Below are positions 1-37,016 of a stretch of 37,016 bases of DNA, in pieces. The stretch's first letter is position 1, and every line of letters starts with the position of its first letter. The notes beneath the pieces are model-generated. The model did not search any database and was not told where the DNA came from. It was given only the letters and a program-made list of their open reading frames with translations. Source of the stretch: Chloroflexota bacterium (GTDB lineage Bacteria; Chloroflexota; Dehalococcoidia; Lucifugimonadales; Lucifugimonadaceae). Location of the stretch: the NCBI GenBank assembly GCA_002718415.1, contig PBEM01000004.1, positions 1-37,016 on the forward strand, in the 5' to 3' direction. Both the position numbers and the translations under genes were made by a program.

Positions 1-576
1 TCTCCAGCAGTAATTACTTTTTATTTAGGAATTAATAAAAAATTAGATAAACTACCACATCATAAAATATTTTTATCTAAAAATATGGAAAAATCATACG
101 ATAGTATATTTAAATATGGAAAAATTCCTCACGATCCGCCTTTCTATATATCTTCTCCTTCATCCACAGATGAAAGCATGGCTCCTAAAGATTGCTCTAA
201 TATTTTTATTCTTGTTCCAGTTCCAACAATAGATAAAAAAAAATATTACAGTCGAAAAGAAATTTCAGATATTAGAAATAAAATTTTCAAGAGATTAGAA
301 TTATCTGGATCTATTATTGATGAAAGATTTATAGATTTTGAAGAAGTTTGGACACCTAATGACTGGGCTGAAAATTTTTCTCTAACAAATGGATCCGCAT
401 TTGGAGAATCTCATAATTTTTTCAACATAGGACCTTTCAGAAGTAAAAATTATTCCAAAAAAATTAAACATCTATTTTTTACTGGTTCATCTACTACACC
501 AGGAACTGGAGTCCCAATGTGCTTAATTAGTGGACAAATGACCGCAGAAAGGATAAAAAAATTATTTGAAAAATAA
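1..576 (+). CDS. crtI: Phytoene desaturase family protein (CrtI-like), C-terminal part
   Basis: The reading frame is open from the first base of the window, so the gene is 5'-truncated by the window edge; the first internal ATG at 85 is not the true start. About 191 C-terminal residues are visible. They start with a stretch ending in the LPHHKIFL segment typical of bacterial CrtI and finish with the conserved FAD-binding block (FTGSSTTPGTGVPMCLISGQ), the counterpart of 'GASTHPGGGVP'. CrtI enzymes are FAD-dependent, membrane-associated desaturases that add conjugated double bonds to phytoene. The gene overlaps the next one by 11 bases and begins a five-gene carotenoid operon that holds a second CrtI paralogue at 2438. 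Which step this copy catalyses cannot be told from the fragment; phytoene to lycopene is most likely because the paralogue sits beside cruF. Confidence 0.85.
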   Translation, partial: SPAVITFYLGINKKLDKLPHHKIFLSKNMEKSYDSIFKYGKIPHDPPFYISSPSSTDESMAPKDCSNIFILVPVPTIDKKKYYSRKEISDIRNKIFKRLELSGSIIDERFIDFEEVWTPNDWAENFSLTNGSAFGESHNFFNIGPFRSKNYSKKIKHLFFTGSSTTPGTGVPMCLISGQMTAERIKKLFEK

Positions 577-1318
577 AGATTTTAAGATATTGGGAAAAGG
601 GGAACCTAAATTCATAGCTGTCCATGGATGGGGTGATGATAATTCTACATTTGATCCTATTGAAAAATACATCCCGGAACATTTGTCAATTTTATGTCCT
701 AATTTACCAGGATACGGTGGATTAGAACCTCCTAGTGAATGGACTGTAGAATCAATCTCAAAAAACTTAGTCAAATTTCTAGAAGAAAGAACAGATCTTG
801 AAAATAAAATTTTCATAGGAAATTGTTTTGGTGCAGTACCAGTCCTAGAAATGTTAATTAGAAAATATATATCTCCTACTAAAATAATAATTATAGATCC
901 TTATGCTTTTATTCCTTTTTATTTTAAAATTTTCCTTGCTGGTAAATTTGGAGAAAGAGCCTATAAAACTACTTTTGATTCCAGAATAGGGCGTTTTATT
1001 ACAAATTTTGCTCTTAAAAATCATAGAACAGATGAATCTGATTTAACTAAATCTTTCAGTAAAGTAGACCATGATTCTGTACATAAATATTTAAAATTAA
1101 TGTCTAAAATTAGTGGTCCTGAAAAATATAAAGATATAAACGTACAAATAAAAATTCTTTACGGAGAAAATTCTTTCGGTGCTGTTAAAAAATCTGCTTG
1201 GATATTAAAAGAATTATGGCAAAATAAAGCTAATTTATATCAAATTCCTAACTCTGGACATTTACCTATACAAGAAAATCCAAAACATTTATCTGAAATA
1301 ATATTTAAAAATGAATGA
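566..1318 (+). CDS. Alpha/beta hydrolase-fold protein with a Cys nucleophile, in carotenoid operon
   Basis: A 250-residue alpha/beta-hydrolase. The oxyanion segment HGWGDD lies at residues 20-25, the nucleophile elbow reads G85-N86-C87-F88-G89, and the catalytic His is H232 in the motif NSGHLPIQENP. The usual Ser of the GxSxG elbow is Cys here. The usual acid position after the sixth strand is Ser203 (YGENS); E201 or D111 could serve instead. The start is TTG at 566, inside crtI; a second TTG at 590 is possible, and no strong ribosome-binding site decides between them. The gene overlaps crtI by 11 bases and the glycosyltransferase by 8, so it is co-translated with carotenoid enzymes. Esterase or acyl-transferase action on a carotenoid glycoside is an inference. 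Ordinary housekeeping hydrolase activity is the alternative. Confidence 0.8.
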   Translation: MKNKDFKILGKGEPKFIAVHGWGDDNSTFDPIEKYIPEHLSILCPNLPGYGGLEPPSEWTVESISKNLVKFLEERTDLENKIFIGNCFGAVPVLEMLIRKYISPTKIIIIDPYAFIPFYFKIFLAGKFGERAYKTTFDSRIGRFITNFALKNHRTDESDLTKSFSKVDHDSVHKYLKLMSKISGPEKYKDINVQIKILYGENSFGAVKKSAWILKELWQNKANLYQIPNSGHLPIQENPKHLSEIIFKNE

Positions 1319-2441
1319 GCTAATACTTATAATTTCAATTGTTATTTATTCACCATTTGTTTTTGCTACTTTGACAAATATTATTTTTTTCAAATCCTTA
1401 AGAAGTGAAGAATTTAATATTAATGAAGATTTATTTATAGACTCTGTATCAGTCCTAATTCCAGCAAGAAACGAAGAAAAAAACATCGGAAAATGTCTAA
1501 ATTCTCCAGGATTAAATGATAAATGTATTTATGAAATATTGGTCTATGATGATGATTCTACAGATAATACAAAAAAAATAGTAGAAAAGATAATGGAAAA
1601 AAATGGGAAATTAAAATTAATAAAAGGTTCAACTAAACCACAAGGTTGGGTTGGTAAAACAAATGCGTGTTTTGAATTATCCAAAAAAGCTAGTTCACCC
1701 TACTTTCTTTTTCTAGATGCTGATACTGAACTAAATAAAAATGTGATTAAAATACTTATACATAAATCAAAATCAAATAATATAACCTTAATATCTGCCT
1801 GGCCAAAATTATTACTAAAATCTTTTCCTGAAAAGATTCTGATGCCTATGTTGAACTTTTTAGTCTTCAGCACATATCCTGGAATATTATCTAGTAAAGT
1901 AAAATCTTCATCAATGGGGATAGCACATGGTGCAATGATTCTATGTAATGCAGATGTATACAAAAAAATAGGAGGGCATAAAATTGTTAAAGAATCTCTA
2001 TTTGAAGATACAACTTTAGCAAAACTTTGGAGAGCAAATAACGAAAAAACATTACTGATAAATGGTAAAAATATTGTAAGTACTAGAATGTATAATAATA
2101 CAAATGAAATTTGGAATGGATTCAGCAAAAATTTTTACCCTGCATTTAATAATGACCTAAAATTTTTTCTTTTTATAACATTCTTTTTATTCAGTTTTGT
2201 CCTTTTCCCAATACTTATAATTTTATTATCATCATTTAAAATCATAAGTATCTTTCTTATATTCATAGTAGTAGCGCCATTAATATTAAGACTTATAATT
2301 GATATAAAATTTTCTAGTACTTTATTTAGTGCAATATTTTACCCAATTCCAATAATTTTTATGTTTTTATTAGGATTGAATTCAAGAAATAAATTTCTGA
2401 AATCTGGTGTCGAATGGAAAGGGCGTAAATATAAAAAATGA
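1311..2441 (+). CDS. Membrane family-2 glycosyltransferase, carotenoid type (CruG/CrtQ-like)
   Basis: A 376-residue GT-A glycosyltransferase. It begins with a membrane helix (about residues 3-25), followed by the GT2 nucleotide-sugar core: SVLIPARNEE, the VYDDDSTDN acidic strand, GWVGKTNAC, the metal-binding FLFLDADTE, and FEDTTLAKLWRAN. Three or four hydrophobic helices close the C-terminus (about 280-360). This layout matches the CruG and CrtQ glycosyltransferases that attach sugars to hydroxylated carotenoids. Placement between two desaturases and immediately before cruF supports transfer of a sugar to a tertiary or 2'-hydroxyl of the carotenoid end. It overlaps the upstream hydrolase by 8 bases and the downstream desaturase by 4 (ATGA). 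Sugar donor and acceptor position cannot be read from the sequence. Confidence 0.82.
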   Translation: MNELILIISIVIYSPFVFATLTNIIFFKSLRSEEFNINEDLFIDSVSVLIPARNEEKNIGKCLNSPGLNDKCIYEILVYDDDSTDNTKKIVEKIMEKNGKLKLIKGSTKPQGWVGKTNACFELSKKASSPYFLFLDADTELNKNVIKILIHKSKSNNITLISAWPKLLLKSFPEKILMPMLNFLVFSTYPGILSSKVKSSSMGIAHGAMILCNADVYKKIGGHKIVKESLFEDTTLAKLWRANNEKTLLINGKNIVSTRMYNNTNEIWNGFSKNFYPAFNNDLKFFLFITFFLFSFVLFPILIILLSSFKIISIFLIFIVVAPLILRLIIDIKFSSTLFSAIFYPIPIIFMFLLGLNSRNKFLKSGVEWKGRKYKK

Positions 2442-3880
2442 GTAAATCTTTAGTGATAATAGGTGGAGGATTAGGTGGACTATCTTTAGCTTTAATTGCA
2501 GCAAAGAAAAATTGGAAAGTAAAAATAATTGAAAAGAATTCTTCTTTAGGTGGAAAACTTAACCAAAAAAAAATTAATGATTTAAAGTGGGATTCAGGGC
2601 CTTCATTAATTACCTATAAAAATATATTCGATCAACTACTTAGTTTTTCAGAGAAAAATAATAACCCTCCAAAATTTATAAGGTTAGATAATTTATTTAG
2701 ATACAAGTTTTCAGACGGAACAAATTTAGATTACGTGTCTAACCTAAATCATCTCATAGCAAACATTCAAAAGATAACTGAAGATAAAAAAGATGTTATG
2801 GGATTTTTAAATTTTATAGGTTTAGGAGAACAAATTTTTAATTTATCTGAAAAAACTTTTTTTAAGAATTATTTATTTAATCAAACTAACCTACAAGGTT
2901 TAAAAGAACTACTTTCAGTATCGCCAATTAAAGCTTTTGGAAATTATTCTAAAAATGTTTCTAAAAATATAAAAAATCCAAATATACAACAACTTTTACT
3001 AAGATATCCAACTTATGTTGGATCTTCTCCATATAAAGCACCATCAACTTTGTGTATGATTCCTTATTTAGAGTTAGCTTATGGTGGTTGGTATATAAAA
3101 AATGGATTATATGAATTGGTAAATTTTATAAAGAAAGATTTAATTGATAAAGGTTGTGAAATAATTATGGAAGAAGAAGTAAACAAAATAGAAATTTCGA
3201 ACAATAAAATCAGTTCTATATCTACTAAATCAGGTTTCAAAATATCGGGAGATGAATTCGCCTTCAACATAGATCCGGATATAGTATATAAAATTTCGGA
3301 TGGAAAGATAGGAAAAAATCTTAAACAAAAAGATGCTTCAATGTCCGGAGTAGTAATCTTAGGTACATTACCAATCAAATCAACACCAAAAAATCATCAT
3401 ACAGTAATTTTCAGTAATAATTATAAACAAGAATTCGATCAGATATTTGATGATTATTCATTTCCAGATGAACCTACCATATACATAAACAACCCTCCAA
3501 AAAATGATAATAATTATAATGAAAAAGAAATATTTATAATGGCTAATGCTCCTCCTAATGGTAATAATTGGTCTGATGAAAATACAAAATCTAGCTTGGA
3601 TAAAATTTTGAATCTATTAGATAAAAAATTAAGTATCGCTAATGATTTAAAAATTTTGGATATTTGGAATCCAAATAGATTTTCCAAAGATTATAATTGT
3701 CCATTCGGTTCAATATATGGAAGAGTTTCTCATGGTTGGCTAAATACATTCCATAGAAACCCCTTAAAAAAGTCGAAAAATACTCACTTTTTAGGAGGTG
3801 GTGCTCATCCTGGAGGAGGAACACCTACAGTAATCATTTCAGCTTTTTTATGTGCAAAAAAATTAGGAATAAAAATATGA
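2438..3880 (+). CDS. crtD: CrtI-family carotenoid desaturase (CrtD-like)
   Basis: A 480-residue FAD enzyme. The N-terminal Rossmann motif IGGGLGGLSLALIAAKK is followed by the acidic strand end and IEKNSSLGGKL. WDSGPSLIT is the substrate-site segment conserved in CrtI/CrtD enzymes, and the C-terminal FAD block GGGAHPGGGTPTVIISA is intact. Length is normal for the family. It is a second CrtI paralogue in the operon, next to a CruF hydratase and a glycosyltransferase. That context favours a CrtD role, desaturating the C-3',4' bond of a 1'-hydroxycarotenoid as in myxol or hydroxylated acyclic carotenoids. A CrtO-type ketolase or a second lycopene-forming desaturase cannot be excluded. It starts in an ATGA overlap with the glycosyltransferase, and its stop overlaps the cruF start. 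Confidence 0.8.
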   Translation: MSKSLVIIGGGLGGLSLALIAAKKNWKVKIIEKNSSLGGKLNQKKINDLKWDSGPSLITYKNIFDQLLSFSEKNNNPPKFIRLDNLFRYKFSDGTNLDYVSNLNHLIANIQKITEDKKDVMGFLNFIGLGEQIFNLSEKTFFKNYLFNQTNLQGLKELLSVSPIKAFGNYSKNVSKNIKNPNIQQLLLRYPTYVGSSPYKAPSTLCMIPYLELAYGGWYIKNGLYELVNFIKKDLIDKGCEIIMEEEVNKIEISNNKISSISTKSGFKISGDEFAFNIDPDIVYKISDGKIGKNLKQKDASMSGVVILGTLPIKSTPKNHHTVIFSNNYKQEFDQIFDDYSFPDEPTIYINNPPKNDNNYNEKEIFIMANAPPNGNNWSDENTKSSLDKILNLLDKKLSIANDLKILDIWNPNRFSKDYNCPFGSIYGRVSHGWLNTFHRNPLKKSKNTHFLGGGAHPGGGTPTVIISAFLCAKKLGIKI

Positions 3881-4587
3881 TAATAATTATTAAAATCTTA
3901 TTATGGTTAATTTTTATGACTATGAGTATAGGTGGAATTTTTTCATTATTTTTTGATTTAACTTTTTCATATGCCCCATTAATATTAATGACTTCTGGAT
4001 TTTTCATAACTTTATTTAGTTCTGAAAATAAAAAGTCGTTCATGGTTATTTTATTATTAATAATTTTTGGAGTTTTTATAGAAAATATAGGTGTAATTTA
4101 TGGAATACCGTTTGGATCTTATGTATACAGTGATTACTTAGGAATAAAATTATTACATACTCCGGTTGCTATAGGCTTTGCATGGGTTATGCTAACAATT
4201 CTAGCTTCTTCCTTTGTTAATCATAATATATCTCTAAAAAATTTATTTTTAGGCGCCTTTATATTAACTTCTTTTGATTTAATTATTGATCCTGTATCAG
4301 TAAATGTAATGGGAGCTTGGGAATGGGAATCTTCAGGAATATATTATGGAATTCCACTCTCAAACTTTATAGGTTGGTTCTTAACCTCTATATTGGCAAT
4401 GATAATATTATTAACTTTTAAGCCAAAAATATCTTACTTTGGAAATCTTCCTGGAATAATTATTCTTACTTTTTTTTGGATTATTTCTATTACAGAAGGA
4501 ATGATTATACCCTCAATATTAGGATTGATATTAATTGTTTATTTTGTAATTAAAAACATAAGAAGTTTGTTTAAAAAAATATTCTAA
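3877..4587 (+). CDS. cruF: CruF-type carotenoid 1,2-hydratase (DUF422 membrane protein)
   Basis: A 236-residue integral membrane protein with about seven hydrophobic helices. Family landmarks are ENIGVIYGIPFGSYVYS, then LLHTPVAIGFAWVML, and the signature GAWEWESSGIYYGIPLSNF followed by GW. CruF adds water across the terminal C-1',2' double bond of lycopene- or gamma-carotene-type ends, giving the hydroxyl used in later steps. The longer frame opening at 3850 would start with CKKIRNKN and run through the end of crtD. The ATG at 3877 is chosen because it sits in an ATGA overlap with the crtD stop, the coupling used by its neighbours, and begins the first membrane helix. It is the last gene of the operon and converges on the thioredoxin-fold gene with one base between the stops. 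Confidence 0.87.
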   Translation: MIIIIKILLWLIFMTMSIGGIFSLFFDLTFSYAPLILMTSGFFITLFSSENKKSFMVILLLIIFGVFIENIGVIYGIPFGSYVYSDYLGIKLLHTPVAIGFAWVMLTILASSFVNHNISLKNLFLGAFILTSFDLIIDPVSVNVMGAWEWESSGIYYGIPLSNFIGWFLTSILAMIILLTFKPKISYFGNLPGIIILTFFWIISITEGMIIPSILGLILIVYFVIKNIRSLFKKIF

Positions 4588-4588
4588 T

Positions 4589-5041
4589 CTAAATTTTACT
4601 AATATTAATGGGAGGCTTATTAGATCTATAAAAAATTTTTTCTTCTGTATCAGTACATATCCAAGTGGGTACAGATTTGATGTTGAATTTTTTTATAAAA
4701 CTTCTATTATTATTTTTTGTTACATCAATTACATTCAAATTATTGTATAGATCTTTATTGGAAATATTATTGATTACATCTGAAAATAAACAACCGGCGC
4801 ATCTAGGAGAATGGAAATAATAAATTTCATAATCACTATTTATTGAAGAACCAATTGAAGGATGGGTAACATAAATTCTTAGAAATAAAAATAATGATAC
4901 TAATATAATAGTTGAAATTATACTTACTAAGATTCCAAAAAAATATGTAGTTAATCCAGAAACAAATAAAGGAATTAAAATTAGTGAATTTTTATTCATA
5001 TACTCATAAATAAACCTTGAAACTTTTATCAATAAATTCAT
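4589..5041 (-). CDS. Membrane-anchored thioredoxin-fold protein with CAGC active site
   Basis: A 150-residue protein. Two hydrophobic helices (about residues 18-36 and 38-57) are followed by a thioredoxin-like domain. The domain shows the dithiol motif C81-A-G-C84 after a beta strand (EIYYFHSPR) and the cis-proline segment SVPTW at 123-127. With the N-terminus anchored in the membrane, the domain could face either side; a role in disulfide exchange or in reducing a membrane partner is likely from the fold. The start ATG overlaps the stop of the MMPL transporter gene (ATGA), so the two are translationally coupled and may act together at the membrane. I do not recognise a named family. It is shorter than DsbA/DsbD proteins and lacks the ResA/TlpA insertion. 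Confidence 0.7.
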   Translation of the reverse strand: MNLLIKVSRFIYEYMNKNSLILIPLFVSGLTTYFFGILVSIISTIILVSLFLFLRIYVTHPSIGSSINSDYEIYYFHSPRCAGCLFSDVINNISNKDLYNNLNVIDVTKNNNRSFIKKFNIKSVPTWICTDTEEKIFYRSNKPPINISKI

Positions 5042-7263
5042 TTTTCTGAAATTTTTCTAGATGGCCACCAATTATATTTACCTAACATAGCTGCCATACT
5101 AGGAACTAATAATGCCCTAACTATGAAAGTGTCTATCAATACACCTAACATAACAGCAAATCCTAATTGGAATACATCTCTTAGGGGTAAAGTGGTAAGT
5201 ACTGAGAAGGTTCCAGCCAAAATAATACCTGCGGATGTTACTACACCTCCAGTACGACCAATAGCTTCAGCTATACCTTTTATATATCCTGATTTCTGAA
5301 CCTCTTCACGTATTCTAGACATAACAAAAATATTATAATCTGCACCTAAAGCCACAAGAAAAACAAAAATCCAAACTGGATTTTGATACGCTACTCCGTT
5401 ATGACCCAATATATTTTGAAAGATAAATACAGATAATCCATATGTTGCTAAATATGAAATTATTATACTAAACATAAGATACACTGGAGAAATTATAGAT
5501 TTTTGAAGAATAATAAGTACTAGAAAAATTGCTAAAAGAACAATTGGTGCAAGAACTAGCATATCTCTATCAATAGCATTCTTATTGTCAGTCTGAACGG
5601 CAGTTTGTCCACCGACCAAAATATCAATATTTCTAACTTTACTATCATTTAAATGTTTACTAGATATATCTCTGATTTCAGTAATTTGATTCAAAGACTT
5701 TTCAGAATATGGATCACCATCAAAAACAATATCTAATCTAGTTGTAGAACCATCATTAGAATTAAACCTCAAGCCAGCAAAAGATTCAGGAGAATTTTCA
5801 TCCACATAAAAACCATTAGGTCTTGTCACTCCCATAACTTTGTTTACACCATTCATTAGTTCAATTTTTTTAGCTAACTCTTCGACAAACTCTCTTCTTT
5901 CTACAATATTCCCTGAAGAACTAGTAATAAAAACATTTGAAGGTGAAAGCTCACCAGGAGGGAATCCTTTTTTCATTAATTCATAACCTATTTTTGATTG
6001 AGCATCATCTGGATATCCATCAATGAAATTAAAACTTGGGATAAGACTAAATATAGGTAAGATTGAAATACCTAATATTATCGTAGTTGAGATAAAAACA
6101 AATTTAGGTTTTAGAGAAACAAAATTACCTATACGATGCCACACACCTTTTTTGTTTGCCCTCTTAATATTGGAATGAATGCTAATAGGCCAAAAAGCCC
6201 ATTTACCCATTAAGGCTATAGTGACGGGAATTACAGTTATCCCAGCTATCAATACTACTCCAACAGCTAAAGCTAACATAGGTCCCATTGTCCTAAATGA
6301 TCCAGACAAAGCAAAAATTAGTAACATCATTGCAACTATAGTAGTAGAAGCAGATCCAATAATTGATGGTGCAACTTTTTTAACTGTTTCTGACATGGCT
6401 AGAAATCTATTTTGATTTTTACCAAGCTCTTCTCTATACCTTGAAATTATGAATAAAACATAATCTGTTCCAGCTCCGAACAATAATACAGACATAATAG
6501 CTGTAATTTGCCCATTTACAGGTATATCAAAATTATCAGCAATTAAGGCTGCCAAGCTTTGAGCTAAAATTAAGGCTGTTCCAACCAAAATTAACGGAAT
6601 AAGTGCAAGACCAGGAGATCGGTATATTATAAACAATATTACTAATACCAATAAAACTGTAACCATGGTAACTTGAATATCAATTGATTGAAATACTCTA
6701 ATAGCATCAGTAAAAATTGATGCAGGACCAGTCACTCCTGATTGAATTTTTAATTTCCCTCCAAACTCTTCTGCTTTTTCAGCAATTACATCAACAGTTT
6801 TTTGAAAGTCTTCATCGGCTGGATTACCACCAATATTTATTAATACCGTCATAGTAGAACCGTCAGGTGAAATAAGCGAAGCTGATGCTTCAGGAGAATC
6901 ATAAACAGATAAGATATTTTCGATTAATTTTAATTCTTGATTCTCCTGAAAAAAATATACAAAATTTTTCAATTGATTAATATTATCTATATCTATATTT
7001 CCATCTGTAGAGAAGAAATTTTCTGCAGCATGGAAAACTACTATTGCTGATAAACCCGAATTAGTAGGATATTTATCCAATTGAAGATTTATAGCCTTAA
7101 CAGATTCCACATCAGCAGGTAAAAATTCCTCTTGTTCATTAGAGGTAACATCAGATAAAGATGGGGAAATAATATTTATAACAACTACTAAAAGAATCCA
7201 TGTAATTAGTGTAATTAATGCATTGATAGGATTTTGAGAAAATTTAGATAATACTCTTGTCAT
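5038..7263 (-). CDS. MMPL-family RND transporter
   Basis: A 741-residue transporter with two internally similar halves. Each half has one N-terminal membrane helix, a large extracytoplasmic loop (about residues 40-190 and 410-540), and a block of five helices. The family proton-relay motifs are visible in both halves: GAGTDYVLF in the first and GADYNIFVM in the second, each followed by an SRxREE-type loop. MMPL proteins are proton-driven exporters of lipids, glycolipids and hydrophobic molecules. Its size is close to the compact bacterial MMPLs and smaller than mycobacterial MmpL proteins with extended loops. The start codon shares one base with the folE stop (TAATG), and the stop overlaps the thioredoxin-fold gene. 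The substrate is unknown; the convergent carotenoid operon and the inositol-lipid operon elsewhere in the window suggest candidates, without proof. Confidence 0.88.
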   Translation of the reverse strand: MTRVLSKFSQNPINALITLITWILLVVVINIISPSLSDVTSNEQEEFLPADVESVKAINLQLDKYPTNSGLSAIVVFHAAENFFSTDGNIDIDNINQLKNFVYFFQENQELKLIENILSVYDSPEASASLISPDGSTMTVLINIGGNPADEDFQKTVDVIAEKAEEFGGKLKIQSGVTGPASIFTDAIRVFQSIDIQVTMVTVLLVLVILFIIYRSPGLALIPLILVGTALILAQSLAALIADNFDIPVNGQITAIMSVLLFGAGTDYVLFIISRYREELGKNQNRFLAMSETVKKVAPSIIGSASTTIVAMMLLIFALSGSFRTMGPMLALAVGVVLIAGITVIPVTIALMGKWAFWPISIHSNIKRANKKGVWHRIGNFVSLKPKFVFISTTIILGISILPIFSLIPSFNFIDGYPDDAQSKIGYELMKKGFPPGELSPSNVFITSSSGNIVERREFVEELAKKIELMNGVNKVMGVTRPNGFYVDENSPESFAGLRFNSNDGSTTRLDIVFDGDPYSEKSLNQITEIRDISSKHLNDSKVRNIDILVGGQTAVQTDNKNAIDRDMLVLAPIVLLAIFLVLIILQKSIISPVYLMFSIIISYLATYGLSVFIFQNILGHNGVAYQNPVWIFVFLVALGADYNIFVMSRIREEVQKSGYIKGIAEAIGRTGGVVTSAGIILAGTFSVLTTLPLRDVFQLGFAVMLGVLIDTFIVRALLVPSMAAMLGKYNWWPSRKISEK

Positions 7264-7838
7264 TATTTTGGATTTCTAGAAATATTATTCAAAAATTCTG
7301 TTCTTGTTGCTAAATCTGTTCTAAAACTACCTAGCATTACATTAGTTATCATTTGAGTATTATTCTTTTTTACACCTCTCATAACTGAACACATATGTAC
7401 TGCATCAATTACTACTCCTAAACCTAGTGGTTTCACTACAGAATAAAACGCATCAGCTATATCTTTAGTTAGTCTTTCTTGTACTTGAAACCTTTTAGAA
7501 AAAGCATCCACTATTCTAGGAATTTTAGAAAGCCCAATGATTTTTTTATTAGGAATATATCCTACTGAAGCTGTACCGTAAAAAGGTAAAAGATGATGTT
7601 CACATAGACTATAAAAGTTAATATCTTTCACAACAACCATTTCATCATATGAAACATTAAATAATGCTCCATTTACCAATGATTTAATGTCAACTTTATA
7701 ACCAGAAAGTAATTCAGCATAAGACTTTGCTACTCTGGTAGGAGTTTTTTCCAAACCTTCTCTTTCTGGATTTTCACCACAAGCAATAAGAAATTCATGC
7801 ATTAACTTAGTTATTTTTTCGGAATCAAAAGAATTCAT
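7263..7838 (-). CDS. folE: GTP cyclohydrolase I
   Basis: A 191-residue enzyme converting GTP to 7,8-dihydroneopterin triphosphate, the first step of folate (and pterin) synthesis. The zinc ligands C79 and H82 lie in CEHHLLPF, and C150 lies in HMCSVMRGV; the segment [17 protein letters not shown] is characteristic of FolE type I. An in-frame ATG at 7916 would add 26 hydrophobic/aromatic residues absent from the family. The ATG at 7838 (MNSFDSEKI) starts just before the conserved helix and is chosen. The gene heads a coupled operon with the MMPL exporter and the thioredoxin-fold protein, an unusual partner set for folE. Its promoter region is shared divergently with the alcohol dehydrogenase at 8004. 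Confidence 0.93.
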
Positions 7839-7994
7839 AATTAAAAATTTGTAATACCAATATATAAATTGTAGTATATCATACGCAAATCTAGTAAATG
7901 TGAGTATATATACCACTAATTAATATTTTTTGATTTTTGTTTAAATTTATACTTAAATATAATATAAAAAAGTACTTATTATAAATATGATAAA

Positions 7995-7998
7995 GGAG
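7995..7998 (+). promoter_or_regulatory. Ribosome-binding site deciding a TTG start
   Basis: GGAG within AAAGGAGAAAA lies 5 bases before the TTG at 8004. This clear Shine-Dalgarno supports TTG as the true start of the alcohol dehydrogenase, since no upstream ATG in frame gives the family's N-terminus (KAALYKG). Confidence 0.75.
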
Positions 7999-8003
7999 AA
8001 AAT

Positions 8004-9020
8004 TTGAAGGCGGCTCTATATAAAGGAAACCAAACTTTTTCTGTTGAGGAAATACCAACACCAAAACCTAATGTAAATGAAGTTTTAATAAAGGTCAATC
8101 TATCGGCAATTTGTGGCACAGATGTTCACGCTTTTATGTATGATTTAGCTCCTCCTGAAACAGTTTTAGGTCATGAATTCACTGGAGAAGTTGTTGAAAT
8201 AGGGAGCAATGTAACTAAATTATCAATAGGGGATATAGTAGTGGGCGGAGGTGGTACACCACCCCCTGGGCAAGAACTGCCACAAAAAATTCTTCCTCGA
8301 TATAACTATAGAAAAATGGGATTTGTTCCTGAAAAAACTAGGGCATATGCCGAATATACATTATTACCAGAATGGAACCCAATAAAAGTTCCTGATGGTG
8401 TTTCTGAAAAACAAGCTGCTATGTGTGAACCCACTGCAGTGGCTATTCATGCAATAAGAAATTCTAAATTAAAATTAGGAGATTCAGTTCTAGTTATTGG
8501 CGCTGGGCCTATTGGTCTATTAACTATTCAGGCATGTGCTGCTGCTGGAGCAGATAAGATTTATGTTTCCGAACCTTCATTAACAAGACAAAATTTAGCA
8601 AAAAAATTAGGTGCTACAAAAGTATTATCTCCATCTGTAAATAATATTGAAAACGAAGTCGTAGAATTAACTGATGGTATTGGTCCAGATGTAATTTTTG
8701 ATTGTGCAGGATTCCCTCAGACACTAGATCTTGCTTTTAATACTGTTAGAAGAAATGGTCAAGTCATATTGGTAGCTGTCCCATGGGAAATAATTCCCTT
8801 AGAACCTGCAGACTGGATGGCAAGAGAAATATCTTTTAAATCTAGCTGGGGATCAGACCCTATAAACTGGCATAATGCTTTAAATCTAATGAAGTCAGGT
8901 AAGATTGATATAGATATGATGACAGAAAATAATAAATATATAACTTTAGATAAAATACAAGAAACTTTTGAAGGTTTGATGAAACCTACTGATCAAGGAC
9001 AGATAATTATAAAATTTTAA
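8004..9020 (+). CDS. Zinc-dependent medium-chain alcohol/polyol dehydrogenase
   Basis: A 338-residue MDR-superfamily dehydrogenase. Catalytic zinc ligands are C37 (CGTDVH), H57 and E58 (GHEFTGEVVEIG), and C141-E142 (MCEPTAVAIHA). The NAD(P)-binding motif GAGPIGLL starts at residue 166. The structural-zinc lobe with four Cys is absent and replaced by a glycine/proline-rich loop (GGGGTPPPGQ). The enzyme therefore belongs with the sorbitol/threonine-dehydrogenase-like MDR proteins that carry only the catalytic zinc. The start is TTG at 8004, backed by a strong ribosome-binding site. Substrate is not evident. It lies in a catabolic block with an M81 hydrolase, a beta-propeller protein and a second, structurally different zinc dehydrogenase, which suggests oxidation of an alcohol or polyol scavenged from outside. 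Confidence 0.88.
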   Translation: MKAALYKGNQTFSVEEIPTPKPNVNEVLIKVNLSAICGTDVHAFMYDLAPPETVLGHEFTGEVVEIGSNVTKLSIGDIVVGGGGTPPPGQELPQKILPRYNYRKMGFVPEKTRAYAEYTLLPEWNPIKVPDGVSEKQAAMCEPTAVAIHAIRNSKLKLGDSVLVIGAGPIGLLTIQACAAAGADKIYVSEPSLTRQNLAKKLGATKVLSPSVNNIENEVVELTDGIGPDVIFDCAGFPQTLDLAFNTVRRNGQVILVAVPWEIIPLEPADWMAREISFKSSWGSDPINWHNALNLMKSGKIDIDMMTENNKYITLDKIQETFEGLMKPTDQGQIIIKF

Positions 9021-9039
9021 GGTTTAATAAAATAGTTTA

Positions 9040-9156
9040 TTAACGTGGTACACCAAAAAAATGAACATATGCAACACCTAACACTATAGCGGTAGCTGGA
9101 CCAAATATGACTGTTCCTATTAACCAGAATTTGAATAAAAGTATTCCTAATTTCAT
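9040..9156 (-). CDS. Small 38-residue membrane protein, uncharacterised
   Basis: A short frame of 38 codons plus a TAA stop, in the gap between the dehydrogenase (+) and the M81 hydrolase (-). It begins MKLGILLFKFWLIG and ends HFFGVPR, with one hydrophobic helix (about residues 4-31) containing a small-residue patch (GPATAIVLG). A basic start, a single helix and a short basic tail are typical of real single-pass small membrane proteins and unlike random AT-rich sequence. It lies 83 bases downstream of the M81 stop in the same orientation. Only a weak purine-rich GAGA is visible before the ATG. I do not recognise the family; a chance frame remains possible. Confidence 0.5.
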   Translation of the reverse strand: MKLGILLFKFWLIGTVIFGPATAIVLGVAYVHFFGVPR

Positions 9157-9238
9157 TATCTAATTTCTCAAAATATACACAATTTTTAATTTACTTTAAG
9201 AGTTATTATACTTATCTATCAAAATAATAAAAGTAAAT

Positions 9239-10747
9239 CTAGCGAGAATAAAATTCTACTTCAGGATTAAATTCTGTATCTTTTTCCAAAGGGAACATAG
9301 GTCTCTGACAATGTTTATGCCCCAAGGTTGGTAAATTAGCACTTGTAGATCCTGGGGCATCAATATTAAAATTTTCTTCCACCCAGTCATCATAAAATTC
9401 AGGCTCACAATGAGGTGATTTAACTATAGTCACGTGAAAATCTTTTGGATCAAGAGGGTGACCATCACCAGTACCATCATTTCTTAAATATATTGATCGG
9501 TCTGTTTGCATAATTGGTTTTGAAATAACTACAAGTGTTATGTTATCTGATTTAAGTACTGCAGTTAAACCGGGATCTAGAAAAAAACCCCAATTTTCAG
9601 GCATAAATGGTTTAGTAGAAAGTGAAATAACTTCCCAGGTAAGCTCCAAGGGTATATATCTTTTATCAAAGGCACCACCTATAGGCACATTTATAAACGA
9701 ACCAACTCCTTTATCTTGAGCAATTTTTGCTGCATTAGGATCAACAACACTAGCAAGTACAGAATGAGGATATTTTTGTTTAACTATTTCAGAAAGAATA
9801 GCATTACTATCTCCCTGAGACCCTGAACTTGGTGCATCAGCAGCATCAGTAAATGCTATTGGACCTACCATCTTAGCTGCCCTACTCACAGCATCTTCAA
9901 TCGAAGTGAACTTACCTTGCATTTTCGATCTGTTTGGCCAAAAAGTATTTGCCATATGCAAAGCTTCTTCTGAAGCTAATTCTCTGTCATTATCTGTAAA
10001 AACATAAGATTGGCTACAAAGTTCAGGTACATCAGTGAAGGGATTACAGATCAAAAAACCTGCTGATAAAATTTTTTCATTTTTATGTAAAGATTTTGCA
10101 TATCTTATTTGTTCACCAAATATACCTTTTTCTGTTATAAGTTCAGTTCCTCTAACAAGTGTAGGGATTCTTATTCTTGCACAAACTGGATTTACACCAT
10201 CATTAATTATCCTCGAAAGCATTTCAATGGCTCTTTTACCAGTATCATCAAAATCTACATGTGGATATGTATGAAGAGAAGTAACTCCATTGCAATTATC
10301 TAACATTTTTGAAGTAAGGACACCATGTAGATCTAAAGATATAACTATAGGCACTGAGTTACCTAATATTCTTCTAGTTCCTTCTAATATATATCCTTCT
10401 GGATCTAATTCTTCTGTTGTACCCATAGAGCCATGCAATGAAAGATATACACCATCTATTTTTCCTGCATATTTTTTTATTGAGTGGAAATATTCATCAG
10501 ATATTCTAACAAAAGATGAATGTTCCAACGGACCTGCAGCTGTACCTTCGGCATAATAAGTAAAAATAGGTTCAAAGTCATTAAAATTTTTCAGTTCTTC
10601 TATAGCTCCACCTATATAACTATTTAAACCTGTATTAAATTCCCTTATACCTTCTTCTCTATATATTTGAAAAAAATCATAATCACATGTAACGGGATTA
10701 AAAGAAGAAATTTCTTGATTACAACCAGCAATTAATATTTTTTTCAT
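9239..10747 (-). CDS. M81-family metallohydrolase (MlrC-like)
   Basis: A 502-residue member of the MlrC/DUF1485 family. The N-terminal block has ILIAGCNQEISSFNP and GLNSYIGGAIEEL, then LSLHGSMGTTEELDPEG (103-118), SLDLHGVLT (137-145) and TSLHTYPHVDFDDTG (156-170). The C-terminal MlrC domain has FTDAADAPSSGSQGDSN. In characterised MlrC the zinc is bound by Asp and His residues; D139, H141 and H159 or H163 are the likely counterparts. MlrC finishes linearised-microcystin breakdown, but most relatives have unknown substrates, so a microcystin role is not implied. No signal peptide is seen, so it is cytoplasmic. A ribosome-binding site TTAGGTAGG lies just upstream. The promoter region is shared with the divergent beta-propeller gene at 10883. 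Confidence 0.87.
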   Translation of the reverse strand: MKKILIAGCNQEISSFNPVTCDYDFFQIYREEGIREFNTGLNSYIGGAIEELKNFNDFEPIFTYYAEGTAAGPLEHSSFVRISDEYFHSIKKYAGKIDGVYLSLHGSMGTTEELDPEGYILEGTRRILGNSVPIVISLDLHGVLTSKMLDNCNGVTSLHTYPHVDFDDTGKRAIEMLSRIINDGVNPVCARIRIPTLVRGTELITEKGIFGEQIRYAKSLHKNEKILSAGFLICNPFTDVPELCSQSYVFTDNDRELASEEALHMANTFWPNRSKMQGKFTSIEDAVSRAAKMVGPIAFTDAADAPSSGSQGDSNAILSEIVKQKYPHSVLASVVDPNAAKIAQDKGVGSFINVPIGGAFDKRYIPLELTWEVISLSTKPFMPENWGFFLDPGLTAVLKSDNITLVVISKPIMQTDRSIYLRNDGTGDGHPLDPKDFHVTIVKSPHCEPEFYDDWVEENFNIDAPGSTSANLPTLGHKHCQRPMFPLEKDTEFNPEVEFYSR

Positions 10748-10882
10748 TTTTACCTACCTAATTTAAATATAAAATTATATTTTATATCTAAATAGCAAGA
10801 AAACATTTGATTAATTCAAATTAACACCGCAAAATTTGTAATTAATTTATAAAAGAATAAATATTAATTTAGGTAGATTTAT

Positions 10883-11668
10883 ATGATAAAAAATGTTTCA
10901 ACTGCAGAAAAATACCCTCCACCATGTCGTATGCCAAATGGTCTACAATGGTACAATGAACATCTATACGTGATGGATCAACAAACTGATCAAGTGTATG
11001 TTTTAAACACTGAGGGATATGTAACTAAAACACTAAAAACTCCAACTGAAAATGGATCAGGAATTACTGTTGGAGGAGGATTTTTATGGACTGCATCTAA
11101 TGGAGGTCCTTCCCAATTTAGAGAAAAAAGACCTACTGATACAGATATTGGTTGGATATATCAATTAGATTTAGAAACAGGTTCTTTCGTAAATAGATTT
11201 AGAACACCTGATGGCGGAGGAATACATGGAATAGAATGGGATGATGGGAAATTATGGGTAACCGCGTTCAGTCCTAAAGCAATATACTTATGTGATCCAT
11301 TTGATTTAGTAGTAAATGAATCCACAGATAAAGTACTAAATAAGCAAAGTGGAAAAATACAAGGTTCTGCGATGAAAGTAATAAAAAAGATAGAAGTTAA
11401 TACTGATAGGCTACATGGTTTGGCACGGGATGGAGATGGAATATGGTGTGCCCATACTTCAGATAAAGTAATTATAAAATATAACGTAAAAGATGGTGGA
11501 GAAATGGAAAGATTAGTCTTCAGTGAAAAAGAACCTGGAGATGCCCCTGCTCCACATGGTTTATCAATTAAAGATGGTGAATTATGGTATTGTGATGCAA
11601 TGATGGTAGGGGGTGGACATGTAGACCCTGTTAGGCATGGTCCTGAAATAGGAATAATTAAAGTATAA
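10883..11668 (+). CDS. Beta-propeller protein (SMP-30/NHL/glutamine-cyclotransferase-like)
   Basis: A 261-residue protein made of repeated four-stranded blades. Recurrent motifs are PNGLQWYNEHLYVMDQQ, GSGITVGGGFLWTAS, GGGIHGIEWDDGKLWVTAF, LHGLARDGDGIWCAH and PHGLSIKDGELWYCD. Each shows the 'HG(L/I)xxxxGxLW' pattern of six-bladed propellers in the SMP-30, NHL and glutamine-cyclotransferase group. No signal peptide or membrane helix is visible. It is followed after 8 bases by a zinc alcohol dehydrogenase and probably shares its transcript. A lactonase or ligand-binding role is possible, but the metal ligands of gluconolactonases cannot be assigned with confidence. A TTTAGGTAG ribosome-binding site precedes the ATG. 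Confidence 0.72.
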   Translation: MIKNVSTAEKYPPPCRMPNGLQWYNEHLYVMDQQTDQVYVLNTEGYVTKTLKTPTENGSGITVGGGFLWTASNGGPSQFREKRPTDTDIGWIYQLDLETGSFVNRFRTPDGGGIHGIEWDDGKLWVTAFSPKAIYLCDPFDLVVNESTDKVLNKQSGKIQGSAMKVIKKIEVNTDRLHGLARDGDGIWCAHTSDKVIIKYNVKDGGEMERLVFSEKEPGDAPAPHGLSIKDGELWYCDAMMVGGGHVDPVRHGPEIGIIKV

Positions 11669-11676
11669 TAATTTCC

Positions 11677-12771
11677 ATGAAAACTAAATCAGCCGTTTTA
11701 TATGATGCACACCATCCTCTAATAATTGAAGAATTAGATTTACAAGATCCAAATGAAAATGAAGTATTGGTTAAAGTCTCAGGTGCGGGAGTTTGTCATA
11801 GCGATTATCATTATATTGATGGCCATAGAGCGATACCTGCAAAACCTATTGTTATGGGACACGAAGGCTCTGGAATAATTGAAAAAATAGGAAATAATGT
11901 AAAGTCTGTTTCTCCAGGTGATAAAATTATATTCTCCATGGATGCAATGTGTGGATTTTGTAGGAATTGTACTAATGGTTTACCTACACTATGCACAACT
12001 TACGGAAGAAAGGTTACTATGCCTGATGGAACAACTAGATTTAGTCTGAATAATAATAATGTTTATCAATCAAATGGAGTAGGAACTTATTCAGAAAAAA
12101 CCGTAGTGCCTGCAGATACTGTTGTGAAAGTTTCTGATGATACACCTATAGAAAAAGCATGTCTAATTGGATGCGCAGTTATCACCGGAATAGGAACAGT
12201 AGTTAATAGAGCAAAGGTTGAAAAAGGATCAAATGTAGCTATTTTTGGCTGTGGAGGAGTAGGTCTTAATGTTATTCAGGGTGCAGTATTAAGTTCAGCT
12301 TCAATAATCATAGCAATAGATAAAAGCGAATTTAAACTAAAAAAAGCTAAAGAAATGGGTGCAACTCATACAATAAATCCTGATAAAAATAATCCAGTAG
12401 AAAGTATTCTAGAAATTACTAAGGGTGGTGTAGATTACTCTTTTGAAGTGGTTGGCTTTCCAGAGATATTAAGTCAAGCTTTCCAATCTACTTGCCCTGG
12501 AGGAACAGCTGTTATGGTAGGCGTTCAGCCAATTGATGCAAAAATTTCAGTTGATTGTAATGACTTATTATTAGATAGATCTTTAATAGGTGCTTACCAC
12601 GGAACTGCAAGACCTAGAGTTGATTTTCAGTGGCTTTTAGATTTAATTAAAAATGGAAGATTAAATTTAGATACATTAATTTCTAAAGAGAGACCTTTAG
12701 AAGAAGTGAACCAAGCTTTTGAGGATATGAATGCCGGTATAGTTGCAAGATCTATACTAACATTTAACTAA
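11677..12771 (+). CDS. Zinc-dependent alcohol dehydrogenase, class III-like
   Basis: A 364-residue MDR dehydrogenase with both zinc sites. Catalytic ligands are C40 (GVCHSDYHYIDG), H62-E63 (MGHEGSGIIEKIG) and C166 (CLIGCAVITG). The structural-zinc lobe has C92, C95, C98 and C106. The cofactor motif FGCGGVGLNVI starts near residue 190. This arrangement matches class III alcohol/formaldehyde dehydrogenases and their bacterial relatives such as NDMA-dependent alcohol dehydrogenases. It differs clearly from the dehydrogenase at 8004, which lacks the structural zinc, so the two are not recent duplicates. It is 8 bases downstream of the beta-propeller gene and ends 7 bases before the 3' end of tRNA-Cys on the other strand. 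Substrate unknown; glutathione dependence is not implied. Confidence 0.88.
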   Translation: MKTKSAVLYDAHHPLIIEELDLQDPNENEVLVKVSGAGVCHSDYHYIDGHRAIPAKPIVMGHEGSGIIEKIGNNVKSVSPGDKIIFSMDAMCGFCRNCTNGLPTLCTTYGRKVTMPDGTTRFSLNNNNVYQSNGVGTYSEKTVVPADTVVKVSDDTPIEKACLIGCAVITGIGTVVNRAKVEKGSNVAIFGCGGVGLNVIQGAVLSSASIIIAIDKSEFKLKKAKEMGATHTINPDKNNPVESILEITKGGVDYSFEVVGFPEILSQAFQSTCPGGTAVMVGVQPIDAKISVDCNDLLLDRSLIGAYHGTARPRVDFQWLLDLIKNGRLNLDTLISKERPLEEVNQAFEDMNAGIVARSILTFN

Positions 12772-12778
12772 AATAACT

Positions 12779-12854
12779 TGGAGGCGACGGCGGGATTCGA
12801 ACCCGCGAATAAAGGTTTTGCAGACCTTCGCCTTAGCCACTTGGCCACGTCGCC
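12779..12854 (-). tRNA. tRNA-Cys (GCA)
   Basis: The transcript starts GGCGACGTGGCCAAGTGG. The anticodon stem-loop GGTCTGCAAAACC gives anticodon GCA. The T-arm GCGGGTTCGAATCCCGC is intact, and the acceptor GGCGACG pairs with CGTCGCC. The discriminator is U73, as expected for tRNA-Cys, and CCA is encoded. It is the last of three tRNA genes on the minus strand. Confidence 0.96.
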
Positions 12855-12870
12855 TTATTAATATAACTTA

Positions 12871-12957
12871 TGGTGCCGAGGGTGGGAGTCGAACCCACAC
12901 GCCCTTACGAGCACTACGCCCTCAACGTAGCCTGTCTACCAATTTCAGCACCCCGGC
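12871..12957 (-). tRNA. tRNA-Leu (GAG)
   Basis: The 87-base gene has acceptor GCCGGGG pairing with CCTCGGC through one G-U pair, discriminator A and an encoded CCA. The anticodon stem CTACG/CGTAG encloses loop TTGAGGG, giving anticodon GAG. The long variable arm typical of type II tRNAs is present, and the T-arm GTGGGTTCGACTCCCAC is intact. Confidence 0.96.
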
Positions 12958-12966
12958 CATATTTCA

Positions 12967-13043
12967 TGGCAGGAGCGGGAGGGCTCGAACCCCCGACCTC
13001 TGGTTTTGGAGACCAGCGCTCTAGCCAACTGAGCTACGCTCCT
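12967..13043 (-). tRNA. tRNA-Trp (CCA)
   Basis: The 77-base gene has acceptor AGGAGCG pairing with CGCTCCT, discriminator G and an encoded CCA. The anticodon stem CTGGT/ACCAG encloses CTCCAAA, giving anticodon CCA for tryptophan. The D-arm AGCTCAGTTGGCTAGAGC and T-arm CGGGGGTTCGAGCCCTCC are well formed. It is the promoter-proximal gene of the trio. Confidence 0.96.
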
Positions 13044-13060
13044 AAGTAATAAGTATTTAA

Positions 13061-13089
13061 ATTCTATCACTTGAAACCAAAAGTGATAA
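13061..13089 (-). promoter_or_regulatory. Probable promoter of the tRNA trio with an overlapping inverted repeat
   Basis: Read on the minus strand, TTATCA (13084-13089) and TAGAAT (13061-13066) are separated by exactly 17 bases. This would start transcription about 11 bases before tRNA-Trp. A perfect 8-base inverted repeat, TATCACTT (13065-13072) and AAGTGATA (13081-13088), overlaps both elements and could be an operator. The match to consensus is moderate. Confidence 0.45.
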
Positions 13090-13118
13090 TGTAAAAATTT
13101 TTCATAGAAGAATTTTAA

Positions 13119-13161
13119 AGCAAATATGTATACATCAATAAATCATGTATACATATTTGCT
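13119..13161 (-). terminator. 17-base-pair hairpin at the end of the amt-P-II operon
   Basis: A perfect inverted repeat of 17 bases (13119-13135 with 13145-13161) flanks a 9-base loop, 22 bases beyond the P-II stop. On the minus strand it is followed by TTTAAAATTC, so it probably acts as a terminator with a weak U-tract. Each arm contains the self-complementary 10-mer ATGTATACAT, so the site could also be two copies of a dyad operator. Confidence 0.55.
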
Positions 13162-13182
13162 CTATTTAATACTAAAACAAAC

Positions 13183-13536
13183 TTATAAAGCTTTAGTTCC
13201 AGTATCTCCTGTCCTAACTCTTATTACATCAGTAACTTCGGAAACGAAAATCTTTCCATCTCCTATTTCTCCCAATTCACTGGTTTTTGCAGCATTTATT
13301 ATAGCTTCAATTACAGATTTTTTATTTGAATTTTCTATCACAGTAGTAATCATTACTTTTGGAAGTGAAACTCTATTTGTAGTAGCACTTCCTCTACCTG
13401 TGAATACTTCAACACCTTGTTGGGTACCTCTCCCTGTTACATTACTATAAGTAAAGCCAGTACAGCCAGACTCAGACATTGCATCTAATACAACATTTAC
13501 CCTTTCAGGTCTAACAATTGCATCTATTCTTATCAT
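13183..13536 (-). CDS. glnK: Nitrogen regulatory protein P-II (GlnB/GlnK family)
   Basis: A 117-residue P-II signalling protein that binds ATP/ADP and 2-oxoglutarate and reports nitrogen status. Family landmarks are MIRIDAIVRPERV, the Walker-like GDGKIFV at 92-98, and the C-terminal VIRVRTGDTG. Canonical P-II proteins are 112 residues. Here the T-loop (about 37-57) is two residues longer and reads GVEVFTGRGSATTNRV, with no Tyr at the position of uridylylated Tyr51, while a Ser sits where cyanobacterial Ser49 lies. The B-loop TSELGEIGDGKIF has a three-residue insertion. It lies 27 bases after amt with a good AAGGAG ribosome-binding site, so it is the Amt-partner type (GlnK role). Regulation by Tyr uridylylation is therefore unlikely. 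Confidence 0.9.
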   Translation of the reverse strand: MIRIDAIVRPERVNVVLDAMSESGCTGFTYSNVTGRGTQQGVEVFTGRGSATTNRVSLPKVMITTVIENSNKKSVIEAIINAAKTSELGEIGDGKIFVSEVTDVIRVRTGDTGTKAL

Positions 13537-13563
13537 TTGTGTCTCCTTTTCGATATTTTTCTA

Positions 13564-14784
13564 TTAATTTGCACCATCATTAATAGATGCTTGCTCACCA
13601 TGCGCAGATAAATCCAACCCTTGATCTTCATCATTCTCAGATACTCTCAATCCTAATCCAGGAATTTTATCTAGAACATACAAAATTATAAAGGAAGCAA
13701 TAAATGAATATGCTAAAGTGCCAACAGCAGTATAAATTTGAACCCAAACTTGATTGGCATTTCCTTCTATTAAACCTTTAACACCTGCAATACTTTCTAA
13801 AGCAAAAATTCCAGTAGCAATACATCCCCAAATTCCTCCAATCCCATGTACAGCAAAAACATCTAATGCATCATCCATTTTTGTTTTGTGAATTAATTCA
13901 ACTGCATAATAACAAATCACACCTGCTCCAATACCTATAGCTAACGCACCTAAAGCATTAACTGATCCTGCAGCTGGTGTTATTGCTACTAAACCTGCAA
14001 CCGCACCTGTAGCAACTCCTACCCCGCTCATTTTTCCTGTAGAAATCAATCCTATAATTCCCCAAACAGTAGCAGCAGTAGCAGCTGCAATCTGAGTAAC
14101 TAACATTGCATTGACAGCATAATCATCTGATGCTAAAGCTGAACCTCCATTAAAACCAAACCATCCAAACCAAAGAATTGCAGCACCTAAAACTACATAT
14201 GGAACATTATTTGGTTGTAATCCTGGGTTCCTTCTTTTACCAACCAACAATGCAGCAGCAACTGCTGCTGCCCCAGCGTTAATATGTATTACTGTACCTC
14301 CTGCAAAATCTAGAGCGCCTGCACTTCCTATCCATCCACCACCCCAAACCCAATGAGCCACGGGAGAATAAACAAATGTGATCCACATTACTGTAAAAAT
14401 CAAATATGTTGAAAATTTGAATCTTTCAACAAATGCACCTGTAATTAAAGCTGGAGTAATAATAGCAAACATCATTTGAAATAAGACATCATATAATGGA
14501 CTAATGCTATCTCCTTCTCCTGAGAACATCGGGATTCCAGTTAATCCTAATAAAGAAAAATCTCCTACAAAACTAGGTATAAGTTCACCATTACCATATG
14601 CAAGACTATATCCCCACAATGTCCATACAATAGTTACTACTCCTATAGTAATAAAACTAAGAATAATAGTATTAACTAAGCTTTTTGCTCTGACTAATCC
14701 ACCATAAAAAAAAGCCAACCCTGGTGTCATAAAAAATACCAATGCAGATGCTGTTAACATCCAAGCCGTATGACCAGAATCCAT
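13564..14784 (-). CDS. amt: Ammonium transporter (Amt family)
   Basis: A 406-residue ammonium channel with eleven expected membrane helices. The N-terminus MDSGHTAWMLTASALVFFMT runs into the conserved PGLAFFYGGLVR. The pore twin-His residues lie in SPVAHWVWGGGW and AVHGIGGIWG, and the signature DFAGGTVIHINAG is present. The C-terminal cytosolic tail (LGLRVSENDEDQGLDLSAHGEQA) contains the conserved LGLRV element that contacts P-II proteins. No signal-peptide extension precedes the first helix. A near-ideal ribosome-binding site TAGGAGGTT lies just before the ATG, and four 11-base-spaced half-sites lie further upstream. The P-II gene follows after 27 bases, the classic amt-glnK pair in which P-II gates the channel. 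Confidence 0.95.
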   Translation of the reverse strand: MDSGHTAWMLTASALVFFMTPGLAFFYGGLVRAKSLVNTIILSFITIGVVTIVWTLWGYSLAYGNGELIPSFVGDFSLLGLTGIPMFSGEGDSISPLYDVLFQMMFAIITPALITGAFVERFKFSTYLIFTVMWITFVYSPVAHWVWGGGWIGSAGALDFAGGTVIHINAGAAAVAAALLVGKRRNPGLQPNNVPYVVLGAAILWFGWFGFNGGSALASDDYAVNAMLVTQIAAATAATVWGIIGLISTGKMSGVGVATGAVAGLVAITPAAGSVNALGALAIGIGAGVICYYAVELIHKTKMDDALDVFAVHGIGGIWGCIATGIFALESIAGVKGLIEGNANQVWVQIYTAVGTLAYSFIASFIILYVLDKIPGLGLRVSENDEDQGLDLSAHGEQASINDGAN

Positions 14785-14787
14785 AAT

Positions 14788-14796
14788 AACCTCCTA
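14788..14796 (-). promoter_or_regulatory. Strong Shine-Dalgarno of amt
   Basis: TAGGAGGTT on the minus strand lies just before the amt ATG and is the best ribosome-binding site seen in the window. It fits a highly translated channel gene. Confidence 0.8.
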
Positions 14797-14837
14797 AAAA
14801 TTTGTATACTTGATAAATCAAATTTATAAAATTAATA

Positions 14838-14875
14838 TTTCGGAAATGTTTCTTTTATGTTTCTTAAATGTTTCA
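14838..14875 (-). promoter_or_regulatory. Operator-like array: GAAAC half-sites at 11-base spacing before amt
   Basis: On the minus strand, GAAAC occurs at 14871-14875, 14860-14864 and 14849-14853, followed by GAAAT at 14838-14842. Each is exactly 11 bases from the next. The array lies 54-91 bases upstream of amt and 31-68 upstream of the divergent amidohydrolase. The GAAAC-n6-GAAAC layout resembles the direct-repeat sites of OmpR-family regulators, notably the actinobacterial GlnR box (GTnAC-n6-GAAAC). Its position before amt-P-II suggests nitrogen control; binding is inferred only. Confidence 0.6.
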
Positions 14876-14905
14876 TCAATTGCTATCAGCCTTTAGAATA
14901 ATAAA

Positions 14906-15757
14906 ATGATTATCGATTCACATTGTCATGCATGGTCATACTGGCCATATCTTCCTCCACCTGCCCACCCTGAGCAACATGGTTCTATAGAAACCTTAAT
15001 ACACCAAATGGATCAAAACGGTGTTGATAAAGCTACTATTGTATGTGCACAAATTTATAGAAATAAAACTAATAATGATTACATTTCTAATGCCATAAAG
15101 AGTTATCCCAACAGATTAGAACAATTTGCAGATGTAGATTCTTTTTGGTCTGAAACTTATCATATAAAAGGCGCGGCCAAAAGATTAGAAAAATCTATAG
15201 AAAAATGGCCAATGAAAGCATTTACTCATTATTTAGCTAAATCTGATGATGGTAAATGGATGAATTCTAAAGAAGGAATAGATTTTTTTAAAGTGGCTGA
15301 AGAAACAAAAATTATTGCCAGTTTAGCTGTAGCTCCTCATCATCAAAATGAAATTAGAAAAGTGGCAGAACGCCATCCTAATCTTAAAATTTTATGCCAC
15401 CATATGTCTGGATTAAAATCCTATGGTACAGATAAAGATATAAACTTAATAAATGTATTAGAATCGGGAAATTTACCAAATATCTTATTAAAATTATCTG
15501 GATTTCATTATGTTTCAAAAGAAAAAGATTCATGGAATTTTCCTTATCATGAAATAAAATACATTTATGAAAAATGTTATGAAGCTTTTGGAAGAAATAT
15601 GTGTTGGGGTTCAGATTTCCCAGTAGTAAAACCACACATGACATATAAACAGTCGATTGAAGCATTTAGAACATACTGTGATTTCGTAAATGAAGAAGAT
15701 AAAAATTATATCTTAGGCAAAACCCTAAATAAATTACTCCAAGAAGCAAGGAAATAA
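14906..15757 (+). CDS. Amidohydrolase (amidohydro-related TIM-barrel family)
   Basis: A 283-residue TIM-barrel metal hydrolase. The first metal site is D4-S-H6-C-H8-AW, the second-site His lies in ILCHHMSGLKSYG, and the last acidic ligand lies in CWGSDFPVV. This order matches the amidohydrolase-2 group, which includes 2-pyrone-4,6-dicarboxylate lactonase, ACMSD-like decarboxylases and many unassigned hydrolases. It is cytoplasmic, with no signal peptide. It diverges from amt across a 121-base region containing the GAAAC array, so both genes could answer to the same regulator. A link to nitrogen release from an amide or lactam is plausible but unproven. Confidence 0.8.
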   Translation: MIIDSHCHAWSYWPYLPPPAHPEQHGSIETLIHQMDQNGVDKATIVCAQIYRNKTNNDYISNAIKSYPNRLEQFADVDSFWSETYHIKGAAKRLEKSIEKWPMKAFTHYLAKSDDGKWMNSKEGIDFFKVAEETKIIASLAVAPHHQNEIRKVAERHPNLKILCHHMSGLKSYGTDKDINLINVLESGNLPNILLKLSGFHYVSKEKDSWNFPYHEIKYIYEKCYEAFGRNMCWGSDFPVVKPHMTYKQSIEAFRTYCDFVNEEDKNYILGKTLNKLLQEARK

Positions 15758-15758
15758 T

Positions 15759-17132
15759 TTAAATTTTATTCCTATCTCTTCTATAAAAGATAAGAATTAG
15801 GATTAACGCACTAATTAATGAAAGATCAGATCTACCACTACTCGAGCATCCAACAGTTTTATCAGAATTTTTATTAGTAACTTCATTAGAATCACTACTT
15901 GGAACTGATGATATATCAGTTCCTTCTTCATCAGGAGATAAAGTCAGAATTTTATACTCATTTTGTTTATCTAGAGTTTCAATTTTATTAAGTTTAGGTT
16001 CTGGAGGCACATATTCTGGGGCACCAATACTTCGCCTCCAATCTGATTCTAGAGTCAATAAATCCTTACCATAAATTTTCTTTATTGCTTTATCTATATC
16101 TGAAACAGATTTTAACTCAGACATTAAATTCGACATTTTTTTTGGTCCATAATTATCCAGCATAAATTTAACCATACTTCTACTTTGTCCATACGCTACT
16201 AATATTAAATTTGGATCCCCAGGAAATGTTTTTAAATGACTAAAAGGGAGTAATCGATTAGTATCCATAGCCCATTCCAAAAATCTTATATAAGAGATAG
16301 ATTTATCCATATTCCCATATTCTGCTAATCCTTCATTTAACCAAAGAGGTACTTGCCCGGAAGATCCAGCAGATCTTCCAACTAATATATGAGTAATTTC
16401 ATGTGTAATAGTACCAATATCTCTTCTACCTGCTAAAACTAAAACAACTCCATGAGAATGAAATGCTTGCCCCTCTGTAATCAATTCTCTACTAGTTGTC
16501 ATACTCTTAGATTTAACTGCACCAATCATTTCAGAATTATTGTTATACAAAGTTACAACAATTGGAGTTTTTATTTCCGATCCTATTATAGGTCCCATAA
16601 TTTCTAAAGATTCCTCAGCTGCTTTTGCTAAGGTAATTGCTCTACTTTTCATAGGGCCATGATACATTACTGTAATTGGTCCTTCTTTCACACTTTCCCA
16701 TTCAAACCTCGAATCTATATAAGTAAAAGATTTTAATTTAGTCTTTATTTCTGTACCTGATTGTGTTGTGATAACGTACCAATAATCGTAAACAGTTCCT
16801 GGAGGGATATATCTATTCCCATCAGTTCTGTAAAACAAATCTCCATTATGTGAAAACTCTGAAGAAAATAAATCCAAATATGCATACTGGGGAGAATCAC
16901 TAGAGATAGGTTGAAAAAAAACTCTGACATCAGATAATTTTTCTTCAGAGTAAAAATTTGCTTCGAATCTAATTCCTTCTGGAAATTCTGAAGTTACCTG
17001 TTCAGATAGTATTGTAATACCCTCATATTCTTCAGCATAAATATCTTGGCTATTTATAAGTATCAAAAAGAGAAAGAAAAGAAAAATTAAAGCTTTTAGA
17101 TTTTTTATTATAAAAACTTTTTTTATTATCAT
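15759..17132 (-). CDS. Exported gluzincin metalloprotease (peptidase MA-like) with Cys-type C-terminal tail
   Basis: A 457-residue protein. A signal peptide (about 1-33, ending DIYA-EE) is followed by a beta-rich domain (35-140). The protease domain has the zinc motif H244-E-I-T-H248 and the third ligand in WLNEGLAEY (E267 or E271), the gluzincin pattern of the peptidase MA group. A Ser/Asp/Asn-rich linker (about 395-425) leads to a tail: VGCSSSGRSD, a hydrophobic helix (ISALILILIF), then YRRDRNKI. That tail has the layout of C-terminal sorting signals such as MYXO-CTERM or Synergist-CTERM, with a Cys before the helix. The gene starts 2 bases after the phosphatidylinositol-phosphate synthase and is probably the last gene of the inositol-lipid operon. 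Its substrate is unknown. Confidence 0.75.
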   Translation of the reverse strand: MIIKKVFIIKNLKALIFLFFLFLILINSQDIYAEEYEGITILSEQVTSEFPEGIRFEANFYSEEKLSDVRVFFQPISSDSPQYAYLDLFSSEFSHNGDLFYRTDGNRYIPPGTVYDYWYVITTQSGTEIKTKLKSFTYIDSRFEWESVKEGPITVMYHGPMKSRAITLAKAAEESLEIMGPIIGSEIKTPIVVTLYNNNSEMIGAVKSKSMTTSRELITEGQAFHSHGVVLVLAGRRDIGTITHEITHILVGRSAGSSGQVPLWLNEGLAEYGNMDKSISYIRFLEWAMDTNRLLPFSHLKTFPGDPNLILVAYGQSRSMVKFMLDNYGPKKMSNLMSELKSVSDIDKAIKKIYGKDLLTLESDWRRSIGAPEYVPPEPKLNKIETLDKQNEYKILTLSPDEEGTDISSVPSSDSNEVTNKNSDKTVGCSSSGRSDLSLISALILILIFYRRDRNKI

Positions 17133-17134
17133 AA

Positions 17135-17728
17135 TTATTTTTTATCTTTCATAGAAATTAAAGAACCTATTAATCTATGTATCGCACTAATAGGAGTACC
17201 AATTGCCAATATCCATATGGCATAACTTGGATTACCAAGTAATAAAGAAATCACAATGATAACTATTCTTTCGGGTCTTGTTAATAAACCTGAAGTACCA
17301 GAAACACCTAGGCTTTCTGCCCGTGCCCTTACATAACTAACCATAATGGATCCAGATAATGCAATAAATGTTAATATAACCATTAATTCATCTTTATTAT
17401 TTAAGAAATAAAAAGATAATCCCAAAAGTACTACAATTTCGCTAATACGATCAAAAACTGAATCCAACATAGCACCTTGAGAACTAGTCTTACCAGTTTT
17501 ACGAGCTACACCACCATCTATAAGATCAAATAATGAACCTAATAAAACTAAAAGACCAGCATAAAGAAATTCTTCAATATAACAAAAATAAGCTGCAATA
17601 ATTGCAATCACTAATCCTATGGAAGTAATGACAGAAGGCGGAATTTTCAAGAAAACAAATAAATTGACAAGTGGATTTTCAAACCATCTAGAAATTTTTT
17701 GTCTAATATTAAGTCTAATTATTTGCAT
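17135..17728 (-). CDS. pgsA: CDP-alcohol phosphatidyltransferase, probable phosphatidylinositol-phosphate synthase
   Basis: A 197-residue integral membrane enzyme with about six helices. The complete CDP-alcohol phosphotransferase signature is present: D68-x2-D71-G72-x2-A75-R76-x8-G85-x3-D89-x3-D93, with the aspartates binding two metal ions and the CDP moiety. The family joins CDP-diacylglycerol to an alcohol or sugar phosphate. The operon order is inositol-3-phosphate synthase, PimA-like glycosyltransferase, then this gene, which makes inositol 1-phosphate the likely acceptor, as in actinobacterial PgsA1/PIPS enzymes. Phosphatidylglycerophosphate synthase (glycerol 3-phosphate acceptor) is the main alternative. 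It starts 7 bases after the glycosyltransferase and ends 2 bases before the protease gene. Confidence 0.85.
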   Translation of the reverse strand: MQIIRLNIRQKISRWFENPLVNLFVFLKIPPSVITSIGLVIAIIAAYFCYIEEFLYAGLLVLLGSLFDLIDGGVARKTGKTSSQGAMLDSVFDRISEIVVLLGLSFYFLNNKDELMVILTFIALSGSIMVSYVRARAESLGVSGTSGLLTRPERIVIIVISLLLGNPSYAIWILAIGTPISAIHRLIGSLISMKDKK

Positions 17729-17735
17729 ATTAAAA

Positions 17736-18854
17736 TTATATAAATCGTTCGTAAATATTAATTATTTTCTCAGAAATATTATCCCATGAATATTTATAGG
17801 AAGTGTTAAGTCCATTTAAACCAAATTTTTTTCTTGAATCTGGATTATTAATCAAAATAAGTATCGATTCAGCTAAATCAATCTCATTTGAAGGATTTAC
17901 AAAAAAACCATGAATATTATTTTTCATTACGGATCTAAAACCAGAAATATTTGAAGCAATTATAGGTGTAGAAGCTGCCATTGCTTCTATAATTATAAAT
18001 CCAAAACTCTCATTACCTGTATTTGGTGCACAAAAAATATCTGCATGTTGATAAAAAGCAATTAAGTCTTCATCTGCTACAGCTCCAGTAAAAATTATAT
18101 TATCTAAAGACATTTTCATAATAATCTTATTTATTTCAGAATTTGGATTTCCTTCTCCTACAACTATTAATCTGATATCAGATCTTTGTTTTTTTATTAT
18201 TGAATAGGCTTTAATTAGACAGTCTAATCCCTTTCGAGATTCATTTATCCTACCTACAAAAAGTAAATTATAGGAACCTTTAACAAAAATCTTAGGATAA
18301 GGTTTCAGTGAAGAAAATTTCTTGATATCTATACCGTTTGGTATAACACTGTATTCTCCAGGAAAGAATTTATTTACATAATTTTTCGATGATTCTGAAA
18401 CAGCAATTTTAGCTGAAAGTTTATTTACAGTATTTCTCAATAAATATTTACCTAAATAAAAAAATAACGATTCATTTTCATTAAATGTATGAAATGTTCC
18501 TATCACCGGAACATCAGATATATTAGTTGCTGTTAAAGAAATTATAGGTACAAATGGTTCATGTACATGAACTATATCAAATTTTTCTTCTTCAAAAATT
18601 TTTTGTATTATATTTTTAGTTCTAAGATACGGAGATATTCTTGCCACAGAACCTGCGAACGGAATAGGAATTGTACCTCCTAAAGAACGAAATTCTAAAT
18701 TTTTAAGCCCTATAGCAGGATTTTTTTTTGAGCATGGAGATAAAATAACTACTTCATGCCCTTTAGATTGAAGATTGTTACTTAAAGAAGAAATATGTCT
18801 TTGTACACCGCCATAATAAGAAAAGTCATAGGGTGATATCTGAGCAATTTTCAC
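17736..18854 (-). CDS. GT4 glycosyltransferase, PimA-like (phosphatidylinositol mannosyltransferase)
   Basis: A 372-residue GT-B glycosyltransferase. The N-terminal acceptor domain has SPYDFSYYGGVQRHISSL, the glycine-rich loop of PimA-like enzymes, and HVHEP at 96-100. The C-terminal donor domain has FVGRINESRKGLDCLI (199-214) and the E-x7-E type motif NESFGFIIIEAM (281-292). PimA moves mannose from GDP-mannose to position 2 of phosphatidylinositol at the inner membrane face. Between an inositol-phosphate synthase and a phosphatidylinositol-phosphate synthase gene, a PI glycosyltransferase is the natural reading. No membrane helix is seen, as expected for a peripheral enzyme. The sugar donor is not proven, and another GT4 function cannot be excluded. 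Confidence 0.82.
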   Translation of the reverse strand: MKIAQISPYDFSYYGGVQRHISSLSNNLQSKGHEVVILSPCSKKNPAIGLKNLEFRSLGGTIPIPFAGSVARISPYLRTKNIIQKIFEEEKFDIVHVHEPFVPIISLTATNISDVPVIGTFHTFNENESLFFYLGKYLLRNTVNKLSAKIAVSESSKNYVNKFFPGEYSVIPNGIDIKKFSSLKPYPKIFVKGSYNLLFVGRINESRKGLDCLIKAYSIIKKQRSDIRLIVVGEGNPNSEINKIIMKMSLDNIIFTGAVADEDLIAFYQHADIFCAPNTGNESFGFIIIEAMAASTPIIASNISGFRSVMKNNIHGFFVNPSNEIDLAESILILINNPDSRKKFGLNGLNTSYKYSWDNISEKIINIYERFI

Positions 18855-18911
18855 TTTATTTATTCCAAATAATTTAATATAAAAATATTATTTTATATCC
18901 ATTGGAAAAAA

Positions 18912-19988
18912 TTAATTAATATCAGAAAATTCTTCAACCGCTCTTCTCGCATCATCATCCCTCATCTGTATTGAAGGTGACTTCATAAAATATGCAGAAG
19001 CTGATTCTATAGAACCTGAGACTTTTTTATCTAGTGCTATTTTTGCACATCGTATTGCATCAATAGCAACCCCGGCAGAGTTTGGACTATCTTCAACTTC
19101 AAGTTTTAATTCAACATTCAAAGGTTGATCTCCCCAAGAGGTACCTTCTAACCTTATATATGCCCACTTCCTATCTTCAAGCCAAGGAACATGATCTGAT
19201 GGACCGATGTGTACATCATCAGTAGGTAGATCTTTTTCTAGTTGAGATTGTACAGCATCAGTTTTTGAGATTTTTTTAGATTTTAGTCTACTTCTCTCTA
19301 GCATATTATAGAAATCAGTATTTCCTCCAAAATTCAATTGATAAGTCTTATCTAATCTGACTCCTCTATCTTCAAATAATCTTGCTAAAACCCTATGAAC
19401 GATAGTAGCTCCTACTTGCGATTTAATATCATCACCAACTATTGGTAACCCCTTATCTATAAAACGTTTTTGCCAATAAGGTTCTTTAGCAATGAAAACA
19501 GGAATACAGTTAACAAATGCACAACCTGCAGCCAGTATTTGTTCAACATACCATTTTGTAGCTTGTTCAGAACCCACTGGTAAATAATTTATAACAACAT
19601 CAACATTACGATCTCTTAAAATTTTTACAATATCTGAGGTTTCTCCATCAGATTTTTGAATTATATTTTCTAAATATTCACCTATTCCATCATGAGTCAT
19701 ACCTCTGTCAACTGATACTCCCATCGAAGGAACATCATGAAATTTTAACGCATTATTATTTTTTGAAAAGATAGCTTCTGAAATATCTTTACCAACTTTT
19801 TCTTTATCAACATCAAAAGCAGCTACTATATTTACATCCCCGACTGTATAACCACCTAAAATATTATTCATAACTCCAGGAACATTAAATTCAGAAGATT
19901 CATCTAATTCCGAGTATTTGTGTATCCCTTGAATTAATGATGAAGCACAATTTCCTAAACCTATAATTGCAACATTTATTTTACCCAT
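18912..19988 (-). CDS. ino1: Inositol-3-phosphate synthase, actinobacterial type
   Basis: A 358-residue enzyme converting glucose 6-phosphate to inositol 3-phosphate with bound NAD. The Rossmann motif [18 protein letters not shown] opens the protein. Conserved family blocks are [20 protein letters not shown], the NCIPVFIA segment, [17 protein letters not shown] (with catalytic lysine region) and [12 protein letters not shown]. Length and motifs match the shorter actinobacterial/archaeal class and not the roughly 500-residue eukaryotic enzymes. It heads the inositol-lipid operon, 57 bases before the PimA-like gene. A possible AGGT ribosome-binding site precedes the ATG. A regulator gene in the same orientation lies 118 bases upstream and may control it. 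Confidence 0.92.
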
Positions 19989-20106
19989 TTTATTTACCTA
20001 TCTACTTTTTTTATATAAACATTAAACATATTACAAATATTTATTTAGAATAATAAAGAATATTTTCTACGTATTTAAATAAAAAGTTCCTATTTATTCC
20101 TATAAA

Positions 20107-21024
20107 CTATAAAGAAACTTTCATAGATTCAGATATTTCTTTTAAGGTTTTTATATTAATTATTGGATTACCGCCATTCCATATATACTCAAAATGATGC
20201 TTTAAGACTTTATAGTAATCACTATTATTTTCTACCTGGAGCATTGGCACAAGACCGTCAATCGAATTAACACTAATATCATTATCTGGTTTACCAAAAT
20301 GGTAAGATTCTACAAAACAATAATTATTTGTCATAACCATATAAACTGATGGCCAATAATCAATAAATCGAGCTTCAAATTTAAAATTTTTCTTATTTTG
20401 AGCACTATTTCTTAAAGCTACTATTACATTTAAACTTCTCCATGAATCACTATAAAGTGGGCCTGAACGAAATTGTTCTTCATTTTGAAATTGAATACCA
20501 TCCTCTAGAACAGCCCTTGCTCTTGCAAATTTTCCTACAGGATCTACTAGTATAGCTTTAACTGAAACATTTTTATCTTTATCTGACATTAAACGTAATA
20601 TTCTTGAGTGCCCCTTATCTGCAAAAAATTCTCTTAGACCTATTCCCATCAATCTAATTTCACCAGTAGTATTTTTCAATTCATTTGCAATTATGTCTTT
20701 TGTTTCAGAATCACTAGATCTAGGACCCAAAATAGATTGGACACCAAAATTTACAGAATTTTCTAATAATTTCACAAATCGATTTAAACTATAATTATCT
20801 CTTTGGCGAGAAGAAATTAAATCACTCTTTTGTTCATTTTCTTTAGTATATAAAAATTTTTCTTCAGAATAATTATTTAGTAATTTATTTAATGATTCTT
20901 CATTAATTATCCAAGTCTTACCTATCCTAGCAGCAGGCAAAATTCCATTTTTCAACCATTTATAAACAGTCTTTTCACTTACATTTAACCTAGCAGCAGC
21001 TTCTCTTACCTTTAAACCAGTCAA
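20107..21024 (-). CDS. Excisionase/MerR-type HTH regulator with C-terminal PLD-like sensor domain
   Basis: A 305-residue protein. Residues 3-45 form an excisionase-family DNA-binding domain (KVREAAARLNVSEKTVYKWLKNG, then a wing with GKTWIINEESL). A charged linker (50-75) leads to a C-terminal domain with IRLMGIGLREFF, SVKAILVDPVGKFARARAV, and a final FVESYHFGKP. The pattern resembles the DUF5919/PLD-like sensor modules found on HTH regulators, without the catalytic HxK motifs of active phospholipase D. The ligand is unknown. It may control itself: a TTTTACAC/GTGTAAAA inverted repeat lies at 21062-21103, just upstream of its start. The inositol-lipid operon downstream is another candidate target. 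Integrase-linked excisionase function is unlikely given the length and the lack of phage genes. Confidence 0.72.
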   Translation of the reverse strand: MTGLKVREAAARLNVSEKTVYKWLKNGILPAARIGKTWIINEESLNKLLNNYSEEKFLYTKENEQKSDLISSRQRDNYSLNRFVKLLENSVNFGVQSILGPRSSDSETKDIIANELKNTTGEIRLMGIGLREFFADKGHSRILRLMSDKDKNVSVKAILVDPVGKFARARAVLEDGIQFQNEEQFRSGPLYSDSWRSLNVIVALRNSAQNKKNFKFEARFIDYWPSVYMVMTNNYCFVESYHFGKPDNDISVNSIDGLVPMLQVENNSDYYKVLKHHFEYIWNGGNPIINIKTLKEISESMKVSL

Positions 21025-21117
21025 TTACATTTATCCAATTAATAATAATTCAATACATATATTTTACACTATTTTCCTAATAAGTTATAAAAAAGGTGTA
21101 AAAGTCTTATAAAAAGT

Positions 21118-22731
21118 TTACCAGCCCACTGCTGCTCCATCTTTTCTCGGTTCCGAGCCTGCAGAAATTATTCCAGTTTCAGGGTCACGGCAAATTATTT
21201 GTCCGCCACCCATAGTCATGCGATCAGATCCAGAAAGTATATTTATATTATGTCCCCTCTTTATTAATTCATTTATAGTATTTATATCTAATCCTTCTTC
21301 TAAATTGATATCGTTTGTGTCAGTGATATCTACATTGAATCTTAAAGCATCTAAAGCCTGTTGAGGATCCATATTATAATCAACCATATTTGAAATCACT
21401 TGCAAATGCCCCTGAGGTTGTTGAAATCCACCCATAACTCCAAAACTTAACCATAATTCAGAACCTTTTGTTGCCATCGCGGGAATAATAGTTTGATACG
21501 GTCTCTTTTGCGGTAACAAATAATTTAAATGATTCTCATCCAAAGAAAAAAGAGAACCACGATTTTGTAAGGCTATACCAGTTGTTGGGACTACCAAACC
21601 TGATCCGAAACTACTAAATAAACTATTAATTAAGGAACAAGCCATTCCATTTTTATCGACAACAGTTAAATATACTGTGTCTGAAGGTTTTAATGGATCT
21701 CCATAAGAAATATTATTATTAGATAAATAATCATCTATTTGAGACATTCTTTTTTTAGCATAGGATTTTGATAAGAGAGGATTTATAGGTACATTTGATT
21801 TCCTAGGATCCGCTACATAGTGTAACGCATCACTAAATCCTAATTTCATAGATTCAATTAAGTAATGATATCTTTCTACTGATTGACTTTTAAACTTAGA
21901 TATATCAAAGTTTTCGACAATATTTAATGACATTAATGCAGCTATACCTTGACCGTTTGGAGGACATTCCCAAACATCAACACCTCTATAATTTGTTGTT
22001 ATTGGTTCATCCCAATCGGATCTATGGTTATGCATATCATATTCAGTAATCCATCCACCTTCTTTAGATATAAAATTTACTATTTTTTTTCCTATTTCGC
22101 CTTTATAAAAAGCTTCACTACCTCCCTCTGCAATAATTTCAAAAGAACGTCCGAGCTCAGGTAAATTAACAAATTCACCATGTTCAGGAGCCTTACCTCC
22201 AGGTAATAATTCTATCCCTGAAGGTCTGTATAACAATTTATTAGTATTGTTTTTCCAAGATTCAGAAATTAATTTTGATACTCCAAATCCATTTATTGCA
22301 TAATTTATCGCCGGCTTCAAAACTTCTGAAAAAGACATATTCCCATATCTAATAAGTGCAGTTTGCCATCCATCTACAGTTCCCGGAACACTGACAGAAA
22401 AATGTCCTCCATCGCCATCATTAGGAATAGAATTATAACCTGAATCAAGTATTTCATCTACATTCGCACCTGAACCCGATCGACCGGAACCATTCAAGGC
22501 TGAAACCTGCTTTTTTTTAGGATCCCAAATTAATGCGAACATATCACCTCCTATACCGGTAGACATTGGTTCTAAAACATTCAATGTAGCTGCAGTTGCA
22601 ATAGCTGCATCTACTGCATTACCTCCATCCATTAATATTCTTAATCCTGCTTGAGCAGCTAATGGTTGACTAGTAGCTACACTTCCATTTTTTGAAATAA
22701 CAGGAGATCGCCTGGAGTTAAAAAAATTCAT
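21118..22731 (-). CDS. ggt: Gamma-glutamyltranspeptidase family protein
   Basis: A 537-residue Ntn-hydrolase precursor. Family blocks are VATSQPLAAQAGLRILMDGG, DAAIATAATLNVLEPMSTG, IGGDMFALIW and DALHYVADPR. The autocleavage and catalytic threonine is T352 in SDTVYLTVVDKNG, followed by SLFSSFGSGLVVP and the C-terminal FGVMGGFQQPQGHLQV. The residues before and after T352 align with the Thr391 region of E. coli GGT. No signal peptide is visible, so it is probably cytoplasmic, unlike classical periplasmic GGT. Such short cytoplasmic members may be acylases or act on gamma-glutamyl amides. The substrate is not determined. It is divergent from the pantothenate operon and lies upstream of the HTH regulator in the same orientation. 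Confidence 0.9.
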   Translation of the reverse strand: MNFFNSRRSPVISKNGSVATSQPLAAQAGLRILMDGGNAVDAAIATAATLNVLEPMSTGIGGDMFALIWDPKKKQVSALNGSGRSGSGANVDEILDSGYNSIPNDGDGGHFSVSVPGTVDGWQTALIRYGNMSFSEVLKPAINYAINGFGVSKLISESWKNNTNKLLYRPSGIELLPGGKAPEHGEFVNLPELGRSFEIIAEGGSEAFYKGEIGKKIVNFISKEGGWITEYDMHNHRSDWDEPITTNYRGVDVWECPPNGQGIAALMSLNIVENFDISKFKSQSVERYHYLIESMKLGFSDALHYVADPRKSNVPINPLLSKSYAKKRMSQIDDYLSNNNISYGDPLKPSDTVYLTVVDKNGMACSLINSLFSSFGSGLVVPTTGIALQNRGSLFSLDENHLNYLLPQKRPYQTIIPAMATKGSELWLSFGVMGGFQQPQGHLQVISNMVDYNMDPQQALDALRFNVDITDTNDINLEEGLDINTINELIKRGHNINILSGSDRMTMGGGQIICRDPETGIISAGSEPRKDGAAVGW

Positions 22732-22875
22732 ATCGTGTCCTTCATTAATTATTAGCTTAAATTAATTCTATATATTCAAAGAGTAACATTGTTACGGTAC
22801 AGTGTAAGTATCCGTTTACGAGTAAAAATTATAAACTTGAAAAACAAATAAATAATTATAAATAATAAGTAATTT

Positions 22876-23784
22876 ATGAAAAATAATAATTTTAAATCAG
22901 AGTATCAAGAAAATAGTATTTCTATAATTTCTACAGGAAAGCTTGGTTCAAATTTAGCTATAGCTTTACAAGATTCCAAATATATTCTCAAAGCAGTACA
23001 CTCCAGTAGAAAAAATCAAAGGATTCTATTACAAAAAAAATTAAATCCCAATATCTTAATTACTTCTGACATAAATGAAGCTATAAAAGATTCAAAATAT
23101 ATTTTTATAACCTGCACTGATGATCTAATAAAAAAAATTGTTCAAAAAATAAATTCGCAAATTAATCAAGTCTTAATACATTTTTCTGCTTCTGTAACTT
23201 TATCTACTCTAAGTATTTGTAATAATAATATGACTGGTACTATACACCCACTTCAAACTTTTCCAAATATAAATTGTTCAGATCGATTATATAAGATTCC
23301 ATATGCTATAGAATCTAATCATAAAGAGGTTGTTGATTGGTTATATAATTTTGCTAAAAGCTTTGAAGGTATCCCACTAAAGTTATCTCCTGAATTTAGA
23401 AATATTTATCACGCCGCAGCGGTAACTTCTTGCGCATTATTATCTTCTTTAATTGCTATATCAAGTGATATGTTAGACTTTCTAAAATTAGATGATGAAA
23501 CAAGAATTAGTATGCTTATACCAATAATATATTCAACAGTTGAGGGTATATCAAAAGAAGGAATCCAAAGATCAATGACAGGACCTTATATCCGTGGAGA
23601 TTTTGATACTATAAAATCTCACTTAAATGCTCTTGAAGATTTCGATCCTAAAATTTCATTAGCATATAGTTCTTTAGCATTATATACTCTAGAAAAAACA
23701 CAAATTAACAACCCAACACATAAATCTATATACGAAAAGCTTTTAAAATCTATAAAAAAGAACTTAGAAATGTTGAATAAATAA
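22876..23784 (+). CDS. Rossmann-fold DUF2520 protein, possible ketopantoate reductase
   Basis: A 302-residue NAD(P)-binding protein. The N-terminal Rossmann segment SIISTGKLGSNLAIALQ (about 17-33) is followed by a strand ending FITCTDDLIKKIV, then the typical HFSASVTLSTL and GTIHPLQTFPNIN. The C-terminal helical DUF2520 domain has the IYHAAAVTSCALLSSLIA block and ends in a long helical stretch. The fold is that of 6-phosphogluconate-dehydrogenase-like and ketopantoate-reductase-like enzymes. It lies just before panB and panC, and DUF2520 proteins sit next to panC in other bacteria, for example Mycobacterium. The window shows no panE gene, so a role in ketopantoate reduction is a reasonable inference, but not shown. 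Confidence 0.75.
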   Translation: MKNNNFKSEYQENSISIISTGKLGSNLAIALQDSKYILKAVHSSRKNQRILLQKKLNPNILITSDINEAIKDSKYIFITCTDDLIKKIVQKINSQINQVLIHFSASVTLSTLSICNNNMTGTIHPLQTFPNINCSDRLYKIPYAIESNHKEVVDWLYNFAKSFEGIPLKLSPEFRNIYHAAAVTSCALLSSLIAISSDMLDFLKLDDETRISMLIPIIYSTVEGISKEGIQRSMTGPYIRGDFDTIKSHLNALEDFDPKISLAYSSLALYTLEKTQINNPTHKSIYEKLLKSIKKNLEMLNK

Positions 23785-23859
23785 AGTAAAATTAAATATG
23801 TAAATGTGAAAAATCATAGGCGATAAGCTCTATAAGCAGTCGACCAAAAAAGGATACAC

Positions 23860-24675
23860 ATGAACAAAAATAAAATTACCATTAATCATATTCAGCGGAT
23901 GAAGATTAATAAAGAGCCAATTTCAATGGTTACTGCGTACGACTATTCATTCGCCAAGTTAATAGAATCGACTCAAATTCCTATGATTTTGGTTGGTGAT
24001 AGTATGGGCAATACTGTTATGGGATTTGATTCTACTATACCTGTAAAAATAAATGATATTGTGAGATGCACACAAGCAGTAAAAGCAGGATGTCCCGATA
24101 AATTAATAATAGCTGATCTCCCTTTTTTAAGTTATCAAATAGATTTCAAGAATACTCTACTAAATGTAAAAAAATTAATCCAAGATGGTGGAGCAGATGC
24201 TGTCAAATTAGAAGGTGGGAAAAATGTCACTGAAATAGTAAAGAGAATTACTGATGCCGGTGTACCAGTAATGGGACATATAGGATTAACTCCTCAATCT
24301 GTAAATCAATTAGGTGGATATATTGTTCAAGGCAAAACTAAAGATAGTGAGAAAATTTTAATTAACGATGCTATCGCTTTAGAAAAATCCGGAGCTTTCA
24401 GTATTGTTTTAGAACTAATTCCTTCTGAATTATCTAAACAAATAACTAAATCTATAGAAATACCTACTATAGGAATTGGGGCAGGAATAAACTGCGATGG
24501 TCAAGTACAAGTATTGCATGATATTCTAGGATTAAATCCTAATTTCACTCCAAAACATTCAAAAATGTATGCAAATTTGTCTGAGATTGTAATTAAAGCA
24601 TTAAAAAATTATGACGAAGATATTAAGAATAATGAATTCCCGAATTCTACTAATTCTTTTTTCACACATAAATAA
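23860..24675 (+). CDS. panB: 3-methyl-2-oxobutanoate hydroxymethyltransferase
   Basis: A 271-residue TIM-barrel enzyme making ketopantoate from alpha-ketoisovalerate and methylenetetrahydrofolate. Family blocks are ITINHIQRMKINKEPISMVT, TAYDYSFAKLIE, VGDSMGNTVMGFDST, ADLPFLSYQ, VKLEGG, GHIGLTPQSVNQLGGY and IPTIGIGAGINCDGQVQV. The metal-binding aspartates in VGDSMG and ADLPF and the catalytic Glu in LVLELIP are present. Length is standard. The spacer before it (23785-23859) holds a more GC-rich stretch ending in AAAAAGGATACACATG, with AAGGA as ribosome-binding site. It shares an operon with the DUF2520 gene and panC. Confidence 0.95.
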   Translation: MNKNKITINHIQRMKINKEPISMVTAYDYSFAKLIESTQIPMILVGDSMGNTVMGFDSTIPVKINDIVRCTQAVKAGCPDKLIIADLPFLSYQIDFKNTLLNVKKLIQDGGADAVKLEGGKNVTEIVKRITDAGVPVMGHIGLTPQSVNQLGGYIVQGKTKDSEKILINDAIALEKSGAFSIVLELIPSELSKQITKSIEIPTIGIGAGINCDGQVQVLHDILGLNPNFTPKHSKMYANLSEIVIKALKNYDEDIKNNEFPNSTNSFFTHK

Positions 24676-24690
24676 AAACCTGAAGATATC

Positions 24691-25533
24691 TTGAAAATAA
24701 TAAGATCAATTTTAGAAATGAGAAATTTGAGAAAAAATATCTCAGGTTTAGTAGGATTTGTACCGACCCTTGGCGGTTTACATGATGGGCATATAGCTCA
24801 CTTAAATAAAGCTAAAAAAAAATCAGATATATTAATTGCATCTTCATTCTTAAATCCATTACAATTTTCTGCCAAAGAAGATCTATATGCATATCCTATA
24901 AATGAAAAAAAAGATTTGGAAATATTTAAGAATAATGGTGTAGATTATGCTTTTTTACCTACCAAGGAAGACATGTATCAAAACTTAAATTCAACATTTG
25001 TTGATCCAGGAGAAATCGCTAATGTTTGTGAAGGTAAAAGTAGACCAGGTCATTTTATTGGAGTAGCAACAATAGTAGTGAAATTGTTCAATATTATAGA
25101 ACCTAATTTCGTTACATTTGGACAAAAAGATGCACAACAATTACGAATTATAAAGAACATAATTAAAGATCTATCTTTCGAAATAAAAATTGTTGAAATC
25201 CCCACCATAAGAGACAAAGAAGGATTGGCTCTAAGTACGAGAAATACCTACCTGAGAAGTGAAGAAAAAAAATCAGCAAATAAAATTTATCAATCACTAA
25301 TTATGGGAAGTAAATTAGCAAAAGAGAATAATATCAATAGTAAATTTATAACCGATAAAATTTTTTCGAAATTAAATGAAGATCCATTAATTACAATAGA
25401 ATATATTGAAATAGTTGACCCTATTACATTCAATCAAGTTCCTTCTCTAAGTCAAAACAATCTCTTGGTTTTAGCTGTAAAAATTGGTAAAGCTAGATTA
25501 ATTGACAACATAAATATAAATACAAATGAATAA
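24691..25533 (+). CDS. panC: Pantothenate synthetase
   Basis: A 280-residue ATP-dependent ligase joining pantoate and beta-alanine. The nucleotide-binding HxGH motif lies in VPTLGGLHDGHIAHL, followed by SFLNPLQFSAKEDLYAYP, FVDPGEIANVCEGKSRPGHFIGVAT, TFGQKDAQQL and STRNTYL, the KMSKS-like region. The usual PTMGALH reads PTLGGLH here. The start is TTG at 24691, because the family N-terminus (KIIRSILEMRNLRKN) needs the residues before the internal ATG at 24718. It lies 15 bases after panB. No panD (beta-alanine supply) is visible nearby. Confidence 0.93.
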   Translation: MKIIRSILEMRNLRKNISGLVGFVPTLGGLHDGHIAHLNKAKKKSDILIASSFLNPLQFSAKEDLYAYPINEKKDLEIFKNNGVDYAFLPTKEDMYQNLNSTFVDPGEIANVCEGKSRPGHFIGVATIVVKLFNIIEPNFVTFGQKDAQQLRIIKNIIKDLSFEIKIVEIPTIRDKEGLALSTRNTYLRSEEKKSANKIYQSLIMGSKLAKENNINSKFITDKIFSKLNEDPLITIEYIEIVDPITFNQVPSLSQNNLLVLAVKIGKARLIDNININTNE

Positions 25534-25592
25534 ATTAGTTTGTATTTAATTTTCAACATATATAATCAAAAAAAATAAACTTTTTATACATA

Positions 25593-26753
25593 ATGCCAAA
25601 TTACAATAAACTAAAAAATATATCAGGAAATACTTCTATTGTAGGAGTAGCAGAATCAGATCAAATAGGAAAAGTTCCAGAAAAATCTCCTTTGGCGTTA
25701 CATGCAGAAGCGGCTTCTAATGCTCTAGATGATGCTGGACTAAAATTTTCTGATGTAGATGGTTTATTTACGGCAGGTTGGTCAACTCTAGATGTAGCAG
25801 AATATATAGGTATTCAACCTAGGTTTACTGATTCTACTTCGGTAGGAGGCTCTTCATTTGTTATTCATATTGCTCATGCTATAGCAGCAATTTCAGCTGG
25901 ATACTGTGAAGTGGCCTTAATTACACACGGACAATCAGGTAGATCTGATAGAGCCCCATTATCTAGACATGATGGAATACCTATGATTCAATATGAATAT
26001 CCCTATGGCATCATTGGGCCTCCATCCTCATATTCTTTAGCATGCAACAGGTATATGCATTTATATGGAGAAGATAAAACAAGAGAAGCTATGGCTAATA
26101 TAGCTGTTTCTACTAGAAAATGGGCAAATTTGAATCCTAAAGCATATTTTTATAATAAAGAAATGACATTAGATGATTATCATGATTCAAGATGGGTGTC
26201 TTGGCCTTTTCATTTACTAGATTGTTGTTTGGTTACTGATGCCGGAGCAGCAATAGTAATAACCACAAAAGATAGAGCAAAAGATTTAAGAAAAAAAAGT
26301 GTAAATATTTTAGGAATAGCAGAAGGTCATGATCATTCTATGATTTCACAAATGCCAGATTTGACTAAAGCATTTGGAACAAAAACAGGACCTCAAGCTA
26401 TCAAAATGTCCGGTATAAATTTAGAAGATATAGATTTAGCTATGATTTACGATTCTTTCACTTTTACAGTGTTAGTTTCATTAGAAAATATCGGATTTTG
26501 TAATCCAGGCGAAGGGCCTGAATTTTTACTTGAAAAAAATATCTCTCCAGGTGGTGGTTTCCCTTTAAATACTAACGGAGGCGGATTATCATACACTCAT
26601 CCAGGAATGTATGGGATTTTTACGATAGTTGAAGCAGTAAGACAATTAAGAAATGAAGCAGAAGATCGCCAAATAGATAACTGTAATTTAGCTCTGGCTC
26701 ATGGAACCGGAGGATTATTATCTTCTACAGCCACAGTAATTTTAGGAATATAA
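25593..26753 (+). CDS. Thiolase-like protein without catalytic Cys (SCP-x/Ltp type)
   Basis: A 386-residue thiolase-fold protein. The first half has SPLALHAEAASNALDDAGL and SVGGSSFVIHIAHAIAAISAG; the acyl-accepting Cys of true thiolases, expected around residues 85-88, is missing (GGSS). The second half has LAMIYDSFTFTVL (Y286) and NTNGGGLSYTHPGMYG (Y334, H336, Y340). These traits match the lipid-transfer-protein/SCP-x branch, including Ltp2-type retro-aldolases that lack the Cys and rely on Tyr residues. The next gene codes a DUF35 protein, the known partner of Ltp2-type enzymes. It probably acts on CoA thioesters in side-chain degradation; classical thiolysis is unlikely. Confidence 0.82.
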   Translation: MPNYNKLKNISGNTSIVGVAESDQIGKVPEKSPLALHAEAASNALDDAGLKFSDVDGLFTAGWSTLDVAEYIGIQPRFTDSTSVGGSSFVIHIAHAIAAISAGYCEVALITHGQSGRSDRAPLSRHDGIPMIQYEYPYGIIGPPSSYSLACNRYMHLYGEDKTREAMANIAVSTRKWANLNPKAYFYNKEMTLDDYHDSRWVSWPFHLLDCCLVTDAGAAIVITTKDRAKDLRKKSVNILGIAEGHDHSMISQMPDLTKAFGTKTGPQAIKMSGINLEDIDLAMIYDSFTFTVLVSLENIGFCNPGEGPEFLLEKNISPGGGFPLNTNGGGLSYTHPGMYGIFTIVEAVRQLRNEAEDRQIDNCNLALAHGTGGLLSSTATVILGI

Positions 26754-26755
26754 AA

Positions 26756-27178
26756 TTGAACAATAAACCCAAACCAATTTCTCAACCTGAATCTGATAAA
26801 TATTGGAATGGACTTAAAAATAAAGAAATATGGATTCAAAAATGCAAAACAACCAATAAATATCAATTTTATCCTCGGGTTCATTGCATAAATTGTACTG
26901 AAAACGATATCGAATGGGTTAAGATAAGTGGAGAAGCAACTTTATTTTCATTTGCGATTGTGTTTCTGGCTCCCACACCTGCATTTACTGATGATGTTCC
27001 GTACATTAATGCATTAATAAAATTAAAAGAAGGACCCATCATACCTACTAATTTAGTTAATATTAATCCTGATCCTGAAAAAATAAAGATAGGCATTAAA
27101 GTAAAACCAGTTTTTGAAAAAATAGATGAAAATTTAACCCTATTGAAATTTGAACCATCAGAACAAACCTCTAACTAA
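26756..27178 (+). CDS. DUF35 OB-fold protein, partner of the thiolase-like protein
   Basis: A 140-residue acyl-CoA-binding OB-fold protein with an N-terminal zinc-ribbon region. The entry helix SDKYWNGLKNKEIWIQKC is typical. The ribbon shows C30 and the pair C44-x2-C47; the expected second Cys of the first pair is absent (CKTT), so zinc binding may be lost or altered. The OB domain follows (GEATLFSFAIVFLAPTPAF, then YINALIKLKEGP). The start is TTG at 26756, 2 bases after the thiolase-like stop, because the entry helix is needed and no ATG lies before it. DUF35 proteins form complexes with thiolase-like partners and deliver or bind the CoA substrate. The tight gene pairing supports such a complex here. 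Confidence 0.82.
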   Translation: MNNKPKPISQPESDKYWNGLKNKEIWIQKCKTTNKYQFYPRVHCINCTENDIEWVKISGEATLFSFAIVFLAPTPAFTDDVPYINALIKLKEGPIIPTNLVNINPDPEKIKIGIKVKPVFEKIDENLTLLKFEPSEQTSN

Positions 27179-27186
27179 TAAACAAT

Positions 27187-28098
27187 ATGAAAAATTATAT
27201 TAACTTTAAAGATATTAAAGTAGAATCTATAAATAATGTATTAGACAAAGCATTAGAATATAAATCTGGTAAAAAGAGTAATATCCTATCAAATAAAACT
27301 GCTATTCTACTATTTGAAAAACCTTCTCTGAGAACAAAATTAAGTTTTTGGAAAGGAATAAAATTACATAATGGAGAACCTATATATTTTGGTCCCGATG
27401 AAATTGGACTAGGAAGAAGAGAATCTATAAAAGATGTTTCTAATGTAATTAATAAAATGGCTGATTTAGTAATAATAAGAACATTTTCACATAGTTCTTT
27501 ATATGAATATGTAAAATATTCAAAAATACCAGTCATTAATGCATTATCAGATGACGAGCATCCATGCCAAGCTTTAGCAGATTTATTAACTATTTATGAA
27601 GATAAAAATACTTTAAATAATTTATCTGTAGCATATATAGGAGATGCAAACAATGTCGCCAAAAGTCTTGCATTTGCTATATCAGGTGTTGGAGGAACAT
27701 TTAATATAGCTTCCCCAAAAGAATATAGTTTTGACGATATTGTTATAAAAAACATAAATGAATATGGAACAGGAAGTATTTACCACACAGAAGATCCAAG
27801 TGAAGCTGTAAAAAATTGTGATTTTATTTATACAGATGTATGGACAAGCATGGGGCAGGAAAAAGAAACCCAAACAAGAAAAGAAAAATTCAAATCATAT
27901 CAAGTAACACCAAATTTACTTGATTCAGCTAACCCAGGAGTTAAACTTATGCATGATATGCCTGCACATGAAGGAGAGGAAATAAGTAAAGGACTTTTAT
28001 ATGATAATAGGTCTATCGTATTTGAACAAGCTGAAAATAGAATTTGGGCTCAAACAGCTTTGATGGATATAATATTCTCTATAAATAATGAATACTAA
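27187..28098 (+). CDS. argF: Ornithine carbamoyltransferase
   Basis: A 303-residue carbamoyltransferase making citrulline from ornithine and carbamoyl phosphate. The carbamoyl-phosphate site is FEKPSLRTK at 43-51, where S-L-R-T replaces the usual S-T-R-T. Next come DEHPCQAL with HPCQ at 125-128, and DVWTSMGQE at 217-225, the ornithine-type loop. The conserved HCLP signature reads H256-D-M-P-A-H-E-G, so the Cys that lines the ornithine site is Asp. Length is normal. It follows the DUF35 gene by 8 bases and precedes der by 5, but no other arginine genes lie nearby. Ornithine is the most likely substrate; a related amino-acid acceptor is possible because of the Cys change. Confidence 0.85.
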   Translation: MKNYINFKDIKVESINNVLDKALEYKSGKKSNILSNKTAILLFEKPSLRTKLSFWKGIKLHNGEPIYFGPDEIGLGRRESIKDVSNVINKMADLVIIRTFSHSSLYEYVKYSKIPVINALSDDEHPCQALADLLTIYEDKNTLNNLSVAYIGDANNVAKSLAFAISGVGGTFNIASPKEYSFDDIVIKNINEYGTGSIYHTEDPSEAVKNCDFIYTDVWTSMGQEKETQTRKEKFKSYQVTPNLLDSANPGVKLMHDMPAHEGEEISKGLLYDNRSIVFEQAENRIWAQTALMDIIFSINNEY

Positions 28099-28103
28099 CT
28101 CAT

Positions 28104-29420
28104 ATGAATATACCAATTATTACAATTGTTGGAAGACCAAACGTAGGTAAATCTACTCTGTTTAATAGGATAGCTGGTAGAAGAATTTCTATTGTAAGTG
28201 ATATCCCTGGTACAACGAGAGATAGAGTATCATTTAATTCTGAATGGAATGATAATAAATTTTGTATCATTGATACTGCTGGATTAAATGATAATTCCCA
28301 TGAAGACAAATTACTAAAAGAGGTGAAATTTCAATTCTCTGAAGCGCTAAATAATTCTAATCTAATTCTTTTTATCGTAAATGTTAATGAAGGATTAACT
28401 CCAGAAGATAATGAAATAGCAAGAATTATTCGAAAGTCAGGTAAACCAATATTATTAGTTGTCAACAAAGTAGATTCAAACGAAAAAGAATCAGGAAGTA
28501 TGGAATTTTACTCTCTAGGCATGGGAGATCCATTACCTATAAGCGCATATCATAATATTGGAATAACAGATTTAATCGAAAAATGTATTTCGATAATTCC
28601 AAAATTTAAAAATGATGATGATCAAAATCAATTAAGAGTTTCTATAGTAGGAAGACCTAATGTGGGTAAATCTTCGATATTTAATTCAATAACAAATTCA
28701 AAAAGATCTATTGTAAGCACTATTCCTGGCACAACTAGAGATTCTATAGACAGTTATTTAAATTTCAAAGGGAAAGATATACTTTTTATTGATACAGCAG
28801 GTTTAAGAAGAAGAGGAAAAACAGAAAAAGGATTAGAAAAATTTAGTATCCTAAGAACTATCAATTCGATTGAAAGATCACATATTTCTATATTAGTTTT
28901 AGATACATCAGAATTAATTACAGATCAAGATACACATATAGGTGGCTTTATAGAACAAGCAGAAAGAGGTTACATAATAGTGATCAATAAATGGGATTTA
29001 TCAAAAAATTTAGGTATAAATATAAATACAATCACAGAAAGAATTTTTGATAGATTCAAATTTATGAGAGGAGCTCCTATAATATTTACCTCAGCAAATA
29101 CTGGATATGGAATAGATTATATAGCTCCAACTATAATGAAAGTTTGGTCAGAATTTAGCAAGAAAATCAATGACGTTGATCTAAATAGCGAACTGGTTAA
29201 GTGCATTAGTAGTAATCCCATACCAAGATCCGGTAATCAAAAACCAAAGATTTATAAAATTACTCAAGTCAGAACAGCGCCTCCAACGTTTTCTGTGGAA
29301 TCTCGGCAACCTAAATTAATACATTTTTCTTACAGAAGATATCTAGAAAATCATTTTAGGAAAGAGTTCGGTTTTGATGGAACTCCTGTAGTTATGAATT
29401 TTAATTCTAAAATCAAATGA
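28104..29420 (+). CDS. der: Ribosome assembly GTPase Der (EngA)
   Basis: A 438-residue protein with two consecutive GTPase domains and a C-terminal KH-like domain. Domain one has GRPNVGKSTLFNRI, the DIPGTTRDR switch, DTAGLND and NKVD. Domain two has GRPNVGKSSIFNSI, TIPGTTRDS, DTAGLRRRGK and NKWDLSKN. The C-terminal domain ends with LIHFSYRRYLENHFRKEFGFDGTPV, the usual Der terminus. Der acts late in 50S ribosomal subunit assembly. The gene overlaps plsY by 4 bases (ATGA). The order der-plsY-gpsA is found in many bacteria. Confidence 0.97.
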   Translation: MNIPIITIVGRPNVGKSTLFNRIAGRRISIVSDIPGTTRDRVSFNSEWNDNKFCIIDTAGLNDNSHEDKLLKEVKFQFSEALNNSNLILFIVNVNEGLTPEDNEIARIIRKSGKPILLVVNKVDSNEKESGSMEFYSLGMGDPLPISAYHNIGITDLIEKCISIIPKFKNDDDQNQLRVSIVGRPNVGKSSIFNSITNSKRSIVSTIPGTTRDSIDSYLNFKGKDILFIDTAGLRRRGKTEKGLEKFSILRTINSIERSHISILVLDTSELITDQDTHIGGFIEQAERGYIIVINKWDLSKNLGININTITERIFDRFKFMRGAPIIFTSANTGYGIDYIAPTIMKVWSEFSKKINDVDLNSELVKCISSNPIPRSGNQKPKIYKITQVRTAPPTFSVESRQPKLIHFSYRRYLENHFRKEFGFDGTPVVMNFNSKIK

Positions 29421-30046
29421 ATAATTTACTAATTGGATTTATATGCATAATTATAGCCTACCTTATAGGTTCTATACCTACTGGTATCATATTAGGAAAA
29501 ATTTGGAACAAGAAAGATATTAGACAATATGGTAGTGGTAGTACTGGTGCAACTAATGTAATGAGGACCATTGGGTACAAAGCAGCTGTAATCGTTTTAA
29601 TTATTGATGTCCTAAAAGGTGTGCTTGCTGTATATATTAGTTCTATTATTAGCAATTATGAATGGGTATATTCAATATCCGGTATTTCAGTAATAATAGG
29701 TCATATAATACCAATTTTCGCTAAATTCAGAGGTGGTAAAGGAGTAGCAACCGGAGTGGGAGCGATGATGTTAATTAACCCATTTGGTATCATAGGTTTA
29801 ATTATTGGGATTCTAACAATATTAATATCGCGTCTAGTATCATTTGGATCTATAATAGGTTGTATTTCAGGGATGATTATAATGTTAATCATTCATTTAT
29901 TCCTAAATAATCAAAAATCATATTGGGATTTGATCTTTTTCATTTTTGCTACAATCATTATTTTGGTTAGTCATCATGAAAATATAAGAAGACTAATAAA
30001 GGGTAATGAAAGTAAAATTTTTGAAAAAAATAAAAAATTAAAGTGA
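29417..30046 (+). CDS. plsY: Glycerol-3-phosphate acyltransferase PlsY
   Basis: A 209-residue membrane protein with about five helices. It transfers an acyl group from acyl-phosphate to glycerol 3-phosphate, the first step of phospholipid synthesis. All three family motifs are visible: IRQYGSGSTGATNVMRTIG, AKFRGGKGVATGVG and SHHENIRRLIKGNESKI. In the first motif the usual SGNPGATN reads GSTGATN. It starts in an ATGA overlap with der, and its stop overlaps the GTG start of gpsA, whose product supplies its substrate. Confidence 0.95.
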   Translation: MNNLLIGFICIIIAYLIGSIPTGIILGKIWNKKDIRQYGSGSTGATNVMRTIGYKAAVIVLIIDVLKGVLAVYISSIISNYEWVYSISGISVIIGHIIPIFAKFRGGKGVATGVGAMMLINPFGIIGLIIGILTILISRLVSFGSIIGCISGMIIMLIIHLFLNNQKSYWDLIFFIFATIIILVSHHENIRRLIKGNESKIFEKNKKLK

Positions 30047-31020
30047 ATAAAAGAATAACACAATCAGTAGTAATCGGTGGTGGTTCTTGGGGTACTACCA
30101 TTGCACTTGGTTTAATTAATAATAATAAAAATACAATATTAATAACCTCTTCCTCAAAAAATAATCAAAATGAAAAATTTAGTAAACTGCAAATTTCTGA
30201 AAGATATGATGAAATCATTCCAAAATGTGATCTAATAATTTTTGCAGTTCCATCACATGGGTTACGAAAAAGTGTGGCAAAAATATCACCATATATATCA
30301 CCTCATACTTTAGTTCTCTCAGCGACAAAGGGATTAGAAAATTCAACTAATAAAATTTCTACAACTGTAATATCAGAAGAATTAATAAATTTAATCCCTA
30401 AAAAACAAATTGGTGTAATGTCAGGACCAAATCTAGCTAAAGAAATACAAGAAAATAAAATTGCTCTTACAACTATAGCTTATCCTGAAATTTCTAATGC
30501 AAAAATTGTACAAAATTATTTTAGTTCAAAAATTTTTAGACCATATACAAGTACAGATCTTATAGGTGTGCAATATGGTGGTTCATTAAAGAATATTATT
30601 GCAATCGCCTCCGGTTTTTTAGACCAATCTAATTATGGTGATAATTCTAAATCTTCATTACTTGTTAGAGGATTAAATGAAATGAAAATTTTAGGAGTTT
30701 CACAAGGAGCCAAAGAAGAAACCTTTTATGGATTAAGTGGTATAGGAGATTTAATCACTACATGCTACTCGAATCTTAGTAGAAACTATCAATTCGGAGT
30801 ATTAATTTCTGATGGTTTTAGTGTTAATCAAGCAAAGGCTAAAATAGTTCAAACCATTGAAGGAATTGATACTGCTAGATCAGCTTATAATTTAGGGAAA
30901 AAAAATAATCTTGAACTTCCAATAATATATTCTATTTACAAAGTTATACATAAAAATTCCTCTCCAGAAGAAGTTATAAGTAAACTTATGTCTAGAACAT
31001 TAAAAGAAGAGAGTCCTTAA
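30043..31020 (+). CDS. gpsA: Glycerol-3-phosphate dehydrogenase [NAD(P)+]
   Basis: A 325-residue enzyme reducing dihydroxyacetone phosphate to glycerol 3-phosphate. The cofactor motif GGGSWGTTIALGL lies at 12-24, followed by FAVPSHGLR, SATKGLEN, the VMSGPNLAKEI segment, QYGGSLKNIIAIASG with the catalytic lysine, and FYGLSGIGDLITTCYS. The start is GTG at 30043, within the plsY stop. It makes the substrate of PlsY, so the two enzymes are coupled in translation and pathway. It converges on rsmE with a 4-base overlap of the coding ends. Confidence 0.95.
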   Translation: MNKRITQSVVIGGGSWGTTIALGLINNNKNTILITSSSKNNQNEKFSKLQISERYDEIIPKCDLIIFAVPSHGLRKSVAKISPYISPHTLVLSATKGLENSTNKISTTVISEELINLIPKKQIGVMSGPNLAKEIQENKIALTTIAYPEISNAKIVQNYFSSKIFRPYTSTDLIGVQYGGSLKNIIAIASGFLDQSNYGDNSKSSLLVRGLNEMKILGVSQGAKEETFYGLSGIGDLITTCYSNLSRNYQFGVLISDGFSVNQAKAKIVQTIEGIDTARSAYNLGKKNNLELPIIYSIYKVIHKNSSPEEVISKLMSRTLKEESP

Positions 31021-31745
31021 CTAATATTTTGACTAAGGAAAAATGATGATACTATTGCAGCGGTCTCTGTTCTAAAAATATTATTTCCTAAAGACAATCT
31101 TTCAATCTTATTTAATCGAAAAATCTCCAATTCTTCTTTAGTAAATCCTCCAGGGGGACCAATAAAAAGGCAAATATCCTTTTTTGTGTTTTTTATTTCA
31201 TTAATTTTATTTATATGGTCTTCACCAGATATATCCATTACAAATTTATGATATTCTTCATTCGAATTTATAGTAGTTTCTATACTAATTGGATTGGAAA
31301 TAACAGGAATATTTAATCTATTACTTTGTTCTGACGCTTCTATTAATATTTTATTCCATCTACCAATTTTCTCATTAGAAATAATACTATTTGAAGATCC
31401 TTGAACTCTTGATGTTATAAGTGGAATTATTTTTTTTACCCCTAATTCTGTACATTTTTCTAATCCAAATTCAAATCTATTATTTTTACAAATACCTATA
31501 GCTAAAATAAAACCTTTAGATTTTTTATTACTTCTACTGAACATAAACGGTATAACAAAAACTAAATTCTTTTCTATTTTAGAAATTTTTGCATACCATT
31601 CTTCCTCATAATTATTGAAAATTATAACTTGATCCTCTTTTTTCATTCTTAGAACTTTAATAATTTGTTTGGATTGTAAATCAGACAAATTTAATTCTTC
31701 ATTTTTAACGATATATCTTGGAATGTAAAATCTATGTATCTTCAT
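31017..31745 (-). CDS. rsmE: 16S rRNA m3U1498 methyltransferase RsmE
   Basis: A 242-residue SPOUT methyltransferase with an N-terminal PUA-like domain (HRFYIPRYI, then QIIKVLRMKKEDQVIIFNN) and a C-terminal knotted domain. Family motifs are FGLEKCTELGVKKIIPLI, EASEQSNRLNIPVI, LFIGPPGGFTKEEL and LSLGNNIFRTETAAIVS. It methylates U1498 of 16S rRNA in the decoding region. It overlaps prmA by 14 bases and is the last gene of the dnaJ-prmA-rsmE operon, an order seen in many bacteria. Confidence 0.95.
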   Translation of the reverse strand: MKIHRFYIPRYIVKNEELNLSDLQSKQIIKVLRMKKEDQVIIFNNYEEEWYAKISKIEKNLVFVIPFMFSRSNKKSKGFILAIGICKNNRFEFGLEKCTELGVKKIIPLITSRVQGSSNSIISNEKIGRWNKILIEASEQSNRLNIPVISNPISIETTINSNEEYHKFVMDISGEDHINKINEIKNTKKDICLFIGPPGGFTKEELEIFRLNKIERLSLGNNIFRTETAAIVSSFFLSQNIS

Positions 31746-32616
31746 TATTTTTTTTTACTTCTAATAAATTCCAATCATTAATTTTTTTTTGATTAATAAT
31801 TCGTCCTCCATTATTACAAAAAGACTTAATCACATCCGAAATTTTCTCATCTAAGATACCTGAAACAATTACTAAACCAGTAGATTTTACTGCATGCAAA
31901 AGCATTTTAGATAAAGAAATAATAATTTCACTAGAAATATTTGCAACGATTATATCTTGACTACTACATGGTACATTTACGTTGGGTAAAGAACTTTTTA
32001 AAATTAGGGTGTTTTGCTTTATGTTTGCTAAAGAAATATTTCTTCTTGTGGATTTTATAGAATCATCATCTATATCCATAGAGATAACCTTTGAGGCTCC
32101 TAACATAAATGAGGCTATAGATAATATTCCAGAACCAGATCCCAGATCAAGAACTGAATCATCCTTATTTAAATTATTTTCAAGAGATTCTAAACACATT
32201 CTTGTTGTGGGATGATGTCCTGTCCCGAAAGCTAAACCAGGAATTAAAGGAATTAGAATTTTTGATTCATCATAATTAGATATAGAATTTGGAATTATCA
32301 TTAATTTTTTACCAATACTAATAGAGGAAAATTCTTGTTTATTCCACATATTTTCATCAACAAATTTTTTTTTAATCTCACCTATTGGATGTAAATAATT
32401 AATGAGTTTTATACTAATATCAATTAATTCTAATGAAGCATTTGAAGAACTATAATCAATCCAACATTTTACAGTCTGTAAATTCAAACCATAGTTTTTG
32501 ATTGGTGATTCTATAATTGCGATTTTATCATTAGAATATTTTGAAAATATTTGACAAACAGGTTCTACAAATTCATTTGGTGCATCTATTGAAATTTCTA
32601 ACCATTTTTCAACCAT
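31732..32616 (-). CDS. prmA: Ribosomal protein L11 methyltransferase
   Basis: A 294-residue Rossmann methyltransferase. The N-terminal substrate-recognition part (EKWLEISIDAPNEFVEPV) precedes IPGLAFGTGHHPTTRMCLESLE, the family signature. The SAM site is VLDLGSGSGILSIASFMLGA, followed by DIDDDSIKSTRRNISLANI and IIVANISSEIIISL, where the NPP-type motif reads ANIS as usual for PrmA. It trimethylates ribosomal protein L11. It lies 6 bases after dnaJ and overlaps rsmE by 14 bases. Confidence 0.94.
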   Translation of the reverse strand: MVEKWLEISIDAPNEFVEPVCQIFSKYSNDKIAIIESPIKNYGLNLQTVKCWIDYSSSNASLELIDISIKLINYLHPIGEIKKKFVDENMWNKQEFSSISIGKKLMIIPNSISNYDESKILIPLIPGLAFGTGHHPTTRMCLESLENNLNKDDSVLDLGSGSGILSIASFMLGASKVISMDIDDDSIKSTRRNISLANIKQNTLILKSSLPNVNVPCSSQDIIVANISSEIIISLSKMLLHAVKSTGLVIVSGILDEKISDVIKSFCNNGGRIINQKKINDWNLLEVKKNNEDT

Positions 32617-32622
32617 ATAAAT

Positions 32623-33750
32623 TTATTTTTTACCTTTAAAAGCATCCTTAACCTTATTTAAAATATCTTCTTCTTTATTATTGAAATCATTAAAACCCAT
32701 AGATTCACCAAAAGTCTTAAGTATTTGCTTCTGTTCAGAGTTTAATTTAGTAGGAGTTAATACTTTCAAAGTAATGATGAAATCTCCTCTTTTATCTGGC
32801 CGCCTTAAAAAAGGTATTCCATAAGATTTTAAGCGGAGAATTCTTCCTGATTGAGATCCGGCAGGAATATCTATATTTTGCTGTCCATCTAGAGTATTAA
32901 TCAAGATATTCCCACCTAATGTTGCAGTTACAAAATTTACATCAAGATCCATCAAGATATCATTATTTTGCCTAACAAAATGATTATGTTTAAGGATTTT
33001 AATAAGAATATATAAATCACCGTTTTCTGATCCAGATAAAGAAGGTTCTCCATCACCCTTCATAACAATCCTTGATTCATTATCTATACCTGGTGGGATA
33101 GTGACTTTAATTCTTCTCCTAATATTTTCAGTTCCTTTCCCCACACATTTAGAACATGGAGTATTAATAGATTGGCCTAATCCTCTACAAGATTGACAAG
33201 TAGTGACTTGTTGAAATTGACCAAAAACTGTTCTTTGGGCTTGAGAAATTTTACCCGAGCCAGAACATGTATTACATGAAGAAATTTCAGATCCAGGTTC
33301 AGCGCGTGATCCTCTACAAATTGAACATTTTTCTAATCTTCGGATATCTAATTCTCTTTCAATCCCAAATACAGAATCTTCAAAAGATATATCCATTACA
33401 AATTCTAAGTCTCTACCTTTTGATGCATTTGATGAAGAAGATCCTCCAAAAAAACTATCAAAAATGTCTCCAAAACCGCCAAATCCACTATCGAAACCTT
33501 CAAAACCCTTCCCAAATTCCCTATTAACACCTGAATGACCAAATTGATCATAAAGTGATCTTTTTTCTGGATCACTAAGTACCTGATACGCCTCATTAAT
33601 TTCTTTAAATTTATCCTGTGCTTCAGGAGATTTATTTCTGTCGGGATGATATTTCAGGGCAAATTTACGGAAAGCTTTCTTTATATCATCAGAAGAAGCA
33701 TTTCGAGAAAGCCCCAATGTTTCATAGTAATCTTGTTTTTGTGTAGACAT
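32623..33750 (-). CDS. dnaJ: Chaperone DnaJ
   Basis: A 375-residue type I J-protein. The J domain (residues 6-70) has YHPDRN with HPD at 35-37. A Gly/Phe-rich linker follows (about 75-110: [18 protein letters not shown]). The zinc-finger region has four CxxC modules ([32 protein letters not shown]). The C-terminal substrate-binding domains carry [21 protein letters not shown]. The first zinc module lacks its last Gly (GSR instead of GxG). DnaJ stimulates the DnaK ATPase. dnaK and grpE are not in the window. The gene heads the operon with prmA and rsmE. Confidence 0.97.
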
Positions 33751-33759
33751 TAAAAAGTC

Positions 33760-33829
33760 ATATTATTTAGTTAGTAAATTATTCTATATATATATTATAT
33801 GAGGATATTATCGTTTAACTAAATAATAT
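33760..33829. promoter_or_regulatory. 14-base inverted repeat flanking the probable dnaJ promoter
   Basis: ATATTATTTAGTTA (33760-33773) and its exact reverse complement (33816-33829) lie 42 bases apart in the divergent region between dnaJ and the MBL-fold gene. On the dnaJ strand, TTAGTT and TATAAT (33794-33799) are 17 bases apart, so the right arm would overlap the -35 element and the left arm would lie between the start site and the gene. No CIRCE element is present. The AT-rich context lowers certainty. Confidence 0.4.
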
Positions 33830-33920
33830 TTAAGAGATTCAATACAATTACAAATTAATAATTTTGGTAATGTAAAATAATAAAATAATCATTTAAACAT
33901 ATATTTAGGAGATAAATTTC

Positions 33921-34532
33921 ATGGAAATAAAGTGGCTTGGAGAATCATCTATTTTTATCAAAACAAACATATCTACTTTATTAGTTGAGCCTACAAAAGA
34001 AATCTTAGATTCGAATATAAAAGAACACAATTTAATATGCCTATATTATCAAGAAAAAAAAGAGTTAAGGTCAAACAGCGATTATAATTTATTTTCTGGA
34101 CCTGGAGAGTACGAATCTGGTGGAATAGCATTAAGGGGAATACCTACCGCAGGCACAACTGTAAATTCAGAAAAAATAATTAACACAATTTACAATGTTG
34201 AATTAGAAGGTATGCAAACAGCATTTTTTGGACATCCATCATCAAAATTTACAGACAATGTAATAAGAGAACTAGGGAAAGTAGATATACTGATCATACC
34301 TTCGAATGATCAAATTTTAGATTCTGATCAAATAGCTTATGCAGTTCGTGAGATCGAACCTAAATTAGTTATTCTTTCAAATCATGGAGAATCTGGAGTA
34401 ATTTCAAATAACGTGAAAAATTTGGTATCTGAATTAGGAACCCAAATAGACATACCTGTAAACAAATTAAATGTAGCAAAATCTAATTTAACTGAAAGTA
34501 GACAAGTCATAGTATTAGAGGAAGTACTATAA
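33921..34532 (+). CDS. MBL-fold protein lacking the metal-binding motif
   Basis: A 203-residue protein of the metallo-beta-lactamase-like fold. The opening strands MEIKWLGESSIFIKTNISTLLVEP are typical of the Lactamase_B_3/UPF0173-like group. The HxHxDH signature is absent; at that level the protein reads LFSGPGEYESGGIALRGIPT. Later blocks AFFGHPSSKF, VDILIIPSNDQIL and LVILSNHG keep the fold but give only isolated His residues. Hydrolase activity of the usual two-metal kind is therefore unlikely, and a binding or structural role is possible. A clear AGGAGA ribosome-binding site (33907-33912) precedes the ATG. It diverges from dnaJ and converges on the secreted protein gene with 2 bases between stops. 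Confidence 0.75.
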   Translation: MEIKWLGESSIFIKTNISTLLVEPTKEILDSNIKEHNLICLYYQEKKELRSNSDYNLFSGPGEYESGGIALRGIPTAGTTVNSEKIINTIYNVELEGMQTAFFGHPSSKFTDNVIRELGKVDILIIPSNDQILDSDQIAYAVREIEPKLVILSNHGESGVISNNVKNLVSELGTQIDIPVNKLNVAKSNLTESRQVIVLEEVL

Positions 34533-34534
34533 TT

Positions 34535-35641
34535 TTATTTAATTTTACGTAGTTTCCCAATACCAAACAATATAATAGGAGTTAGCAATAATCCTATGAT
34601 ACCTAAGCTACCGGTACCTTCACTGTTTGCACTACAAAATCCGCCACCATCAGATTGAGAATTTAAAGCAATTTGTTCTAATAAAAGATTTTGAGCAGTA
34701 ACAGTAGCTTCTAAATCTACTAAAGGGGTTGGAGTGGGCGTTGAAGTAGATGTTTGGGTAGGTATTGCTGTAGCAGTAGCAGTCCTGGTTGGAGCAACAG
34801 ATGGTATAGGTGTAACTGTCGGAGTAGAAGTTTCAGTTGGTAATGGCTCAGGTGTACTAGTAGGAGTTGGAATTTCAGTAGGTATTGGTGTAGGGTCAGG
34901 TATGGTAGGGAAAACTAATAAATAATCACTTCTATAAAGATCATCAACATATGATTCAGCTTGAGAGGCTGATATATCAGCAATATAAAACTTTAATTCC
35001 TTACCAAGATATTTTTCTAAAATAGGATCAATAGTTAAGAAATAACGACCATCATATACAACAACTGACTGAGATACATAATCATCTAATACTGCGTATA
35101 TTTCAACACCATCAGATACAGCTTTACCATTGGTAATAGCTCTACCTTCGAAATAAGAAGGCTTCAGTATAATAGGAGCTGGTGTAGCTGTAGGAACAAG
35201 AGTAGGGGTTGGTGTTGGAGGTAAAGGTGTGGATGGGAAAGTTAAATCAATCTTTCTTAATTGAGGTAACGTCCAAAGAGGGTCGGTGGTACCATCGGAA
35301 TTTTTAAACATATATATTTCGGTTTGATCAGCAATAATTTGATCTTGTAAAATAAATTGAATAGATTTACCTATATATTCGTTAGGTGCGTCAACAAATA
35401 AACCATGAAACATAGAAGTTTTAAATTCACCAATTTGAACAGGTTGAGATTCCCAATCATCTATTCTAGCTTTTATAAAATAATTATCAGGGTTAGAAGT
35501 ACCACTAACATCAACATTTCCATAAAAAGTAAGAGATGTAATAGATGGGACTTCTGAACTAGCTGATACTATACCGGATGTCATTATAAGAGATAAAATC
35601 AAAATGGAAAAACCACTGATAATTTTTTTATAATGCTTCAT
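34535..35641 (-). CDS. Exported protein with two repeated beta-domains, Pro/Thr linkers and Cys-type C-terminal tail
   Basis: A 368-residue surface protein. A signal peptide covers about 1-28 (ILILSLIMTSGIVSA). Two similar beta-rich domains follow, at about 35-136 and 161-246. They share FxG at the start, a central ARIDDWESQPV / AVLDDYVSQSV segment, and YIGKSIQF / YLGKELKF near the end. They are joined by a short PTPTPT linker (137-158), and a longer Pro/Thr linker (247-307) follows. The C-terminus has DGGGFCSANSEG (331-342), a hydrophobic helix (345-361) and KLRKIK. This tail resembles that of the protease at 15759 and suggests shared processing or anchoring. The Pro/Thr linkers are typical of Chloroflexota surface proteins and may be glycosylated. 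Function unknown. Confidence 0.8.
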   Translation of the reverse strand: MKHYKKIISGFSILILSLIMTSGIVSASSEVPSITSLTFYGNVDVSGTSNPDNYFIKARIDDWESQPVQIGEFKTSMFHGLFVDAPNEYIGKSIQFILQDQIIADQTEIYMFKNSDGTTDPLWTLPQLRKIDLTFPSTPLPPTPTPTLVPTATPAPIILKPSYFEGRAITNGKAVSDGVEIYAVLDDYVSQSVVVYDGRYFLTIDPILEKYLGKELKFYIADISASQAESYVDDLYRSDYLLVFPTIPDPTPIPTEIPTPTSTPEPLPTETSTPTVTPIPSVAPTRTATATAIPTQTSTSTPTPTPLVDLEATVTAQNLLLEQIALNSQSDGGGFCSANSEGTGSLGIIGLLLTPIILFGIGKLRKIK

Positions 35642-35770
35642 AAAATAACCTCAATACTAGTATTTATATATATATAAAGATTTTATATATAGATTATCTA
35701 CAATTATAGAAATGTTCGCACAGTAAGTTTAATACGTATTTAATAAACTGAATAATATTTTCTTAAAAAG

Positions 35771-35805
35771 AAAAGAGCCCCTTCAAATTGAAGAGGCTCT
35801 TTTTC
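35771..35805 (-). terminator. Rho-independent terminator after the surface protein gene
   Basis: A strong hairpin with arms AAAAGAGCC/GGCTCTTTT and an inner stem CTTC/GAAG interrupted by one mismatch. On the minus strand it is followed by T-rich sequence (TTTTCTTTTT), and it lies about 40 bases beyond the stop of the gene ending at 35845. It separates that gene from the exported protein gene downstream. Confidence 0.85.
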
Positions 35806-35844
35806 ATACAATCACAAACGTAATCGCATAAAGTTTCGGTTTAT

Positions 35845-37016
35845 TTACGGTACAATGTCCGGTGTTGAGCCGTCGCTTTGAGCTTTTACGTATAACCATA
35901 AACCATCACCAATAGTGGCATTGGTTTGGTTATCAGCAAGATTTAGACCATCAAATTCAGCAGATGCAGCTAAGTATTTATAACCCTTAGTTACAGTCGT
36001 ACCTGCAATGTAGTCAAACAAATCTTGGTTTGTTGACGAACCATCTATATTCACAGCAAGTTGCGTACCAAAGTCTGACTTTTGAGTTTGAATCTTGTCT
36101 TGGTCAACTACACCAATCAAGTTCCAACCAGCAACTACTGGTATAGTGATTAGAGCTGGTCTAACATCACCTGCACCTGAAGGTCCAGATAACGCTACAG
36201 TCTGATCTTCAAAGTCTGAAGACTCAACCCAATATCCAGCACCAGCTGTTATATTTTCTAACTTAGGAGTTGTCTGACTAGTCCACACACCTTCAGCTTG
36301 AGAAGCAATTCTCCATGGCTGTTTAGGTGTAGTAGCTGAGTATGTAACAACCTGCTTGATTCCTGTGTTAGAGAATACATTAGCAATTGCTGTATCTACT
36401 GGATCTGAAGGTACTGAAATCAAGTTCCAACCTGCGTACAGAGTCATCTTGAAGTCAGTTCTAGCAGACTTAGTTACTGTCAATGTGTCAGTATCAGTGT
36501 TACCAGCAGAGTCTTTTGTTTTGATTACAAATTTGTGTTTTCCAGTGGCAAGTGCTTCACTCGGTCGATAGAACCAGGTTATACCATTTGCACTAGAAAC
36601 CAAATCAGCAGCTATGTCTACAAGGTCGACTCCATCTGCACCAGCATCTACTGTAGCAGAGGTAATAGTAAGAGCAGTTGACTCTCTATCCTCAGCTGCA
36701 GTTCCTGAAGCTGCAAAATCAAACTGTATGTAAGGTCGATCTTGTGTAGTTGTAGCTGGAGACATAGCGGCGTCACCAACTTTACTGTCTAGAGTATAAA
36801 CGTATGTGCTAGTCTTAGTGTCACCACCAGCTGTTGTCTCGTTAGAGGCAAGGTCAGTAGCTAGTACACGAATAGCCATTTTTCTAGATTCAGTAGAAGT
36901 TCCAGACGAATTTGTATTATCTAGAACTATAGAGTAGGTGTTACCACCTTTAGCAGTAGCTACACCAGATCCTCCACCACTACCAGTAGCGGCAGTTCCA
37001 CCTTCACCAGCTGTGT
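35845..37016 (-). CDS. Surface-layer-type protein with AGWNLI repeats, C-terminal part
   Basis: The frame is open through the right window edge, so the 5' end is missing; the ATG at 36879 is internal. About 390 residues are visible. They begin with a Gly/Ser/Ala-rich stretch and Ig-like or cadherin-like beta segments (RVLATDLASNETTAGG, and GKHKFVIKTKDSAGNTDTDTLTV). Two copies of a module starting LYAGWNLISVPSDP (near 36440) and VAGWNLIGVVDQDK (near 36135) follow; both contain aromatic motifs such as GYWVES and GLWLYV. It ends SDGSTPDIVP with no membrane helix. Such modules occur in large Chloroflexota cell-surface proteins. G+C and use of C-ending codons (AAC, TTC, TAC, AAG, ATC) are visibly higher than in neighbours, consistent with a very abundant protein or with transfer. 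A terminator follows. Confidence 0.78.
   Translation of the reverse strand, partial: TAGEGGTAATGSGGGSGVATAKGGNTYSIVLDNTNSSGTSTESRKMAIRVLATDLASNETTAGGDTKTSTYVYTLDSKVGDAAMSPATTTQDRPYIQFDFAASGTAAEDRESTALTITSATVDAGADGVDLVDIAADLVSSANGITWFYRPSEALATGKHKFVIKTKDSAGNTDTDTLTVTKSARTDFKMTLYAGWNLISVPSDPVDTAIANVFSNTGIKQVVTYSATTPKQPWRIASQAEGVWTSQTTPKLENITAGAGYWVESSDFEDQTVALSGPSGAGDVRPALITIPVVAGWNLIGVVDQDKIQTQKSDFGTQLAVNIDGSSTNQDLFDYIAGTTVTKGYKYLAASAEFDGLNLADNQTNATIGDGLWLYVKAQSDGSTPDIVP

Follow-up and report, generated by a model that had tools for sequence, protein, structure and literature searches.

A conserved family of alpha/beta-hydrolase-fold proteins with a cysteine at the nucleophile position in carotenoid operons of SAR202 Chloroflexota and other bacterial phyla

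The window, by which we mean the whole 37,016-nucleotide stretch of Chloroflexota DNA analyzed here, opens with an operon of overlapping genes in the order crtI, abh, GT, crtD-like and cruF, in which abh is the gene under study and GT encodes a glycosyltransferase (Table 1). Because the window begins at base 1 of contig C4, its crtI is a 3' fragment that has lost its 5' part. An earlier note on this DNA reported that abh overlaps both of its neighbors, and this is borne out by overlaps of 11 nt with crtI (abh start at 566, crtI stop at 576) and 8 nt with GT (GT start at 1311, abh stop at 1318). GT in turn overlaps the crtD-like gene by 4 nt. The glycosyltransferase matches the HpnB and CruG models, each below its curated cut-off, and has no match to a CruC model. 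The operon probably makes acyclic, hydroxylated carotenoid glycosides. Convergent with it lies a gene for a 150-aa protein (4589-5041, minus strand) that is hydrophobic near its N terminus, contains a CAGC motif and has no Pfam or NCBIfam match. At the other end of the window, 35845-37014 (minus strand) is the 3' portion of a gene for a large Thr/Ser-rich protein of repetitive sequence, which continues beyond the window.

Table 1. Genes of the operon and codons of interest in abh, in window coordinates.
Feature	Position	Strand	Evidence
crtI-type carotenoid desaturase, 3' end only	1..576	+	TIGR02734 crtI_fam 8.3e-47; NF058655 8.9e-45
abh, Cys-nucleophile alpha/beta hydrolase gene, 250 aa, TTG start	566..1318	+	PF12697 1.2e-12; PF00561 6.2e-9
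Family-2 glycosyltransferase (GT), CruG/HpnB-like	1311..2441	+	PF00535 5.9e-22; HpnB 4.6e-42; CruG 1.5e-36
CrtD-like hydroxycarotenoid 3,4-desaturase	2438..3880	+	NF045637 6.6e-75, below curated cut-off
CruF-type carotenoid 1,2-hydratase	3850..4587	+	PF04240 1.3e-31, above cut-off; TIGR03460 1.6e-29
Cys87 codon, nucleophile elbow G-x-C-x-G	824..826	+	Cys in 39/39 family members
Asp111 codon, proposed catalytic acid, beta6 end (IIIIDP)	896..898	+	Asp in 38/39, Glu in 1
Ser203 codon, at the canonical beta7 Asp position	1172..1174	+	Thr/Ser in 37/37 members containing the region
His232 codon, putative catalytic base	1259..1261	+	His in 37/37 members containing the region

Profile and predicted structure both place the abh protein in the alpha/beta hydrolase superfamily. 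It scores 49.4 bits against PF12697 (Abhydrolase_6; cut-off 26.3), its significant matches to PF12697 and PF00561 (Abhydrolase_1) span most of its length, and its AlphaFold2 model (mean pLDDT 94.9, pTM 0.92) has the canonical fold. In a fold search against the PDB, it matched alpha/beta hydrolases with Z of about 24-25, the best being the esterase 5h3h (Z 25.2); D14, KAI2, RsbQ and MenH matched with Z of about 23-24, and DAD2 was also among the top matches. Many unrelated small esterases, at 12-16% identity, were equal in fold score. Because all small hydrolases score alike, the search fixes the fold of abh, not its reaction. The best sequence relatives lie in the Abhydrolase_6 branch of BioH, MenH and small serine esterases, which share with abh the fold, the elbow, the HG oxyanion region and the His after beta8. 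abh differs from them in having Cys in place of Ser, Thr/Ser in place of the beta7 Asp, and a putative acid at beta6, and it falls far below the NCBIfam equivalog cut-offs for bioH (32.1 versus 206.95) and menH (31.3 versus 208.55).

A Cys nucleophile is uncommon in this superfamily. The earlier note had read a Cys at the site of the catalytic Ser, an intact H232 and no Asp at the usual acid position (YGENS), and each of these readings holds: the elbow is G85-N-C87-F-G89, residue 232 is His, and in Y199-G-E-N-S203, after beta7, a Ser occupies the Asp position. Profile alignments pair Ser203 with the Asp of the Ser hydrolases 10xn and BioH 4nmw. A scan of genome contigs yielded 38 abh loci, those of SAR202 included, and adding the window gave 39 sequences from SAR202 Chloroflexota, Acidobacteriota, Planctomycetota, Hydrogenedentota, Verrucomicrobiota, Kiritimatiellota/Lentisphaerota, Myxococcota and Lujinxingia. 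Within the window's own family-level group of SAR202, 14 of 76 genomes carry abh. Two loci come from assemblies titled Rhodobiaceae (L049) and Paceibacterota (L050); in the tree their abh genes group inside SAR202 and Verrucomicrobia, and these are probably misbinned or mislabeled metagenome-assembled genomes (MAGs).

The elbow Cys is present in every one of the 39 sequences, and its conservation is not an artefact of the search, because the scan patterns covered the GWGG and IDPF regions and left the elbow out. Three SAR202 genomes were examined for their other Abhydrolase_6 proteins, in which every readable elbow contains Ser; these score at most 74 bits against the family profile, compared to 343-352 bits for the two abh family members in the same set. 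Together, the invariant Cys and the Ser of these other proteins rule out sequencing error, chance or a single-genome oddity as the source of Cys87. In a tree that is rough owing to some long branches, a moderately supported branch (83/85) separates the Cys family from the other proteins. No relatives were found among viral contigs, and in samples of the class and of the phylum every match at E 1e-20 belonged to family f1. Judged by its sequence, abh belongs to a conserved family of enzymes with the alpha/beta-hydrolase fold that has yet to be named. We know of no description of a multi-phylum family that joins a Cys nucleophile to a beta6 acid site, and a literature search for enzymes of this kind in carotenoid operons yielded no paper.

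The probable catalytic residues can be placed on the model. Strand 82-86 leads directly into Cys87, with which helix 87-98 begins; Asp111 comes immediately after strand 106-110, and Ser203 is found shortly beyond strand 194-200. In the model, the identities and strand positions of Cys87, His232 and Asp111 appear to fit a nucleophile elbow, a His after beta8 and an acid after beta7 or beta6. An acid at the beta6 end is a recognized alternative, termed "group B", exemplified by D176-P177 of pancreatic lipase and by ZenA (PMC7034887, PMC10913051). On the basis of conservation, strand position and this known acid site, we propose that the triad is likely Cys87-His232-Asp111. The earlier note had paired C87 and H232 with either E201 or D111; the second option is the candidate, and E201 is rejected as the catalytic acid, since its position varies among E, D, G, Q, T and K whereas D111 is nearly fixed. 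Position 111 is Asp or Glu in all 39 sequences, a conservation that may be somewhat favored in the non-SAR202 loci because the scan patterns covered this region. Taken with the invariance of Cys87, and of His232 wherever its region is present, this argues that the active site is under selection. R143 is likewise invariant across the family.

The association of abh with carotenoid genes extends well beyond the window. The order crtI-abh-GT-crtD-cruF is conserved in SAR202 relatives, Acidobacteriota (Pyrinomonadaceae), Planctomycetota and Hydrogenedentota, and crtI lies directly upstream of abh in 23 of the 38 scanned loci and in the window (24/39), which shows genetic linkage between abh and genes for carotenoid glycosides across unrelated lineages. 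Thus, the earlier note's tie between a Cys-nucleophile hydrolase-fold protein and carotenoid synthesis is upheld, and the homologues are not, as its contrary case would have had it, mostly Ser-bearing and outside carotenoid operons. Where the upstream sequence was read, a phytoene/squalene synthase gene precedes crtI. Variations include a polyprenyl synthase gene between abh and GT in Planctomycetota and a rearranged operon in one member of the Lentisphaerota. Pairwise distances among abh proteins correlate with those of the other four proteins of the operon (r 0.93-0.97; values this high arose in 0 of 2000 permutations), which indicates that abh is a long-standing member of the operon. Among the 76 SAR202 genomes, CruF was found in 13 of the 14 with abh, compared to 9 of the 62 without it (Fisher p=4e-8, a value that is only indicative because related genomes are not independent). 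To our knowledge, no pigment structure has been described for any carrier of abh. Among the carriers of the operon is Ca. Lucifugimonas marina JH1073 (L030, CP046147), a SAR202 strain in culture; its published description covers heliorhodopsins and the inhibition of growth by light but says nothing of carotenoids (PMC10444878). Some SAR202 operons have a second hydrolase-like gene with a VIIIQGxCS motif 3' of cruF (L030 12240-13118, L037 12019-12837), and the one in L030 has weak similarity to Lipase_3.

Operons that lack abh, and abh genes that lack the operon, are both informative. Six loci of genus g10 (L124, L125, L126, L129, L140 and L141) retain crtB-crtI-GT-crtD-cruF without abh, so that crtI adjoins GT, with an overlap of 8 nt in L126. 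Because these operons are otherwise kept, abh is not needed for glycosylation, and the observation fits an optional tailoring step after it. A role for abh specific to a rhodopsin antenna was rejected, since rhodopsin is present in g10 and missing from several abh carriers. Conversely, in genome G009 the syntenic site (L045 6934-9803, contig C14) keeps crtB and an intact abh while crtI, GT, crtD and cruF are gone, and a search of this genome, which is 83% complete, found no crtI-family match past threshold. In the MAG G943 (L040 7896-9916), abh and GT form an adjacent pair, and crtI, crtB and cruF were looked for in that MAG and not found. In Verrucomicrobia subdivision 6 and the members from Myxococcota/Lujinxingia, abh does not adjoin carotenoid genes. 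However, CruF occurred in 8/8 of the Verrucomicrobia subdivision 6 genomes searched, and GT and crtI-family genes in those tested. These cases lead us to call a carotenoid glycoside the substrate less firmly.

Several characterized systems share some of the features of abh. The polyhydroxyalkanoate (PHA) synthase PhaC has a G-x-C-x-G elbow, a Cys-His-Asp triad and acyl thioester chemistry, in which the Cys takes an acyl group from a CoA thioester and passes it to a hydroxyl (PMC5509742). Unlike abh, PhaC has a large cap, and its Asp lies between beta8 and alpha4 of its structure, the canonical acid site. Membership of abh in PhaC is rejected, as no PhaC model was among the Pfam and NCBIfam hits at E 0.001 and the beta7 acid position holds Thr/Ser. 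Group B hydrolases such as pancreatic lipase, LinB-type haloalkane dehalogenase and the lactonase ZenA have the acid at the beta6 end (PMC7034887, PMC10913051), and pancreatic lipase shares D-P there with abh, but their nucleophile is Ser or Asp rather than Cys. The window operon resembles the cyanobacterial CruF/CruG pathway for myxoxanthophyll in combining a CruF hydratase with a CruG-like glycosyltransferase, and differs in having an alpha/beta hydrolase gene within it; we know of no such gene in the cyanobacterial pathway. The earlier note instead drew an analogy with CruC and CruD, the carotenoid glycosyltransferase and acyltransferase of Chlorobi, Rhodothermus and Salinibacter (PMC5822342). 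What remains of that analogy is the proposed step, esterification of the sugar of a carotenoid glycoside. The analogy is otherwise loose because the operon pairs a CruG/HpnB-like glycosyltransferase with a CruF hydratase; in addition, the candidate acyltransferase has a hydrolase fold, abh matches only alpha/beta hydrolase models in Pfam and NCBIfam, and no CruC or CruD model was matched in these profile searches.

We tentatively favor, at a probability of about 0.42, the reading that abh is an acyltransferase that esterifies the carotenoid glycoside of its operon. The catalytic acid would have left beta7, where Thr/Ser now stands, for the end of beta6. Cys87, activated by His232 and Asp111, would be acylated by a CoA or ACP thioester to form an acyl-S-enzyme, and this would hand the acyl group on to a hydroxyl of the carotenoid glycoside that the neighboring glycosyltransferase makes. 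A step of this kind after glycosylation would agree with the optional presence of abh, its intact predicted triad, the precedent of PHA synthase and the lack of a second acyltransferase recognized by Pfam and NCBIfam profiles among the operon genes. Acylated carotenoid glycosides are known, for example the glucoside salinixanthin, and CruD has been proposed for the acyl step (PMC5822342). The retention of crtB and abh alone in G009, the G943 pair, the unlinked genes in Verrucomicrobia subdivision 6 and Myxococcota/Lujinxingia, and nearest solved folds that are hydrolases rather than transferases all count against this reading.

The same putative Cys-His-Asp(beta6) triad could instead use water as the acceptor, in which case abh would be a hydrolase (an esterase or a thioesterase) for trimming or editing carotenoid esters or acyl thioesters. 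This is the main rival, and we consider it somewhat unlikely. Its catalytic set is intact, and its closest matches in sequence and fold (BioH, MenH, small esterases, D14/KAI2) are hydrolases; on the other hand, no other gene in the operon is seen to make an ester for editing, and a conserved change of Ser to Cys usually slows hydrolysis relative to transfer, which by general chemistry would disfavor such a role. It is less probable still that the substrate is not a carotenoid at all but a lipid, an isoprenoid from early in the pathway, or a glycolipid that the glycosyltransferase produces, with the operon shared for co-expression or regulation only. The exceptions described above, in G009, G943 and Verrucomicrobia, speak for this explanation, but they are MAGs of uncertain completeness, the Verrucomicrobia genomes searched have CruF elsewhere, and abh is strongly linked to, and co-occurs with, crtI and CruF. 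Finally, the presence of D14, KAI2, DAD2 and RsbQ among the top fold matches could suggest a binding protein or receptor for carotenoids or apocarotenoids whose Cys plays no part in turnover. We regard this as very improbable, given that the unrelated esterases score alike and that a full nucleophile-base-acid set is conserved with its acid site moved.

Should abh prove to be an acyltransferase, it would provide the enzyme that esterifies CruF-type carotenoid glycosides, and it would illustrate how an esterase can become a transferase in nature. We speculate, with odds somewhat below even, that the family represents an undescribed class of carotenoid (glycoside) acyltransferases, unrelated to CruD, that arose from small serine esterases through replacement of Ser by Cys and movement of the acid from beta7 to beta6, and that crtB-crtI-GT-crtD-cruF operons carried it into several phyla, most of them uncultured, and into cultured SAR202 as well. 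An acyltransferase of this kind would offer a hint about the pigment chemistry of SAR202 and of several other little-known phyla.
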